DNA of 64,000 nucleotides from Xanthomonas hydrangeae (lineage in GTDB: Bacteria > Pseudomonadota > Gammaproteobacteria > Xanthomonadales > Xanthomonadaceae): NCBI GenBank assembly GCA_905142475.1, contig LR990730.1, positions 2,418,001 to 2,482,000 of the forward strand, in the 5' to 3' direction. Below, in pieces: positions 1-64,000 of the stretch (the stretch's first letter is position 1; each line of letters opens with the position of its first letter). The notes below the pieces were generated by a model, which saw nothing but the letters and a program-made list of their open reading frames with translations, made no database searches and had not been told where the DNA came from. A program made the position numbers and the translations under genes.

Positions 1-346
1 CGCGCCCGGCCGCAGCGTCGTACTTGGACTGCAGCGCAGCTGCATCCAGGGTCGGCGGATTGGTGTTGGGCATGTCCATGAAGCTGGTCAGGCCGCCAGC
101 CACGGCAGCGCCGGATTCGGTGGCGATATCGCCCTTGTGGGTCAGCCCCGGCTCGCGGAAGTGCACCTGGTCGTCGATCATGCCCGGCAGCACCCAGCGC
201 CCGGCCGCGTCCACCACCGTATCGCCTGCAGCCGGGGTGATCTTGTCGGCGATCTCGGCGATGCGGCCACCCTCGATCAGGAGGTCGGCGTCGAACTCCT
301 TGCCTTCATTGACCAGGCGGGCATTGACGATGACGGTTCGGCTCAT
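1..346 (-). CDS. pyrC: Dihydroorotase, N-terminal part (gene runs off the left edge)
   Basis: The first 115 residues of an amidohydrolase-superfamily protein are visible, with the dihydroorotase pattern [10 protein letters not shown] followed by LTHKGDI and [11 protein letters not shown]. Dihydroorotase closes carbamoyl aspartate to dihydroorotate in pyrimidine synthesis. The usual HxH metal pair reads QVH here, so the first His is Gln; I recall this variant from other proteins annotated as dihydroorotase, so it need not mean loss of function. The ATG overlaps the stop of upstream yidD as ATGA, suggesting translational coupling. The C-terminal half is outside the window, so the remaining metal ligands cannot be checked; a related hydantoinase-type amidohydrolase is possible. 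Confidence 0.85.
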
Positions 347-612
347 GTGTGGGGTCCTTTGCAGCGGCAGGAAGTGGAAGAGGGCGAGGACGCGGATGCG
401 TCGGGGACGGGATCGAACCCGCCCGGATGGAAAGGATGGCAACGGCCCAGCCGGCGTGCAGCCAGCCAGCAGCCGCGAAGCGGGCCGAAGCGGCCGATCG
501 CGGTCATTGCATACTCCGAGCAACTGGGCGCAAACCGGCAGCGCGGCCCTAACAGAGGGCTAATGAATATTTTGTAGAAGCGCAGCAGCGCGATGAGCAG
601 GCGTGAGATCAC
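343..612 (-). CDS. yidD: YidD membrane protein insertion efficiency factor
   Basis: A protein of about 89 residues with the YidD signature: a hydrophobic start ([21 protein letters not shown]), then [11 protein letters not shown] and the [12 protein letters not shown] motif. YidD is a small membrane-associated protein that assists YidC-dependent membrane protein insertion. I chose the GTG at 612 because the protein then begins directly at the conserved amphipathic segment; an in-frame GTG at 630 is the alternative. Neither has a convincing Shine-Dalgarno sequence. Its stop overlaps the dihydroorotase start. Here yidD is not beside rpmH-rnpA-yidC, where it sits in many bacteria. Confidence 0.88.
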
Positions 613-646
613 TTGCCAATGATATGCCACTTGGACTAATGGGTGG

Positions 647-676
647 TTGCCGGGGGACCTTGGGGTAAGCTATAAA
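647..676 (+). promoter_or_regulatory. Candidate sigma-70 promoter for dksA
   Basis: TTGCCG (647-652) and TATAAA (671-676) are separated by 18 bp and lie about 45 bp upstream of the dksA start. They match the -35 and -10 consensus well. No transcription start has been measured. Confidence 0.4.
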
Positions 677-720
677 GGCCCGCTTTCCCGGGCCCCGGGG
701 GAACCAAGGATGAGCGTTTC

Positions 721-1761
721 GTGGCTGCTAAAAAAACTGCAAACAAGGCCGTAGAGGCCGCCAAGAAGTCCGCCAAACCCGTTGCGAAGAAAGCGGCGGC
801 GCCTGCCGCTGCAAAACCGGCTGCCAAGCAGGCGACGCCGGCCACCAAGCAACCTGTTGCCAAGAAGGCAGCTGTGACCAAGGCCGCTGCCAAGCCGGCG
901 CCGGCCTCCAAGGCCACAGTGCCCCAGCCCGCGGCTGTCAAACCTGTAAAACCGGCCGCCAAGAGTGCTGCAAAGCCGGCGGCAAACAAGGCAGCTTCGG
1001 CTGCCGCCAAACCGGCCGCCACGCCGGTGGCGCCCAAGTCCGTACCGAAGCCGGCTGCCAAGCCGACTCCGGCCAAGTCAGTCCCGGTCAAGGCTGAAAA
1101 GCCCGCGCCCGCACCGGCCCCCAAGGCCGTCCCTGCGAAGCCGGCAAAGCCTGCGACCCCGTCAGTTAAGAATCCCGTGCCCGTTTCGAAATCTTCAGCA
1201 AAAACACCAACCAAAACCGAAGCCCCCGCCAAGCCCGCCGCGACCCGTCCGGTCGGCAAGGTGGCCGTGGCCGTGACTGCCAAGTCGTCCAGCCCGACGC
1301 CCAAGACCAAGTACAAGGTGGTCGACTACAAGATCGACGAGACCACCGGTCGCCCGATCCTGCCGCAGGGCTACAAGCCTGCCGCGGACGAGGAGTACAT
1401 GAGCAAGCTGCAGCAGGAGTACTTCCGTCAGCGTCTGCAGCGGTGGCGCAACGAGATGGTCGAGGAATCCAAGCAGACCATCGAGAACCTGCGCGAAGAA
1501 GTGCGCGATATCGGCGACGAAGCCGAGCGTGCCACCCGCGAGACCGAGAACTCGCTGGAACTGCGCGCCCGCGACCGTGCCCGCAAGCTGATCTCCAAGA
1601 TCGACAGCACGCTCAAGCGTCTGGAAGACGGCGACTACGGCTATTGCGTGGACACCGGCGAAGAGATCGGGCTGGACCGCCTGGAAGCGCGTCTGACCGC
1701 CGAGCGCACTATCGACGCGCAAGAGCGTTGGGAGCATCTGCAGAAGCAGCAGGGCGATTGA
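721..1761 (+). CDS. dksA: DksA-family RNA polymerase-binding protein with long Lys/Ala/Pro-rich N-terminal extension
   Basis: 346 residues from a GTG start. Residues 1 to about 195 are a low-complexity Lys/Ala/Pro tract resembling histone H1 tails. The DksA domain follows, with its coiled coil (SLELRARDRARKLISKI) and C-terminal globular part. DksA binds in the RNA polymerase secondary channel and, with ppGpp, adjusts rRNA and amino-acid promoters. Only Cys309 of the four zinc-finger cysteines remains; the others align with Thr, Thr and Ala, as in zinc-independent paralogues such as P. aeruginosa DksA2. The coiled-coil tip reads DEAERA, so the functionally key second Asp of the E. coli DxxDxA motif is Glu. 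An upstream ATG at 710 is out of frame, which supports the GTG. An intrinsic terminator follows. Confidence 0.9.
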   Translation: MAAKKTANKAVEAAKKSAKPVAKKAAAPAAAKPAAKQATPATKQPVAKKAAVTKAAAKPAPASKATVPQPAAVKPVKPAAKSAAKPAANKAASAAAKPAATPVAPKSVPKPAAKPTPAKSVPVKAEKPAPAPAPKAVPAKPAKPATPSVKNPVPVSKSSAKTPTKTEAPAKPAATRPVGKVAVAVTAKSSSPTPKTKYKVVDYKIDETTGRPILPQGYKPAADEEYMSKLQQEYFRQRLQRWRNEMVEESKQTIENLREEVRDIGDEAERATRETENSLELRARDRARKLISKIDSTLKRLEDGDYGYCVDTGEEIGLDRLEARLTAERTIDAQERWEHLQKQQGD

Positions 1762-1810
1762 TCGTTAAGATTGATCGTTCAGCAAGCGTCGAAGCTTCAT
1801 TGATCGACTG

Positions 1811-1838
1811 AAAAAACCCCGCCATGTGCGGGGTTTTT
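1811..1838. terminator. Bidirectional intrinsic terminator between dksA and the convergent MFS gene
   Basis: A CCCCGC/GCGGGG stem with a five-base loop is flanked by an A run on the left and a T run on the right. It can therefore end both dksA (plus) and the converging MFS gene (minus). Confidence 0.88.
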
Positions 1839-1900
1839 GATGCGGCAAGGGAACAGGGATGCCGGCTGGGTTCGCTACCGGCATCTCGCCATTGCGCACA

Positions 1901-3153
1901 TCACTGCAGGTCGCGCAGATCCAGATTGCGTAGCTTCGGCGCCTTCCAGGCGGTAGTCGCAACCACGCCCAGGGTCACGCAGCCGCCGATCACCACCGCC
2001 GGCACCAGGCCGACCAGGCGCGCCATCACCCCGTCGTAGAACGCGCCCAGCTCGTTGGACGAGCCGATGAAGATGCCGTTGATCGACGACACCCGGCCGC
2101 GCATCGCATCGGGCGTGGCCAATTGCAGGATGGTCTGACGCACCACCACCGAGACGCCGTCGCACATGCCGTAGACCAGCAGAATCGCCGCCGACAGCCA
2201 GAAATGCCGCGACAGGCCGAACGCGATCGTGCACAACCCGAAACCGGCCACCGACAGCATCAGGATGCGCCCGGCATTGCGCTGCAGCGGGTGCCGCGCC
2301 AGCCACACGCCGACCACGATCGAGCCCAGTGCCGGTGCACCACGCAGGATGCCCAGGCCTTCCGGACCGTAGTGCAGGATGTCGTGGATGAAGGCGGGCA
2401 GCATCGACACTGCGCCACCCAGCAGCACCGAAAACATGTCCAGCGCCATCGCGCCCAGCATGATCTGGTTGGACAGCACGAATTGCGCACCTTCGGCGAT
2501 GCTGCGAAAGATCGGCGCGCGCGGGCCCTCGTTGACCGGCTCGCTGACGCGCAATAGCGCCAGCGCCAGGATCGCCACCAACGCCACACTCGCCGCAACG
2601 CCATAAGCCAGGCCCTTGCCGCCCCAGCCGACCAGCACGCCGCCCAGCGCCGGGCCGATGACCATGCCGGCCTGGAAGGTGACGCTGCCGATGCTGGCGC
2701 CGCGCGCGAAGGCTTCGCGTGGCAACGCGCGCGAACAAGGCGTTGTAGACCGGCGACAGGAACGAACGTGCTGCACCGGTCAGTGCGATGGCTGCATAGA
2801 TCGGCCACACGCCTGGTACCGGCAGCCAGCCATGCGTGATCGCCAACAGCAGCAGCGCCGTGGCGACCAGACCCAGCACTGCGACCATGCCCAGACGGCG
2901 GCGCGGCAGGTGATCGACCAGATAGCCGGCAAACGGCGCGATGCAGAAGAACGGCAGGATCTCCGCCAGCCCGATCAGCCCGAGCGAGAGCGGATTGCGG
3001 GTGATCTCGTAGATTATGCCAACCGACCGTGACCGCGACGATCTGGTACGACAGCATCGCCGCCACACGATACAGCAGCACCAGGCCGAAGCCGGGGTAG
3101 GCGAACAGCGTGCGCAGCGAGGCGGCGGGCGAGGGAGGCGTGGGCGTGCTCAC
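1901..3153 (-). pseudogene. MFS exporter (EntS-like, MFS_3) interrupted by two frameshifts
   Basis: Three consecutive reading frames together give one MFS transporter of about 415 residues. Frame 1 (GTG at 3153) encodes the start through VAVTVGW. Frame 2 continues with IYEITRNPLSLGLIGLAE through SPVYNALFAR. Frame 3 runs from LPREAFARGASIGSVTFQAG to the stop. The frame changes fall near 3015 (where one extra base in the TGGCATAATC region explains the shift) and near 2725 in a GC-repeat tract. Intact relatives are proton-driven exporters of small molecules. The GTG overlaps the sufE stop, so the two genes are co-transcribed. The breaks could be real mutations or assembly errors in GC-rich sequence; otherwise the codons look intact. 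Confidence 0.8.
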
Positions 3154-3587
3154 TGCTGGGCGCGGGCGGTGTCGCGGATGAAGGCCTGCATCGCCGCCAC
3201 ACCGTTGCTGCGGGTCGGCGACAGGTGCTTGGCCAGGCCAATGCCGGCGATATAGTCCGGCTCGGTGGCGATGATTTCCTGCGCACTACGCCCCGAGTAC
3301 ACGCGCAAGGCGAGATAGATCAGCCCGGAGACGATCGCCGAATCGCTGACGGCGTGGAAGTCCAGCCGCTCGGCGTTGCCCTCCGGCACGATCCACACCA
3401 TCGACTGGCAGCCATGCAGGCGGTGTTCTTCGGTCTTCCACTGTTCCGGGAAGGTGGGCAGCTTGCGGCCCAGGTCGATCAGGTACTGGTAGCGCTCGGA
3501 CCAGTCGCTGAAGAAGGAAAATTCCTCGGCGATGGCGGCCTGCGCTTCGATGGCGGTGGGTTCTAGCGGGAACGGGGTGGTGGTCAT
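3150..3587 (-). CDS. sufE: SufE-type Fe-S assembly sulfur acceptor
   Basis: 145 residues with the SufE pattern: LIDLGRKLP near the start, the persulfide Cys in HGCQSMVW, and SGLIYLALRVYSG. SufE takes sulfur from the cysteine desulfurase SufS and passes it to the SufBCD scaffold. An ATG at 3587 gives the family length; a longer in-frame extension to 3629 has no family support. The stop overlaps the GTG of the MFS pseudogene. No other suf gene is nearby, so this copy is detached from the main suf operon. Confidence 0.92.
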   Translation of the reverse strand: MTTTPFPLEPTAIEAQAAIAEEFSFFSDWSERYQYLIDLGRKLPTFPEQWKTEEHRLHGCQSMVWIVPEGNAERLDFHAVSDSAIVSGLIYLALRVYSGRSAQEIIATEPDYIAGIGLAKHLSPTRSNGVAAMQAFIRDTARAQQ

Positions 3588-3730
3588 CAAAAATCCAGAA
3601 TCGGTCGGTGATAGCGCTGCCGGCGACACCGCGATGGTGCCCCTGTCCTGTCGCGGCGAGAAGGAGCGGTCTGCGCGCCACTGGCGCGCGTGCCTTGGAG
3701 CGCCCGCGCCGCCAGCGCGAGCTGGCGCGC

Positions 3731-3872
3731 GGGGGTTGGGGTGAGGGTACGGGCGAAGCCTCGCTGGAATTCAATGCGGGTGACTTCGCTCTTACCTGAA
3801 AAAACGGTGCATGTGGCTTCGCCCGCACCCTCATCCGCCCCTTTGGGGCACCTTCTCCCGAAGGGAGAAGGG
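3731..3872. repeat. Dispersed inverted-repeat element, copy 1 (CTCATCCGCCCC family)
   Basis: The left arm (3731-3762) reads GGGGTTGGGGTGAGGGTACG and on into GGCGAAGCC. The right arm (3815-3872) carries the reverse complement of its inner part (GGCTTCGCCC..ACCCTCATCC), then a CGAAGGGAGAAGG end. A near-identical composite lies at 9055-9228. The interval 3588-3876 between cysS and sufE holds this element plus GC-rich sequence and no gene. Confidence 0.8.
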
Positions 3873-3876
3873 GAGG

Positions 3877-5322
3877 TCAGGCGCGCTTCCAGCGTACGCC
3901 CTGCGGGGTGTCTTCCAGCACGATGCCTTCGTCGGCCAGTTGCTTGCGGATGGCGTCGGCGTGGGCGAAATCCTTGGCTTTCTTTGCCGCATTGCGCTCT
4001 TCGACCAGCGTGGTGATGCGCGCATCGTCGCCTGCATCGGTGCCGCGCGAGAACCAGGCCGCCGGGTCTTGCTGCAGCAGGCCTAGCGCCAGACCTGCGC
4101 CAAGCAGATCGGATTTGGCTCGGCGCAGCGCCGCAAGATGCTCGCCGCTTCGCTCGCTGTCCGGCCCGCCCGCTGGCGAGAAATCATGCAGTGCCCGGCT
4201 GGCCTCCTTTGCAAGCTTCGCCAGTGCTGCAAGCGCCAGCGGCGTATTGAGGTCATCGTCCAGCGCAGATTCCACATCGCCAGGAATCGTGGTCGGCTGC
4301 GTGGGGCCGAGGCCCGCATCGGTTTCGACGGCTGCCAGATCGCGCAAGGTGCCGTACAACCGGTCCAGCGTGTTCTTGGCCTGCTCGATCAAGCCATCCG
4401 ACCAATCCAGCGGCTGCCGGTAATGCGCGCTCAGCAGGGCGTAGCGCAGCGCTTCGGGCGGGTGCCTGGCGATCAGGTCGTGCACGGTTTCGATGTTGCC
4501 CAGCGACTTGCTCATCTTGGCGCCGCTGAAATTGAGCATGCCGTTGTGCAGCCAGAAACGCGCAAAGGTCGCCCCGCCATGCGCGCACTCGCTCTGCGCA
4601 ATCTCGTTCTCGTGATGCGGGAACTGCAGGTCCACGCCGCCGGCATGGATGTCGATGGTCGGGCCCAGGTGCGCGGCGGCCATTGCCGAGCATTCGATAT
4701 GCCAGCCCGGGCGGCCACGGCCCCAGGGCGATTCCCAGCCGGGCAGCTCGTCGCTGGAGGGCTTCCACAGCACGAAATCGCCCGGGTCGCGCTTGTAGGG
4801 CGCCACGTCCACGCGCGCGCCGGCCAGCATCTCGTCCGGATCGCGGCGCGAGAGCTTGCCGTAGTGCGCGAAGCTGGCCACCGCGAACAGCACATGGCCT
4901 TCGGCGGCGTAGGCGTGTCCGTTGGCGATCAGTTGCTCGATCATCGCCACGATCTGCGGAATATGCGCGGTGGCTGCCGGTTCGATGTCCGGCGGCACCA
5001 CGCCGAGCGCGGCCATGTCCTGGCGGTAGATCGCAGCGAAGCGGTCGGTGATGGTCGAGATCGGCACGCCCTGCGCCTGGGCGGCGGCGTTGATCTTGTC
5101 GTCCACGTCGGTGATGTTGCGTGCGTAGCGCAGCGCGCCATAGCGGCGCCGCAGCAGCGCGGCAAGCACATCGAACACCACCGGGCCGCGGGCGTTGCCG
5201 ATATGCGCGTAGTTGTAGACGGTGGGGCCGCACACATACAGGGTGGGGCTGGTGGGATCGAGCGGCGCGAACGGCTCGACCCGCCGCGTCAGGTTGTTGT
5301 GCAGGCGCAGGCTCATCGGCAT
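3877..5322 (-). CDS. cysS: Cysteinyl-tRNA synthetase
   Basis: A 481-residue class I aminoacyl-tRNA synthetase that charges tRNA-Cys in the cytosol. Zinc-binding Cys31 lies in [15 protein letters not shown], which also holds the HIGH-type motif (HIGN, 40-43). Other family motifs are [36 protein letters not shown] and the KMSKS loop ([10 protein letters not shown]). The length is typical. The start is the ATG at 5322, with a second in-frame ATG at 5316; neither has a strong ribosome binding site. A dispersed repeat immediately follows the stop. Confidence 0.97.
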
Positions 5323-5494
5323 CTGGAAAAGGGTAACTGCACGATTCTAGCCGGTCGCGGCGGCTAGGCGAACCAAACCCTCAGGCGATGGCATGTCATG
5401 GCCAGCACTCGCAATCGGATGGGTTGCGTTCAGCCCCGGAGATCGCAAGCTCCATACACTTACGTACTGCCTGGCGACGCCTTCTCTGGTACTG

Positions 5495-6016
5495 ATGCGA
5501 CCTTCCCTGTTCTTCATGCTGCTGTGTGTGTTTGCCTTGCAGGCACTAGCGGCGCATGCGGCAGAGCCTGACCCCAAGAACCGGGTCGTGGTGATCGAGA
5601 ACGTGAAGCTGGACTATGCGCAGGTGCTCAACGTGGAGCCGGTCTACCAGACCTTGCGCGCCACCCGCATCGAAGAACAGTGCGAAGCCGAGCAGATTGC
5701 GCCGGCCGCCGCCGCGCCTGCGGTAGACGACGAGGGCCGGATCAACCGGATGGTCGATTCGGTCAAGGAGATGTTCTCGCGTCGCCCCGAGCTGCCGTCT
5801 GCACCGGTGGCGGTGCCGCCGACCAGCACGCGACGCAATTGCCGGGTAGTGGAAGTGCCGCGCGAGTTCCGGCGGCCGATCGCCTTCGATGTGGATTACG
5901 TCTACAAGGGCACCAAGTACCGTTCGCGGCTGCCGGAAGATCCGGGCAACCGGCTGCGCATCCGTGTGTCGGTCACCCCGTACATCCCCGACGCCATCGT
6001 CGCGCCGCCGCGATGA
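5495..6016 (+). CDS. Secreted UmoD-like protein
   Basis: 173 residues with a clear signal peptide (FFMLLCVFALQALAAHA). The mature part has the two signatures of the UmoD-like / 17-kDa-antigen family: DYAQVLNVEPVYQT near the N-terminus and DVDYVYKGTKYRSRLPEDPG with RLRIRVSVTP at the C-terminus. The glycine-zipper 2TM segment usual between them is absent, replaced by an Ala/Pro-rich linker. I chose the ATG at 5495 because it starts the signal peptide. The protein is probably periplasmic or envelope-associated. No precise function is known for the family. Confidence 0.6.
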   Translation: MRPSLFFMLLCVFALQALAAHAAEPDPKNRVVVIENVKLDYAQVLNVEPVYQTLRATRIEEQCEAEQIAPAAAAPAVDDEGRINRMVDSVKEMFSRRPELPSAPVAVPPTSTRRNCRVVEVPREFRRPIAFDVDYVYKGTKYRSRLPEDPGNRLRIRVSVTPYIPDAIVAPPR

Positions 6017-6328
6017 GCTGCGCAGCGGTTGCGCCGTACCCGCATGCATGCGAGGATTCGCGCCCTATGCACGCAAACGCCTTTCAGCACGACACCAGCG
6101 CCGCCCGGATGGCCTCCGGCATGACCTCGCGTGCCCGCCGGCCGGAATCCCACATTTTCGCTGGGTAACCGGAGCATTTGGCTGTTCCGCTGTTGAAAAC
6201 CCAGCCTTGAGGCTGGGTTTTTTCGTTTTGACGTCACAAAAGTTTCAACCGCAAGAAACGCGCATGTCGCGCACCCCGTCGCTCCTGGCGGACCACGCAG
6301 CAGAAGCACGCAGCACAAGGATCGATCG
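6017..6328. other. Leader region upstream of argF'
   Basis: A 312-bp gap without a convincing gene. It contains the terminator hairpin at 6196-6224 and about 100 bp of leader before argF'. I found no recognisable regulator site. Confidence 0.5.
6196..6224 (+). terminator. Intrinsic terminator upstream of argF'
   Basis: An AACCCAGCC/GGCTGGGTT stem with a short loop is followed by a T run. It most likely ends the UmoD-like gene. Because it lies only about 105 bp before argF', it could instead act as a leader attenuator. Confidence 0.85.
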
Positions 6329-7348
6329 ATGTCACTGAAGCACTTCTTGAACACCCAGGACTGGAGCCGCGCCGAACTGGACGCGCTGTTGACCCAGGCC
6401 GCGTTGTTCAAACGCAACAAGCTGGGAAGCGAGCTGAAGGGCAAGTCGATAGCGCTGGTGTTCTTCAACCCGTCCATGCGCACGCGGACCAGCTTCGAGC
6501 TGGGCGCGTTCCAGCTGGGCGGGCATGCGGTGGTGCTGCAGCCGGGCAAGGATGCCTGGCCGATCGAGTTCAATCTGGGCACGGTCATGGACGGCGACAC
6601 CGAGGAGCACATCGCCGAGGTGGCGCGGGTGCTGGGCCGTTATGTCGACCTGATCGGCGTGCGCGCCTTCCCGAAGTTCGTCGACTGGTCCAAGGACCGC
6701 GAGGACCAGGTGCTCAGGAGCTTCGCCAGGTATTCGCCGGTACCGGTGATCAACATGGAGACGATCACCCATCCGTGCCAGGAGCTGGCGCACGCGCTGG
6801 CCTTGCAGGAACATTTCGGCACCCAGGATTTGCGCGGCAAGAAGTACGTGCTGACCTGGACCTATCACCCCAAGCCGTTGAACACCGCAGTGGCCAACTC
6901 GGCGCTGACCATCGCCACCCGCATGGGCATGGACGTGACCCTGTTGTGCCCGACGCCGGATTACATCCTGGACCCGCGCTACATGGACTGGGCGGCGCAG
7001 AACGTGGCCGAAAGCGGCGGCTCGCTGCAGGTGAGCCACGACATCGACAGCGCCTATGCCGGTGCCGACGTGGTGTATGCCAAGAGCTGGGGCGCACTGC
7101 CGTTCTTCGGCAACTGGGAGCCGGAAAAGCCGATCCGCGACCAGTACCAGCACTTCATCGTCGACGAACGCAAGATGGCGCTGACCAACAACGGCGTGTT
7201 CTCGCACTGCCTGCCGCTGCGTCGCAACGTCAAGGCCACCGACGCGGTGATGGATTCGCCCAACTGCATCGCCATCGACGAGGCCGAGAACCGCCTGCAT
7301 GTGCAGAAGGCGATCATGGCGGCGCTGGTCGGCCAAGGCCGGGCATGA
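6329..7348 (+). CDS. argF': N-acetyl-L-ornithine carbamoyltransferase
   Basis: 339 residues. The enzyme makes N-acetylcitrulline from acetylornithine and carbamoyl phosphate, the defining step of the Xanthomonas arginine route. The carbamoyl-phosphate loop FFNPSMRTRTS (45-55), HPCQELAHALALQE (148-161) and SHCLPLRRNVKATD (292-305) are present. Glu92, the residue known to separate acetylornithine from succinylornithine enzymes (Pro in the latter), is in place. So is Lys302, reported as carboxylated in the X. campestris enzyme. First gene of the arg-pro cluster; its stop overlaps the next start. Confidence 0.96.
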   Translation: MSLKHFLNTQDWSRAELDALLTQAALFKRNKLGSELKGKSIALVFFNPSMRTRTSFELGAFQLGGHAVVLQPGKDAWPIEFNLGTVMDGDTEEHIAEVARVLGRYVDLIGVRAFPKFVDWSKDREDQVLRSFARYSPVPVINMETITHPCQELAHALALQEHFGTQDLRGKKYVLTWTYHPKPLNTAVANSALTIATRMGMDVTLLCPTPDYILDPRYMDWAAQNVAESGGSLQVSHDIDSAYAGADVVYAKSWGALPFFGNWEPEKPIRDQYQHFIVDERKMALTNNGVFSHCLPLRRNVKATDAVMDSPNCIAIDEAENRLHVQKAIMAALVGQGRA

Positions 7349-7815
7349 GCGGCCACACCCATCACTACACCGCGCAGGTCACCTGGACCGGCGATCGCGG
7401 CGAGGGCACTGGGAGCTACCGCGGCTATGGCCGCGAGCACGAGATCGCCATCGCCGGCAAGCCGACGCTGGCCGGTTCGGCCGACCCGGCGTTCCGCGGC
7501 GACGCCTCGCGGCACAACCCCGAGGATCTGCTCGTGGCCTCGCTGTCGGCCTGCCACATGCTGTGGTATCTGCATCTGGCCGCCGAGGCCGGCGTGGTGG
7601 TGCGCGGCTACGTCGACGAGGCCGGCGGCACGATGCTGACCGACGCCGGCGGCGGCCAGTTCGGCGAGGTGGTGCTGCATCCGGTCGTCACGATTTCCGC
7701 CGGTGATCCGGCGGCCGCGGAGGCGCTGCACCACGCCGCGCATGCGGCCTGTTTCATCGCCCGTTCGGTCAACTTCCCGGTGCGCTGCGAGCCGCGCGTC
7801 GTGGTTGTCGAGTAG
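7345..7815 (+). CDS. OsmC-family peroxiredoxin-like protein
   Basis: 156 residues starting with an ATG that overlaps the argF' stop (ATGA). It has OsmC/Ohr-family features: [20 protein letters not shown] with the first cysteine, and [14 protein letters not shown] with the second. The cysteine pair in this family reduces organic hydroperoxides. Translational coupling to argF' means it is made along with the arginine enzymes, but its substrate and any link to arginine synthesis are unknown. Confidence 0.85.
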
Positions 7816-7849
7816 GTTCCCTTTTTACCTTTCCCCCAGGATCTTCGTC

Positions 7850-9043
7850 ATGAGCAGCAAAGATATCGTCCTCGCCTTCTCCGGCGGCCTCGACACCAGC
7901 TTCTGCATTCCTTATCTGCAGGCGCAGGGCTATGCGGTGCACACCGTGTTCGCCGATACCGGCGGGGTGGATGCCGAGGAGCGTGATTTCATCGAAAAGC
8001 GCGCGGCCGAACTCGGTGCCGCCAGCCATGTCACCGTCGATGGTGGTCCGGCGATCTGGAAAGGCTTCGTCAAGCCGTTCGTGTGGGCGGGCGAGGGCTA
8101 TCAGGGCCAGTATCCGTTGCTGGTGTCCGACCGTTATCTGATCGTCGACGCCGCGCTCAAGCGCGCCGAGGAACTGGGCACGCGGATCATCGCGCACGGT
8201 TGCACCGGCATGGGTAACGATCAGGTGCGTTTCGACCTGGCAGTCAAGGCACTGGGCGATTACCAGATCGTGGCGCCGATCCGCGAGATCCAGAAAGAGC
8301 ACACCCAGACCCGCGCCTACGAGCAGAAGTACCTGGAAGAGCGCGGCTTCGGCGTGCGCGCCAAGCAGCAGGCCTACACCATCAACGAGAACCTGCTCGG
8401 GCTGACCATGTCCGGCGGCGAGATCGACCGTTGGGAAGCGCCGGGCGAAGGTGCGCGTGGCTGGTGTGCGCCGCGCAGCGAGTGGCCGGCCGAAGCGCTG
8501 ACCGTCACCCTGACGTTTGTCGAAGGCGAGGCCGTTGAACTCAACGGTAAGGCGCTGCCGGGCGAGCAGATCCTGGCTCAGCTCAACAAGCTGTTTGCGC
8601 CCTACGGCGTGGGCCGTGGCGTGTATACCGGCGACACCGTGATCGGTTTGAAGGGCCGCATCGTCTTCGAAGCACCCGGTCTGATCTCACTGCTGACCGC
8701 GCACCGCGCGCTGGAAGATGCGGTGCTGACCAAACAGCAGAACCGCTTCAAGCCGGACGTGGCGCGCAAGTGGGTGGAGCTGGTGTACGAAGGCTTCTAT
8801 CACGACCCGCTCAAGACCGATATCGAGGCGTTCTTGCAGTCCTCGCAGTCCAAGGTCAACGGCGAAGTCACGCTGGAAACCCGCGGCGGCCGCGTCGATG
8901 CGGTGGCCGTGCGCTCGCCGCATCTGCTCAACACCAAGGGCGCGACGTATGCACAGTCGGCCGACTGGGGCGTGGAAGAAGCCGAGGGCTTCATCAAGCT
9001 GTTCGGGATGAGCTCGACGTTGTACGCCCAGGTGAATCGCTGA
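7850..9043 (+). CDS. argG: Argininosuccinate synthase
   Basis: 397 residues with the ATP-pyrophosphatase loop SGGLDTS (11-17), [14 protein letters not shown] and [10 protein letters not shown]. In this pathway it joins citrulline, released from acetylcitrulline by ArgE', to aspartate using ATP. The ATG at 7850 follows the osmC-like stop by 34 bp. The dispersed repeat at 9055 begins just after the stop and its first hairpin could also act as a processing signal. Confidence 0.96.
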
Positions 9044-9054
9044 GGATCTAAAGC

Positions 9055-9228
9055 CCCTCTCCCTGCGGGAGAGGGGTTGGGGTGAGGGTACGGGCGAAGC
9101 CTCGTTCAATGAACAGCGCGAGAGCTTCGCTCATACCGTCATCCGCCCGCTGGGATTTCTGGCTTTACCAGGCTTCGCCCGTACCCTCATCCGCCCCTTC
9201 GGGGCACCTTCTCTCGAAGGGAGAAGGG
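9055..9228. repeat. Dispersed inverted-repeat element, copy 2 (CTCATCCGCCCC family)
   Basis: The left arm (9055-9104) starts with a small CCCCTCTCCC/GGGAGAGGGG hairpin and continues into the GGGTGAGGGTACGGGCGAAGCC motif. The right arm (9171-9228) is largely its reverse complement, followed by CCGCCCCTTCGGGGCACC and GAAGGGAGAAGGG. It shares both arms with the copy at 3731-3872 and separates argG from argE'. Confidence 0.82.
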
Positions 9229-9323
9229 TTGGCTTGGATGAGATTCATGAGTCGTTTGCGCACCTCGGTGCTTTGCACATTTTTTTCGTTTAGCCGCTGC
9301 TTCGGACCTTTGATCGAACCAAC

Positions 9324-10424
9324 ATGACCGATCTACTCGCATCCACCCTCAAACACCTGGAAACGCTGGTGTCCTTTGATACCCGCAATCCGCCGCGTGC
9401 GATCGCTGCCGAGGGCGGTATCTTCGATTACCTGCGTGCGCAGCTGCCCGGTTTCCAGGTCGAGGTGATCGACCACGGTGCCGGCGCGGTGAGCCTGTAT
9501 GCGGTACGTGGAAAACCCAACTACCTCTTCAACGTGCATCTGGACACGGTGCCGGATTCGCCGCACTGGAGTGCCGATCCGCACGTGATGCGGCGTACCG
9601 ACGATCGTGTGATCGGGCTGGGTGTCTGCGATATCAAAGGTGCGGCGGCGGCGCTGGTGGCGGCGGCCAATGCCGGGCAGGGCGATGCGGCGTTTCTGTT
9701 TTCCTCCGATGAAGAAGCCAACGACCCGCGCTGCATCGCCGCGTTTCTGGCGCGTGGATTGCCGTATGAAGCGGTGCTGGTGGCCGAGCCGACCATGAGC
9801 GAGGCCGTGCTGGCGCATCGCGGGATCAGCTCGGTGCTGATGCGTTTTGCCGGGCGTGCCGGGCATGCGTCGGGCAAGCAGGATCCGTCGGCAAGTGCCT
9901 TGCATCAGGCCATGCGCTGGGGTGGCAGGGCGCTGGATCATGTCGAATCGCTGGCGCATGCGCGCTTCGGCGGTTTGACCGGTTTGCGCTTCAACATCGG
10001 TCGCGTCGATGGCGGCATCAAGGCCAACATGATCGCGCCGGCGGCCGAGGTGCGGTTCGGCTTTCGTCCGCTGCCGTCGATGGATGTGGATGGATTGCTG
10101 GCCACCTTCGCCGGATTTGCCGAGCCGGCTGCAGCGCAGTTCGAAGAAACCTTTCGCGGGCCGAGCCTGCCGTCCGGGGATATCGCGCGTGCAGAAGAAC
10201 GCCGCCTGGCCGCGCGCGATGTGGCCGATGCGCTGGACCTGCCGATCGGCAACGCGGTGGACTTCTGGACCGAGGCCTCGTTGTTTTCGGCCGGCGGCTA
10301 CACGGCGTTGGTCTATGGTCCGGGCGATATCGCCCAGGCACACACCGCCGACGAATTCGTGACGCTTGCGCAGTTGCAGCGTTATGCCGAGTCGGTCCAC
10401 CGCATCATCAACGGCGCACACTGA
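9324..10424 (+). CDS. argE': N-acetyl-L-citrulline deacetylase (M20 metallohydrolase)
   Basis: 366 residues of the M20/ArgE-DapE family. Metal and catalytic positions are visible: [10 protein letters not shown] (His72), [11 protein letters not shown] (Asp103), SSDEEAND (around 130) and [10 protein letters not shown]. In Xanthomonas this protein removes acetate from acetylcitrulline rather than acetylornithine, giving citrulline for ArgG. Position inside the cluster with argF' and argG supports that assignment; the sequence alone would only say ArgE-like deacetylase. Confidence 0.9.
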
Positions 10425-10498
10425 CCGCTTTCACTAACGGCTTGTACCAAAGCCGCATTCCGCGCCTGGCGCGGCCATTCCTCTCTTCGATCACGGCA

Positions 10499-11842
10499 AT
10501 GTCCCTCTCCGCACAGCCCCACAAACAGACCCGCCAGACCATCGTGCGCCTGCTTTCGAGCATGGCCAGCGCCAAGGAAATCAGCCAGTACCTCAAGCGT
10601 TTTTCGCAGCTGGATGCCAAACGCTTTGCGGTGGTCAAGGTGGGCGGCGCGGTGCTGCGCGACGATCTGGATGCGCTGACCTCGTCGCTGTCGTTCCTGC
10701 AGGAAGTGGGGCTGACCCCGATCGTGCTGCATGGCGCCGGCCCGCAGCTGGATGCAGAGTTGTCTGCGGCCGGCATCGAGAAGCGCACGGTCAACGGCCT
10801 GCGGGTGACTTCGCCGGAAGCCCTGGCGATCGTGCGCAAGGTGTTCCAGGCCTCCAACCTCAAGCTGGTCGAAGCGCTGCAGCAGAATGGCGCGCGTGCG
10901 ACCTCGATCACCGGTGGGGTGTTCGAAGCGCAGTATCTGGACCGCGACACCTACGGCCTGGTCGGTGAGGTCAAGGCGGTGAACCTGGCGCCGATCGAGG
11001 CCAGCCTGCAGGCCGGCTCGATCCCGGTGATCACCAGCCTGGGCGAGACGCCGAGCGGGCAGATCCTCAACGTCAACGCGGATTTTGCCGCCAACGAACT
11101 GGTGCAGGAACTGCAGCCGTACAAGATCATCTTCCTCACCGGCACCGGTGGCTTGCTGGATCCCAACGGCAAGGTGATCGATTCGATCAACCTGTCCACC
11201 GAGTTCGATCATCTGATGCAGCAGCCGTGGATCAATGGCGGGATGCGGGTCAAGATCGAGCAGATCAAGGATCTGCTCGATCGTCTGCCGCTGGAATCGT
11301 CGGTGTCGATCACCCGGCCGGCAGATCTGGCCAAGGAGCTGTTCACGCACAAGGGCTCGGGTACGCTGGTGCGGCGTGGCGAGCGCGTGCTGCGCGCGAC
11401 CTCGTGGGACCAACTGGATCTGCCGCGACTCACCTCGCTGATCGAATCCAGCTTCGGCCGCACGCTGGTGCCCGATTACTTCAGCAACACCAGGTTGTTG
11501 CGCGCCTATGTCAGCGAGAACTATCGCGCCGCGGTGATCCTCACCGACGAGGGCATGCTGGGTGCAAGCGCGCTGATCTATCTGGACAAGTTTGCCGTGC
11601 TCGACGATGCGCAGGGCGAGGGCCTGGGCCGCGCGGTATGGAATGTGATGCGCGAAGAAACCCCACAGCTGTTCTGGCGCTCGCGTCACAACAACCAGGT
11701 CAATATTTTCTATTACGCCGAGTCTGACGGCTGCATCAAGCAGGAAAAGTGGAAGGTGTTCTGGTACGGGCTGGAAAACTTCGAGCAGATCCAGCATTGC
11801 GTGGCGCATTGCGCGACGCGTCAGCCGACGCTGCTGGGCTGA
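10499..11842 (+). CDS. argAB: Bifunctional N-acetylglutamate kinase / N-acetylglutamate synthase
   Basis: 447 residues. Residues 1 to about 290 form an amino-acid kinase domain ([37 protein letters not shown]). Residues from about 300 form a NAT-type acetyltransferase domain ([28 protein letters not shown]). The fused enzyme acetylates glutamate and then phosphorylates it, opening the pathway. An ATG at 10499 gives the length known for the X. campestris enzyme; an in-frame start at 10442 is less likely. Enzymes of this fused type are reported to be arginine-inhibited. Confidence 0.95.
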
Positions 11843-11847
11843 GCACG

Positions 11848-12459
11848 ATGGCGTCCACCACCTTGCCACCACGCTGGCGCGAGTTACCTACGCTACGCGG
11901 GCAACACGTCACATTGGAACCGCTGCAAGCTGCGCATGCCGATGGGCTGCGTGATGCGCTGGGCGACGGTGCGTTGTCGCGGCTGTGGTACACCGGCGTG
12001 CCACAGCCGGCGCAGGTGGACGACTACGTGGGCGCGGCGTTGGCTGCGCAGGCCGATGGGCTGGTGCTGCCTTACGTGGTGCGTGATGCGGCCGGTGAGA
12101 TCGTCGGCTGCACGCGCTATTACGGGCTGGATGCGACCGTGCCCAGGCTGTCGATCGGCTACACCTGGTACGCACCGCGCGTGCAGCGCAGCGGCGTCAA
12201 CACCGACACCAAGCTGCTGCTGTTGCAGCATGCCTTCGAAACGCTGGGCTGTTTGAGCGTGGTCTTCGAAACCAGCTGGTTCAATCACACCTCGCGCGCG
12301 GCAATCGCGCGGCTCGGGGCCAAGCAGGACGGCGTGCTGCGCAATCACACCCGCCATGCCGACGGCACACCGCGCGATACCGTGGTGTTCTCCATCATCG
12401 ATACGGAATGGGCCGGGGTGAAACGCCACCTGCAGTTCCGCCTGGAAGCAAACGCATGA
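11848..12459 (+). CDS. GNAT acetyltransferase (RimJ/RimL-like)
   Basis: 203 residues starting at an ATG five bases after the argAB stop. The N-terminus ([19 protein letters not shown]) and the core ([33 protein letters not shown]) match the Acetyltransf_3 group that includes ribosomal-protein and small-molecule N-acetyltransferases. Its stop overlaps the argC start (ATGA), so it is embedded in the operon. The substrate is unknown. It is not needed for the acetyl pathway, since ArgAB already supplies acetylglutamate. Confidence 0.8.
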
Positions 12460-13406
12460 CTGTTCAAACAACGACCATCGGCATTGTCGGCGCCCGCGGG
12501 CATACCGGTTCGGAATTGATCAAGCTGGTGACGGCCCATCCGCACCTGCAGCTGGTGTTCGTGTCCTCGCGCGAGTTGGCCGGGCAACCTGTGGCCGACC
12601 ACAACGATGCGTATCAAGGTGAGTTGCGTTACGAGAGCCTGGATGCCGATGCGGTGGCCGCCAAGGCCGCCGATGTGGTGATCCTGGCGCTGCCCAACGG
12701 CAAGGCCGAACCGTTCGTGGCGGCGATCGATGCGGCCAGACCGCAGACGCTGTTGATCGATCTGTCGGCCGATTACCGCTTCGATCCGGCCTGGTACTAC
12801 GGGCTGCCGGAGCTGACGCGCGGAAAGTACGCCGGGCAGAAGCGCATCAGCAACCCGGGCTGCTATGCCACCGCGATGCAGCTGACGATCGCACCATTGC
12901 TCGATCAGCTGGCAGGGCCCCCACAATGCTTTGGCGTCTCCGGCTATTCCGGCGCAGGTACCACGCCCTCGGACAAGAACAACCCCGAGCTGCTGTCCGA
13001 TAACCTGATGCCGTATGCGCTGACCAACCACATGCACGAGCGCGAGGTCTCTGCGCAGCTCGGCGTGCCGGTGGAGTTCATGCCGCATGTGGCGCCGCAT
13101 TTCCGCGGCATCACCATGACCGTCAACCTGTGGCTGCAGCAAGCGCTGACGCGCGAGCAGATCCAGGCGCGCTACACGCAGCGTTATGCCGACGAGCCGC
13201 TGATCGAGATCGTCGACGAGGCGCCGTGGGTCAGCCGCATCGCCGGCAAACACGGCGTGCAGATCGGTGGCGTGACGCTGGCGCCGGGCAACAAGCGCGT
13301 GGTGGTGGTGGCAACGCTGGACAACCTGCTCAAGGGCGCGGCCACGCAGGCGATGCAGAATCTCAACCTGGCATTTGGCTGGGACGAATTGACTGCGATT
13401 GGTTGA
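12456..13406 (+). CDS. argC: N-acetyl-gamma-glutamyl-phosphate reductase
   Basis: 316 residues with the NADP-binding start [16 protein letters not shown], the catalytic Cys in [15 protein letters not shown], and [14 protein letters not shown]. It reduces acetylglutamyl phosphate to the semialdehyde, the third step of the pathway. The ATG overlaps the GNAT stop. The following aminotransferase (ArgD) is not in this window. A cluster of short repeats starts at its stop codon. Confidence 0.95.
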
Positions 13407-13553
13407 TGCGAGTCCCTCGCAAGAGCCCGCACATCCATGTGCGGGGATTCAAAGATGCGAGTCCCTCGCAAGAGTCCGCACCTCCATCATGTGCAGGGAT
13501 TCAAAGATGCGAGTCCCTCGCAGGAGCCCGCATATCCATGTGCGGGGATTCAA
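13405..13553. repeat. Three adjacent copies of a 48-52 bp repeat (GATGCGAGTCCCTCGC family)
   Basis: Units lie at 13405-13453, 13454-13505 and 13506-13553. Each reads GATGCGAGTCCCTCGCAAGA, a CCCGCACATCCATGTGCGGG palindrome (imperfect in unit 2) and a GATTCAA end. A fourth copy, reversed, lies at 63665-63712. The array fills the argC-argH gap and can form three hairpins in the arg transcript. Confidence 0.88.
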
Positions 13554-13581
13554 CTGGACGACTTACTCGAGACGCTTTCCG

Positions 13582-14877
13582 ATGACCAATCTGTTGTGGC
13601 AAAAACCCGGTGTGGCAGTGGACGCCGAGATCCAGCGCTTCCTGGCCGGCGACGACGTCATCCTGGACCGCGAGTTTTTCCTGTACGACATCGCTGCCAG
13701 CAAGGCGCATGCCCAGGGGCTGCAGCACATCGGCATCCTGTCGCTGCAGGAACTGGGCGGGCTGAGCGAGCAGCTGGATCTGCTGGCAGCCGATTTCCGC
13801 AGCGGTGCGTTCGTGCTCGATGCGCAGTACGAAGATTGCCATTCGGCGATCGAGGCGCGCCTGACCGAGCGCCTGGGCGATGCCGGCCGCAAGATCCACA
13901 CCGGGCGCAGCCGTAACGACCAGATTCTGGTCGCCACGCGGCTATGGTTGAAGGACAAGCTGCAACGTGTGGCCGAGCTCAGCGCGGAGATCGCCAAGGT
14001 GGCGCTGGATCGCGCGCAGGCCGAGGCCGACCTGCCGGTGCCGGGCTACACGCATATCCAGCGTGCGGTGGTGTCGTCGGCCGGCATGTGGTGGGCGGGC
14101 TGGGCAGAAGCCTTTATCGACAATGCACTGCGCGCAACCGACACCTTGCGGTTAGTGGACAGCAACCCGCTCGGCACTGCGGCCGGTTACGGCGTCAATC
14201 TGCCGCTGGACCGTGCGCACACCACTGCCGAGCTCGGCTTTGCGCGTCTGCAGGTGTCGCCGATCTACGCGCAGCTCTCGCGCGGCAAGTACGAACTGGC
14301 CGCGCTCGAAGCTCTCGGTAGCGCAACGCTGGATCTGCGCCGGATCGCCTGGGATCTGTCGTTGTTCACCAGCGGCGAATTCGCCTTTGTCGCGTTGCCG
14401 GCGCAATACACCACCGGCAGCTCGATCATGCCGAACAAGCGCAACCCCGATGTGATCGAACTGATGCGCGCCACCCATGCCAGCGTGGCCGCGGCGCGGA
14501 CCGAAATCGAACAGTTGTTGTCGCTGCCTTCCGGTTATCACCGCGATCTGCAGAGCAGCAAGGGCGCGATCGTGCATGGCTTCGGGCGCGGCCTGGCCGC
14601 GCTCGAACTGCTGCCGGCGTTGCTGGCCAATCTGGAATGGCGCCCGGACAAGCTGCGTGCGGCGATCGATTCGGGCATGTACGCCACCGATGTGGCGGTG
14701 GAAGCGGCCGTGGCCGGTGTGCCGTTCCGCGAGGCCTACAAGGCGGCAGCGGAATCGTCCGACACTGCGGGGCAGGGGCGCACGCCAGAAGGCAGCCTTG
14801 CCGCACGCGTCTCGCCAGGCGCCGCCGCGGATCTGCAGCTGGATATGTTGCGTGCCCGTTGGGAGGCCCTGCGCTGA
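13582..14877 (+). CDS. argH: Argininosuccinate lyase
   Basis: 431 residues of the fumarase/aspartase superfamily. Signatures include [27 protein letters not shown] and the [13 protein letters not shown] loop with the catalytic Ser. It splits argininosuccinate into arginine and fumarate, the last step. I chose the ATG at 13582, after the repeat cluster; translation upstream in frame would read into the repeats. The stop overlaps the following cupin start (TGATG). Confidence 0.96.
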
Positions 14878-15242
14878 TGGCCGTGATCAGCACCGAGACC
14901 GCAGAACACTATCCCTGGGGCGAAGCCTGCGAAGGCTGGCACCTGTTGCGCGACCCCAGCTTGAGCGTGCTCGAAGAACGCATGCCGCCAGGCGTTGCGG
15001 AGTCGCGTCATCGGCATAGTCGCGCACGCCATTTTTTCTATGTGCTGGCCGGCGAAGTGATGCTGCAACTGGATGGCGCGCAGCACGTGCTCGGGGTCGG
15101 GCAGGGCCTGGATGTACCGCCTGGCACCACCCATCAGATGCACAATCTGTCCGATGTCGAGGCGCGCTTTCTGGTGATCTCGGCACCGCATGGTCGCGAT
15201 GATCGTGCACCCACGACAGCACGTGCGAAGGACGTCAGCTGA
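14877..15242 (+). CDS. Small cupin-domain protein
   Basis: 121 residues, a single cupin barrel with the metal-binding first motif (SRHRHSRARHFFYVLAGE) and the second motif around VPPGTTHQMHN. Such proteins often bind a metal and act as isomerases, dioxygenases or sensors. It overlaps argH upstream and the YciI-like gene downstream, so it is translated as part of the arg-pro operon. Its role is unknown. Confidence 0.82.
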   Translation: MAVISTETAEHYPWGEACEGWHLLRDPSLSVLEERMPPGVAESRHRHSRARHFFYVLAGEVMLQLDGAQHVLGVGQGLDVPPGTTHQMHNLSDVEARFLVISAPHGRDDRAPTTARAKDVS

Positions 15243-15502
15243 TGACAACGCGCTATCTGGTGCTGGCGATGCGCAAGCCGGATTTTCCCGCCGATGTGGT
15301 GCAGCCACATCTGGATTTTCTCGCTGCATTGCGTGCGGCCGGGCAGCTCGAAATGACCGGTGGTTTCAGCGATCGCACCGGCGGTGCGTATGTGTTGGTC
15401 AATCTGGGCAGTCGGGAGGAGGCGCAGCAGATCGTTGCGCGCGATCCCTTGGTGCTGCGCGATGCCTCGACGCTGACCGTGTATGAGTGGAACACGCACT
15501 GA
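15242..15502 (+). CDS. YciI-like protein
   Basis: 86 residues with the YciI fold pattern (LVLAMRKPDFPADVVQPHLDFL, GGAYVLVNLGSREEAQQIVARDPLV, TVYEW). The fold is a ferredoxin-like barrel, usually dimeric and of unclear function. TGATG overlap with the cupin upstream. A second YciI-like gene occurs at 45501. Role in arginine/proline synthesis not known. Confidence 0.8.
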   Translation: MTTRYLVLAMRKPDFPADVVQPHLDFLAALRAAGQLEMTGGFSDRTGGAYVLVNLGSREEAQQIVARDPLVLRDASTLTVYEWNTH

Positions 15503-15515
15503 GCGTCTGACTGCC

Positions 15516-16670
15516 ATGACACCCCCTGCCGACATGCCGTCGTTATTTACCGAGCAGCCGCTGCCGCCATGGCGACGTGCGGTGCTCAAGGTCGGCAGCA
15601 GCCTGTTGGCCGCCGATGGTGGCGGCCTGTCGCCGCGGTTCGCGTTGGGCCTGGCGCAATTCGTCTCGGCCAATCTGGCTGCCGGGCGCGAGCTGGTGAT
15701 CGTCTCTTCCGGTGCGGTGGCCGCTGGCCGCGCGATCCTGCCGAAAGCTGCCGAAGCCGGTGCACCGATCGCTGCGCGTCAGGCCCTGGCCGCGCTTGGC
15801 CAGGCGCAATTGATCGCGCTGTGGCAGCGCTTTTTCGAACGTCCGGTGGCGCAGGTACTGCTCACCCACGATGACCTGCGTAACCGCCGCCGGTATCTCA
15901 ATGCGCGCGCCACCCTGGGCGAGTTGTTGCGGCTGGGTGCGTTGCCGGTGATCAACGAAAACGACACCGTCTCGGTGGACGAGCTCAAGCTGGGCGACAA
16001 CGACAATCTCGCCGCGATCGTGGCCGCGCTGGTCGATGCCGATGCGTTGTTCATCGCCACCGATATCGATGGCTTGTATAGCGCCGACCCGCGCAGCAAT
16101 CCGTTGGCGCGTCCTCTCGATGACGTGCCCGAACTCACCGCCGAGGTACTGGCGATGGCCGGCGGCAGCGGCAGCAGTGTGGGTACAGGCGGCATGCGCA
16201 CAAAGCTGGAAGCCGCTGCAAAAGCCGGTGCTGCCGGCATCGAAACCTATCTGTTCAACGGCCGCAGCAGCGAGGTGGTGCGCGGGCTTGCGCAGGATCG
16301 CCTGCGTGGCACGCGCATCCACCCCGCACGCACACGCATCGCCGCCCGCAAATACTGGCTGCGCCACGCACCGGTGGAACCGGGCGCGATCCTGATCGAT
16401 GGCGGCGCCGCGGCGGCGCTGGCCGGCAAGGGCGCCTCGCTGTTGCCGGGCGGCGTGGCCGGTGCGCAGGGCGACTTCCGGCGCGGCGACATGGTGGAGA
16501 TCCGCCTGCGCGATGCCGATGGTGAGCGCTGCCTGGCGCGCGGCGTCAGCCAGTATTCGGCAGTGGATATCCGCCGTATCGGCGGGCGCCATTCGCGCGA
16601 GATCGAAACCGTGCTCGGTTACAGCTATGGCGAGAATGTGGTGCATCGCGATGATCTGGTGTTGTTGTAG
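15516..16670 (+). CDS. proB: Glutamate 5-kinase
   Basis: 384 residues. The kinase domain (AVLKVGSSLLA, VIVSSGAVAAGR, NENDTVSVDELKLGDND, GTGGMRTKLEAAAKA) is followed by a C-terminal PUA domain from about residue 280. It phosphorylates glutamate to start proline synthesis. I preferred the ATG at 15516, which gives the usual length; ATG 15534 and a start at 15483 overlapping the YciI gene are alternatives. Confidence 0.94.
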   Translation: MTPPADMPSLFTEQPLPPWRRAVLKVGSSLLAADGGGLSPRFALGLAQFVSANLAAGRELVIVSSGAVAAGRAILPKAAEAGAPIAARQALAALGQAQLIALWQRFFERPVAQVLLTHDDLRNRRRYLNARATLGELLRLGALPVINENDTVSVDELKLGDNDNLAAIVAALVDADALFIATDIDGLYSADPRSNPLARPLDDVPELTAEVLAMAGGSGSSVGTGGMRTKLEAAAKAGAAGIETYLFNGRSSEVVRGLAQDRLRGTRIHPARTRIAARKYWLRHAPVEPGAILIDGGAAAALAGKGASLLPGGVAGAQGDFRRGDMVEIRLRDADGERCLARGVSQYSAVDIRRIGGRHSREIETVLGYSYGENVVHRDDLVLL

Positions 16671-16671
16671 C

Positions 16672-16808
16672 GGGGATTGGGGATTGGGGATTTGCAACAG
16701 CATGTGCACTGCGTTTTTCCAAACGCCACCTCCGCTCCCCAGTGACTGAGTGCTTTCTGGTGGCAAAATGATACGGTTTGCTTTTGCCAATTCCCAATCC
16801 CCAATCCC
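16672..16808. repeat. GGGGATTGGGGATT inverted-repeat pair between proB and proA
   Basis: The left arm (16672-16690) is GGGGATTGGGGATTGGGGA. The right arm (16791-16808) is its near reverse complement. Between them are about 100 bp of non-coding sequence. Related elements occur at 38841-38978 and 39774-39872. Confidence 0.8.
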
Positions 16809-16817
16809 GGCCCCGAA

Positions 16818-18062
16818 ATGACCATCAAAACCCTCGCCCTGCAATGCCGCGATGCTGCGCAAGTGCTGTCGCAACTGTCGTCGTCTGCCAAGCAGGCCTT
16901 GCTGGAGGCGATGGCCACTGCGTTGGAACACGATGCTGCGGTGATCCTGGCGGCGAATGCGCGCGATCTGGAGGCGGCGCGCGAGAAGGGCGTTGGTGCT
17001 GCGATGCTCGATCGTCTGGCGCTGGACACAAAGCGCCTGGACGGGATTGCCGCCGCGTTGCGCGAGGTCGCGCAGTTGCCCGATCCAGTCGGGCAGATCA
17101 CGCGCGAAGACGTCCGCCCCAATGGCATCGTCGTGCAGAAGGTGCGCGTGCCGCTCGGTGTGATCGCGATGATCTACGAGGCGCGCCCGAATGTGACTGC
17201 CGATGCGGCGGCGCTGTGCATCAAGGCCGGCAACGGGGTGATCCTGCGCGGCGGCTCGGAGGCGATTCACTCCAACACGGCGATTGCGCGCGCCCTGCAG
17301 CGCGCCTTGCGCGACGCCGGCGTGCCGGAAGCGGCGTTGACGCTGGTCGAGGATCTGCGCCGCGAGACCATGCTGGAGTTGCTGCAGCTCAGCGATATCG
17401 TCGATCTGGCGATTCCGCGCGGTGGCGAGGGCCTGATCCGTTTTGTTGCCGAACACGCACGGGTGCCGGTGATCAAGCATTACAAGGGTGTGTGCCATCT
17501 GTTCGTGGATGCATCCGCCGACGTGGACCTGGCCGTGCGTCTGTTGGTCGATGGCAAGGCCAGCCGACCGTCGGCCTGCAATTCGCTGGAGACCTTGCTG
17601 GTGCATGCAGACATCGCCGAGCGTTTTCTGCCCGCAGCAGCGCAAGCGTTGCGCGAACGCCATGTGGAGTTGCGTGGCGATGCGGCAACGCGTGCGCTGT
17701 TGCCCGATGTCGCGCCTGCCAGCGATGACGACTATGCCGCCGAATTCCTCGATCTGATCCTGGCGATCCGCGTGGTGCCGGATCTGGACACCGCGCTTGC
17801 GCATATTCGCCAGTACGGCTCGGACCACACCGAAGTCATCGCCACGCAGAGCACCGCCAATGCCGAACTATTCGTGCAATCGCTGCGCTCGGCCGTGGTG
17901 ATGGTCAACGCGTCCTCGCGGTTTTCCGACGGTGGCGAGCTTGGCCTGGGCGCCGAAATCGGCATCTCCACCACGCGTCTGCATTCCTACGGCCCGATGG
18001 GCCTGGAAGCGCTGACCGTGGAGCGCTTTGTGGTGCGTGGCGAAGGCCAGGTGCGGCACTGA
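16818..18062 (+). CDS. proA: Glutamate-5-semialdehyde dehydrogenase (gamma-glutamyl phosphate reductase)
   Basis: 414 residues of the aldehyde dehydrogenase superfamily with catalytic Cys254 in [30 protein letters not shown] and [20 protein letters not shown]. It reduces glutamyl phosphate from ProB to the semialdehyde that cyclises toward proline. The ATG lies directly after the inverted-repeat pair. Usual family length. Confidence 0.96.
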
Positions 18063-18258
18063 TCGGCAACGGCGCAACCAAACGCAAGTCAGTTGCTGCC
18101 GAAGGCCGCAGCAGGTACTGCGCACCGCGCGCCCCGATCGCGCGCAATCCTGTCGCCATTTGTACCAGTCAACCCCGCAACCACGACCTTTGACACTCCC
18201 CCGGCAGGCCGCCGTCTGCCTACAGTCGACGACTGCCCCCGCACTTCCGGAGTCGTCG

Positions 18259-20172
18259 ATGCGCCGTTTTGCCGCCTGCCTGCTCGCCACCGCCATTGCT
18301 GCCACCACCGGTGGCACGATGGCGCAAACCTCTCCGATGACGCCGGATATCACCGGCAAGCCGTTCGTGGCAGGCGACGCCGCCAACGACTACGTCAAAC
18401 GCGAGGTGATGATCCCGATGCGTGACGGGGTCAAGCTGCATACGGTGATCGTGCTGCCCAAGGGCGCGCGCAATGCGCCGATCGTGCTCACGCGCACCCC
18501 GTACGACGCCAGCGGCCGCACCGAGCGTCTGGCCTCGCCGCATATGAAGGACCTGTTGTCTGCGGGCGATGACGTGTTCGTGGAAGGCGGCTATATCCGC
18601 GTGTTCCAGGATGTGCGCGGCAAGTACGGCTCGGAAGGCGAGTACGTGATGACCCGGCCGCTGCGTGGCGCGCTCAATCCCGGCGAGGTCGACCATGCCA
18701 CCGATGCCTGGGACACCATCGATTGGCTGGTGAAAAACCTCACCGAATCCAACGGCAAGGTCGGCATGATCGGCTCGTCCTACGAAGGTTTCACCGTGGT
18801 GATGGCGCTGACCAATCCGCATCCGGCATTGAAGGTGGCCGCGCCGGAGAGCCCGATGATCGATGGCTGGATGGGCGACGACTGGTTCAATTACGGTGCG
18901 TTCCGCCAGGTCAATTTCGATTACTTCACCGGCCAGCTCAGCAAGCGCGGCAAGGGCGCCGGCATCCCGCGTCAGGGGCACGACGATTACAGCAATTTCC
19001 TGCAGGCCGGCTCGGCCGGCGACTTCGCCAAGGCCGCCGGCCTGGAGCAGCTGCCGTGGTGGCACAAGCTCACCGAACACGCCGCCTACGACAACTTCTG
19101 GCAGGAGCAGGCGCTGGACAAGGTGATGGCGCGTACCCCGTTGAAAGTGCCGACCATGTGGTTGCAGGGCCTGTGGGACCAGGAAGACATGTGGGGCGCC
19201 ATCCACAGTTACGCGGCGATGGAGCCGCGCGACAAGCGCAATACGCTCAATTATCTGGTGATGGGGCCGTGGCGGCACAGCCAGGTCAATAGCGAGGCCA
19301 GTTCACTGGGCGCACTGAATTTCGACGGCGATACCGCGCGCCAGTTCCGTCGCGATGTGCTGCGTCCGTTCTTCGATCAATACCTGGTCGATGGCGCGCC
19401 CAAGGCGAGCACGCCGCCGGTGTTCATCTACAACACCGGCGAAAACCATTGGGACCGTCTGCAGGCCTGGCCGCGCAGCTGCGCCAAGGGGTGTGCCTCG
19501 ACCAGCAAGCCGCTGTATCTGCAGGCCGGCGGCAAGCTGTCGTTCCAGCAGCCGGCGGCGGGGCAGCCGGGTTTTGAGGAGTACGTCTCCGACCCGGCCA
19601 AGCCTGTGCCGTTCGTGCCGCGCCCGGTGGATTTTGCCGATCGCAGCATGTGGACCACCTGGCTGGTGCAGGATCAGCGCTTCGTCGATGGCCGCCCGGA
19701 TGTGCTGACCTTCGTCACCGAGCCGTTGACCGAGCCCTTGCAGATCGCCGGCGCACCGGAAGTGCATCTGCAGGCCTCCACCAGCGGCAGCGACAGCGAT
19801 TGGGTGGTGAAGCTGATTGACGTGTATCCGGATGAGATGGCCTCCAACCCCAAGATGGGCGGCTACGAGCTGCCGGTGTCGCTGGCAATCTTCCGCGGCC
19901 GCTACCGCGAGAGTTTCAGCACGCCCAAGCCGCTGGCAGCCAACCAGCCGCTGGGGTTCCAGTTCGGCCTGCCGACTGCCAATCACACCTTCCAGCCCGG
20001 GCACCGGGTGATGGTGCAGGTGCAGTCCAGCCTGTTTCCGCTGTACGACCGCAACCCGCAGACCTACGTGCCCAACATCTTTTTCGCCAAGCCAGGCGAT
20101 TACCGGAAAGCCACGCAGCGGGTGTACGTGAGCCCGGAGCAGCCCAGCTACATCAGTCTGCCGGTACGTTGA
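18259..20172 (+). CDS. Alpha-amino-acid ester hydrolase (CocE/NonD-type alpha/beta hydrolase)
   Basis: 637 residues, the length I recall for the crystallised X. citri enzyme. A signal peptide (residues 1 to about 22) directs it to the periplasm. The alpha/beta-hydrolase core carries Ser174 in GSSYEG, Asp307 in GLWDQED and His340 in GPWRHSQ, the same numbers as the X. citri catalytic triad. A C-terminal jelly-roll domain follows. The enzyme hydrolyses, and can transfer, alpha-amino-acid esters and amides including beta-lactam side chains; the natural substrate is unknown. Its 3' end overlaps the convergent MFS gene by 20 bp. Confidence 0.93.
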   Translation: MRRFAACLLATAIAATTGGTMAQTSPMTPDITGKPFVAGDAANDYVKREVMIPMRDGVKLHTVIVLPKGARNAPIVLTRTPYDASGRTERLASPHMKDLLSAGDDVFVEGGYIRVFQDVRGKYGSEGEYVMTRPLRGALNPGEVDHATDAWDTIDWLVKNLTESNGKVGMIGSSYEGFTVVMALTNPHPALKVAAPESPMIDGWMGDDWFNYGAFRQVNFDYFTGQLSKRGKGAGIPRQGHDDYSNFLQAGSAGDFAKAAGLEQLPWWHKLTEHAAYDNFWQEQALDKVMARTPLKVPTMWLQGLWDQEDMWGAIHSYAAMEPRDKRNTLNYLVMGPWRHSQVNSEASSLGALNFDGDTARQFRRDVLRPFFDQYLVDGAPKASTPPVFIYNTGENHWDRLQAWPRSCAKGCASTSKPLYLQAGGKLSFQQPAAGQPGFEEYVSDPAKPVPFVPRPVDFADRSMWTTWLVQDQRFVDGRPDVLTFVTEPLTEPLQIAGAPEVHLQASTSGSDSDWVVKLIDVYPDEMASNPKMGGYELPVSLAIFRGRYRESFSTPKPLAANQPLGFQFGLPTANHTFQPGHRVMVQVQSSLFPLYDRNPQTYVPNIFFAKPGDYRKATQRVYVSPEQPSYISLPVR

Positions 20173-21418
20173 CTGCACGGGCGCCGCGCGCAGGCGGCGC
20201 CCACACGTCTTCCAGCAGCTGCGGGCGGCAGGCCACCCAGGCGGCGGCCAGTTGCACCAGCAGGCAGATGACCAGGAACGCGAACGGCGACGTCCAGCCG
20301 CCGTGGTGCGCGTGCAACCAGCCGAACAGGAACGGCCCCAGGCAGCTCACCGCATACCCCATGCCTTGCGAGAATCCGGACAACGCTGCCGACCCGGCAG
20401 CGGTGCGGCAGCGCTGATTGACCAGCACCAGCGCCAGCGGAAACGTGCTCGGGCCCAGACCCAGCAAGGTCACCCAGAGAATCGGTGCGGCCAGCGGTGC
20501 CCACCACAGCCCGGCAAACGCGACCAGATGGCAGGCCGCGCACAGCAGCACGATCGGGAAGGGATTGCGCATGCGCACCGCCAGTGCCGGCATGGTCAAC
20601 GCGCCGACCATGCCCAGTGCCGCGAACAGCGCGACCATGGTGCCGCCGAACGCGGGCGAGGCACCGGCTTCGCGCAGCAGCGTCGGCAACCAGGTGAACA
20701 TCGAATAGGTGATCAGCGAGGTCATGCCGAAGGTCAGTGCCATGCTCCAGCCCAACGCTGTGCGTGCGACGCGGCCTTCTGCCTCGGTTGTCGGCGTGAT
20801 CGGTGCCGGCCCGGTGGCGCGCAGGCGGCGATGGTTGGCGTACACCAACGCCCAGGCCGCAAACGCCAGCAATGCCGGCAATACCCACACCACCATCGAG
20901 CTGCGCCAGCCCAGTGCATCGGCCACCGGCACCGCCAGCAGCGCGGGCAACAAGGTGCCGACCTGCAGCACGGTGATGTACAGCGTGCTGACACCGCCCA
21001 CGCGATCGCCGAAATAGCGCTTCACCAGCGGCGGCAACACCACATTGCCCATGCCCATGCCGGCCAGCGCCACCAGCGATCCGACCAGCAGCCCGGCGGT
21101 GTCCGGCAGCAGCGGTCGCAACACCAACCCGAGGCTCGCCAATGCCATCGACAACAGCGCAGTGCGCAGTAAGCCGAAGCGGCGCAGCAACGCGGGCGTT
21201 GCGACGCCGGTGAGTGCGAACGCAGCGGTCGGCAACATGCCGATCGCACCCATGGTGGGCGCGCCGAATGCGTACTCATCTGCGATGCGTTCCAGCAGCG
21301 GCGTCAACGAGGTGACCGCCGTACGCAGGTTGAATGCAGACAACAAAATGGCAGCCAGCACCAACCCGCGGCCACGCAACTGGGCGGACGAGGAAGCACC
21401 GGCAATGACAACAGACAT
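20153..21418 (-). CDS. MFS transporter, CynX/NimT type
   Basis: 421 residues with about 12 membrane segments and the CynX-family pattern (SAFNLRTAVTSLTPLLERIA, GMGMGNVVLPPLVKRYF, ALSGFSQGMGYAVSCLGPFLFGW). Relatives carry cyanate, nitroimidazoles or other small anions by ion-coupled transport. The ATG at 21418 was preferred over an in-frame start at 21478, which would lie in the terminator hairpin. Convergent overlap with the ester hydrolase gene. Substrate not predictable. Confidence 0.85.
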   Translation of the reverse strand: MSVVIAGASSSAQLRGRGLVLAAILLSAFNLRTAVTSLTPLLERIADEYAFGAPTMGAIGMLPTAAFALTGVATPALLRRFGLLRTALLSMALASLGLVLRPLLPDTAGLLVGSLVALAGMGMGNVVLPPLVKRYFGDRVGGVSTLYITVLQVGTLLPALLAVPVADALGWRSSMVVWVLPALLAFAAWALVYANHRRLRATGPAPITPTTEAEGRVARTALGWSMALTFGMTSLITYSMFTWLPTLLREAGASPAFGGTMVALFAALGMVGALTMPALAVRMRNPFPIVLLCAACHLVAFAGLWWAPLAAPILWVTLLGLGPSTFPLALVLVNQRCRTAAGSAALSGFSQGMGYAVSCLGPFLFGWLHAHHGGWTSPFAFLVICLLVQLAAAWVACRPQLLEDVWAPPARGARAVNVPAD

Positions 21419-21460
21419 GACAGACCATCCGCACTGCGCGCATCGCTGCGCCAGCGCCTG

Positions 21461-21498
21461 AAAACACAAAACCGGCACGAGGCCGGTTTTGTGTTTTG
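21461..21498 (-). terminator. Terminator hairpin downstream of tRNA-Pro
   Basis: An almost perfect hairpin, AAAACACAAAACCGGC/GCCGGTTTTGTGTTTT, with a five-base loop. Read on the minus strand it lies just after the tRNA and ends with a T-rich side. Confidence 0.8.
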
Positions 21499-21502
21499 AA
21501 AC

Positions 21503-21579
<77 letters not shown>

Positions 21580-21638
21580 AAGGAGCCGCGTATGTTACAC
21601 ACGGAATGCCGAATCGGCAAGCATCCGTGAGATTTATT

Positions 21639-21749
21639 TTACTGGCGCGGCTGACCACGCTCGGATTCGCGTGCTTCGAACCACATGCCGTTGAGCACGG
21701 CAGCCAACGCAGCCAGGCCGGTGCCGAGGATCCATGCGAAATACCACAT
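21639..21749 (-). CDS. cydX: Cytochrome bd small subunit CydX
   Basis: A 36-residue single-span membrane protein, MWYFAWILGTGLAALAAVLN then GMWFEARE, matching the CydX/YbgT family. CydX stabilises the haem sites of cytochrome bd oxidase. It lies 77 bp after cydB. The ATG at 21749 gives the conserved MWYFAWILG start. Confidence 0.93.
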   Translation of the reverse strand: MWYFAWILGTGLAALAAVLNGMWFEARESERGQPRQ

Positions 21750-21826
21750 CGGTGTTCTCCTTAGAATCGTTGAAGAGTGTGAGAGGTTGAGGCGGTGCCG
21801 CTGCGGAGTAGGTGTGTGACCTGCTC

Positions 21827-22978
21827 TCAATACGCGTTGGGATTGGCCGACAACTCATCGGCCGTGACCTTGCCCTTGAGCACGCGGTAGACCCAGCTTG
21901 TGTAGGCCAGCACGATCGGCATGAACACCGCGGTCGCCAGCAACATGATCCACAGCGTCAGACGGCTGCTGGACGCATCCCACAGCGTCAAGCTCATGCG
22001 CGGCGCGGTGGAAGAGGGCAGCAGGAACGGAAACAGCGCAAAGCCGACAGTGAGAATGATGCCGACGATGGCGCAACCCGAAGCGATGAACGCCAGGCCG
22101 CCTCGCCGTACACGCAGCAGCAGCGCATTCATCGCAAGTCCGACCAGGCCGACCAGCGGTGCCATCAAGGTGGCCGGCATGCTGCTGTAGTTGTGCAGCC
22201 AGCCACCGGCGGCGGTGAGCGCGGCGGTCTTAGCCAGCGGATCGGTCGGCGCATCGGTGGACAGGACCGAAGTCACCGCGTAACCAGGCAGACCCAGCGC
22301 GACCCATGCACCGGCACCTGCGAACAGTGCCACCGCACACAGCGCGGCGATGCTGCCGAAGCGCGCGGCGCGATCGGCCACCGGCCCATCGGTCTTGAGC
22401 ACCAGCATCGCCGCCCCGTGCGCCATCAGCATCGCCACGCTGAGCAACCCGGCGAGCAGTGCGAATGGCGTCAGCAAGCCGAACAGATTGCCGGTGTAGA
22501 AGATGCGCATGCTGTCGTCGAAATGGAACGGCACCCCGAGCAGCACGTTACCGACCGCCACGCCCATGATCAGTGCAGGAATGCAGCCGCCGATAAACAA
22601 CGCCCAGTCCCAGTTATTGCGCCAGCGCTGATCGGCCAGCTTGCCACGGAACTTGAAACCGACCGGACGCAGGATCAGCGCGAACAGGATCAGGAACATC
22701 GCCAGATAGAATCCGGAAAAACTCACTGCGTACAGCGGCGGGAATGCAGCGAAGATCGCGCCGCCGCCCAGGATCAGCCACACCTGGTTGCCTTCCCAGA
22801 CCGGGCCGATGGTGTTGATCACCAGGCGGCGCTCGGCATCGTTACGGGCGACCAGCGGCAGCAGCGTGCTGACCCCCAGATCGAAGCCGCCCATTACCGC
22901 GTAACCGGACAGCAGGACGCCCAGCAGCAGCCACCAGATCACGCGCAATGTGGTGTAGTCGAGCAAGATGAAATCCAT
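21827..22978 (-). CDS. cydB: Cytochrome bd ubiquinol oxidase subunit II
   Basis: 383 residues, mostly membrane-spanning, with the CydB N-terminus ([22 protein letters not shown]) and [23 protein letters not shown]. It pairs with CydA to form the bd oxidase, which reduces oxygen at low tension and resists some stresses. It lies 15 bp downstream of cydA in the order cydA-cydB-cydX. Confidence 0.96.
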
Positions 22979-22993
22979 GGTGTTTCTCCTGGC

Positions 22994-24616
22994 TTACGGT
23001 GCGCCGCCGGCCAACGCACCGGTGCTCAATGGGGCGGTGGGTGAGGAAGCGTGAGGCGAGGGGGTGTTCGGCGAGGCGGCGTGATACGTCGGCGGAAACA
23101 GCGCATCCGGGCCCTTGCGGATGGTCTTCAGCGACAGCTTGATCGCGATGACCAGCAGCGTGGTGTACAGCGCGGTGAAGCCGACCAGGGTCAACACGAT
23201 TTCGTACAGATCCAGGCCAGAGGCGGCATAGAAGGTCGGCAGCACACCTTCCACCGCCCACGGCTGGCGACCGTATTCGGCCACGAACCAGCCGCACTCG
23301 ATCGCAATCCACGGCAGCGGCAAGGTCCACAACGCCACGGTCGGGAACCAGCGTTTTTCCTGGAAGTTGTGCTTGCAGGCGAACCAGAACGCGACGGCGA
23401 AGAACACGATCAGGTAGATGCCGATGGCGGCCATGATGCGGAAGGTCCAGAACAGCGGCAGCACGCGCGGTACGGTGTCCATGGCGGCCTGGGCGATCTG
23501 CTCCGGCGTGGCATTGCCGATATCGTCGCGATAACGCTTGAGCAGCAGGCCGTGGCCCAGATCCTGCCAATGCGCATCGAACACCTTGCGTGCTTCGACA
23601 TCGTCCTTGTTGGCGCGCACGCGCTCCAATGCACCGTAGGCGATCTGGCCGCCGCGGATGCGGTGCTCGGCGCGCCCGACCAGCTCCAGAATGCCGGGGA
23701 TCGGCTCATCCAGCGAACGGGTGGCGATCAAGCCCATCAGGTACGGGATCTTGATCGCGTAGTCGTTGCGATGGGTCTGCTGATTGGGAATGCCGAACGC
23801 GGTGAAGTCGGCAGGCGCGGCTTCGGTTTCCCACATCGCCTCGATCGCTGCCAATTTCATTTTCTGATGTTCGTTGGCGGCATAGCCGCTCTCATCGCCG
23901 AGCACCACCACCGACAGCGACGACAACAGCCCGAACGCGGCAGCCACCGCGAACGAGCGCCGCGCCATCTCCACATGGGTGCCGCGCAGCAGATAGAACG
24001 CGCTGATCGACATCACGAACACCGCACCGAGCACGTAGCCGCCGCTGACGGTATGCACGAACTTGGCCTGCGCCACCGGGTTGAACAGCACCGCCATGAA
24101 ATCGACCACTTCCATGCGCATGGTGTCCGGATTGAACACCGCGCCGGCCGGGTTCTGCATCCAGCCGTTGGCGATCAGGATCCATAGCGCCGAGAAGTTG
24201 CTGCCCAGCGCCACCAGCCAGGTGGTGGCCAGATGCTGCACCTTGCTCAAGCGGTTCCAGCCGAGGAAGAACAGGCCCAGGAAGGTCGCTTCCAGGAAGA
24301 ACGCCATCAGGCCTTCGATCGCCAGCGGCGCACCGAAGATGTCGCCCACGTAATGGCTGTAGTAGGACCAGTTCATGCCGAACTCGAACTCCATCACGAT
24401 GCCGGTGCCGACACCCATGGCGAAGTTGATGCCGAACAGCACGCCCCAGAACATGGTCATGCGCCGCCAGATCTGCTTGCCGGTCATCACATAGACGCTC
24501 TCCATGATGCCGAGCAGGAACGACAGGCCCATGGTCAGCGGCGGAAAGATGAAGTGGTACATCGCGGTGACTGCGAACTGCAGCCGCGACAGTTCAACAA
24601 CTGTCGAGTCGATCAT
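22994..24616 (-). CDS. cydA: Cytochrome bd ubiquinol oxidase subunit I
   Basis: 540 residues with the CydA start (LSRLQFAVTAMYHFIFPPLT), the haem-ligand helices and the GRQPW motif in EYGRQPWAVEG. It holds the three haems and the quinol site. I chose the ATG at 24616; an in-frame start at 24724 would place the FNR box inside the coding region. The C-terminal tail is rich in Ser/Pro/Ala. Confidence 0.95.
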   Translation of the reverse strand: MIDSTVVELSRLQFAVTAMYHFIFPPLTMGLSFLLGIMESVYVMTGKQIWRRMTMFWGVLFGINFAMGVGTGIVMEFEFGMNWSYYSHYVGDIFGAPLAIEGLMAFFLEATFLGLFFLGWNRLSKVQHLATTWLVALGSNFSALWILIANGWMQNPAGAVFNPDTMRMEVVDFMAVLFNPVAQAKFVHTVSGGYVLGAVFVMSISAFYLLRGTHVEMARRSFAVAAAFGLLSSLSVVVLGDESGYAANEHQKMKLAAIEAMWETEAAPADFTAFGIPNQQTHRNDYAIKIPYLMGLIATRSLDEPIPGILELVGRAEHRIRGGQIAYGALERVRANKDDVEARKVFDAHWQDLGHGLLLKRYRDDIGNATPEQIAQAAMDTVPRVLPLFWTFRIMAAIGIYLIVFFAVAFWFACKHNFQEKRWFPTVALWTLPLPWIAIECGWFVAEYGRQPWAVEGVLPTFYAASGLDLYEIVLTLVGFTALYTTLLVIAIKLSLKTIRKGPDALFPPTYHAASPNTPSPHASSPTAPLSTGALAGGAP

Positions 24617-24686
24617 GGCGGGGTGGCCTGGTTGGGTGTCGATGAAGGAATGCAGCCGATCATCTGCGCTTGCCGCGACATGCGCG

Positions 24687-24700
24687 TTGATCCAGATCAA
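24687..24700. promoter_or_regulatory. Perfect FNR/ANR-type binding site between cydABX and cydDC
   Basis: TTGATCCAGATCAA matches the FNR consensus TTGAT-N4-ATCAA exactly. It lies in the divergent gap (24617-24794). A CACAAT -10-like element at 24722-24727 on the plus strand and GATGAT at 24659-24664 on the minus strand place the site near -41 for both directions, the class II activator position. Low-oxygen control of both operons is a strong inference. Confidence 0.82.
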
Positions 24701-24794
24701 TGCCGTGGCGAGCGGGTGCGGCACAATGCGCAGCCCGGAGCGGGAGGTAGCGACTTACAATCGCTTGCAACACGGTGTCTTCTTAGAGAGCGAT

Positions 24795-26507
24795 GTGAGC
24801 CAGCCCAGCGTGCGAGCCAGCGAAACGCCAGCCCAGCGCCGTCAACGCGGCCAATGGCTGGATGCGCTCGCCGCACCGGCCGCGCGTGCGAAGCGGCTGG
24901 CTGGCGTTGCGGTGGCGGTGTCCGGCGTGCTGCTGCTGGCACAAGCGGCGGCGATCGCCTGGTTGCTGCAGGCCGTGCTGGTGCAGCATCTGCCACTGCT
25001 GCACTTACGCGATGTAGGCGTGGGGTTGTTGGCTGTGCTGGTCGGACGCGCCTCGCTCAATGCCTGGGCGCAGTCGCTGACCGGCGAGGTGGCCGATGTG
25101 GCCAAACGCGAACTGCGGGCACGTATCGCACGCCGGCTGGTGCAGCACGGGCCGGTGTGGTTGCGCCGCCAACGCAGCGGCGAGCTGGGCGAATTGAGCC
25201 TGGCCCACACCGATGCGCTGGAAGGCTATTTCGTCGGCTACCAACTCGCGCGTACCGAAATGATGCTGGTGCCGCCGCTGATCTTGATCGCGGTGTTTTC
25301 GGTCGACTGGGTGGTGGGCCTGGTGTTGCTGCTGACTGCGCCACTGATTCCGTTTTTCATGATGCTGGTGGGTTGGGGCGCCGAAGCGGCGGGGCGCGAG
25401 CAACTCGGCGAGCTGGCACGGATGGGCGGGCATTTTGCCGATCGCCTCAAAGGCCTGGGGTTGCTGCGCGTGTACGGACGCGGCGAGGCCGAGTTGAGCG
25501 GCATTGCCGCCGCAGCCGAGGGCGTGCGCGAGCGCTCGCTCAAGGTGCTGCGGATCGCGTTCCTGTCGTCCACGGTGCTGGAATTCTTCGCCTCGGTGAG
25601 CGTGGCGATCGTGGCGCTGTACTTCGGCCTGAGTTATCTGGGCATGTTGGATCTGCACGGATTGCCGACGCTGGGCGCGGGCATGTTCTGCCTGCTGCTG
25701 GCGCCGGAATTCTTTGCGCCGCTGCGGCGGCTGGCCGCGCATTACCACGACCGTGCCAATGCCCTGGCTGCGGTGGCCGAAGCCGAGCGCTTGCTGGAAG
25801 GATTCGCGCCGCCTGCAATCGCGCAAGCGGCCAAGGTGCCGCCGCGTGCATTGGAACCGGCCCAGGCACATGCCCCCCTGTTGCAGGCGCGTGGACTGGC
25901 GCTGCGTCCACTGGGCGCGCCACGCGCGGTGGTGGAGAATTTTTCGCTGATCTTGCAGCCCGGGCAGCGCGTGGCGGTGATCGGTGCAAGCGGCAGCGGC
26001 AAGAGCACGGTATTGGAAGGCTTGGCCGGCTGGCTTGCGCCCGAGGCGGGTAGCGTGGTGGTGCGCCCGGGTGCACGCATCGGCTACGCCACGCAGCGGC
26101 CGTATCTGTTTCACGGCAGCATCGCCGACAACCTGCGCCTGGCCGATCCACAGGCCAGCGACGCGCGGCTGCACGCGGTGGCCGACGCTGCGCAAGTACT
26201 GCGCTTTGCCGCGCAGTTGCCGGCCGGCCTGGACACGGCGATCGGCGAACGCGGCTTTGGACTGTCCGGTGGCGAGGCGCGGCGCGTAGCCCTGGCGCGG
26301 CTGTTGCTGCGCGAGCCGGACCTGTTGCTGCTGGACGAACCCACCGCCTTCCTCGACCCTGACACCGAAGCGGAGCTGCTGCGCACGCTGGGTGTGTTCG
26401 CGCGCGGCCGCGCGGTGATCCTGGCCACGCATAGCGCTGCGGTGATGCGCTGGGCCGATACGGTGATCGATCTGCGCGGCGCCACTGTCGCAGCGGAGCT
26501 GCCATGA
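24795..26507 (+). CDS. cydD: CydD subunit of the cysteine/glutathione exporter for cytochrome bd assembly
   Basis: 570 residues from a GTG preceded by AGAG. About six membrane segments (residues 30-320) are followed by an ATPase domain with Walker A GASGSGKST, signature LSGGEARRVALARL and Walker B LLLLDEPT. CydDC is a heterodimeric ABC exporter of thiols to the periplasm needed for haem insertion into bd oxidase and cytochrome c maturation. It diverges from cydA and overlaps cydC by ATGA. Confidence 0.92.
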   Translation: MSQPSVRASETPAQRRQRGQWLDALAAPAARAKRLAGVAVAVSGVLLLAQAAAIAWLLQAVLVQHLPLLHLRDVGVGLLAVLVGRASLNAWAQSLTGEVADVAKRELRARIARRLVQHGPVWLRRQRSGELGELSLAHTDALEGYFVGYQLARTEMMLVPPLILIAVFSVDWVVGLVLLLTAPLIPFFMMLVGWGAEAAGREQLGELARMGGHFADRLKGLGLLRVYGRGEAELSGIAAAAEGVRERSLKVLRIAFLSSTVLEFFASVSVAIVALYFGLSYLGMLDLHGLPTLGAGMFCLLLAPEFFAPLRRLAAHYHDRANALAAVAEAERLLEGFAPPAIAQAAKVPPRALEPAQAHAPLLQARGLALRPLGAPRAVVENFSLILQPGQRVAVIGASGSGKSTVLEGLAGWLAPEAGSVVVRPGARIGYATQRPYLFHGSIADNLRLADPQASDARLHAVADAAQVLRFAAQLPAGLDTAIGERGFGLSGGEARRVALARLLLREPDLLLLDEPTAFLDPDTEAELLRTLGVFARGRAVILATHSAAVMRWADTVIDLRGATVAAELP

Positions 26508-28180
26508 GCACCACACAGCCCGATCGTCTGCGCGATGTGTTTGGCCGGCATGCCTGGCGTCTGCTGCTGTCCGCATTGCTGGTGCTGGTCACCATGCTGG
26601 CAGGCGTTGGCTTGCTCGGTCTGTCCGGCAGTTTTCTGACCGCCGCTGCATTGGCGGGTGTTGCAGGCATGGGCGCCGGCTTCAATTTCTTCTCGCCCTC
26701 GGCCGGCATTCGCGCGCTGACCTTCGCGCGCATCGTCTCGCGCTATGGCGAAAAATTGATCGGCCACGATGCCACGCTGCGTATCGCCCGGGACCTGCGC
26801 GTGTGGTTCTTCCGCCGTGCGTTGCCGCTTGCGCCAGGCCGGTTGTCGGCCACGCGTACCGGCGATCTGCTGGCGCGGCTGATGTCCGACGTCAGTGAAG
26901 TCGATGGCTTGAGCGTGCGTGCGCTGGCGCCGTTGGCCGCATTGCTGGGGATCTGGCTTGCCGGGGTGGTTGCTGCAGTGCTGATCTATCCGCCAGCTGC
27001 AGTGTTGCTGGCCGTGCTTGGCGTGATCATCGGTGGCGTGGTGCCGTGGCGGGTGGCACGCGGCGGTGCACAGCGCGAACAGCTGCGCGCGCAGCAACGC
27101 ACCGCCTTGCGGACGCAGGCCTTCGAAGGGCTGGAAGGTGCAGCCGATCTCGCCGCTGTCGATGCGCAAGGCGCCTGGCTGCATCAGGTCGATGCAGCGG
27201 CGGCGGCCGTCGTCGATGGCGACCGCATTCAGCGCCGTCGCTTGATCGGCGGTAATCTGCTGCACGCCGTCTGTGGCGGCATCGGCCTGGCCGGCATGCT
27301 CTGGCTTGGGGTGAGTGCGGCAGCGCGCGGATTGATCGCGGCGGAGATGGCGGCCGGCTTGCTGTTTTTGACCATGGCGTTGCTGGAAGTCTGGGCCGGC
27401 GCCGGGCTCGCGTTGCAGGCGCTGTTGAGCGCACGCGTCGCCGCCAAACGCCTGCAGTCCATCGTCGATCAGGCGCCGTCGGTCGTCGATCCGCCGCACG
27501 CCACGGATGCGCCGCGCAGCGGCACGCTGCAGCTGCATCAGGTCGGCTTTGCGTGGCCGGGCAGTGCACGTCCGGTGCTGCAGGCGCTCGATCTGACGCT
27601 GGCGCCTGGCGAGCGTATCGCCATCAGCGGCGACAGCGGCAGCGGCAAGAGCACCTTGTCCGCACTGCTGTTGCGGCTATGGGATCCGCAGGCGGGGCAG
27701 GTGACGTACGCCGATATCGACCTGCGCCACCTCGCGCAGACGCAATGGCATCGACGCATCGCCTGGCTGCCGCAGAACGCCCCGGTCTTTGCCGGCACGG
27801 TGCGCGAAAATCTGCTGATTGGCGATGCCAGCGCCAGCGATGCTGCGATGTGGAGCGTGCTGGATCAGGTGCGGCTGCGCGAGTGGGCCACTGCGCAGAA
27901 TGGGCTGGACACCTGGGTTGGCGAAAACGGCGCCACGCTTTCTGCTGGACAGGCGCGACGGCTCGCGCTGGCGCGCGCGCTGCTGCGCGAGGCACCGATC
28001 CTGCTGCTGGACGAACCCACCGACGGCCTGGACGTGGACACCGCACACGCGTTGCTGCTGGATCTCTCTGCAGCGCTCGGCGAGCGCAGCCTGGTGATGA
28101 TCACCCACGACAGCGTGCCGGCCGGTGTGGTGCATCGGCGATATCGCATGCGTGCGGGTGTGTTGGAGTCGTTGGTCTGA
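26504..28180 (+). CDS. cydC: CydC subunit of the cysteine/glutathione exporter for cytochrome bd assembly
   Basis: 558 residues. The membrane domain is followed by an ATPase with Walker A GDSGSGKST, signature LSAGQARRLALARALL and Walker B ILLLDEPTDGLD. Partner of CydD, translated from an overlapping start. No terminator is obvious after the stop, and the 119 bp to the convergent DUF1294 gene show no feature. Confidence 0.92.
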   Translation: MSTTQPDRLRDVFGRHAWRLLLSALLVLVTMLAGVGLLGLSGSFLTAAALAGVAGMGAGFNFFSPSAGIRALTFARIVSRYGEKLIGHDATLRIARDLRVWFFRRALPLAPGRLSATRTGDLLARLMSDVSEVDGLSVRALAPLAALLGIWLAGVVAAVLIYPPAAVLLAVLGVIIGGVVPWRVARGGAQREQLRAQQRTALRTQAFEGLEGAADLAAVDAQGAWLHQVDAAAAAVVDGDRIQRRRLIGGNLLHAVCGGIGLAGMLWLGVSAAARGLIAAEMAAGLLFLTMALLEVWAGAGLALQALLSARVAAKRLQSIVDQAPSVVDPPHATDAPRSGTLQLHQVGFAWPGSARPVLQALDLTLAPGERIAISGDSGSGKSTLSALLLRLWDPQAGQVTYADIDLRHLAQTQWHRRIAWLPQNAPVFAGTVRENLLIGDASASDAAMWSVLDQVRLREWATAQNGLDTWVGENGATLSAGQARRLALARALLREAPILLLDEPTDGLDVDTAHALLLDLSAALGERSLVMITHDSVPAGVVHRRYRMRAGVLESLV

Positions 28181-28299
28181 GGCGTTTCTTCCAATACGCA
28201 AGCAGCGAATAGATGGTGACCCGTGCCATGCCATGCGGGTGAGGTGTTGCAGGTCTTGGTATCTATTTCTTGCACGCACGGGCATCGCACGCGCGTCGC

Positions 28300-28722
28300 T
28301 CATTTGAGCAGCGCGTGTAATGCAGCCATCAGCGCAGGCTGGCGCAAGGCAGAAAACAACACTGCGACGTTCACCACAACGATGATCCAGAACCGCAGCT
28401 GGAAGGCCGCCTTGCTGGACTTGTGCCGGAACAACCCTTGCGCCAACAATGCCCCCGGCCATCCGCCGAGCAACGCGATGATGTGCAAGCTCGTTTCCGG
28501 TGTGCGTCGCCGGCCGCGCTGGGCTGCGCTCTTGTCGCGTCGGTAGGCGATCATCGCCACTACGCTGGCGGCCGCGTACCACAGTGCCAACAGCGCTGGC
28601 AGTCGATCTGTAACCACCAATACTGCAATTCCGATCAGTGACAGCACCGCTAGCGTCTTGCGCGGCAGGCCACCACGCTGAGGCAGGTCACGCCGCCGTT
28701 GCGCGGTTCTGGAAATCAGCAA
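28300..28722 (-). CDS. DUF1294 membrane protein
   Basis: 140 residues with the DUF1294 core YRRDKSAAQRGRRRTPE then HIIALLGGWPGALLAQ and about four membrane helices. Function unknown; the domain is often joined to a cold-shock domain, which is absent here. No ATG is available before the domain, so I use the TTG at 28722, which overlaps the metX stop by 7 bp and suggests translational coupling. Confidence 0.78.
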   Translation of the reverse strand: MLISRTAQRRRDLPQRGGLPRKTLAVLSLIGIAVLVVTDRLPALLALWYAAASVVAMIAYRRDKSAAQRGRRRTPETSLHIIALLGGWPGALLAQGLFRHKSSKAAFQLRFWIIVVVNVAVLFSALRQPALMAALHALLK

Positions 28723-29918
28723 GCATCCAGAAAGTTGCGCACGGCCGGACCGAAGCGCGCGAAATCGACCAGGAAGGCATCGTGGCCCTGTGGCGAATCC
28801 AGCCCGAGAAACTGAGCATCCGCACCGCCGGCGCGCAAGCCTTCGGCGATCTGTTCCTGTTGCTGCACGGGAAACAGGATGTCGGTATTGGCACCGATCG
28901 CCAGCGCACGCGCGATGCGGATCTGCGCCAGACCGGCCAGCACCGTGGCGTCGGTGGAGACGCCGGTATCGGGCTTGGCGGCGAGGTGCGGGTTGTCGAG
29001 CTGCGTGCCATCGACACGCGCGTCAATGGCCGGCTTGTCGGCGACATACTCGGCCAGATCGAACCAGTCCATCGAGCGGCTCAGATACAGATAGCAATTG
29101 GGATCGAAGAAGCGCACGAAGCGGCGCGCGTGACCTTCCAGATAACTTTCGACCTGGAATTCCAGCCCGAACGGGTCGTCGGCGGCCTGCTCGGAATCCA
29201 GTCGTACACGGCCGAAGCGGCCGTCCCATTCCAGCGCGGAGCGGTAGGTGATCACGCCGAGTTTGCGCGCCATACGCATGCCCGATTCGGGATAACGGGT
29301 GTCGTCGTAATGGCCGCCGTTCCAGTGCGGATCCAGGCGGATGGCTTCGCGCTGCAGCGAGCGGATCGCGATCGAGAACGGCAACGCCTGCGCGCTGCCG
29401 GAGATGTTGATGTGGTTGCGCGCAATGCCGGGGTGCCGCAGCAGCAACGCCAACGCGGTCATGCCGCCCATCGAGTTGCCGATCAGGCAGGCAAGTTGTT
29501 CGATGCCCAACGCGCGCACGACATCGGCTGCTGCATCGGCCACATCTTCGATCGACAACTCCGGAAATGTCAGGCGATACAGCGCATCGGTGGCAGGGTC
29601 GATCGAGGCCGGGCCGGTCGAGCCCTTGCAACTGCCCAGGGAATTGACGCACACCACGAACCAGCGCTCGGTATCGATCGGCTTGCCTGGCCCCAGCATC
29701 GCTTCCCACCAGCCCGGCTCGGGATTGGCCTGATTTGCCGCGGCATGCGCGTTCGGCGACAGACCGGTGACGATCAACACCGCATTGCTGCGATCGGCGG
29801 CCAGCGTGCCCCAGGTTTCGTAGGCCACGTGCGCCTGGTGCAGCACGCCACCGCGCTTCATCGGAAACGGCGAGGGCAGCGCGTGGAATAGCGTGCCGGG
29901 GGGGATGAATTCAGTCAT
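28716..29918 (-). CDS. metX: MetX-family serine/homoserine O-acyltransferase (likely succinyl donor)
   Basis: 400 residues of the alpha/beta-hydrolase MetX family. The nucleophile elbow is GNSMGGM, the Asp lies in GANTDILFP and the His in QGHDAFL. MetX proteins acylate homoserine with acetyl- or succinyl-CoA. Proteins from Xanthomonas and its relatives have been reported to prefer succinyl-CoA and L-serine, giving succinylserine for cysteine synthesis. The sequence alone does not settle serine against homoserine. It starts the metX-DUF1294 pair. Confidence 0.85.
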   Translation of the reverse strand: MTEFIPPGTLFHALPSPFPMKRGGVLHQAHVAYETWGTLAADRSNAVLIVTGLSPNAHAAANQANPEPGWWEAMLGPGKPIDTERWFVVCVNSLGSCKGSTGPASIDPATDALYRLTFPELSIEDVADAAADVVRALGIEQLACLIGNSMGGMTALALLLRHPGIARNHINISGSAQALPFSIAIRSLQREAIRLDPHWNGGHYDDTRYPESGMRMARKLGVITYRSALEWDGRFGRVRLDSEQAADDPFGLEFQVESYLEGHARRFVRFFDPNCYLYLSRSMDWFDLAEYVADKPAIDARVDGTQLDNPHLAAKPDTGVSTDATVLAGLAQIRIARALAIGANTDILFPVQQQEQIAEGLRAGGADAQFLGLDSPQGHDAFLVDFARFGPAVRNFLDAC

Positions 29919-30042
29919 GCGGCAATTCTATCTGCCATGGCGTACGCCGGGGTGCAGGGTGGGAATAGGGAATCGGCTTGAGTCATCGGGTTGTGCGATG
30001 CCTTCCTTCAGAGCGGCTGATCTGCGGGTTTGCTGCAGGGTT

Positions 30043-30142
30043 CTTGCCCGCCCACCATCGCGGGACACGCTGCAAGTACGTCCCCGTAAGCTCTTACGCG
30101 ACATCCATGCCGCGTAAGGTCCCGCGACGGTGAGCGGGCAAG
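30043..30142. repeat. Long inverted-repeat element, copy 1 (about 100 bp)
   Basis: The outer arms CTTGCCCGCCCACCATCGCG and its near reverse complement (30117-30142) enclose an inner near-palindrome around CTTACGCGACATCCATGCCG. A second copy, reversed, lies at 41336-41433. The flank GACCTGTCGAGATGGTCGGT is shared too. The 29919-30430 gap between metX and ccmI holds this element and a degraded partial copy near 30318-30355, and no gene. Confidence 0.85.
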
Positions 30143-30430
30143 GACCTGTCGAGATGGTCGGTGCGCAAGGTAAGAGCGGTGCTCGATACGCCTCGTTCGA
30201 GCATGACGCATCGGCTCCACGTCTGATGCACACCGCACGAGAGACAGCTTTTCAGATGAGCGCCGACCAACTCTCTGGTGCGGTGAGGGCGCCGCGCCCT
30301 CGACCCTGCGAGTGTTGCTGCGGGCAAGGACCAGCACAGATGGTCGGTGTGCGTGGTTTTCAACAATGCAACCGACGCACTCCGGTGCTGTGTCATCGTT
30401 GATTGCGTCGCAACGACATGTGGCAAGCAA

Positions 30431-31441
30431 TCAGCGCCCGATCACCAACTCCACTGGCGCATCGGCAGGCAGTGCCACCATCACTGGCGCGCTTTCCACA
30501 TCGTCGGCCTGGCGCATTGCGTTGCCGCTGCGCGACAGCCGCGCCAGCACCTGTACCTTGTCCAGCGACGACAGCGTGCGCGTCGGCATCGGGCTGTCGC
30601 CATCGTCCAGGGTGATGGTCAAAGGCAAGTCGCTGAGCGCGTGTTTTTCCACCGCCACCGGCATCGGGGTATCTGCCGCGCGCGCGATCACGAAGACGCT
30701 GGTATCGCCGGGCAATCCTGCGCGTTTGGCGAATTCGGCATCCAGCGTCACGCGCACCTGGATGGGTTTGCCGCTGGCTGCAGCGGCAGGCGCAGCAGGT
30801 GCCTGGATCGGTTCCAGTTTGGCCTCGCCACGTGCGGCATTGATCTGTTCTAGCAGGCCGGGGCGCGTGTTGGCATCGACCACAGCGAGCAACGGCGCCC
30901 AGGTCTCGCTGGCCTTGGCCGGCTGACCGGCCTGGCGCTGCACCACACCGAGAAACCAGCGCGCGCGTTGATGGTCCGGCTGCAGCGCCAAAGCATGTTC
31001 GAGCAGACGCATGGCCTGCAGGTCCGGCTGCCCGCTGTCGTCGGCGAGCATGCGCGATTGCGCGGCAGCCACCAGCACATCCGGCTCGTCCGGGCGCAAC
31101 GCAACCGCGCGTGCAAATGCATCACGCGCTTGCGCGAATTTCTGCTGGCTGGACAGCGAGCGCCCCAGCAACACCCAGCCTTCGGCCTGATCGGGATTGC
31201 TCGCCAATGCAGCGCGCAGTTGCACGATGGCTTCGTCCAACGAGCGTGGTGTGGCCGGTCGATTGGCCGGCTGTTCGATCGCACTCGGCGTACCGATTAG
31301 CCAATACAAGGCCGCGCTCGCCGCCAGCAACAACACCGCGATGCTGGCAGCCAGTCCGCGCGTCTGGCGCCACAGCGGCCGCAGCGCCACGGCGAACGCG
31401 AGCAAGGCCAGCACCATCACTGCAACGACGAATCCGACCAT
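30431..31441 (-). CDS. ccmI: Cytochrome c maturation protein CcmI (CycH)
   Basis: 336 residues. Two N-terminal membrane helices (residues 1-50) with a basic loop between them, a TPR region (LDEAIVQLRAALASNPDQAEGWVLLGRSL, about 70-200) and a C-terminal periplasmic domain (IQVRVTLDAEFAKRAGLPGD). CcmI presents apocytochrome c to the haem-ligation complex. The ATG at 31441 overlaps the ccmH stop (TGATG); two GTG codons upstream are alternatives. Last gene of the ccm operon. Confidence 0.92.
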   Translation of the reverse strand: MVGFVVAVMVLALLAFAVALRPLWRQTRGLAASIAVLLLAASAALYWLIGTPSAIEQPANRPATPRSLDEAIVQLRAALASNPDQAEGWVLLGRSLSSQQKFAQARDAFARAVALRPDEPDVLVAAAQSRMLADDSGQPDLQAMRLLEHALALQPDHQRARWFLGVVQRQAGQPAKASETWAPLLAVVDANTRPGLLEQINAARGEAKLEPIQAPAAPAAAASGKPIQVRVTLDAEFAKRAGLPGDTSVFVIARAADTPMPVAVEKHALSDLPLTITLDDGDSPMPTRTLSSLDKVQVLARLSRSGNAMRQADDVESAPVMVALPADAPVELVIGR

Positions 31442-31884
31442 CACCACTCCTGCTCATCGGCGGGCAGGGCGGGCGCAGCCACGCTGCGTCGGCGCACCAC
31501 GAAGACCACGGCGCCGGCACCCAGCAACAACACCAGCAGCGGGCCGAACCACAGCAACCACGTTCGAGATTCGACACGCGGCCGATACAACACGAACTCG
31601 CCATAGCGCGCCACCAGGAACTGGCGGATCTGCGCATCGCTGCGCCCTTCGTGCATCAGCGCCAGCACTTCGCGACGCAGGTCCTGGGCGATCTGCGCAT
31701 TCGAATCGGCCAGCGACTGGTTCTGGCATTGCACGCAACGCAGCTCGGCGGTGAGCGCATGGAAGCGCGCTTCTTCTTCGGCCGAGGCATAACGCAGCGG
31801 TGCCGGGTCGCCGACCGGCTGGGCCAGGGCCAGCCAGGGCAGCAACAGCAGCGTCAGCAGCGTCAGCAGCCAGGCACGCATCAT
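31441..31884 (-). CDS. ccmH: Cytochrome c maturation protein CcmH (CycL)
   Basis: 147 residues: a signal peptide (1-21), the thiol-redox motif LRCVQCQNQS with Cys50 and Cys53, and a C-terminal membrane anchor around residues 110-130. It keeps the haem-binding cysteines of apocytochrome c reduced. It overlaps ccmG upstream (ATGATGA region). This is the short form without the TPR part, which is the separate ccmI gene. Confidence 0.94.
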   Translation of the reverse strand: MMRAWLLTLLTLLLLPWLALAQPVGDPAPLRYASAEEEARFHALTAELRCVQCQNQSLADSNAQIAQDLRREVLALMHEGRSDAQIRQFLVARYGEFVLYRPRVESRTWLLWFGPLLVLLLGAGAVVFVVRRRSVAAPALPADEQEW

Positions 31885-32483
31885 CGGCTGGTGTGCAGAT
31901 CCGGTGCGGCGCTGGGCGAACGCTCGATCTTGCTCAGCACCGGAATCAGCTGGGTGTCGATGATGGATTGGGTGAGCATGCCGCTGTATTTCCAGCGCAC
32001 CACGCCGCGCCCATCGACCAGAAAGGTTTCCGGTGCCGCGGCGATGCCGAAGTCGATCGCGGTGCGGCCATCCTTATCGGCCACCACCAACAGATACGGA
32101 TTGCCCAGTTGTTCCAGCCAGCGCAACGCATCGGCGCGCTCGTCCTTCCAGTTGTAGCCGATCACGCGCACGCGCTTGGTCAGTGCGAAGCGGCTCAGCA
32201 CCGGGTGTTCTTCGCGGCAGGCCGGGCACCAGCTGCCCCACACGTTGATGATGTAGGGGGCGCCACGCAGTTCGCGTGCGTGCACCACGATGCTGGGGTC
32301 GTGCAGCAGCGGCAGCGCGAACTCCGGCGCCGGTTTGCCGATCAGCGCAGAGGGCAGGGCATCGCGATCGTCCCGACTGGAGCGCACCACCGCATAGACC
32401 AGCAGCGCGGCCAGCGCGAGCAGCAGCACGATGGCACCCACGAGTACGGCAGTGGGTAGGCGGGGCGAACGTGACTCAACCAT
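31881..32483 (-). CDS. ccmG: Thiol:disulfide interchange protein CcmG (DsbE)
   Basis: 200 residues with one N-terminal membrane anchor and a thioredoxin fold carrying WCPAC in NVWGSWCPACREEHP, plus GVAAAPETFL-type cis-Pro context (GIAAAPETFLVDG). It passes reducing equivalents toward CcmH and apocytochrome c in the periplasm. The ATG at 32483 overlaps the end of ccmF by 8 bp. Confidence 0.94.
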   Translation of the reverse strand: MVESRSPRLPTAVLVGAIVLLLALAALLVYAVVRSSRDDRDALPSALIGKPAPEFALPLLHDPSIVVHARELRGAPYIINVWGSWCPACREEHPVLSRFALTKRVRVIGYNWKDERADALRWLEQLGNPYLLVVADKDGRTAIDFGIAAAPETFLVDGRGVVRWKYSGMLTQSIIDTQLIPVLSKIERSPSAAPDLHTSR

Positions 32484-34413
32484 CTTGGATCTCCGGAGAA
32501 CGACGAAAACGCCGGTCGGCCGCGGTGACCAGGCCACCGAGCGCCATCAGCAGCGCCCCCAGCCAGATCCAGCGGACGAACGGTTTGAGGTGGACGCGCA
32601 CCGCCCAGGCCTGATTGCCCAGCGGCTCGCCAAGGGCGACATACAGATCGCCGAACGGACCGGGGCGGATCGCCGCCTCGGTCAGGGTCTGCCCGCCGCT
32701 GGCGTAGCGGCGTTTTTCCGCATGCAGCAGGCCGACCGGCGCATCGTCCTTGAACACCTGCAGGTTGGCACGATCGGAGACGTAATTGGGTCCGCGCAAT
32801 TCTTCGACGTGATCGAAGTGCAGCGCATAGCGGCCGATCTGCATCTGCTCACCGGGAGCCAACGCGACCTCGCGTTGCAGGCTCAGCGCTTCCACCAGCA
32901 ATGCACCGGCCAGGAACACCGCCACGCCCAGATGCGCCAGCACCATGCCAAGCATTTCCGCAGTGAATTTCCGGCCCTTGGCCGCGCGTCGCGTCCACAG
33001 GAACCGCAACGTGCCGAGCAGCACCCACACCGCGCCGGCTACACCGATCGCCGCTTTCAGCTGACCCTGCGGGGCGCCGAACCATGCCAGCACGCCTGCG
33101 GCAGCCGCCAGGCCCGCCCAGGGCGCGAGCATCGCCAACGGGCGCGAGGCCTGCTCGCGCTGCCAGCGGGTCAATGGGCCGAACGGCAACAGCGCCACCA
33201 GCGGCGCCATCAATACCAAAAACAGCGTGCCGAAGTAGGGCGGGCCGACCGACAACTTGCCCAAGCCCAAGGCATCGGCCAGCAGTGGATACAGCGTGCC
33301 CAGCAACACCATCGCGCAGGCGCAGGTGAGCAGCAGGTTGTTCAACAGCAACAGCGTTTCGCGCGAGCTGCCGGCGAACGCGCGGCGCGGGTCATCGACC
33401 AGCGACAAGCGTGGCGCGCGAATCGCGTACAGCACCAGCGAACTACCGACCACTACCAGCAGGAACACCAGAATAAACAGCCCTCGCGAGGGATCGGCCG
33501 CAAACGAATGCACGCTGGTCAGCACGCCCGAGCGCACCAAAAACGTACCCAATAGCGACAATGAAAATGCAGCGATCGCCAGCAATAACGTCCAGCTGGC
33601 GAAGTTGCCGCGCTTTTCGGTCACTGCCTGCGAATGCAGCAACGCAGTGCCCACCAGCCACGGCATGAAACTGGCGTTTTCCACCGGGTCCCAGAACCAC
33701 CAGCCGCCCCAGCCCAGTTCGTAATACGCCCACCAGCTGCCCAGCGCGATGCCGACGGTGAGCATCGACCACGCCACATTGGTCCATGGCCGCGTCCAGC
33801 GCAGCCAGCGTGCATCCATCCGGCCTTCCTGCAGCGCGGCGATGGCGAAGGCGAACGGCACCGCAAAGCCGACGTAGCCGCAATACAGCATCGGCGGATG
33901 GATGATCAGGCCGGGGTCCTGCAGCAACGGATTGAGGTCGGCGCCTTCCAGCGGTATCGGAAACAACCGCGCGAAGGGATTGGAGGTAAACAGCAAAAAA
34001 GCCAGAAACCCAATGCTCACCAGCGCCATCACCCCGAGCACGCGGGCAATGACATGCGCGGGCAGCTGCCGCGAACACAGCGCCACCGCGCCGGTCCACA
34101 GCGCCAGCACCAGCGTCCACAGCAGCAGCGAGCCTTCGTGCGCGCCCCACACCGCCGAGTAGCGATACATCACCGGCAACAAACTGTTGGAATTCTCGGC
34201 GACGTAGCGCACCGAAAAATCCTGCACCAGGAATGCATGCGTCAGCAGCGCGAATGCTGCGGCGATCAGGCCCAATTGCACCAGCGCGGCCGGCCGCGCG
34301 ACCGCCATCCAGCTACTGCGCCCACTTTGCGCACCGGCCAGCGGCAGCGCGGCCTGCACCAACGCCACCAGCAACGCCAGAATCAGCAGGAAGGTGCCGA
34401 GCTCAGGCAGCAT
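32476..34413 (-). CDS. ccmF: Haem lyase subunit CcmF
   Basis: 645 residues with many membrane segments and the tryptophan-rich WWD motif WGGWWFWDPVENASFMPWL, flanked by conserved His residues. With CcmH and CcmI it attaches haem from holo-CcmE to apocytochrome c. Typical length. A 168-bp gap before it (34414-34581, after ccmE) holds no gene that I can support. Confidence 0.96.
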   Translation of the reverse strand: MLPELGTFLLILALLVALVQAALPLAGAQSGRSSWMAVARPAALVQLGLIAAAFALLTHAFLVQDFSVRYVAENSNSLLPVMYRYSAVWGAHEGSLLLWTLVLALWTGAVALCSRQLPAHVIARVLGVMALVSIGFLAFLLFTSNPFARLFPIPLEGADLNPLLQDPGLIIHPPMLYCGYVGFAVPFAFAIAALQEGRMDARWLRWTRPWTNVAWSMLTVGIALGSWWAYYELGWGGWWFWDPVENASFMPWLVGTALLHSQAVTEKRGNFASWTLLLAIAAFSLSLLGTFLVRSGVLTSVHSFAADPSRGLFILVFLLVVVGSSLVLYAIRAPRLSLVDDPRRAFAGSSRETLLLLNNLLLTCACAMVLLGTLYPLLADALGLGKLSVGPPYFGTLFLVLMAPLVALLPFGPLTRWQREQASRPLAMLAPWAGLAAAAGVLAWFGAPQGQLKAAIGVAGAVWVLLGTLRFLWTRRAAKGRKFTAEMLGMVLAHLGVAVFLAGALLVEALSLQREVALAPGEQMQIGRYALHFDHVEELRGPNYVSDRANLQVFKDDAPVGLLHAEKRRYASGGQTLTEAAIRPGPFGDLYVALGEPLGNQAWAVRVHLKPFVRWIWLGALLMALGGLVTAADRRFRRSPEIQDG

Positions 34414-34581
34414 CGGGTCGGCGCGTTGGTGAGCATGCAGTGGGGCAACGAATGCAAGCGCAATGCAGAGGCGTCATCCATGCAGCGTTTGCAAAAGCCA
34501 CCCCATGCACGGCGACGTTGTCGGCCACACAGCGACCGCGCAGGCCATCGCCCTGCAGGAAAGCGAACGTCACCGATTCCA

Positions 34582-35971
<1,390 letters not shown>

Positions 35972-36085
35972 ACGATGGCAGTAGCCCTTGGAATGGCATT
36001 AGCTCTCGAAACAGCAGTGGCGCTTGCAACTGAAATCGCGCTTGCAACTGCAATGGCGCTCGGCGCTGTGCGCCTCATCACCACC

Positions 36086-36130
36086 GCATCGATCACACAC
36101 GCATCGATCACACACGCATCGATCACACAC
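36086..36130. repeat. Three tandem 15-bp repeats in the ccmB-ccmC gap
   Basis: GCATCGATCACACAC occurs three times exactly, ending one base before the ccmB stop codon region. It looks like a slippage-prone microsatellite. Confidence 0.9.
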
Positions 36131-36131
36131 T

Positions 36132-36827
36132 TCAGCTCAGCGAAATACGGATCGCGGCAGCCGCAGCCAGCGGTGCCAGGACCACACCGATCACCAAGCC
36201 GGCGCCCAACAACAACAACGCACCCACCGCATCCTGTCCTTGTCCACTTGCCGCAACACTGCCGGCACCGAACACCAGCACCGGCACATACAACGGCAAC
36301 GCCAGCAACGCCACGAGAATACCAGAGCGTTTCATCGTCACCGTCAGCGCCGCAACCACGGCGCCGAGCAGACTTAAAAGCGGTGTTCCCAGCGCCAACG
36401 ATGCCAGCAACACAGGGAGTTGGTCATGTGGCAGGTGCAGCAATTCGCCCAGCAGCGGCGTCACCGCAATCAACGGCAATGCGCTGGTCGCCCAGTGCAG
36501 CAGCACGCGTACCGCGATCAGCCAAGCCAGCGGCACCGGCGCCAGCAGCCACTGCTCCATCGAGCCGTCTTCCACATCGCTGCGGAACAACGCATCCAGC
36601 GACAGCAGCCCCGCGAGTAACACGGCCAGCCACAGCACCGCCGGCGCGGCCTGCGCCAGCAGATCCGGGCGCCCACCCAGGCCCAGCGCGAACAGCACCA
36701 CGATCAACAAGGCGAACAGGGCCGGCTGCAGCGCGTCGCTGCGGCGCCGCCACAGCAATTGCAGATCGCGGCTGAGCAGGGCGCGCGCGGCCTGCCACAG
36801 CGAGGGTTGCGGCGAATGCAGGCTCAT
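36132..36827 (-). CDS. ccmB: Haem exporter permease CcmB
   Basis: 231 residues with six hydrophobic segments and family features ([34 protein letters not shown]). It works with the ATPase CcmA to drive release of holo-CcmE. Its ATG overlaps the ccmA stop. An open frame continues far upstream on this strand but only this part matches CcmB. Confidence 0.94.
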
Positions 36828-37468
36828 GCCGCCGCCTCCAGCGTGAGCATGCGCGTGCGCACCGGCGGCGCCGCGTAGGCGCCGTGGGTGGTGACCAGCG
36901 CCGCGCCACCGCCGCGCAGATGCGCGGAGATCATCCGGTTGACCAGGGTGATGCCATCCAGATCCAGGTTGGCGTAGGGCTCGTCCAGCAGCCACAGCGG
37001 GGCCGGCGACAGCCACAACCGCGCCAGCGCCAGGCGCTTGCGCTGGCCGGCCGACAATTGCCGCACCAGCGCATCTTCGTAACCGGCCAGGCCGACGATG
37101 GCCAGCGCACTGCCGGGCATCTGCTTGGCGCGGCGGCCATGCAAACCGCACAGAAAGTGCAGGTTCTCCAGCGTGCTGAGGTCGGCCTTCAGGCCCGGCA
37201 GGTGACCGAGATAGGCCATGAAGCGGCTGCGGTCGCCGCGCCGCGCGGTCTTGCCGTCGATCAGGATCTGCCCACGTTCCACATGCAGCAAGCCAGCCAG
37301 CACGCGCAGCAGTGTGGTCTTGCCGGCGCCGTTGTCGCCCTGTACCAGCAAGGCTTCGCCGGCATCGACATGGAAATCCAGCGGGCCGAACACCGGCTCC
37401 TCGTTGCGGCTGAAGGCCAGGGCGCGCGCGGCCAGCAGCGGTGGCGCAGTGTGCAGCGGTTCGGTCAT
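36824..37468 (-). CDS. ccmA: Haem exporter ATPase CcmA
   Basis: 214 residues, an ABC ATPase with Walker [13 protein letters not shown], signature [15 protein letters not shown] and Walker [13 protein letters not shown]. First gene of the ccm operon. I chose the ATG at 37468 to give [17 protein letters not shown] and the family length. The 217-bp gap to the divergent aminotransferase must hold both promoters, but I see no clear sites. Confidence 0.95.
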
Positions 37469-37685
37469 CGGCGCAGCGGGCTCCCGTCGCAGGACGGTAT
37501 GGGGAAGGGCCGGGGCATGGCACGCTCCAGACTGGGCGCGCATTGTAGCGACGATGGCCCGGTGTCGGGGGGTGCACTGGGCGGCCTGATGTGTCCGGGA
37601 ACGCTGTTTTGCACCGGCCGGCCGCAACCGCCTGGCGGCTTTGCGTACACTCGCGGTCCCCCCGTTTCTTGTCCGGACCGGCACG

Positions 37686-38834
37686 ATGCCCCTCACGACC
37701 AAGCTGCCCAAGGTGGGCACCACCATCTTCACCGTCATGTCGCAGCTGGCGGCCGAGCACGGCGCGGTGAATCTGGGCCAGGGTTTTCCCGATTTCGCGG
37801 TGCCGTCGCGGCTGGTCGATGAACTGACCAAGGCCATGGCGGCCGGCCACAACCAGTACCCGCCGATGACCGGCGTGGCGGCCTTGCGTCAGGCCATCGC
37901 CGGCAAGGCGCAGCGCTGCTACGGCGCGCAGGTCGATGCCGACAGCGAGATCACCGTCACCAGCGGCGCCACCGAGGCGATCTTCAACGCCATCCACGCG
38001 GTGGTGCGCGCTGGCGAGGAGGTCATCGTGCTGGACCCGGCCTATGACTGTTACGAGCCGGCGATCGATCTGGCCGGCGCGCGCGCGGTGCACGTGGCGC
38101 TGGACCCGCAGACCTTCGCGGTCGATTGGCAGGCGCTGCGCGCCGCAATCACGCCGAAGACGCGCCTGCTGATGATCAACTCGCCGCACAACCCGTCCGG
38201 CGCGATGCTGTCGGCCGCCGACATGCAGACGCTGACCGAACTGCTGCGCGGCACCGAGATCTTCCTGCTCTCTGACGAGGTCTACGAACACATCGTGTTC
38301 GACGGCCGCCGTCACGAGTCTGTGTTGCGTTGGCCGGAATTGCGCGAGCGCGCATTCGTGATTTCCAGCTTCGGCAAGACCTATCACTGCACCGGCTGGA
38401 AGATCGGCTACGCCATCGCACCGCCGGCACTGAGCGCCGAGTTCCGCAAGGTGCACCAGTACAACACCTTCACCAGCTTCGGCCCGGCCCAGCACGCGTT
38501 CGCCGCGATGATCCGCGACGAACCCGAACACGACGCGCAACTTGGCGCCTTCTATCAAGCCAAGCGCGACCGTTTCCGCGAACAGCTGCTGACCACACGT
38601 CTGAAACCATTGCCCGTCCCCGGCGGCTATTTCCAGCTGGTGGATTATTCGGCCATCAGCGACCTGCCCGACACCGAGTTCGTGAAGTGGCTGACGGTGG
38701 AGAAGGGCGTGGCCGCGATTCCGCTCTCGCCGTTCTATGAAACCGCGCCCGCTGGCCAGCGTCTGGCACGGCTGTGTTTCGCCAAGAACGATGCGACGCT
38801 GGATGCGGCGATCGAGCGCTTGCAGAAGCTCTGA
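37686..38834 (+). CDS. PLP aminotransferase, methionine/glutamine type (YbdL-like)
   Basis: 382 residues of fold-type I aminotransferases. PLP-binding Lys231 is in [31 protein letters not shown] and LSDEVYEH are the other cofactor motifs. Relatives transfer the amino group of methionine, glutamine or kynurenine to 2-oxo acids. Pairing with an omega-amidase next door fits a glutamine transaminase that regenerates methionine from its 2-oxo acid. The start at 37686 gives the conserved [18 protein letters not shown] beginning. Confidence 0.86.
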
Positions 38835-38840
38835 GGGGCT

Positions 38841-38978
38841 GGGAGTCGGGAATGGGGATTCGGGAATCGAAAAGGCGGTTGGTCGCTTTTCGATCTGAAT
38901 CCGCAGAAAGCCTGATGCCATGAAGCCGCACGAAAACTCGCCGCCCGATTCCCGAATCCCGATTCTCCATTCCCGAGC
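38841..38978. repeat. GGGAATGGGGATTCGGG inverted-repeat pair
   Basis: The left arm (38841-38869) is GGGAGTCGGGAATGGGGATT and on into CGGGAATCG. The right arm (38946-38978) is its near reverse complement. The pair fills the gap between the aminotransferase and the omega-amidase gene. Confidence 0.8.
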
Positions 38979-38985
38979 CTCAACC

Positions 38986-39786
38986 ATGCACGACCTCCGC
39001 ATCTCGCTTGTCCAGGGCGACACCCGCTGGCACGACCCGGCCGGCAACCGCGATTACTACGGCGCGTTGCTGGAGCCGTTGGCCGGGCAGACCGATCTGG
39101 TGATCCTGCCGGAGACCTTCACCAGCGGGTTCTCCAACGATGCCATTTTCAAGGCGGAAGGCATGGACGGCCCCACGGTGGCGTGGATCCGTGCACAGGC
39201 AGCAACGCTGGGGGCCGCCCTCACCGGCAGCGTGCAGGTACGCACCGAGCAGGGCGTGTTCAACCGCCTGCTATGGGCTACCCCGGATGGCGCGCTGCAG
39301 TACTACGACAAACGCCATCTGTTCCGCTTCGGCAACGAGCATCTGCGCTATGCCGCCGGGCGCGATCGCCTGACAGTGGAATGGAAGGGCTGGCGGATCA
39401 ATCCACAGGTCTGCTACGACCTGCGTTTTCCGGTGTTCTGCCGCAATCGCTACGATGTCGAGCGGCCGGGGCAGCTGGATTTCGATCTGCAATTGTTCGT
39501 GGCCAACTGGCCGTCTGCGCGCGCCTACGCGTGGAAGACGCTGCTGCGCGCACGTGCGATCGAGAACCTGTGCTTTGTGGCGGCGGTCAACCGCGTCGGC
39601 GTCGATGGCAATCAGTTGCACTACGCCGGCGATAGCGCGGTGATCGATTTCCTGGGCCAGCCGCAGCTGGAAATTCGCGAGCGGCCGCAAGTGGTCACCA
39701 CCACCATCAGTGCGTCGGCGCTGGCCGAGCATCGCGCGCGCTTCCCGGCGATGCTGGATGCCGATACGTTTGGGATTAGGGATTAG
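38986..39786 (+). CDS. Omega-amidase (nitrilase superfamily, YafV-like)
   Basis: 266 residues with the nitrilase triad Glu43 (LPETF), Lys109 (YYDKRHLF) and Cys143 (NPQVCYDLRFP). Omega-amidases hydrolyse 2-oxoglutaramate or 2-oxosuccinamate, the products left by glutamine transaminases. This fits the adjacent aminotransferase gene. The ATG at 38986 sits right after the inverted repeat. The last residues and the stop codon lie in the first GGATTAGGGATTAG of the next repeat, so the C-terminus is repeat-derived. Confidence 0.86.
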   Translation: MHDLRISLVQGDTRWHDPAGNRDYYGALLEPLAGQTDLVILPETFTSGFSNDAIFKAEGMDGPTVAWIRAQAATLGAALTGSVQVRTEQGVFNRLLWATPDGALQYYDKRHLFRFGNEHLRYAAGRDRLTVEWKGWRINPQVCYDLRFPVFCRNRYDVERPGQLDFDLQLFVANWPSARAYAWKTLLRARAIENLCFVAAVNRVGVDGNQLHYAGDSAVIDFLGQPQLEIRERPQVVTTTISASALAEHRARFPAMLDADTFGIRD

Positions 39787-39872
39787 GGATTCGCAACAGC
39801 GAGCATGCTGCTGCCTGCGCCAATGTCGCTTCCGCCAATTCCGAATCCCGAATCTCCAATCCCCAATCCCGG
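39774..39872. repeat. GGGATTAGGGATT inverted-repeat pair overlapping two gene ends
   Basis: The left arm (39774-39791) is GGGATTAGGGATTAGGGATT and overlaps the end of the omega-amidase gene. The right arm (39841-39871) is CCGAATCCCGAATCTCCAAT continuing into CCCCAATCCC. It lies between two convergent genes. Confidence 0.78.
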
Positions 39873-40643
39873 CTACTCAGCCAGCCGAAGTTCGTAAAGC
39901 TTCGGCCAATGCTTGCCGGTCACGAACAGGCGATCGTGCTTGGCGTCATAGGCGATGCCGTTGAGCACATCGTTGCCCGGATCCGTCAGTGTCTGGTCAT
40001 CCGGCACCAGTGCCTTCAAATCGATCCAGGCGACCACCTTGCCGCTGGCCGGGTCGATGCGTGCGATGCGCGTGGTCAACCAGACGTTGGCCAACAACTC
40101 GCCCTTCACCCATTCCAGCTCGTTGAGGTTGTCCAGTGGCCTGCCGCTGGCGGTGACCTTGAGACTGCCAACCTGTTGCAGCGTCTCCGGATCGAGGCGG
40201 CGGATGGTGGCGCTGCCATCGCTCATGTACAGGCTGCTGGCATCGCTGGTCAGCGCCCAGCCCTCGCCGGAGTACGCAAACCGCGTACGCGGCGTGAGGG
40301 TGGCCAGGTCGTAGACAAAGCCCTGCTGATTGCGCCAGGTCAGTTGAATCAGCGTGTCGCGCCAGGCCACGATGCCTTCGCCGAAGTAGGGCGGCGGTGT
40401 CGTGGCTCGCTGCAGCACGCGGCCGGTGTGCAGCTCGACCTTGCGTACGCTGGAACGGCCAAGTTCACCGGTGCTTTCGTACAGATACCCGTCCAGATAG
40501 AACAGGCCCTCGGTGAACGCGCCGGTGTCGTGCGGATAGGTCTTCACCACGGTGTAGCGCTGGGTCGGAATGGCCTCGCCGGTAATGGCCACAGACGGCA
40601 ATAGCAGGGCGGTCAACAGGGTGAGGTGAGCGGTACGCAACAT
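39873..40643 (-). CDS. Secreted glutaminyl-peptide cyclotransferase (plant-type QC)
   Basis: 256 residues. A signal peptide (about 1-20) is followed by a five-bladed beta-propeller domain typical of papaya-type QC: PHDTGAFTEGLFYLDGYLYESTG, NLNELEWVKGELLANVW and DVLNGIAYD. The enzyme turns N-terminal Gln into pyroglutamate, protecting secreted proteins. The same enzyme type has been characterised in X. campestris. The ATG at 40643 was chosen for the signal peptide. Unrelated to the zinc-dependent animal QC. Confidence 0.88.
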   Translation of the reverse strand: MLRTAHLTLLTALLLPSVAITGEAIPTQRYTVVKTYPHDTGAFTEGLFYLDGYLYESTGELGRSSVRKVELHTGRVLQRATTPPPYFGEGIVAWRDTLIQLTWRNQQGFVYDLATLTPRTRFAYSGEGWALTSDASSLYMSDGSATIRRLDPETLQQVGSLKVTASGRPLDNLNELEWVKGELLANVWLTTRIARIDPASGKVVAWIDLKALVPDDQTLTDPGNDVLNGIAYDAKHDRLFVTGKHWPKLYELRLAE

Positions 40644-40808
40644 GCCGCGATCATCCCATGCGCAAGGCGCTTTCTGCACCACCAGGCACGCCTGGCGGCA
40701 GCGGCAATCATTCGCTGAACGGTCGCCTGTGCGATGCCTGGAAGTTGTCGCGACTGCCACGCCGGCGCTGCTAGGCTCGGCGCCACGTTCATCAACCGGA
40801 ATGCCCAC

Positions 40809-41246
40809 ATGATCAAGTCGCTTTCTCTTTTCGCGCTGCTGGGCGCTGCCGCACTCGCACCGCAGGCCCAGGCTGCAGGCAACATCGACTGCAAACTGTC
40901 GTTCAATCTGGAAGGCTGGTCGGTGTTCTACAAGACCGCCAGCGGCACCGGCACCATCACCTGCGACAACGGTGCAGTGATTCCGGTCAAGATCTCCAGC
41001 AAGGGCGGCGGCCTGACGGTTGGCAAATCCAAGATCACCGGCGGCCGCGGCACCTTCAGCGGCGCCTACAGCCTCAATGATCTGCTCGGCACCTACGCGG
41101 CGGCCGAAGCGCATGCCGGCATCGTCAAATCCAGCACCGCACAGGTCGTCACCAAGGGCGACATTTCGCTGGCTCTGGCCGGAACGGGCGAGGGCGTGGA
41201 TCTGGGCGTCAATGTAGGCAACTTCGTGATCGAGCGTCGCAAGTAA
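40809..41246 (+). CDS. Small secreted protein of unknown function
   Basis: 145 residues with a signal peptide (MIKSLSLFALLGAAALAPQA) ending near AQAAG. The mature part is glycine- and serine-rich with two cysteines (NIDCKLSF, GTITCDNG) that could form a disulfide, and beta-rich predicted character. I do not recognise the family. It faces away from the QC gene. A dispersed repeat follows the stop. Confidence 0.65.
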   Translation: MIKSLSLFALLGAAALAPQAQAAGNIDCKLSFNLEGWSVFYKTASGTGTITCDNGAVIPVKISSKGGGLTVGKSKITGGRGTFSGAYSLNDLLGTYAAAEAHAGIVKSSTAQVVTKGDISLALAGTGEGVDLGVNVGNFVIERRK

Positions 41247-41335
41247 GACGCGGCGATCGCGCTGAGGGCGGCACTGAACAAGCGCATCGGACACGCACTG
41301 CTCGTAACTACGCATACCGACCATCTCGACCGGTC

Positions 41336-41433
41336 CTTGCCCGCCCACCGTCGCGGGACCTTACGCGGCATGGATGCCGCGTAAGAGCCTACACGGACGT
41401 ACTTGCGGCGTGTCCCGCGATGGTGGGCGGGCA
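41336..41433. repeat. Long inverted-repeat element, copy 2 (about 98 bp)
   Basis: Reverse-oriented copy of the 30043-30142 element. The arms CTTGCCCGCCCACCGTCGCG and the mirrored end near TGGTGGGCGGGCA enclose TTACGCGGCATGGATGCCGC, itself a palindrome. The 41247-41629 gap contains this repeat and the rluB terminator, and no gene. Confidence 0.85.
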
Positions 41434-41582
41434 GGGGCCCTGCAGCCAAGCCGCAGATGATCTTGTTGGCCGCGCTTAAAGCTGCCTCGCGTGCCGGTTC
41501 GCTGGTGCGAGCCACAGTTAATATTTTCGCGCTTACGTCGACGTATCGCGTGATTCAAGCAGACATGATCCAAGCGAAAACG

Positions 41583-41612
41583 AAAAACGGCCCTTCGCAG
41601 GGCCGTTTTTTT
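41583..41612 (-). terminator. Intrinsic terminator after rluB
   Basis: AAAAACGGCCC/GGGCCGTTTTTTT hairpin with a short loop, 18 bp downstream of the rluB stop. T runs on both strands make it usable from either side. Confidence 0.87.
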
Positions 41613-41629
41613 ATTGCACGTCTTGTAGC

Positions 41630-43258
41630 TTAGCGACCGCGATTGCCGCCACCTGGTGGCCGACGGTTGCCGCCGCCCGGGGGACGACCCCCCGCACCAC
41701 CTGGGCCACGTGGTGCGCTGCCCGGGCCACCGGGACCGCGATTACCGCCCGGTCCACGGTTGCCGCCGGGGCCGCCTGCACGTGCGCTGGTCGGGCGACC
41801 AGCTGCCGGACGTGCCGCGCCATACGGACTGAAGCCCGGGTTGGCGTGGTCGGACGGGAAGCTCGGTGCGTTGCCCGGGTGACCGTAAGGATGCTTGCGC
41901 TGACCCTGGCCTTGACCCTGCGACTGACCTTGTCCACCGCCGCCGCCAGCACCGCCACGGCCTTGACCCTGACCGCCTGCACCCGGACGCGCACCGCCCG
42001 GACCCTTCTTGGCGTACGGACGTGCCTGGCCGGTGCCGGGACCGCTGGGGCCGGCGTTGCGGTGGCCGCTTGGGCCGGTACTCACGCCATCGGGCACATA
42101 CCAGCTGCGGAACGCGGCCGGGTTGCCGTCCGGCAACGCGCGGTCGCCCTTGCCCGGTGCGCGCGGCTTGAACGGGCGCTGCTGCGACTGCCGCGCGGCG
42201 GCTTCGCCGCTGACCGTGAGACCACCCTTGAAACCGCCGGGCTTGCCGCGACCACGGCCGCCACGATCGTCGCGCGGATTGTCGAAGCGACGCAGCTCGC
42301 GGCCTTCGTCGGCACCGGAGGTCTGGCCATTGACATAGGCATTGCTGCGGCCGTCGCGCGAGACGTGCACGGTGGATTTGGCCGCACGGCGCTGGCCGAT
42401 CACCGGCTGCAGCGTCAGTGCCGACGGTGCGCCTTCTTCCAGCTTGAGTTCGGCGCGCAGGGCGTCGACCTTTTCCTGCGCCACTTCCACCGACTGCCCA
42501 CGCAGCAACTCGCGCGGCAGCGAGATCTTGCCGTAGCGACTGCGCTTGAGGCGACTGACCTGGCAGCCTTGCGACTCCCACAGACGGCGCACTTCGCGGT
42601 TGCGGCCTTCCTTGACCACCACGCGGAACCAGTCGTGCGAGTCGGTGCCGCCGATGCGCTCGATCTCGTCGAACTTGGCGCCGCCGTCTTCCAGCAGCAC
42701 GCCGCGCGACAGGCGCTCGATGATGGCGTCGGAGACCTTGTCTTCGCCTTCCGGGGCGCGCACGCGCACCACGTATTCGCGTTCGACCTCGTAGGAGGGA
42801 TGCATCATCGCGTTGGCCAGCTCGCCGTCGGTGGTCAGCAGCAGCAGGCCGGTGGTGTTGATGTCCAGGCGGCCGATGGCGATCCAGCGCGAGCCCTTCA
42901 ATGCCGGCAGCGACTCGAACACGGTCGGGCGGCCTTCGGGATCTTCGCGCGTGGTCACTTCGCCTTCGGGCTTGTTGTAGATCAGCACGCGCGAGGGCTC
43001 GGTCAGCGCGCTGGCGACGAAACTGCGGCCGTCCAGCTCGATCTTGTCGCCGCTGCGCACCGACATACCGGTCTGCGCGACGGCGCCATTGACCTTGATC
43101 AGGCCATCGGCAATGCGCTGTTCCAGCGCGCGGCGCGACCCCAGGCCGGCCTGGGCCAGCACCTTGTGCAGGCGCTCTTCCAGCTTGGGCGCTTCGGGCG
43201 CGCTGTCGCGCTTGAGGGAGAGTTTGTTCAACGACAGCTTGCGGGGGGTGTCACTCAT
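41630..43258 (-). CDS. rluB: 23S rRNA pseudouridine synthase RluB with long Gly/Arg/Pro-rich tail
   Basis: 542 residues. An S4 RNA-binding domain (about 27-75) precedes the RsuA/RluB catalytic domain with the active Asp in GRLDINTTGLLLLTTDGEL. The protein modifies 23S rRNA in the RluB position. From about residue 300 the chain is low-complexity: basic and Arg-rich, then PGGARPGAGGQGQGRGGAGG and Gln/Gly repeats, ending RPPGGGNRGR. E. coli RluB is about 290 residues, so the tail nearly doubles it. The start overlaps the end of scpB. Confidence 0.92.
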   Translation of the reverse strand: MSDTPRKLSLNKLSLKRDSAPEAPKLEERLHKVLAQAGLGSRRALEQRIADGLIKVNGAVAQTGMSVRSGDKIELDGRSFVASALTEPSRVLIYNKPEGEVTTREDPEGRPTVFESLPALKGSRWIAIGRLDINTTGLLLLTTDGELANAMMHPSYEVEREYVVRVRAPEGEDKVSDAIIERLSRGVLLEDGGAKFDEIERIGGTDSHDWFRVVVKEGRNREVRRLWESQGCQVSRLKRSRYGKISLPRELLRGQSVEVAQEKVDALRAELKLEEGAPSALTLQPVIGQRRAAKSTVHVSRDGRSNAYVNGQTSGADEGRELRRFDNPRDDRGGRGRGKPGGFKGGLTVSGEAAARQSQQRPFKPRAPGKGDRALPDGNPAAFRSWYVPDGVSTGPSGHRNAGPSGPGTGQARPYAKKGPGGARPGAGGQGQGRGGAGGGGGQGQSQGQGQGQRKHPYGHPGNAPSFPSDHANPGFSPYGAARPAAGRPTSARAGGPGGNRGPGGNRGPGGPGSAPRGPGGAGGRPPGGGNRRPPGGGNRGR

Positions 43259-44213
43259 GTGTCTGGCTCCGGCCGACGCGTTGCGGGTCGGCCTCTGGGT
43301 CGGAATCGGCTTCGTCAACAGCCACGGTCGTCGTCGCGACGGCGTTGTCTTCGTCTTCGTTCACTGCATCCGCGCGCGTACCCGGCGCGGTGTCGGGGGC
43401 GCCCTCACGGGCGTCGTCTGGGTCCAACGTGTTCTGGTCCTGCGCCGAGGCATGCTCGGAGTGTTGCGGTGTTGCGTCGATCGGGTCTTCGGCGTCGGTG
43501 GCGTTATCTGCATCGCCGGCGTCGTGTGTTCCTTCATCCAGTTCGGCATCGATGGTGTCGCCATCGGAGTCCGGGTCAGCCGCATCGGCCTCCGTCTGAC
43601 CCAGCGCTGCATCCATCGCCGCCGATGCCGGCACTGCGCCATCCAGTTGCCCGTCGCGGTCCAGCGGCAGCTGCGGTTCCAGCTCGGCGATATCCTTCAA
43701 CTCAGACAATGGCGGCAGCTCGTCCAATCGCTTGAGCCCGAAGTAATCCAGAAACCCCTTGGTGGTGCCGAACAGGGCCGGCTTGCCGGGCACGTCGCGG
43801 TGGCCCACCACGCGGATCCACTCGCGTTCTTCCAGGGCCTGGATGATGTTGCTGCTGACCGCCACGCCGCGCACCTGCTCGATCTCGCCGCGGGTGATCG
43901 GCTGGCGGTAGGCGATCAGCGCCAGGGTTTCCAGCGTGGCGCGGGTGTACTTGGTGCGGCGTTCGGTCCACAGACGGGCAACCCAGCCATGTACCTCGGC
44001 CTTGACCTGGAAGCGGAAGCCGGAGGCCACCTCGACCAGTTCCACCCCGCGCTCTGCGTAGCCCTCGCGCAGCAGTTCCAGCGCGCGCTCGACGCTGCCG
44101 GGCGGCGCCGGTTCTTCTTCCGGAAACAGCCCCTGCAGCTGCGCCAGCGTCAGCGGCTGGCTGCTCGCCAACAGGGCGGCTTCGATAATGCGGGTGATCA
44201 GCGCTTGATCCAT
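43251..44213 (-). CDS. scpB: Condensin subunit ScpB with acidic C-terminal tail
   Basis: 320 residues. The winged-helix ScpB core occupies residues 1 to about 185 (LALIAYRQPITRGEIEQVRG, LGTTKGFLDYFGL-type motif FGTTKGFLDYFGLKRLDELPPL). The last 130 residues are strongly acidic (runs of Asp, Glu, Ala, Thr). ScpB binds ScpA in the SMC complex that compacts and segregates chromosomes. The gene ends eight bases inside rluB. Confidence 0.92.
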   Translation of the reverse strand: MDQALITRIIEAALLASSQPLTLAQLQGLFPEEEPAPPGSVERALELLREGYAERGVELVEVASGFRFQVKAEVHGWVARLWTERRTKYTRATLETLALIAYRQPITRGEIEQVRGVAVSSNIIQALEEREWIRVVGHRDVPGKPALFGTTKGFLDYFGLKRLDELPPLSELKDIAELEPQLPLDRDGQLDGAVPASAAMDAALGQTEADAADPDSDGDTIDAELDEGTHDAGDADNATDAEDPIDATPQHSEHASAQDQNTLDPDDAREGAPDTAPGTRADAVNEDEDNAVATTTVAVDEADSDPEADPQRVGRSQTHE

Positions 44214-44226
44214 TCGGTGATCGGCT

Positions 44227-45132
44227 TCAGATAGGTTCGTTGGCGGCATCGCTGTCGTCGAATTCGCTGGAGAATTGCAACGGCGCATTGGTATTGCCCA
44301 ACGCCAACGACTTCACGTAGATCGGCGCCAGCGGCGCTTCCTGCACGATGTCCAGCAACTGCTCCTTGGCCAATTCGAGCAGCGCCAAAAAGGTGACCAG
44401 CACGCCGAGCTTGCCTTCTTCGGCAGTGAACAGCGATTCGAAACGGTAGAACTTGCCATCGTCCAGACGGCTCAGCACATCGCCCATGCGCTGGCGCACA
44501 CTCAGCGCCTCGCGCTTGATCGCATGGCCGGTGAACAGTTCGGCGCGCTTGAGCACGTCGTACAGCGCCATCAGCATTTCTTTCAGTTCCACCGGCGGCG
44601 GCAGCTTGACCGCTGCGCGCTCGGGCAGATGCGCCTGCACCGGCGCACTGTCGCGGCCCATGCGGGGCAGGGTGTCCAGATCCTCTGCGGCCTGTTTGAA
44701 GCGTTCGTATTCCTGCAACCGGCGTACCAACTCGGCACGCGGGTCGTTTTCCTCGCCTTCCTGGCTGGGCGGGCGCGGTAACAGCATGCGCGATTTGATC
44801 TCGGCCAGAATCGCGGCCATCACCAGATATTCGGCTGCCAGTTCGAAGCGCAGCTCCTGCATCACATTGATGTAGTCCACGTACTGCCGGGTGATCTCGG
44901 AGACGGGGATATCCAGGATGTCCAGATTCTGGCGGCGGATCAGATACAGCAGCAGATCCAGCGGGCCTTCGAAGGCATCCAGGATGACTTCCAGCGCGTC
45001 CGGCGGAATATACAGATCCTGCGGGATCTGCAGCACCGGTTGCCCATGCACCACCGCCAGCGGCATTTCCTGCTGCTGTGGCGGCGCGCTTGTGGCTGGC
45101 GGATTCGCGTCTTGCGCGAGTTCGGAATTCAT
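44227..45132 (-). CDS. scpA: Condensin subunit ScpA
   Basis: 301 residues with the kleisin core FEGPLDLLLYLIRRQNLDILDIP, YLVMAAILAEIKSRMLLP and a C-terminal winged helix. It bridges the SMC head domains. First gene of scpA-scpB-rluB. The N-terminal 30 residues are a Pro/Gln-rich extension. The smc gene is not in this window. Confidence 0.94.
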   Translation of the reverse strand: MNSELAQDANPPATSAPPQQQEMPLAVVHGQPVLQIPQDLYIPPDALEVILDAFEGPLDLLLYLIRRQNLDILDIPVSEITRQYVDYINVMQELRFELAAEYLVMAAILAEIKSRMLLPRPPSQEGEENDPRAELVRRLQEYERFKQAAEDLDTLPRMGRDSAPVQAHLPERAAVKLPPPVELKEMLMALYDVLKRAELFTGHAIKREALSVRQRMGDVLSRLDDGKFYRFESLFTAEEGKLGVLVTFLALLELAKEQLLDIVQEAPLAPIYVKSLALGNTNAPLQFSSEFDDSDAANEPI

Positions 45133-45500
45133 CAGGTCGACATCGGGTGTTGCGGTCGCCGGCCGCGGTCTGAGCCGCGCCTGCAGGGCTTTGCCTTGAG
45201 TAATTGCAATCTAATGTCGTGCCTGTGCCGGCACGATCCCACAAATCCACATACGCCAATCCACATGAAAACAGGCGCCACGTGGCATGCGGCGACGGAA
45301 CAGCGAGTAGGTCGTCTACACGGGCCGGTGGTGGGCAGCGAATCGGTCGTCGAGTGAGGCGTGGGGCCTGGGCCGACGGGCCGCTGCGTCCGGTTGCGTG
45401 TGCAGTGGTGCCAAGGGTAATGCGTGCGCGGGGGCGGTGTCCAGCGCTGACACGGCTAGAATCTCCGGCAGTGATCTTCAAGTCTTTGGCGAGGTGGCGT
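45133..45500. other. Intergenic region upstream of scpA and the YciI-like gene
   Basis: A 368-bp divergent gap. It contains a small TCGTGCC/GGCACGA hairpin near 45214 but no gene or recognised site. Promoters for scpA (minus) and the YciI-like gene (plus) must lie here. Confidence 0.4.
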
Positions 45501-45800
45501 GTGTGGTACGTAATCGAAGGGTATGACCAGGCCGATGCGCTGGTCGCGCGGCAGCAGGCGCGACCGGCGCATCTGGCACGTTTGCAGGCGCTTGCGGCGT
45601 CCGGCCGCTTGCTGGTGGCGGGCCCATGCCCGGCCATCGATGCCGAGGATCCGGGTCCGGCCGGTTTCAGCGGCAGCGTGGTCATTGCCGAATTCGAATC
45701 GCTGGAACAGGCGCGCGCCTGGGCCGATGCCGATCCATATGTGGCGGCGGACGTGTATGTGCGCACCGAGGTCCGCCCGTTCCGGCGGGTGCTGCCATGA
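45501..45800 (+). CDS. yciI: YciI-family protein
   Basis: 99 residues with the YciI pattern ([54 protein letters not shown]). The GTG at 45501 has a GAGG ribosome binding site seven bases before it and gives the canonical start. Function of the family is unclear. The stop overlaps the BolA-like ATG, a pairing (yciI-bolA) seen in many proteobacteria next to septation genes. Confidence 0.85.
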
Positions 45801-46066
45801 GCCGGGTCGAGCGGATCCGCGCCGCATTGCAGTCGGCCCTGGCGCCGAGCGAGCTGGAGGTGGTTGACGACAGCCATCGCCACGCCGGGCACGCCGGCGC
45901 GCGCGATGGGCGCGGGCATTTCAATGTGCGCGTGGTCAGTGCCGCGTTCGTTGGAAAGGCGCCGCTGGCGCGTCACCGCGCCGTGTATGCCGCAGTCGGC
46001 GAGATGATGCAGACCGATATCCACGCCTTGTCGATCGAGGCGTTTGCGCCTGGTGAGGCCGGGTAG
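45797..46066 (+). CDS. BolA-family protein
   Basis: 89 residues with the BolA signature: the conserved [11 protein letters not shown] and [20 protein letters not shown]. BolA proteins bind monothiol glutaredoxins through conserved His residues and help Fe-S cluster handling or iron sensing. ATGA overlap with the YciI gene. A dispersed repeat follows. Confidence 0.88.
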
Positions 46067-46109
46067 GCGAAGCAGGGGGAGTGCTCTGCGCGCTCGCTTG
46101 ATCGCCGCC

Positions 46110-46175
46110 GTAGGAGCGCACCTGAGCGCGACGGAATTTCTCCATCGGGCTATCGCGCCCAAGGGCGCTCCTACG
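46110..46175. repeat. GTAGGAGCG inverted repeat, copy 1
   Basis: GTAGGAGCGCACCTGAGCGC and its mirrored end GGGCGCTCCTAC flank about 25 bp. This is a REP-like hairpin. A second copy is at 59758-59825. In the 486-bp gap before the LacI gene there is also a 15-bp direct repeat (TGTCACTTTGGCGCT at 46298 and 46314). Confidence 0.85.
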
Positions 46176-46449
46176 AAAGAGACGCTGGTGCGGCGAAAGA
46201 CACGCCGACAAGAGGCAGTGCAGCGGCGCCCCTGAATTTCTCGGCATCGGCGCGACGAGAGATGAGCTGCCCCAGATCAACAGCCGACCGGGCATGTTGT
46301 CACTTTGGCGCTTTGTCACTTTGGCGCTGTACAGACCTTATCGGCCCCAACTGTGATCCACGTTGTGCTTCGCTGGTGGACACGACAGTACGGGATTGTT
46401 GCGACGCAGCACAATATTTCACCTATTCATCACCTGCAGCTAGTTGATC

Positions 46450-46463
46450 TGTAAGCGTTTTCA
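46450..46463. promoter_or_regulatory. LacI-type operator O1
   Basis: TGTAAGCGTTTTCA fits the general LacI-family pattern TGTAANCGNTTNCA with a central CG. It mirrors the second site 46 bp away (centre to centre). It probably binds the LacI-type regulator encoded downstream. Confidence 0.7.
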
Positions 46464-46495
46464 TCGATGTGAAGATGGGGGTTTACGCCCTCATA

Positions 46496-46509
46496 TGAAA
46501 ACGCTTACA
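46496..46509. promoter_or_regulatory. LacI-type operator O2
   Basis: TGAAAACGCTTACA is the reverse complement of TGTAAGCGTTTTCA with no mismatch, 44 bp before the regulator start. Paired sites 46 bp apart suit autoregulation or looping. Confidence 0.72.
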
Positions 46510-46552
46510 GTCCGCGCCAGTTTTGGGAACTCGGTCGCGGAGGGCGACACGA

Positions 46553-47575
46553 ATGGCCAATGGTGCGGTCACCATCAAAGATGTCGCTCGGGAAGCACAG
46601 GTCTCCGTCGCAACGGTGTCGCGTGCGCTCAATGGGCACGATAACGTCGCCGGGCCGGTACGCCAGTTGGTGCAGGAAGTGGCTGCGCGGTTGCGCTACA
46701 GCCCGCATGCGGCGGCGCGTAGCCTCAGCAGCCGACGCACCCAGACCCTGGGCGTGGTGCTGCCGGATCTGTACGGCGAATTCTTTTCCGAACTGATCCG
46801 CGGCATCGATGGGGCGGCGCGCGCCGCCGGCCAGCACCTGCTGGTGTCCAGCTATCACGGCGACCCGGAAGCGCAGGGCAGGGCGTTGCAGTCCATGCGC
46901 GGACGCGTGGACGGCTTGCTGGTGCTGTCTCCCTACGCCGAGCAGCCGGGTTTTCTCACCGACAACCTGCCGCAGGCGCTGCCGACGGTGTTGATCAATG
47001 CGCATCTGCCCGGTGCCGATTACCCGGTACTGAGCATCGACGACCATGCCGGCGCCATGGCGATGACCGAGCATCTGCTGCGCGCCGGCCATCGACGCAT
47101 CGCCTTCATCGGCGGGCCGGTGCTCAATTTCGATGCGCGCGAACGCCTGCGCGGGTTCCGCGATGCGATCGCTGCGCATGGCGATCAAGCACAGGGTCTG
47201 GAATATCCGGGCGATTTCGACGAGGCCTCAGGTCACCGCGCCGGGTTGGCGATGCTGGCCGACGGCACGTTGCCGGATGCGGTGTTCGCCGCCAACGACA
47301 TGACCGCGCTGGGCTGCCTTTACGCATTCGCGCAGGCCGATGTCTCGGTGCCTGGCGATGTGGCCCTGGCTGGCTTCGACGATATTCCGCTGGCCCGTTT
47401 CGTCCATCCGGCACTGACCACGATGCGGGTCAGCATCGCGCACCTGGGCGGGCAGGCGATGACCCGGCTGATGCGGCTGGTCGAGCAGACCGGCGACGAC
47501 GACGGCATCCGCCAGTTGCTGACGCCCGAGCTGGTGATCCGCGCCTCCTGCGGTGCCGGCGAGCCTGGCCTCTGA
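46553..47575 (+). CDS. LacI-family transcriptional regulator
   Basis: 340 residues: an N-terminal helix-turn-helix (TIKDVAREAQVSVATVSRAL), hinge and a periplasmic-binding-protein-like sensor domain (GVVLPDLYGEFFSELIRGID, PDAVFAANDMTALG, VALAGFDDIPLA). The ATG at 46553 has a GGAGG sequence 10-14 bases before it. It probably controls the following carbohydrate genes in response to a sugar. Two LacI-type operators precede it and a third precedes the GH144-like gene. Confidence 0.93.
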   Translation: MANGAVTIKDVAREAQVSVATVSRALNGHDNVAGPVRQLVQEVAARLRYSPHAAARSLSSRRTQTLGVVLPDLYGEFFSELIRGIDGAARAAGQHLLVSSYHGDPEAQGRALQSMRGRVDGLLVLSPYAEQPGFLTDNLPQALPTVLINAHLPGADYPVLSIDDHAGAMAMTEHLLRAGHRRIAFIGGPVLNFDARERLRGFRDAIAAHGDQAQGLEYPGDFDEASGHRAGLAMLADGTLPDAVFAANDMTALGCLYAFAQADVSVPGDVALAGFDDIPLARFVHPALTTMRVSIAHLGGQAMTRLMRLVEQTGDDDGIRQLLTPELVIRASCGAGEPGL

Positions 47576-47726
47576 CTCAATTCGCTGCTGATCCATTCGG
47601 TCCTGACCTTTGTCTGGCCACTGACCTCTTCGCGGACGTTCTGTCCGCTCCCGCTGCCCCCGCAGCGGTCGTTCCTGCAAGACGCAACGCCACAACAACA
47701 CTCTGTACCGATCCCTGGAGGGACCA

Positions 47727-50714
47727 ATGCGCCACCACAACCCCCATTCCGCCAGTCCGGCGCGCAAGCTGCTCAGCTGCGCCCTGGCCAGTTGCCTGCT
47801 GCTGGGCGCCGCACCGGCCTTCGCGCAGAGTGCTGCCGCGACCATCCGCGGCCAGGTCACCGTCGACTCCGCACCTGCCACCCAGGCCCAGGTCACCGCG
47901 ACCAACCTCGCCACCGGTCTGACCCGCACCGTACAGGTCAGCAATGGCGGCTATTCGCTCGGCGGCCTGCCGCCGGGGTCGTACCGTCTGGACGTCACCG
48001 CCAATGGCCAGACCACCTCGCAGAACGTCACCGTGCAGGTCGGCCAGACCGCCACCCTGAATCTGGGCGTCGGCGGCGAACCCGCCACGGCCGACGGTGG
48101 TAACGCCACCACGCTGGATGCGGTGCAGGTCAAGGCGCCGCCGGTGCTGGTGGAAACCCGCACCTCCGAGAACGCCACGTATATCTCCAACGTGCAGATC
48201 CAGAACCTGCCGCGTGCCACGCGCAACTTCCTGGAACTGGCCGACACCGTGCCGAACGTGCAGTTCACCCGCGATGCCAACGGCACCACCAAGGTCCGTT
48301 CGGGCGCTACCTCGGCCGAAGGCACCAACGTCTACATCGACGGCGTGAGCCAGAAGAACTACGTGCTGACCGGCGGCGTCAGCGGCCAGGATTCCAGCCG
48401 CGGCAACCCGTTCCCGCAGTCGGCGATCGGCGAGTACAAGGTCATCACTTCGAACTACAAGGCCGAGTTCGACCAGGTCAGCGGCGCGGCCATCGTGGCC
48501 TCGTCCAAGTCCGGCACCAACGATTTCCACGGCAGCTTCTTCTGGGACACCAGCAACGACGGCTGGCGCGAAGAGAGCCCGTTGGAAAAGCGCGCCGGCG
48601 TGCGCGACGACTTCGAAGAGACCCAGTACGGCGCCACCTTCAGCGGCCCGATCCTCAAGGACAAGGCGCATTTCTTCATCGCCTATGAAGCCAAGGAATA
48701 CACCACCCCGAACGTGGTGATCCCGGGTTCGATCTATTCCGATCGCGTCGACCAGTTGCCTGCGCAGCTGCAGCCGCTGGTGGCCACCTACAGCACCCCA
48801 TTCAAGGAAGACCTGTACTTCGCCAAGATCGACTGGACCATCGGCGACAACAACCTGTTCGAGCTGAGCGGCAAGTACCGCAAGGAAGACGAGCTCAACG
48901 ACGTCGGCGGCACCTCGACCTTCGAGCACGGCAGCATCAACGGCCAGGAAGAAAAGCGCGCCAACCTGCGCTGGCAGTACAGCGGTGCCAACTTCCTAAA
49001 CGAAGCCAACCTCAGCTACGAGAGCGCGTTCTGGAACCAGGCGCCGATCAACAACGGCACCGGTTATGTGTTGAGTTATGCACCAGTACGCGGCATCGAG
49101 GACGAAGTGCTGTCCGCAGGCGCAGGCAGCAGCTTCCAGCGCAAGGGTCAGAAGGGCTGGACCTTCCAGGACGATTTGACCTTGAACAGCCTGGAATGGC
49201 ACGGCGCGCACACCGTCAAGATGGGCGTGAAGTTCAAGAGCATCGATCTGAACTCCACCCAGTTCAACCCGGCCAACCCGCAGTACTACTACAACATCCT
49301 CAGCGACATCGAAACGCCATACCGGGTGCGCTTCGGTGCGCCGCTGGTGGAAGGTGGCGGCTCGGTGGTGTCCAAGAACAAGCAGTACGGCATCTACCTG
49401 CAGGACGACTGGGAGGTCAACGAGCACTGGACCCTGAACCTGGGCGTGCGCTACGACTACGAAGAGTCCCCGGCGTTTCTGGACTTCGTGACCCCGTCCG
49501 ACGTCGCCGGTGCACTGCAGAACTGGCCCAACCTTCAAAACGCCAACTACAACATCAACGACTTCATCAGTACCGGCAACAACCGCAAGGCGTTCAAGAA
49601 CGCCTGGCAGCCGCGCCTGGGTGCCTCCTACGATCTGTTCGGCGATCAGGCGCATGTGATCTACGGCGGTGCCGGCCGTGCGTACGATCGCAACATCTTC
49701 GATTACCTGGCGTTGGAGCAGCTCAACAACTCCTTTAACTCCTATAGCTACTACTTCAACAACCCCGGCGCTCCCAACGCCTCAGGTTGCCTCGGCGACC
49801 CATGCACCGCATGGAATCCGGCCTACAGCACGCAGGAAGGCTTGAACACGTTGACGGCCAACAGCACCGGCGGCGGCGGTCGCGAGGTCTACCTGATCGA
49901 CAACAACATCAAGACCCCGTACTCGGACCAATACAGCATCGGCATGCGCAACATGGTGCCGCTGTGGGGCCAGGACTGGTACACCGATGTGACCTTGAGC
50001 CGTATCGAAAGTCATGACGGCTTCGCGTTCGTGCGCGGCAACCGTCTGCCGGACGGCTCGTTCTTCCAGCCGGGCACCACCTCCGGCTCGCCGAACGATG
50101 GTCCCAATGGCTACAGCGCCATCGTGCTGGGCACCAATGGCGTGGAGACCCGCAACAACCAGCTCGCCTTGCAGGTCGAAAAGCCCTATGACGAGGAATC
50201 CGGCTGGGGCCTGACCGTGGCTTACACCTTTTCCGATGCCAAGGAAAACCGCCAGTTCGGCGAGCATTACGCACTGGATCGCGAACGCGTCGAAGACTAC
50301 GGCTGGCGTGAGGCCGGCGGTATCGCCAAGAACCGTCTGGTGGTCACCGGCATCTACGAGCTGCCGTACGAGATCAAGCTGTCCGGCAAGCTGTCGCTGG
50401 CCAGCCAGACCGCGCGCTACGGCCAGAACTGCGTGGCCGGTAACGACCAGTGCTATATCGTCCAGTTCAAGCCGGACGGCACACTGGGCTACAAGGAGTT
50501 CAGCATCGCAGCCAATAAAGAATGGGATACCGGTGGCGGTGTCAAATTCAACGTGCGTGCGGATATCCTCAACGTGTTCAATTGGGTGAACTACGCCAAC
50601 TTCAACGGCGAAACCGGGACACTTGGAGACTTGAACACGGCTTACGGCACACCAACCGGTGTGCTGGCGTCGCCGATGCGTACCTTCCGTCTGGCCTTTG
50701 GCCTGAACTGGTGA
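47727..50714 (+). CDS. Oar-like TonB-dependent outer-membrane receptor
   Basis: 995 residues. Signal peptide (to about residue 33, ending APAFAQS), a carboxypeptidase-regulatory-like domain (about 35-110, ATIRGQVTVDSAPATQAQVT), a plug domain (TRNFLELADTVPNVQFTRD, TNVYIDGVSQKNYVLTGG) and a C-terminal barrel ending in Phe-Gly-Leu-Asn-Trp. Such receptors move oligosaccharides or other bulky ligands across the outer membrane using TonB energy. Its place behind a LacI regulator and before glycosidase and sugar-ABC genes argues for an oligosaccharide ligand. SD-like GGAGGG precedes the ATG. Confidence 0.92.
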   Translation: MRHHNPHSASPARKLLSCALASCLLLGAAPAFAQSAAATIRGQVTVDSAPATQAQVTATNLATGLTRTVQVSNGGYSLGGLPPGSYRLDVTANGQTTSQNVTVQVGQTATLNLGVGGEPATADGGNATTLDAVQVKAPPVLVETRTSENATYISNVQIQNLPRATRNFLELADTVPNVQFTRDANGTTKVRSGATSAEGTNVYIDGVSQKNYVLTGGVSGQDSSRGNPFPQSAIGEYKVITSNYKAEFDQVSGAAIVASSKSGTNDFHGSFFWDTSNDGWREESPLEKRAGVRDDFEETQYGATFSGPILKDKAHFFIAYEAKEYTTPNVVIPGSIYSDRVDQLPAQLQPLVATYSTPFKEDLYFAKIDWTIGDNNLFELSGKYRKEDELNDVGGTSTFEHGSINGQEEKRANLRWQYSGANFLNEANLSYESAFWNQAPINNGTGYVLSYAPVRGIEDEVLSAGAGSSFQRKGQKGWTFQDDLTLNSLEWHGAHTVKMGVKFKSIDLNSTQFNPANPQYYYNILSDIETPYRVRFGAPLVEGGGSVVSKNKQYGIYLQDDWEVNEHWTLNLGVRYDYEESPAFLDFVTPSDVAGALQNWPNLQNANYNINDFISTGNNRKAFKNAWQPRLGASYDLFGDQAHVIYGGAGRAYDRNIFDYLALEQLNNSFNSYSYYFNNPGAPNASGCLGDPCTAWNPAYSTQEGLNTLTANSTGGGGREVYLIDNNIKTPYSDQYSIGMRNMVPLWGQDWYTDVTLSRIESHDGFAFVRGNRLPDGSFFQPGTTSGSPNDGPNGYSAIVLGTNGVETRNNQLALQVEKPYDEESGWGLTVAYTFSDAKENRQFGEHYALDRERVEDYGWREAGGIAKNRLVVTGIYELPYEIKLSGKLSLASQTARYGQNCVAGNDQCYIVQFKPDGTLGYKEFSIAANKEWDTGGGVKFNVRADILNVFNWVNYANFNGETGTLGDLNTAYGTPTGVLASPMRTFRLAFGLNW

Positions 50715-50720
50715 GGTACT

Positions 50721-50749
50721 CGACCGCCCTGGCAGTGTCAGGGCGGTCG
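50721..50749 (+). terminator. Hairpin after the receptor gene, without T run
   Basis: A perfect 11-bp stem CGACCGCCCTG/CAGGGCGGTCG with a seven-base loop. No T tract follows, so it may be a weak or factor-dependent stop, or an RNA-stabilising element that separates receptor and hydrolase expression. Confidence 0.55.
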
Positions 50750-50786
50750 AACTCGGCGCCTGGATAGGGTAGGTTGGCGTGCGAGA

Positions 50787-50800
50787 TGTAATCGATTACA
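50787..50800. promoter_or_regulatory. LacI-type operator O3 upstream of the GH144-like gene
   Basis: TGTAATCGATTACA is a perfect 14-bp palindrome with the same TGTAA..CG..TTACA frame as O1 and O2. It lies 15 bp before the ATG of the GH144-like gene, so bound repressor would block the downstream operon. Confidence 0.68.
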
Positions 50801-50814
50801 CGAGTGGGGGGCGG

Positions 50815-52452
50815 ATGAACAGGGGCAGGACTTCGTATTGGTTGACGATTCCACTATTGCTGGGCGCGCTGGTGCTGGCGTCGTGCAAACAGGCCGAGGA
50901 ACCTAAGGTGGCCGAAAAGAAGGCACCGGTGAAAGTCATTCTGGTGGAAGCGCAGCTGCCACCCAAACCGGTCAAACCGCCGCTGCCGCCGTTGTTTTCG
51001 GACATCGAGCGTCGCACCTTCCAGTTCTTCTGGGACACCACCAACGAACTCAACGGACTGGCACCGGATCGGTTTCCGTCGCGCCCGTTCGCCAGTATCG
51101 CGTCTGTCGGGTTTGCGCTGACCGCGTATCCGATCGGGATCGAGAATGGGTGGATCAGCCGCAATCAGGCGATCGACCGCACCTTGACCACACTGAAATT
51201 CTTCCGCGACGCGCCAATGGGGCCGCAGCGGACCGGTAGGGCCGGGTACAAGGGCTTCTACTACCACTTTCTGGACATGCAGCAGGGCAAGCGTTACGAC
51301 AGCTGGGTCGAGCTATCCAGTGTGGACACCGCGCTGCTGATGATGGGCGTGTTGTTCACCCAGTCGTATTACAACGGCGAGGACCCGCGCGAAAAAGAAA
51401 TCCGCCAGATCGCCGACACGCTGTACAAGCGTGTGGACTGGCGCTGGCTGCAGCAGCGTGCACCGTTGATCTCGATGGGCTGGTTCCCCGAGAGCGGCTT
51501 CATCGATCACGACTGGATGGGCTACAACGAAGCGATGATGTTGTACATCCTCGCGCTCGGCTCGCCCACCCACGGCGTGGATCCGGATGCCTGGACCAGC
51601 TGGACCCGCACCTACAACAACGACTGGGGCGTCTACCAGGGCCAGGAATATCTATCCTTCGGCCCGCTGTTCGGTCACCAATACAGCCATGTCTGGATCG
51701 ACTTCCGCGATATCCAGGACCAGTACATGCGCGAGCGCGGCATCGACTACTTCCTCAACAGCCGCCGCGCCACCCTGGCCCAGCGCGACTACGCCATCGA
51801 CAACCCGATGAAGTGGAAGGACTACGGCGAGAACGTCTGGGGCCTGACCGCCGGCGACGGCCCGCAGAACACCAGCCAGGAATACCGGGGCGAGCAGCGC
51901 CAGTTCCGCCATTACTCCTCGCGCGGCGCCGGCCTGCGCGAGAACTTCGACGATGGCACCATCGTGCCGTCGGCGGCGATCTCCTCGATCGTGTTCGCAC
52001 CCGAAGTGGTGATTCCGGCTGCGGAAGAAATGCACAAGCGCTACGGCGACTTCCTGTATTCCAGCTACGGCTTCCTGGATTCGTTCAACCCCAGCTTCAA
52101 CTACGACATCCCGCTCAAGACCGGGCGCATGGTGCCGGACCGCGGCTGGGTGGCCAGCGACTACATCGCCATCGACCAGGGCCCGATCCTGGCGATGATC
52201 GCCAACTACCAGAACGAATTCGTCTGGACGGTGATGAAGAAGAATCCCTACATCCGCGCCGGTCTGGAACGCGCCGGCTTCACCGGCGGTTGGCTCACCC
52301 CCGAAGGCGAGCCGCAGCCGTTGCCCAAGAAGGACGAGCAGGCAGCCGCTGCCCGCTCGCTGGGCATGGCCGAGTCGCGCGCCGCCGCCGCCCAGGCCCA
52401 GCAGGACCCATCGCAGCGGCAAAACTCCACGCAACGCCCCAAACCCGAGTAA
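50815..52452 (+). CDS. Glycoamylase-domain (GH144-like) lipoprotein
   Basis: 545 residues. A lipoprotein signal ends in LVLASC (Cys about 29). The catalytic region (about 65-500) matches the Pfam Glycoamylase type: RRTFQFFWDTTNELNGLAPD, SWVELSSVDTALLMMGVLF, GWFPESGFIDHDWMGYNEAM and WVASDYIAIDQGPILAMIANY. This domain defines GH144, whose tested members cut beta-1,2-glucans; similar domains occur in cyclic beta-1,2-glucan synthases. The ATG at 50815 lies after operator O3; a GTG at 50779 would put the operator in the coding region. The C-terminal tail is Ala/Gln-rich. Substrate inferred only. Confidence 0.82.
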   Translation: MNRGRTSYWLTIPLLLGALVLASCKQAEEPKVAEKKAPVKVILVEAQLPPKPVKPPLPPLFSDIERRTFQFFWDTTNELNGLAPDRFPSRPFASIASVGFALTAYPIGIENGWISRNQAIDRTLTTLKFFRDAPMGPQRTGRAGYKGFYYHFLDMQQGKRYDSWVELSSVDTALLMMGVLFTQSYYNGEDPREKEIRQIADTLYKRVDWRWLQQRAPLISMGWFPESGFIDHDWMGYNEAMMLYILALGSPTHGVDPDAWTSWTRTYNNDWGVYQGQEYLSFGPLFGHQYSHVWIDFRDIQDQYMRERGIDYFLNSRRATLAQRDYAIDNPMKWKDYGENVWGLTAGDGPQNTSQEYRGEQRQFRHYSSRGAGLRENFDDGTIVPSAAISSIVFAPEVVIPAAEEMHKRYGDFLYSSYGFLDSFNPSFNYDIPLKTGRMVPDRGWVASDYIAIDQGPILAMIANYQNEFVWTVMKKNPYIRAGLERAGFTGGWLTPEGEPQPLPKKDEQAAAARSLGMAESRAAAAQAQQDPSQRQNSTQRPKPE

Positions 52453-52455
52453 TCC

Positions 52456-53838
52456 GTGCGCCTTTTGAAATTGTTGATACTGGCCGCCGCCCTGTGTGCA
52501 GGTGCGGCGGGATGCGACCGCGCCGACCCGGCCAAGACCACCGTGCGCTTCTGGGCCATGGGCAAGGAGGCCGAAGTGGTCGCCGAGCTGGTGACGGAGT
52601 TCGAGAAGCAGAACCCCGACATCCGCGTGGATGTGCAGAACATCCCGATGACGGCGGCGCACGAAAAATTGCTCACCGCCTTTGCCGCCGATGGCTTGCC
52701 GGACGTATGCCAGCTCGGCAACACCTGGCTGCCGGAGTTCGCTTTGCTGGACACGCTGGAACCGATGCAGCCGTACGTGGCGCGCTCCAGGATCGTCGAC
52801 CCGCAGGATTACTTCCCGGGCGTGTGGGACACCAATCTGGTCGACGGCACCTTGTATGGGGTGCCGTGGTACGTGGACACCCGGCTGCTGTTCTATCGCA
52901 AGGATCTGCTGCGCGAAGCCGGCTACAGCGAGATGCCCAAGACCTGGGCCGAGATGGAACAGGTGATGGCGGCGATCAAGCGCAAGGTTGGCCCGGACCG
53001 CTACGCCATCCTGATGCCGCTCAATGAATTCGAACAGCAGCTGTCGTTCGCGCTGCAGCAGGACGACCGCCTGCTGCGCGACCACGACAACTACGGCAAC
53101 TTCCGCGGCGAAGGCTTCCGCAAGGCGTTGGGCTTCTACGACACCATGTACCAGAAGGGCTGGGCGCCGAAGGTCTCCGAGACCCAGGTCTCCAATGTCT
53201 GGTACGAATTCTTCAACGGCTATTACGCGTTCTATCTGTCCGGCCCGTGGAACGTGCGCGAGTTCAAGCTGCGCCAGCCGCCGGGCATGGAGGGCAAGTG
53301 GGGCACTGCGCCGCTGCCGGGACCCAACGGCCTGGGCGCGGGTATCGCCGGCGGTTCCAGCCTGGTGATCTTCAAGTCGTCCCGGCACAAGGACGCCAGC
53401 TGGAAGCTGATCGAATACCTGTCGCAGCCGCAGGTGCAGGCGCGCTTCCACGCCATCATCGGCGACCTGCCGCCGCGTCGCAGCACCTGGAAGTTGCCCT
53501 CGCTGGCCAACGACGAACTGGCGCATGCCTTCGGCGACCAGCTGGAGCGGGTCAAGGCCACGCCCAAGGTGCTGGAATGGGAGCGCATCGTGCAGGAAAT
53601 GCGCCTGGTGACCGAGCGCGTGGTGCGCGGCGGCCAATCGCACGAGGCCGCCGTGCAGGAGCTGGATAAACGCGTGGACGAGATTCTGGCCAAGCGCCGC
53701 TGGATCTTCGAACAGGAGGGCGGGCATGTCGGCCCCGCTGGTGAATCCACTGCACCTGCTGGTGGGTCAGACGCACGACCAGCCGCGACGCCGGCCGCAG
53801 CGCCAGCCGCAGCAGCGGACAAGGAGGCAGCTCGATGA
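52456..53838 (+). CDS. Sugar ABC transporter solute-binding lipoprotein
   Basis: 460 residues from a GTG three bases after the previous stop. Lipobox AGAAGC (Cys at 20). The family 1 extracellular-solute-binding pattern is clear (VRFWAMGKEAEVVAELVTEFEKQNPDI, AADGLPDVCQLGNTWLPEF, GVPWYVDTRLLFYRKDLL). The C-terminal 45 residues form an Ala/Pro-rich tail. It captures an oligosaccharide in the periplasm for the two permeases that follow. Confidence 0.92.
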   Translation: MRLLKLLILAAALCAGAAGCDRADPAKTTVRFWAMGKEAEVVAELVTEFEKQNPDIRVDVQNIPMTAAHEKLLTAFAADGLPDVCQLGNTWLPEFALLDTLEPMQPYVARSRIVDPQDYFPGVWDTNLVDGTLYGVPWYVDTRLLFYRKDLLREAGYSEMPKTWAEMEQVMAAIKRKVGPDRYAILMPLNEFEQQLSFALQQDDRLLRDHDNYGNFRGEGFRKALGFYDTMYQKGWAPKVSETQVSNVWYEFFNGYYAFYLSGPWNVREFKLRQPPGMEGKWGTAPLPGPNGLGAGIAGGSSLVIFKSSRHKDASWKLIEYLSQPQVQARFHAIIGDLPPRRSTWKLPSLANDELAHAFGDQLERVKATPKVLEWERIVQEMRLVTERVVRGGQSHEAAVQELDKRVDEILAKRRWIFEQEGGHVGPAGESTAPAGGSDARPAATPAAAPAAAADKEAAR

Positions 53839-54719
53839 TGAAGCGCAATTCCGTCGCCGGCTGGGTGTTCGCCGCGCCCTCGATCCTGGTGCTGGGCATG
53901 TTCTTCGGCGTGCCGGTGTTCGCCGCGCTGGTGCTCAGCGTCACCGACTTCGACCTGTACGCGCTGGCCGACAGCAGCCATCTGCGCTTCGTCGGCCTGG
54001 GCAATTACATCGAATTGCTGCAGACGCCGCTGTTCTGGAAGTCGTTGTGGAACACCACGTACTTCGTGCTGCTGGGCGTGCCGATGTCGATCGGCGTATC
54101 GCTGGGGGCCGCATTGCTGCTCAACGCCAAGGCCTCGCGTTTCAAGGCACTGTTCCGCACCGCCTTGTTCGCACCGGTGGTGACCACGCTGGTGGCGGTG
54201 GCGGTGATCTGGCGCTATCTGTTCCACATCAAGTACGGCCTGGTGAACTTCGGCCTGAGCCACCTGGGCATCGCCCCGATCGACTGGCTGGGCGATCCGC
54301 GCTGGGCGATGCCGACCATCATGCTGTTCGCGGTGTGGAAGAACTTCGGCTACAACATGGTGATCTTCCTGGCAGGCCTGCAGGCGATCCCGCAGGACCT
54401 GTACGAGGCCGCGCGCATCGATGGCGCCTCGCGCTGGAAGCAGTTCCTGCATATCACCTTGCCGATGCTTGGCCCGGTGCTGATGGTGGTCGGGGTGATC
54501 ACCATCTCCGGCTACTTCCAGCTGTTCGCCGAGCCCTACGTGATGACCCGCGGCGACCCACTGCAAAGCACCGTGAGCGTGCTGTATTTCATGTTCGAGG
54601 AAGGCTTCAAGTGGTGGAACCTCGGCCGCGCGTCGGCGGTGGCGTTCCTGCTGTTCTTGATCATCCTGGCGGTGACCACCGTGATGCTGCGCTTCGGCCG
54701 CAAGAGGGATTTGATATGA
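53835..54719 (+). CDS. Sugar ABC transporter permease (MalF/UgpA type)
   Basis: 294 residues, six membrane segments and the EAA loop EAARIDGASRWKQFLHITLP. It overlaps the binding-protein gene (ATGATGA) and the second permease by four bases, so the three are translated in concert. No ATPase gene is present, so a shared MsiK-like ATPase encoded elsewhere is probably used. Confidence 0.93.
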   Translation: MMKRNSVAGWVFAAPSILVLGMFFGVPVFAALVLSVTDFDLYALADSSHLRFVGLGNYIELLQTPLFWKSLWNTTYFVLLGVPMSIGVSLGAALLLNAKASRFKALFRTALFAPVVTTLVAVAVIWRYLFHIKYGLVNFGLSHLGIAPIDWLGDPRWAMPTIMLFAVWKNFGYNMVIFLAGLQAIPQDLYEAARIDGASRWKQFLHITLPMLGPVLMVVGVITISGYFQLFAEPYVMTRGDPLQSTVSVLYFMFEEGFKWWNLGRASAVAFLLFLIILAVTTVMLRFGRKRDLI

Positions 54720-55552
54720 GTCGTGACGTCGGCCAATCGCGCTGGAATGCCGTGCTGATCAACGGTGGCTTGCTGGTGCTGGCCCTGGTCAGCCTGGCGC
54801 CGCTGCTGTGGATGCTGTCGGTGTCGTTCATGCCCACCGGCGAGGCCAGCCGCTTCCCCCCGCCGATGCTGCCCTCGGCGTTTACCCTGGCCAATTACCA
54901 TGAGCTGTTCGCGCGCACCGGCATGGCGCGCAACTTCGCCAACAGCCTGATGGTGTCCGGGCTGATCACGCTCGGCTCGCTGCTGATCAACACCATGGCC
55001 GGTTATGCGTTCGCCAAGCTGCAGTTCGTCGGCCGCGAGCGCATCTTCAAGATCCTGATGGCCGCGCTGGTGATCCCGGCGCAGGTGGCGATGCTGCCAT
55101 TGTTCCTGCTGATGAAGCAGCTGCATCTGGTCAACAACATCGGCGGGGTGGTGGTGCCGGCGTTGGCGACGGTGTTCGGCATCTTCCTGGTACGCCAGTA
55201 CGCGCGCAGCATTCCCGATGAGTTGATCGAAGCCGCGCGCATCGATGGCGCCAGCGAGATGCGCATCTTCTTCCAGATCGTGCTGCCGATGCTCAAGCCG
55301 GTGCTGGTCACCTTGACCATCTTCACCTTCATGGGCTCGTGGAACGACTTCATGTGGCCGCTGATCGTGCTGACCGACCAGGAGCAATACACCTTGCCGG
55401 TGGCGCTGGCGGCACTGTCGCGCGAGCACATCATGGACGTGGAATTGATGATGGCCGGCGCAGTGGTGACGGTGATTCCGGTGCTGCTATTGTTCGTCGC
55501 GCTGCAGCGTTACTACATCCAAGGTCTTCTGCTGGGGAGTGTGAAGGGGTGA
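54716..55552 (+). CDS. Sugar ABC transporter permease (MalG/UgpE type)
   Basis: 278 residues with six membrane segments and the EAA loop EAARIDGASEMRIFFQIVLP. It forms the transporter channel with the preceding permease. Its end overlaps the GTG of the large multidomain gene. Confidence 0.93.
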   Translation: MSRDVGQSRWNAVLINGGLLVLALVSLAPLLWMLSVSFMPTGEASRFPPPMLPSAFTLANYHELFARTGMARNFANSLMVSGLITLGSLLINTMAGYAFAKLQFVGRERIFKILMAALVIPAQVAMLPLFLLMKQLHLVNNIGGVVVPALATVFGIFLVRQYARSIPDELIEAARIDGASEMRIFFQIVLPMLKPVLVTLTIFTFMGSWNDFMWPLIVLTDQEQYTLPVALAALSREHIMDVELMMAGAVVTVIPVLLLFVALQRYYIQGLLLGSVKG

Positions 55553-58500
55553 AGCCAGTGTTCCTGCGACTGTTTGCCATGGCCGCTGTCGTCACGTCTG
55601 CGGGCGCGGCGCAGGCGCAGGAGCGCGTGCTCGACGGCTTCAACGACATCGGCGCCTGGCGCCTGGTGGTGTCCAACCAGGTCAGCGGTTCGCTGCGGCC
55701 GGTGGCCACCTCCTCCGGCGGGCATGCGCTGTGCCTGGACTACAACTTCAACGGCGTGTCCGGCTATGTCGGCATCCGCCGCAACCTGCCGATCGAATAT
55801 CCGGACAACTACCGCATCGGCTTCGCGCTGCGCGGCGAATCGCCGTCCAACGATTTGCAGGTCAAGCTGATCGATGCCAGCGGCGACAACGTGTGGTGGG
55901 TCAACCGGCCGGGCTTCAATTTTCCGAAGAACTGGACCACCGTCGGCTATCGCAAGCGCACTATCGAAAAGGCCTGGGGCCCGGGCCAGGACAAGCAGCT
56001 GCGCAGCAGTGCGGATGTGGAATTCACCATCTACAACAAGGTCGGCGGCAAGGGCTCGGTGTGCTTCGATCGCCTCACCCTCACGCCGCTGCCGCCGGAA
56101 GACACCTCGCCGTTGAAGGCCGAGGCCATCACCGACACCGCGCCCGCACTGGAACAACGCCTGGCCGACGGCAAACCTGACACTTTCTGGCTCAGTGGCG
56201 CGGTCAAGCAACAGACCGTCACGCTGGACCTGGGCAAGGTGCGCGAATTCGGCGGCGCGGTGGTGCAGTGGGTGCCCGGCCTGCAGGCCTCGCAATACGT
56301 GGTACGCGCCTCCAGCGACGGGCGTGGTTGGCGCGATCTGCGCACCGTCACCGCCGGTGCCGGCGGCACCGACTGGCTGGCACTGCCGGACACCGAGGCG
56401 CGCTATCTGCGTTTCGATCTCAAGGATGGCCCCAACTGGCGTTACGGGATCAAGGAAGTGCAGCTGCAGCCGCTGGCCTTCGCCGCCACACCGAACGATT
56501 TCATCAAGTCGCTTGCCGCACGGATGCCGCGCGGCAGCTATCCGCGCGGCTTTTCCGGCGAACAGCCGTACTGGACCATCCTTGGGTTGGATGGCGGCAC
56601 CGAGCAGGGCCTGATCGGCGAAGACGGCGCGGTGGAAGTGGGCAAGGGCGGTTTCAGCATCGAGCCGTTCGTGGTCACCGGCGGCAAGCTGCTGCATTGG
56701 TCCGACGTCAGCAGCGAGCAGAGCCTGCAGGACGATTACTTGCCGATTCCCAGCGTCGACTGGCACCACGACCTGATGAATTTGCGGGTGACTGCCTTCG
56801 TGCAGGGCACACCGGATCAGGCGCAGCTGGTCGCACGCTACCAGCTGCACAACACCGGCAAGGAAGCGCGCGACTTCACCCTGGCCCTGGCGGTGCGTCC
56901 GTTCCAGGTCAACCCGCCGGCGCAGTTCCTCAACACCCTGGGTGGCGTCAGCCGGATCGAGCAACTGGCCGTGGACGGCGCGCAGGTCAGCGTCAACGGC
57001 AAGCCGCGCGTATTCGCCGCGCAGCGTCCGGATGCCGGCTTTGCCAGCGCCTTCGACAGCGGCATGGACGTCAGCCATCTCACCGCTGCCACACCGCCGA
57101 CCATTACTCAGGTGAAAGACGAGACTGGTCTGGCATCGGGCGTGCTGTTGTATCGCTGGAAGCTGGAGCCTGGCCAACGGCGCGAGGTGGCGCTGGTGAT
57201 CCCGCAGACCGGCACCGCGCAGTTGCCGGCCGGCTTCGATGCCGACACGGCGCAGCAGCAGGTGGCCCAGCAGTGGCGCAGCAAGCTCGATCGCGTGCGC
57301 ATCAGCGTTCCGGCCGAAGGCAAGCCGGTGGTCGACACCTTGCGCACCGCACTGGCGCATATGTTGATCTCGCGCATCGGCCCGCGCCTGCAGCCGGGCA
57401 CGCGTTCGTACTCGCGCAGCTGGATCCGCGATGGCGCAATGATTTCCGAAGGCCTGTTGCGGCTCGGCCGCGAAGACGTGGTGCGCGAGTACGTCGACTG
57501 GTTCGCGCCGTATCAATTCGACAACGGCATGGTGCCGTGCTGTGTGGACGATCGCGGCAGCGACCCGGTGCCGGAGAACGACAGCCATGGCGAGCTGATC
57601 TTCAACATCGCCGAGTACTACCGCTATACCGGCGACAAGGCGTTCCTGGAAAAAATGTGGCCGCACGTCACCGGCGCCTACGACTACATGGAAACGCTGC
57701 GCGCCAGCGAGCGCACCGAAGAGAACTTCATGCGCAATCCGGCCTTCTACGGAATGATGCCGGTGTCGATCAGCCACGAAGGCTACTCGGCCAAGCCGGT
57801 GCATTCGTACTGGGACAACTTCTGGGCGCTGCGCGGCTACAAGGATGCGGTGATGCTGGCCGGCGCGCTCGACAAGCCGGACGAAGTCGCCCGCTTCAGC
57901 ACGGCACGCGACGAATTCAGTGGCGACCTGATCGCCTCGCTGGGTGCGGCGGTGCGCCAGCACACTCTCGATTTCCTGCCTGGCTCGGCCGAGCTCGGCG
58001 ACTTCGATGCGACCTCGACCACCATCGCGCTGGCACCGGGTGGCGAGCAGCAACGCCTGCCGCAGGATCTGCTGACCAATACCTTCGAACGCTATTGGAA
58101 GGAGTTCTCCGACCGCCGCGACAGCAAGCGCGAATGGAAGGACTATACGCCGTACGAATGGCGCAACGTGGCCGCGTTCGTGCGCCTGGGCTGGCGCGAC
58201 CGCGCCTGGGACGCCACCGCATTCTTCTTCAAGGACCGCGCGCCGCAACCGTGGAATCAATGGGCCGAAGTGGTCTCGCGCACGCCACGCACGCCGTTCT
58301 TCGTCGGCGATCTGCCGCATGCCTGGGTCGCCTCGGACTTCGTGCGCTCGGTGCTGGACATGTTTGCCTACGGACGCGAATCGGACGCCAGCCTGGTCAT
58401 CGCTGCCGGCACGCCGACGCGCTGGTTCGAGGGCAAGGGCATCGGCATCGCCGAACTGCGCACGCCCTACGGGCGCCTCAATTACACCTTGCAGCGCACC

Positions 58501-58716
58501 GACAAGCAGCTGGTGCTGCAGCTGCAGCCCGGCCTGATCCTGCCGCCGGGCGGGGTGGTGTTGCCGTGGCCGTACCAGGGCACGCCGGGCAAGGCCAGCA
58601 TCAACGGCGAATCGGCCGAATGGCAGAACGGCGAACTGCGCATTCACCAATTGCCGGCCAACGTGCAGATCGATGTGCCCAGCGCGGTGCGGCGGGCCGA
58701 GCGCGCCACGCAATGA
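55549..58716 (+). CDS. Secreted multidomain protein: jelly roll, F5/8 type C domain and (alpha/alpha)-barrel glycosidase-like region
   Basis: 1055 residues from a GTG overlapping the permease stop. Signal peptide (1 to about 23), a carbohydrate-binding-like beta region (25-180), an F5/8 type C (discoidin) domain (185-310), a beta-sandwich (about 320-590) and a helical barrel (about 594-930) with YSRSWIRDGAMISEGLLRLG, similar to the RD-containing motif of glycogen-debranching amylo-1,6-glucosidases. It probably acts on a glucan in the periplasm. I do not know a characterised homologue, and catalytic residues are unproven. Confidence 0.75.
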   Translation: MKPVFLRLFAMAAVVTSAGAAQAQERVLDGFNDIGAWRLVVSNQVSGSLRPVATSSGGHALCLDYNFNGVSGYVGIRRNLPIEYPDNYRIGFALRGESPSNDLQVKLIDASGDNVWWVNRPGFNFPKNWTTVGYRKRTIEKAWGPGQDKQLRSSADVEFTIYNKVGGKGSVCFDRLTLTPLPPEDTSPLKAEAITDTAPALEQRLADGKPDTFWLSGAVKQQTVTLDLGKVREFGGAVVQWVPGLQASQYVVRASSDGRGWRDLRTVTAGAGGTDWLALPDTEARYLRFDLKDGPNWRYGIKEVQLQPLAFAATPNDFIKSLAARMPRGSYPRGFSGEQPYWTILGLDGGTEQGLIGEDGAVEVGKGGFSIEPFVVTGGKLLHWSDVSSEQSLQDDYLPIPSVDWHHDLMNLRVTAFVQGTPDQAQLVARYQLHNTGKEARDFTLALAVRPFQVNPPAQFLNTLGGVSRIEQLAVDGAQVSVNGKPRVFAAQRPDAGFASAFDSGMDVSHLTAATPPTITQVKDETGLASGVLLYRWKLEPGQRREVALVIPQTGTAQLPAGFDADTAQQQVAQQWRSKLDRVRISVPAEGKPVVDTLRTALAHMLISRIGPRLQPGTRSYSRSWIRDGAMISEGLLRLGREDVVREYVDWFAPYQFDNGMVPCCVDDRGSDPVPENDSHGELIFNIAEYYRYTGDKAFLEKMWPHVTGAYDYMETLRASERTEENFMRNPAFYGMMPVSISHEGYSAKPVHSYWDNFWALRGYKDAVMLAGALDKPDEVARFSTARDEFSGDLIASLGAAVRQHTLDFLPGSAELGDFDATSTTIALAPGGEQQRLPQDLLTNTFERYWKEFSDRRDSKREWKDYTPYEWRNVAAFVRLGWRDRAWDATAFFFKDRAPQPWNQWAEVVSRTPRTPFFVGDLPHAWVASDFVRSVLDMFAYGRESDASLVIAAGTPTRWFEGKGIGIAELRTPYGRLNYTLQRTDKQLVLQLQPGLILPPGGVVLPWPYQGTPGKASINGESAEWQNGELRIHQLPANVQIDVPSAVRRAERATQ

Positions 58717-59732
58717 ATGCCGCAGCTCGACCGGCAGGGGCAGCGCTGGCGCGGCGACGTGCCGGATGGCCGGTCGTGATGCTGGCGCTGCTGCCGTGCT
58801 TTGTTGCTGTACAAGCAAAGCAGCCCGCCCACGCTGTGCAGATCGCGCAACCCGTACAGGTCGTGGCCACCCACGCCGTGCAGGCCGCGCAGCCCGCACG
58901 GGTCGACAAAACTGATCGCCCGGCACGCGTTTCCCAGACAGTGCAGCCGCCGAGCGCGGGGCAGCGCGAAATGACCCTGGTCACGCTCAATCTGCATCAC
59001 GACCGCGAAGACTGGCCGGCACGTCGCGCCTACATCGCCAAACAGCTCAAGCAACTGGCGCCGGATGTGATCGCGCTGCAGGAAGTGATCGAACGCCGCG
59101 GCAGCGTGGAAAACCAGGCCGCCTGGCTGGCACGCAAGCTCGGGTACGAGTACACCTTCGCCTCGGTCGATCCGGTCGGCGCGCCCAAGCGCTACGGCAA
59201 TGCCCTGTTGAGTCGGCGCAAGGTGCTGACCATGCATCAGCGCCTGCTGCAGCCCTTGGACGATTACCGCGTCGCCGCGCATCTGCAGGTCGATGTCGAT
59301 GGCCAGCCGGTCAACGTCTATGTCACCCATCTCAACGAGCGCGCCGATGCACGCGGCACCGCCACGCGCACGCGCCAGGTTGCCGACCTGCTGGACTTCA
59401 TTGCCTCCAACAGCGACCAAGCACCTGTCGTGATCGGCGGCGATTTCAACACCGCCGCCGATGCCCTCGATCTGGAAGCGCTACGCAAGGGCTACGGCGA
59501 CAGCTACGGCAGCGTGCATCGCAACAGCGACGCCACGGTCAGCACCTTGAACATGCACGTGTTCGACAAGCCGGCACGGATCGACCACGTGTTCTTCCAG
59601 CAGAACCGCCTGCTGGCGCGCGAAGCGCGCATCCTGTTCGACACCCCGTATGCCGAAGGCCGCTGGGCCTCGGACCACTACGGCGTGTGGGTACGCCTGC
59701 AGCTAGCACCAGGCGCACCTGCCGCCCCGTAA
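58713..59732 (+). CDS. Endonuclease/exonuclease/phosphatase-family secreted protein
   Basis: 339 residues. A long N-terminal region with a signal-like hydrophobic segment and a Val/Gln/Ala-rich linker (to about residue 85) precedes the EEP domain: LVTLNLHHDREDWPARR, ALQEVIERRG, VVIGGDFNTAADALD, ARIDHVFFQ and SDHYGVWVRL. The family includes nucleases, sphingomyelinases and phosphodiesterases. It overlaps the upstream gene (ATGA), so it belongs to the locus. It could remove phosphate-containing substituents from a polysaccharide, but that is speculation. Confidence 0.84.
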   Translation: MNAAARPAGAALARRRAGWPVVMLALLPCFVAVQAKQPAHAVQIAQPVQVVATHAVQAAQPARVDKTDRPARVSQTVQPPSAGQREMTLVTLNLHHDREDWPARRAYIAKQLKQLAPDVIALQEVIERRGSVENQAAWLARKLGYEYTFASVDPVGAPKRYGNALLSRRKVLTMHQRLLQPLDDYRVAAHLQVDVDGQPVNVYVTHLNERADARGTATRTRQVADLLDFIASNSDQAPVVIGGDFNTAADALDLEALRKGYGDSYGSVHRNSDATVSTLNMHVFDKPARIDHVFFQQNRLLAREARILFDTPYAEGRWASDHYGVWVRLQLAPGAPAAP

Positions 59733-59757
59733 CCTGGCGCGCGTGCTCCAGCTCTCG

Positions 59758-59825
59758 TAGGAGCGCCCCTGGGCGCGATGGAGCGTTACCGGGAATGCCC
59801 CATCGCGCCCAGGGGCGCTCCTACG
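59758..59825. repeat. GTAGGAGCG inverted repeat, copy 2
   Basis: GTAGGAGCGCCCCTGGGCGC and GCGCCCAGGGGCGCTCCTAC flank about 30 bp. Strong hairpin between the carbohydrate locus and the convergent TraB gene. Same family as 46110-46175. Confidence 0.87.
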
Positions 59826-59864
59826 AAAGGCAACGGATTGCGGCGCAACGCCGCGCCACCCCAA

Positions 59865-61097
59865 TCAACCATGCAGACGATTGAAGATCTGCACGCCCGC
59901 CAGCCACACCCCGGCCATGCTGCCGAAGTTGGTCAGCAAGAACGTCAGCACCACGCGCGAGACGCGATTGCGGTACCAGCCGCGCAAGGTCTGCGCATCG
60001 TCGCGCAGCGTCAGGAAATCCCCATAGGCCGGCTTGCGCATATGCACCTCGACCAACGCGGCGAACGCACCGGTCGGTACGCTCAGTCGGAACGGCTTGA
60101 ACGGCGCGACTACCGCGGCGGTCAAAATGCTCAACGGATGACTGCCGGCCAGCAGACAACCCAGCGCCGCCATACCGCCGGTGTACATCGCCCATTGCAA
60201 CAACAAATCGGCGCCCATGCTCAGGCCGCCGCGCCAGAAACCGATCCCGATGCCAACGATGATGACCGCCAGCACGCCCAGCGTGATCCACGGAACGCGC
60301 TTGCATTGCTGCACGTATTCCAGCGATTCGCGCAGCGGGCCGGGTGCATCGGTGTCCTGTTCCAGATGCCGCGCAAGACCGGCCAGATGTCCCGCGCCGA
60401 CCACCGCCAGCACCTCGTGCTGACCGGCGTTGGCTTCCTCGCGCAGACGCGCAGCCATGTACTGATCGCGCTCGGCAATCACGGTCTCGTACAGCTCCGG
60501 GCTTTCGCTGGCGAAATCGCCGAAGCTCGCCTCCAGCATGTCGCCTTGCTTGAGCTTTTCAATTTCCTCTTCGCCCACCTCATCGGCGGCGAACAGGCCG
60601 CTCAGCAGACCGCCGGCCAGCTTCATCTTGCCGAAGAATCCCAGCCGCCCGGAGGCGCGCTTGAAGGTCAGGCCGACCTCGCGATCGATCAGATGCACCG
60701 GCAAGCCTTGTGCGCGCGCCAGATTGACCGCCTCCTTCAATTCCGCACCCGGCTCGATACCGAGCTGTTTGGCCAGGCGGCGCTGGTAAGCCGCCAGTGC
60801 CAGGTTCGCTGCGAACAAGGCCACGCGGCCCTTGCGGATCACCTGCACCAGGTCCAGGCGGGCGAGGGCGTCCGGGTCGCTGAGCGCCTGGAGGCGCTGT
60901 GCATCCAGCTCCACCGCCACTGCGTCGTAGCGCCCGCTGCCGATCGCCCGCTGCACCGCGGCCACGCTGGCCAGCGACACATGCGCGGTGCCGAGCAAGG
61001 TGTAGCGCACGCCATCGCGCTCGACGATGCGGTGCGGCTGGCCGGACAGCGCATCGTCCAGAACGTGGGTGGTCTGCTCAGTCATGGGGTCATTCAT
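59865..61097 (-). CDS. TraB/PrgY/GumN-family membrane protein
   Basis: 410 residues. An N-terminal TraB domain (LLGTAHVSLASVAAVQRAI, DAVAVELDAQRLQAL, and GAGHLAGLARHLEQ at about 265) is followed by four to five membrane helices. TraB/PrgY relatives limit peptide pheromone activity; the catalytic idea is a metallopeptidase using the conserved His/Glu. The function in Xanthomonas is unknown. I use the ATG at 61097, overlapping the GNAT stop; the ATG at 61085 is the alternative. Confidence 0.83.
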   Translation of the reverse strand: MNDPMTEQTTHVLDDALSGQPHRIVERDGVRYTLLGTAHVSLASVAAVQRAIGSGRYDAVAVELDAQRLQALSDPDALARLDLVQVIRKGRVALFAANLALAAYQRRLAKQLGIEPGAELKEAVNLARAQGLPVHLIDREVGLTFKRASGRLGFFGKMKLAGGLLSGLFAADEVGEEEIEKLKQGDMLEASFGDFASESPELYETVIAERDQYMAARLREEANAGQHEVLAVVGAGHLAGLARHLEQDTDAPGPLRESLEYVQQCKRVPWITLGVLAVIIVGIGIGFWRGGLSMGADLLLQWAMYTGGMAALGCLLAGSHPLSILTAAVVAPFKPFRLSVPTGAFAALVEVHMRKPAYGDFLTLRDDAQTLRGWYRNRVSRVVLTFLLTNFGSMAGVWLAGVQIFNRLHG

Positions 61098-61617
61098 CAG
61101 AAGGAGGGGCGGTGTCACCGGGGCCGAGCGGGCGTTGCATCTGCAAACCGTCCAGCCAGCGGCCATGCTTGCGGCCGATTCCGGTGAACACTCCGACCGT
61201 GCGAAAACCAAAACGTTCATGCAGCCGTCGCGATGCCTGATTCTCGGCATCGCCGATCACTGCAATCATCTGTCGATAGCCGCGCTGTTCGCAGCGCGAG
61301 ATCAGCTCGCCCAACAAGGCCTTGCCGATGCCACGTCCTTGCATGTCGCCGGCAAGGTAGATCGAATTCTCCACGGTCCAGCGATACCCAGCACGTGCGC
61401 GGTACGCGCCAGCATAGGCATAACCGACCACCGCAGCATCGCATTCGGCGACCAGATACAGATACCCCGCATCCACGGTGGCGCGCACCCGCGTGCGCAT
61501 CTCGTCGCTCGACGGCGCGCTGTATTCGTAGCTGTTGACCCAGGCGATATGCTCCGCATAGATCGCGGTGATCGCCGGGATGTCCGCCTCGCGGACCTCG
61601 CGTACCTCGAAAGGCAT
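61090..61617 (-). CDS. GNAT acetyltransferase (phosphinothricin acetyltransferase-like)
   Basis: 175 residues with the PAT-type pattern VREADIPAITAIYAEH, TVENSIYLAGDMQGRGIGKALLGELI (acetyl-CoA loop QGRGIGKA) and AVIGDAENQASRRLHERFGF. Relatives acetylate small amines such as phosphinothricin or methionine sulfoximine. It sits four bases after aguB and overlaps the TraB gene. Natural substrate unknown. Confidence 0.83.
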   Translation of the reverse strand: MPFEVREVREADIPAITAIYAEHIAWVNSYEYSAPSSDEMRTRVRATVDAGYLYLVAECDAAVVGYAYAGAYRARAGYRWTVENSIYLAGDMQGRGIGKALLGELISRCEQRGYRQMIAVIGDAENQASRRLHERFGFRTVGVFTGIGRKHGRWLDGLQMQRPLGPGDTAPPSDE

Positions 61618-61621
61618 GCGG

Positions 61622-62506
61622 TCAGTCGATGTAACGCTTGAGCAGATCGCCATACGCATCGATGCGGCGATCGCGCAGGAACGGCCAGATGCGCCGCACA
61701 TGCTCGCTGCGCTGCAGATCGACATCGCACACCAGCACCGTCGGATCCTGTCCAGCCTCTGCGATGAATTCGCCCTGCGGCCCCAGCACATGGCTGTTGC
61801 CCCAGAACTGGATGCCCGAGGCGCCCAGCGGCGAAGGCTCATGCCCCACGCGGTTGCACGACAGCACCGGCACCCCGTTGGCCACCGCATGGCCACGATG
61901 GCTCAGGATCCACGCATCGCGCTGACGCTCCTGTTCGGGTTGCTCATCGTCCGGATCCCAGCCGATCGCGGTGGGGTAGAGCAGCAGTTCCGCACCGGCC
62001 AGCGCCATCAGGCGCGCAGCCTCGGGGTACCACTGATCCCAGCACACCAGCACGCCGAGACGACCCACCGAAGTATCGATCGGAGCGAAACCCAGATCGC
62101 CCGGCGTGAAGTAGAACTTCTCGTAAAAACCCGGGTCGTCGGGGATATGCATCTTGCGGTACTTGCCGAGCAGGCGGCCGTCCTTTTCGAACACCACCGC
62201 GGTGTTGTGATACAGCCCGGCCGCGCGGCGCTCGAACAACGAGGCCACCAGCACCACGCCATGTTGCCTGGCCAGCGCACCCAGGCGCTCGGTGCTGGGG
62301 CCGGGAATCGGCTCGGCCAGATCGAACTCGTCCACCGACTCGTGCTGGCAGAAATACGCGCCGTTATGCAGTTCCTGCAGCAGCACCAGCTTGGCCCCCT
62401 GCGCAGCGGCTTCGGCCACACGCGATGCGATGATGGCCAGGTTGGCCTCGGCGTCGCCGTGGTTGCGCTCCTGGATCAGCGCGACGGGAAGGAGATGACG
62501 GGTCAT
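61622..62506 (-). CDS. aguB: N-carbamoylputrescine amidase
   Basis: 294 residues of the nitrilase superfamily. The triad is Glu45 (LLQELHNGAYFC), Lys118 (YRKMHIPDD) and Cys155 (VCWDQWYPEAARL). It hydrolyses carbamoylputrescine to putrescine, ammonia and carbon dioxide. The upstream neighbour aguA supplies its substrate. The ATG at 62506 is preferred over a TTG at 62518. Confidence 0.94.
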   Translation of the reverse strand: MTRHLLPVALIQERNHGDAEANLAIIASRVAEAAAQGAKLVLLQELHNGAYFCQHESVDEFDLAEPIPGPSTERLGALARQHGVVLVASLFERRAAGLYHNTAVVFEKDGRLLGKYRKMHIPDDPGFYEKFYFTPGDLGFAPIDTSVGRLGVLVCWDQWYPEAARLMALAGAELLLYPTAIGWDPDDEQPEQERQRDAWILSHRGHAVANGVPVLSCNRVGHEPSPLGASGIQFWGNSHVLGPQGEFIAEAGQDPTVLVCDVDLQRSEHVRRIWPFLRDRRIDAYGDLLKRYID

Positions 62507-62584
62507 GGCAGCATCCAACTAGGTGGCACACTAAGGTAGCGCGCCATGGCGTAACACCGGCCTGCCGGCCGGAACAGAAACGAC

Positions 62585-63619
62585 TCAGGCGGCCAACAGA
62601 CCGGCGGGCAGTTGCATGGTCAAACAGTGCAGGCTGCCGTTCTGCCAGATCAGCGCCCGACACGGCACCGGCACGATTTCATGCTGCGGGAATGCTTCGG
62701 CCAGCACCGCCTGCGCAGCGGCATCGGCCTTGTCGCCATACGCGGGCATCAGTACCGCACCGTTGACAATGAGGAAATTCGCATACGAGGCCGCAAGACG
62801 GCGGCCGTGGTCGAGGATTGGTTCTGCCCACGGCAACACGAACAGGCGATACGGCTGCCCGTCGGCCTTGCGCAGTGCAGCCAGTTCGGCGCCCATCGCC
62901 TGCAGTTCGGTGTAATGCGAATCGGTGGCTACATCGCAGCCCTGGTAGACGATCGCATCCGGGCCCGCAAAGCGCGCCAGCGTATCGATATGCGCGTCGG
63001 TGTCGTCGCCTTCCAGATAGCCGTGATCCAGCCACAGCACGCGGTCCTGCGACAACCACGCAGCAAGATCGTTGCTCAATGATTCGCGCGAGCGCTGCGG
63101 GTGCCGCTCGTGCAGGCACTTCCAGGTGGTCAGCAAGGTGCCGGCACCATCGGTCTCGATCGCACCGCCTTCCAGCGCAAAGTCCACGGTTTGCACCTGC
63201 GAGGGCACGAATACCTTTGCGGCATCCAGCGAGGTCACCAACTGATCGTCCAGGCTGGCCTCGAACTTGCCGCCCCAGCCGGTGAAACGGAAATCCATCA
63301 ACCGGAAAGCGCTCTGCTGGCGCAACGTGATCGGGCCCGAATCGCGCAACCAGGTGTCGTTGTAGGCAGCGATCACGAAACGCACGCGCGTCATGTCCAC
63401 CCGCGCCGAACGCAGCCGCGCCTCCGCATAGATCTGCAGATCGTCATCGGCCACGCACACGATCACCGGCTCGAAGCGGGAAATCGCCGTCACCAGCGCG
63501 ATATAGGTCTCTTCCACCTCGGCCAGACGCTCGGCCCAATCGGTGCCCGCGTGCGGCCACGCGATCAATACGGCGGATTGAGGTTCCCACTCGGCAGGAA
63601 AGCGAACGCTATCGGTCAT
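62585..63619 (-). CDS. aguA: Agmatine deiminase
   Basis: 344 residues of the guanidino-modifying superfamily with catalytic Cys332 in NGSLHCLTMQ, and YNDTWLRDSGPITL, GWGGKF, ALEGGAIETDG, GDDTDAHID. It converts agmatine to carbamoylputrescine; AguB then makes putrescine. This gives an arginine-derived polyamine route, using the product of the arginine cluster in the same window. Confidence 0.95.
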   Translation of the reverse strand: MTDSVRFPAEWEPQSAVLIAWPHAGTDWAERLAEVEETYIALVTAISRFEPVIVCVADDDLQIYAEARLRSARVDMTRVRFVIAAYNDTWLRDSGPITLRQQSAFRLMDFRFTGWGGKFEASLDDQLVTSLDAAKVFVPSQVQTVDFALEGGAIETDGAGTLLTTWKCLHERHPQRSRESLSNDLAAWLSQDRVLWLDHGYLEGDDTDAHIDTLARFAGPDAIVYQGCDVATDSHYTELQAMGAELAALRKADGQPYRLFVLPWAEPILDHGRRLAASYANFLIVNGAVLMPAYGDKADAAAQAVLAEAFPQHEIVPVPCRALIWQNGSLHCLTMQLPAGLLAA

Positions 63620-63664
63620 ACCTGAAAATTACCTATCGATACCCAAGCGAGCCCAGGCTGTTAA

Positions 63665-63712
63665 TTCAATCCCCGCACATGGATGTGCGGGCTCTTGCGA
63701 GGGACTCGCATC
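63665..63712. repeat. GATGCGAGTCCCTCGC-family repeat, single reversed copy
   Basis: Reverse complement of the units at 13405-13553, with TTCAATCCCCGCACATGGAT at one end and GAGGGACTCGCATC at the other. It lies between aguA and the small secreted protein gene, overlapping the latter's stop by a base or two. Confidence 0.88.
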
Positions 63713-64000
63713 AAAGAGGTTTGGGACCGATCTCGTTGGCATCGGCCTGATTAGCCACCACGTCGATCACCCGGCTCTTTTCGAAGTACACGGTGAAGGC
63801 CGGATACACCCAGCGGTGGATCGTCGGCCACTGGCGCTTCTGGCCGCCGCGCGGATCCAGCTTTTCCTGCGGCGCGCCGTGACGGCCTTCGACCTGGCTC
63901 ATGCTGTCGCCACGCAAGGGCAGGGCGGCGGCGGGCTTTTGCTTTGCACGATCGACCAACAAGGTGTCGGCCAAGGCAACGGCACTGATCCCCATCAGCG
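63711..64000 (-). CDS. Small secreted protein, C-terminal part (starts beyond the right edge)
   Basis: About 96 residues are visible, beginning inside a probable signal peptide (LMGISAVALADT) and ending DVVANQADANEIGPKPL. The middle is charged (SQVEGRHGAPQEKLDPRGG) with an aromatic patch (HRWVYPAFTVYFEKSRVIDVV). I do not recognise the family. The start lies outside the window, so the true length is unknown. It reads into the repeat at its end. Confidence 0.55.
   Translation of the reverse strand, partial: LMGISAVALADTLLVDRAKQKPAAALPLRGDSMSQVEGRHGAPQEKLDPRGGQKRQWPTIHRWVYPAFTVYFEKSRVIDVVANQADANEIGPKPL

Follow-up and report, generated by a model that had tools for sequence, protein, structure and literature searches.

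The eight-gene cluster of Table 1, which lies in a stretch of 64,000 nucleotides of the Xanthomonas hydrangeae genome (hereafter, the window), is a real locus and one system, very probably one devoted to beta-1,2-glucan. On balance we favor the reading that it takes up and degrades this glucan, likely including the alpha-1,6-cyclised ring, with the protein P1055 acting as an inverting hydrolase and with uptake coupled through LacI. The glucan would enter through the TonB receptor, or would already be periplasmic; GH144 would cut its internal beta-1,2 bonds, an activity published for the Xcc ortholog; and exported P1055 would remove the single alpha-1,6 bond, which GH144 is not known to cut. 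The binding protein would then take the resulting beta-1,2-glucooligosaccharides for import by the two permeases and an unlinked UgpC/MalK-type ATPase. A LacI repressor would act on one operator type over lacI/receptor, the GH144 operon, the zwf-glk-pgl-edd/ugpC promoter region and perhaps GH3, and because operators are common to the locus and the zwf/ugpC promoter, uptake would be coupled to glucose catabolism.

The cyclic glucan of Xanthomonas is a reported immune-avoidance and infection factor whose cyclase was published in 2024 (PMC11228985, in the part available), and in the accessible literature on it we met no account of a route for uptake or breakdown of the ring. For this problem the locus supplies the genes, a regulator whose predicted operators are mapped, and an enzyme that belongs to no named family, and ring uptake and breakdown thereby become a question for a few direct assays.

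Gene content, conservation and the GH144 enzyme

First, the locus is coherent in content and order. An earlier note, made from the sequence alone, had proposed seven genes; in the ORF list and domain search all of them lie where it had placed them, on the + strand and almost end to end, and the seven gene types carry the expected domains, the genes themselves numbering eight. The nearest loci compared, L023-L102, are the best 80 of 581 confirmed places; 78 of them retain the order GH144>SBP>permease>permease>P1055, and the exceptions, L068 and L099, are truncated contigs. A receptor occurs in 72 and LacI in 70, each fetched locus beginning at most 9 kb upstream of P1055, which cuts off some lacI genes. 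The EEP protein, present in only 29 of the 80, is therefore regarded as accessory; it has no PDB relative at E 0.01. Signal peptides and lipoprotein starts were judged by eye, and a pattern search detects a lipobox in 60 of 83 GH144 proteins and 78 of 83 binding proteins; a reading of lipoprotein sorting from the residue after Cys was dropped, as that residue is not conserved.

Table 1. Genes and predicted LacI operators of the locus (window positions)
Feature	Position	Strand	Remarks
Predicted LacI operator TGTAAGCGTTTTCA	46450-46463		upstream of lacI
Predicted LacI operator TGAAAACGCTTACA	46496-46509		13 bp before listed lacI start
lacI-family regulator	46523-47575	+	LacI HTH + Peripla_BP_3 domains
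Oar-like TonB-dependent receptor, without plug-domain match	47727-50714	+	CarboxypepD_reg, OMP_b-brl_4, TonB barrel
Predicted LacI operator TGTAATCGATTACA	50787-50800		before GH144 gene
GH144 endo-beta-1,2-glucanase, lipoprotein by eye	50815-52452 (ORF listed from GTG 50779)	+	PF10091
ABC sugar-binding protein, lipoprotein by eye	52456-53838	+	SBP_bac; ortholog of Xac-MalE 3UOR
ABC permease A	53835-54719	+	BPD_transp_1
ABC permease B	54719-55552	+	BPD_transp_1
P1055, 1055 aa, Sec-like start by eye	55549-58716	+	discoidin + barrel domains
EEP (exo/endonuclease/phosphatase fold) protein, accessory	58713-59732	+	PF03372

The locus unites a TonB receptor, an inner-membrane transporter, a degrading enzyme and a regulator, the makeup of a CUT locus. 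As described in the available part of PMC1790865, the Xanthomonas sux CUT locus has these same components, its regulator being likewise of LacI type, but pairs a major-facilitator transporter with sucrose, whereas the window locus pairs an ABC importer with a bacterial glucan. The literature search found no paper treating the locus as a system, nor any assay of P1055, and in this sense the description "undescribed" in the earlier note stands; its GH144, binding protein and (by locus tag) receptor have, however, been studied or listed singly.

The GH144 assignment of the earlier note proves right and stronger than claimed. In the HMM family check the hydrolase falls within GH144 and not away from it (PF10091, 300 bits against a cut-off of 27, E 1e-89), and it is the ortholog of XCC2207/XcSGL (PDB 8XUL), an enzyme with published hydrolytic activity on beta-1,2-glucan (PMC12102758, in the available text), with which it aligns almost without difference over residues 28-557. 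That text treats the same enzyme alone, without its operon. Residues E239, F286 and Y367 of XcSGL are conserved as E251, F298 and Y379 of the listed ORF in the alignment with 8XUL, which has Q at the first. The listed start, GTG 50779, is probably a misassignment; ATG 50815 is the better candidate, since a LacI operator occupies the interval between the two and the XcSGL authors likewise took the second Met.

Proposed uptake, regulation and the origin of the glucan

Second, the transport genes and the operators bear on substrate and regulation. After the X. citri protein Xac-MalE (3UOR) itself, the next PDB match of the binding protein is Lin1841 (5YSB) at 232 bits, the following PDB sequence reaching 125 bits; Lin1841, its closest functionally known PDB relative, is a beta-1,2-glucooligosaccharide binder that binds Sop3-5. 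The Listeria innocua lin1839-lin1841 system (SOGP, GH3 and the Sop-binding protein; PMC12369401) shares ABC uptake of beta-1,2-glucooligosaccharides and a homologous binding protein with the window locus, but there a phosphorylase does the work, and a receptor, GH144 and P1055 are not named in the part of the account available; the window genome, unlike that system, yields no SOGP_N match. From locus-tag numbering next to XCC2207, the window receptor would be the counterpart of XCC2208, which the accessible source describes as lacking a canonical plug.

The operator pattern occurs three times in the window, against 0.16 expected from shuffles, and at six places genome-wide, where a control pattern occurs nowhere. 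The TGAAAACGCTTACA operator precedes lacI, with identical sequence, in 11 other loci, and 49 of 83 loci have a strict operator between -220 and +75 of the GH144 start. One genomic operator sits between zwf-glk-pgl-edd and the gene for the ugpC ATPase, and the strict form precedes ugpC in 24 of the 37 loci holding ugpC (matches below 45% identity being left out of the glk/ugpC count). A looser pattern, with 28 of 37 ugpC sites, was set aside since four of these are a different sequence. The UgpC/MalK-type protein, unlinked to the locus, would be the importer's missing ATPase. A GH3 beta-glucosidase, whose top PDB match is not among the known beta-1,2 enzymes, perhaps belongs to the predicted LacI regulon as well; to the sixth genomic place (L224:5451) no gene could be linked.

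Whether the glucan is foreign or the cell's own is a separate matter. All 24 relatives tested (24 of the best 80 of 581 loci) keep MdoG, and six of the 80 loci are without a full upstream receptor (L033, with a relic; L057, with a weak one; L036, L039, L061 and L102) yet retain GH144 to P1055 in genomes that retain MdoG. Since these relatives keep the remaining genes, recycling is plausible too, and the locus might mainly recycle its own osmoregulated periplasmic glucan, with foreign import secondary, an account that we take seriously while placing it on the unlikely side. Against it, the receptor's presence in most of the nearest loci argues for import, and the others may use a receptor elsewhere. 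Moreover, in another class three genomes share the complete set of seven core genes, identically ordered (lacI being cut at the stretch end in two), and lack MdoG, so that foreign glucan can be food, and a Croceibacterium plasmid carries GH3, receptor, GH144 and P1055.

Fold and putative catalytic residues of P1055

Third, P1055 is an enzyme of no named family and the new part of the locus. It is built of a beta-sandwich, a CBM32-like discoidin domain, a beta-supersandwich and an (alpha/alpha)6 enzyme part, and this catalytic part does not reach the cut-off of any Pfam or NCBIfam model tested. Among nine P1055 members, TIGR01577 (GH15-like) gives a weak match in all nine (best E 1.5e-13), PF00723 (GH15) matches four (best E 0.0085) and GDE_C PF06202 (GH133) eight (best E 1.3e-5), each short of its cut-off; P1055 scores 30.9 of 820.7 bits with TIGR01577 and 19.1 of 21 bits with PF06202. 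Bac_rhamnosid6H PF17389 (GH78) weakly matches eight as well, its best E of 2.6e-6 lying below that of GDE_C, and the window's P1055 attains 18 of its 24.5 bits, again short. The family listing for the nine, which extends to E 10, contains neither PF17167 nor PF06165 of GH94. The earlier note had called P1055 debranching-like, a label that fits the weak GH15 and GDE_C matches and is weakened in that none reaches its cut-off, the alpha-L-rhamnosidase model equals GDE_C, and fold search puts GH94 first. No relatives of P1055 were matched in phage records.

In hhalign, a barrel profile of 18 rows aligns with GH15 over 326 columns (E 2e-8; reversed control, 0.4%), and in two runs E907 and W755-D756 fall opposite the E and W-E of the GH15 acid/base residues, a tentative correspondence; a profile of nine rows gave GH15 only 76%, equal to SOGP. 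R627, D628, W755, D756 and E907 are invariant in 18 of 18 P1055 sequences. These GH15-like profiles and invariant residues suggest an inverting hydrolase with D756 as putative acid and E907 as putative base. In the structural models (model alignment A2, built from the window's P1055 and 32 of the 80 fetched; A3, from part of the window's and 33), the loops bearing E744 and E907 have pLDDT below 50. P1055 has the supersandwich and alpha/alpha barrel fold in common with GH15, GH133 and GH94 enzymes, its W-x-R-D, W-D and E places tentatively aligning with GH15, and differs from them in its extra N-terminal sandwich and discoidin domain and in a sequence identity of 9-14% with the listed structures.

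Enzymes of GH15 and GDE_C attack alpha linkages, and those of GH94 are beta-linkage phosphorylases. It is unlikely, in our view, that P1055 is instead an exo beta-1,2-glucosidase or a sophorose-releasing enzyme that finishes the work of GH144 and has no alpha-1,6 activity. Such an enzyme would agree with the Foldseek search of both models, where GH94 stands above GH15 (the matches shown having 9-14% identity) and a GH94-bearing cyclic glucan synthase ranks high, with the 95.5% hhalign probability of sandwich plus barrel against GH94, and with the lack of a beta-glucosidase among the core genes. The barrel alone, however, gives GH15 95% and GH94 11%, the GH94 template being a shallow one of two sequences to the nine of GH15, and GH15 and GDE_C, as just stated, are alpha-acting.

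Genomic company of P1055

Finally, the neighbors of P1055 in other genomes bear on its substrate. P1055 adjoins SOGP, a beta-1,2-oligoglucan phosphorylase, in G091 and G213, as does a remote relative on a Methylosinus plasmid; it adjoins two MdoG genes in G174 and lies near MdoG and GH94 in G196. Two of the three SOGP-associated copies have no signal peptide by eye. Given this company, P1055 quite probably acts on beta-1,2-glucan; SOGP beside it already handles beta-1,2 bonds, which speaks against a purely beta-1,2-cleaving P1055. Whether it cleaves the alpha-1,6 bond we regard as evenly poised. With somewhat less assurance still, we tentatively propose that P1055 is the founding member of a glycoside hydrolase family, hitherto unnamed, that opens or linearises alpha-1,6-cyclised beta-1,2-glucans as the counterpart of OpgD, in settings with GH144 plus an ABC importer, with SOGP, or with OpgG/OpgD-type genes.

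In a class sample, MdoG occurs in nine of nine genomes with full-length P1055 and in 33 of 265 others (p 2e-8), and SOGP in three of the nine and none of the 265. The OpgD cyclase signature (W/Y76, D343, R477) marks seven of the nine and two of the 33 MdoG-positive non-carriers (p 4e-5); both p-values ignore kinship, the nine carriers representing six families. G146 (partial, 24% to the window P1055) is left out of the nine, and fragments of MdoG, one from G260 and two from G068, are omitted from the signature table. The window genome's own OpgD, encoded elsewhere (L013), has W76, D343 and R477, the signature of alpha-1,6-cyclising GH186 clade 3 by the residues given in the available text of PMC11228985. 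The signature is absent in nine of 24 further carriers and in G174 and G196, while G160 and G199 have it and have no P1055 match. In a phylum sample of 349 genomes, four of nine carriers are without MdoG, namely G543 (remote copy only) and the three other-class genomes mentioned above, as is the remote-copy genome G146; MdoG was scanned there in six carriers and the genomes already scanned, hence no background rate.

An exclusive link between P1055 and the cyclase is accordingly rejected, and carriers without the signature favor the beta-1,2-cleaving reading. So do cyclic glucan synthase-like PF10091 matches, which seven of nine carriers have and both G160 and G199 lack, a count confined to those genomes; P1055 may track cyclic glucan synthase instead of the alpha-1,6 cyclase. 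The substrate that the earlier note had suggested, alpha-1,6-cyclised beta-1,2-glucan, gains from the OpgD signature, the co-occurrence and the distant neighbors, and stays unproved given the carriers without signature or MdoG. That the locus serves another glycan, maltose/trehalose or plant sophorosides, as the "MalE" label of 3UOR (ligand given as unknown in the part of its record available) might hint, is very improbable in view of the published activity of XcSGL, the kinship with Lin1841 and the placement of P1055 beside SOGP or MdoG where GH144 does not adjoin. The locus, in turn, suggests a ligand for this crystallised binding protein.

A probable beta-1,2-glucan utilisation locus

The candidate glucan-utilisation locus proposed by the earlier note, in the window at C1:2418001-2482000 of a 5.58 Mb genome, is well supported as a beta-1,2-glucan utilisation system; the gene types that note listed are all present, although ORFs and domain searches of the window give eight genes, all on one strand, and not seven. 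Among the best 80 of 581 confirmed places of P1055, the 1055-residue discoidin/barrel protein (closest named record Xanthomonas hortorum, 99%), 78 share the order GH144, sugar-binding protein, permease, permease, P1055, the two exceptions (L068 and L099) being cut contigs. The TonB receptor accompanies 72 of these 80 loci and the EEP protein, a candidate for removing a glucan substituent, 29. All 29 are named Xanthomonas or Stenotrophomonas except [Pseudomonas] boreopolis (L040).

Positions of the features discussed (L numbers denote fetched stretches)
Feature	Position	Details
Eight-gene locus	window 46523-59732 (+)	lacI, Oar-like TonB receptor, PF10091 enzyme, sugar-binding protein, two permeases, P1055, EEP protein
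P1055 gene	window 55549-58716 (+)	
EEP gene	window 58713-59732 (+)	
4th operator place		between zwf and MalK/UgpC-type ATPase gene
5th operator place		overlaps start codon of GH3 beta-glucosidase gene
6th operator-like site	L224:5451 (C1:5314950)	own genome
SbmA/BacA-like ABC protein	L020:7929-9632	
SbmA/BacA-like ABC protein	L214:618-2408	
P1055-like gene	L189:8543-11662	
P1055-like gene	L190:8848-11967	
P1055-like gene	L191:8493-11594	
X. sacchari P1055 match	L215:10001-13047	

The best PDB match of the PF10091 enzyme is 8XUL, which is XCC2207 (XcSGL); the alignment spans residues 28-557 and shows few changes. Both the hydrolysis of beta-1,2-glucan by XcSGL and the complex of its E239Q mutant with Sop7, a beta-1,2-glucooligosaccharide, are published (PMC12102758). 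The window enzyme carries Glu at the E239 place and both other residues reported as clan-defining. The GH144 part of the proposed GH144-like lipoprotein is borne out. The sugar-binding protein is closest in the PDB to 3UOR of X. citri and next to Lin1841 (5YSB; 232 bits across residues 29-413, against 125 bits for the third match), whose reported ligands are Sop3-5 (PMC12369401). Domain search found no plug domain match in the window receptor; XCC2208, one of the receptors listed in 2007 as lacking a canonical plug (PMC1790865), is by its tag the gene next to XCC2207 and hence probably this receptor, tags other than XCC2207 having been matched to locus genes by numbering and not by sequence. 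XCC2207 and XCC2208 are the tags with a published mention (PMC12102758; PMC1790865). Open-licence PMC papers, supplements excluded, contain no mention of XCC2202-2206, XCC2209 or XAC2309-2311, a search by which earlier work may be missed, and none of those matching periplasmic-glucan terms concerns the locus by title.

Fold and family of P1055

P1055 is the novel part of the locus and likely represents a new GH family; its foremost predicted activity is alpha-1,6 cleavage. In the window protein, discoidin models alone exceed the Pfam cut-off, GDE_C (amylo-alpha-1,6-glucosidase) reaching 19.1 of 21 bits. In a diverse set of nine members, all nine match TIGR01577 (oligosaccharide amylase; best E 1.5e-13), eight each match archaeal trehalase TreH1, Bac_rhamnosid6H (best E 2.6e-6) and GDE_C (best E 1.3e-5), and four each match GH95 and GH15; in the window protein all six stay below their own cut-offs. 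Besides carbohydrate-binding and discoidin-type domains, a profile search of PDB sequences gave weak matches only, among them the GH94 enzyme 8BOU (87 positions, E 0.007).

The whole-protein model (pLDDT 83.4, pTM 0.82) agrees with a second one of residues 310-1055 (pLDDT 83.6, pTM 0.87) and, as we read its element list, would comprise an N-terminal beta-sandwich, a discoidin domain, a beta-supersandwich, an (alpha/alpha)6 barrel and a C-terminal beta domain. For both models GH94 phosphorylases take the top of the Foldseek ranking, and cyclic glucan synthase and GH15 dextran dextrinase come high as well; TM is <=0.60 and identity 9-14% among the 50 matches listed per model. By hhalign, a 9-row barrel profile gives 76% for both GH15 (280 columns) and SOGP, the beta-1,2-oligoglucan phosphorylase (83 columns); an 18-row profile gives GH15 95% (E 2e-8, 326 columns), SOGP 75% and GH94 11%, with reversed controls at <=0.4%, and adding the sandwich gives 96.5%, 72% and 95.5%, respectively, a comparison tilted toward GH15 by unequal template depth (GH15 nine, SOGP three, GH94 two sequences). 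Alignment with GH15 places E907 opposite the first Glu of 'LLAEEY' and W755-D756 opposite 'IWE'; we take these two Glu residues to be the GH15 base and acid, respectively. R627, D628, E676, D678, E744, W755, D756, D818, E907 and H924 are invariant in 18/18 sequences, the most distant 24% identical to the window protein. The debranching-like multidomain enzyme envisaged earlier holds as to its domains and draws GDE_C/GH15-type profile matches, but none reaches a family cut-off and the Foldseek top is GH94.

Co-occurrence with glucan synthesis genes

In the class sample (274 genomes; ten with P1055 at E 1e-20, nine full length), and with kinship ignored, MdoG (the OpgG/OpgD family) occurs in 9/9 full-length carriers versus 33/265 others, and SOGP in 3/9 versus 0/265. 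The alpha-1,6 cyclase signature, W76 (Tyr allowed), D343 and R477 (PMC11228985), is found in 7/9 carriers versus 2/33 MdoG-positive non-carriers (51 proteins), kinship again ignored. It is possible that P1055 instead tracks cyclic glucan synthase, as synthase-like PF10091 matches (E ~1e-17 to 1e-21) occur in seven of the nine carriers and in neither signature-positive non-carrier, the only genomes compared. An exclusive link between P1055 and the cyclase can be rejected: MdoG occurs in every one of 24 additional carriers from relatives of Xanthomonas, but the signature in only 15, the other nine having a Y-type OpgD (eight) or W-D-W (one). The paper on the signature suggests that Y-type (clade 4) OpgD could remain transglycosylases that form other products (PMC11228985). 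Among the nine of 349 phylum-sample genomes with P1055 at E 1e-30, five have MdoG, with the signature in G356 and G561, and the MdoG scan found none in G289, G380, G564 and G543.

Neighbours vary. In G091 and G213 P1055 adjoins SOGP domains, in G174 two MdoG genes, and in G196 a binding protein, two permeases, an ABC ATPase, GH94 and MdoG; in G068 and G136 the scanned ORFs near it include no SOGP, MdoG, GH94 or transport-type neighbour. A Methylosinus plasmid carries a remote relative (~28% across the full alignment) next to SOGP, GH15 and an SbmA/BacA-like ABC protein, and G091 likewise has an SbmA/BacA-like neighbour. Two unrelated genomes have such ABC proteins, perhaps glucan transporters, adjacent to or near P1055 and SOGP. 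Three P1055-like genes in close relatives (~30% identity), with no window-type neighbours in the fetched stretches, group with the Methylosinus copy in a clade of their own. The X. sacchari match is in four pieces, and the table of the plasmid collection annotates no gene there.

Operators, glucose genes and the source of the glucan

TGWNANCGNTNWCA occurs three times in the window versus 0.16 expected, two copies preceding lacI and one preceding GH144, and the strict operator TGWAANCGNTTWCA has six places genome-wide (reversed control 0). We infer that one LacI protein would bind all of them. In relatives, the strict operator lies around the GH144 start in 49/83 loci and before ugpC in 24/37. 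No linkable gene was found at the sixth site. The GH3 gene is a tentative regulon member, because the nearest PDB entry to its protein, 4I3G, is listed only as a beta-glucosidase and is, to our knowledge, not a beta-1,2 enzyme. The fetched flanks of the best 80 of 581 loci contain glk (37/80), a UgpC-type ATPase (36/80), edd and pgl (32/80 each) and zwf (23/80), all five adjoining in an annotated X. sacchari record; in the own genome they form one block, its operator ~59 kb past the window. These genes provide the ATPase and the glucose catabolism, both absent from the operon.

Feeding on foreign glucan and recycling of own glucan can both be true. In another class of the phylum, three genomes from a single genus carry lacI (cut by the stretch end in two), receptor, GH144, binding protein, both permeases and P1055 in the window order, and scans for MdoG and PF10091 found no MdoG and GH144 as the sole PF10091 gene; a Croceibacterium plasmid carries GH3, receptor, GH144 and P1055. 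All four look like eaters of foreign glucan. Six loci (L033, L036, L039, L057, L061, L102) have an intact GH144-to-P1055 operon with no full receptor upstream, L033 retaining a relic and L057 (X. albilineans) a weak one; MdoG is kept in all six genomes, which fits recycling of own glucan.
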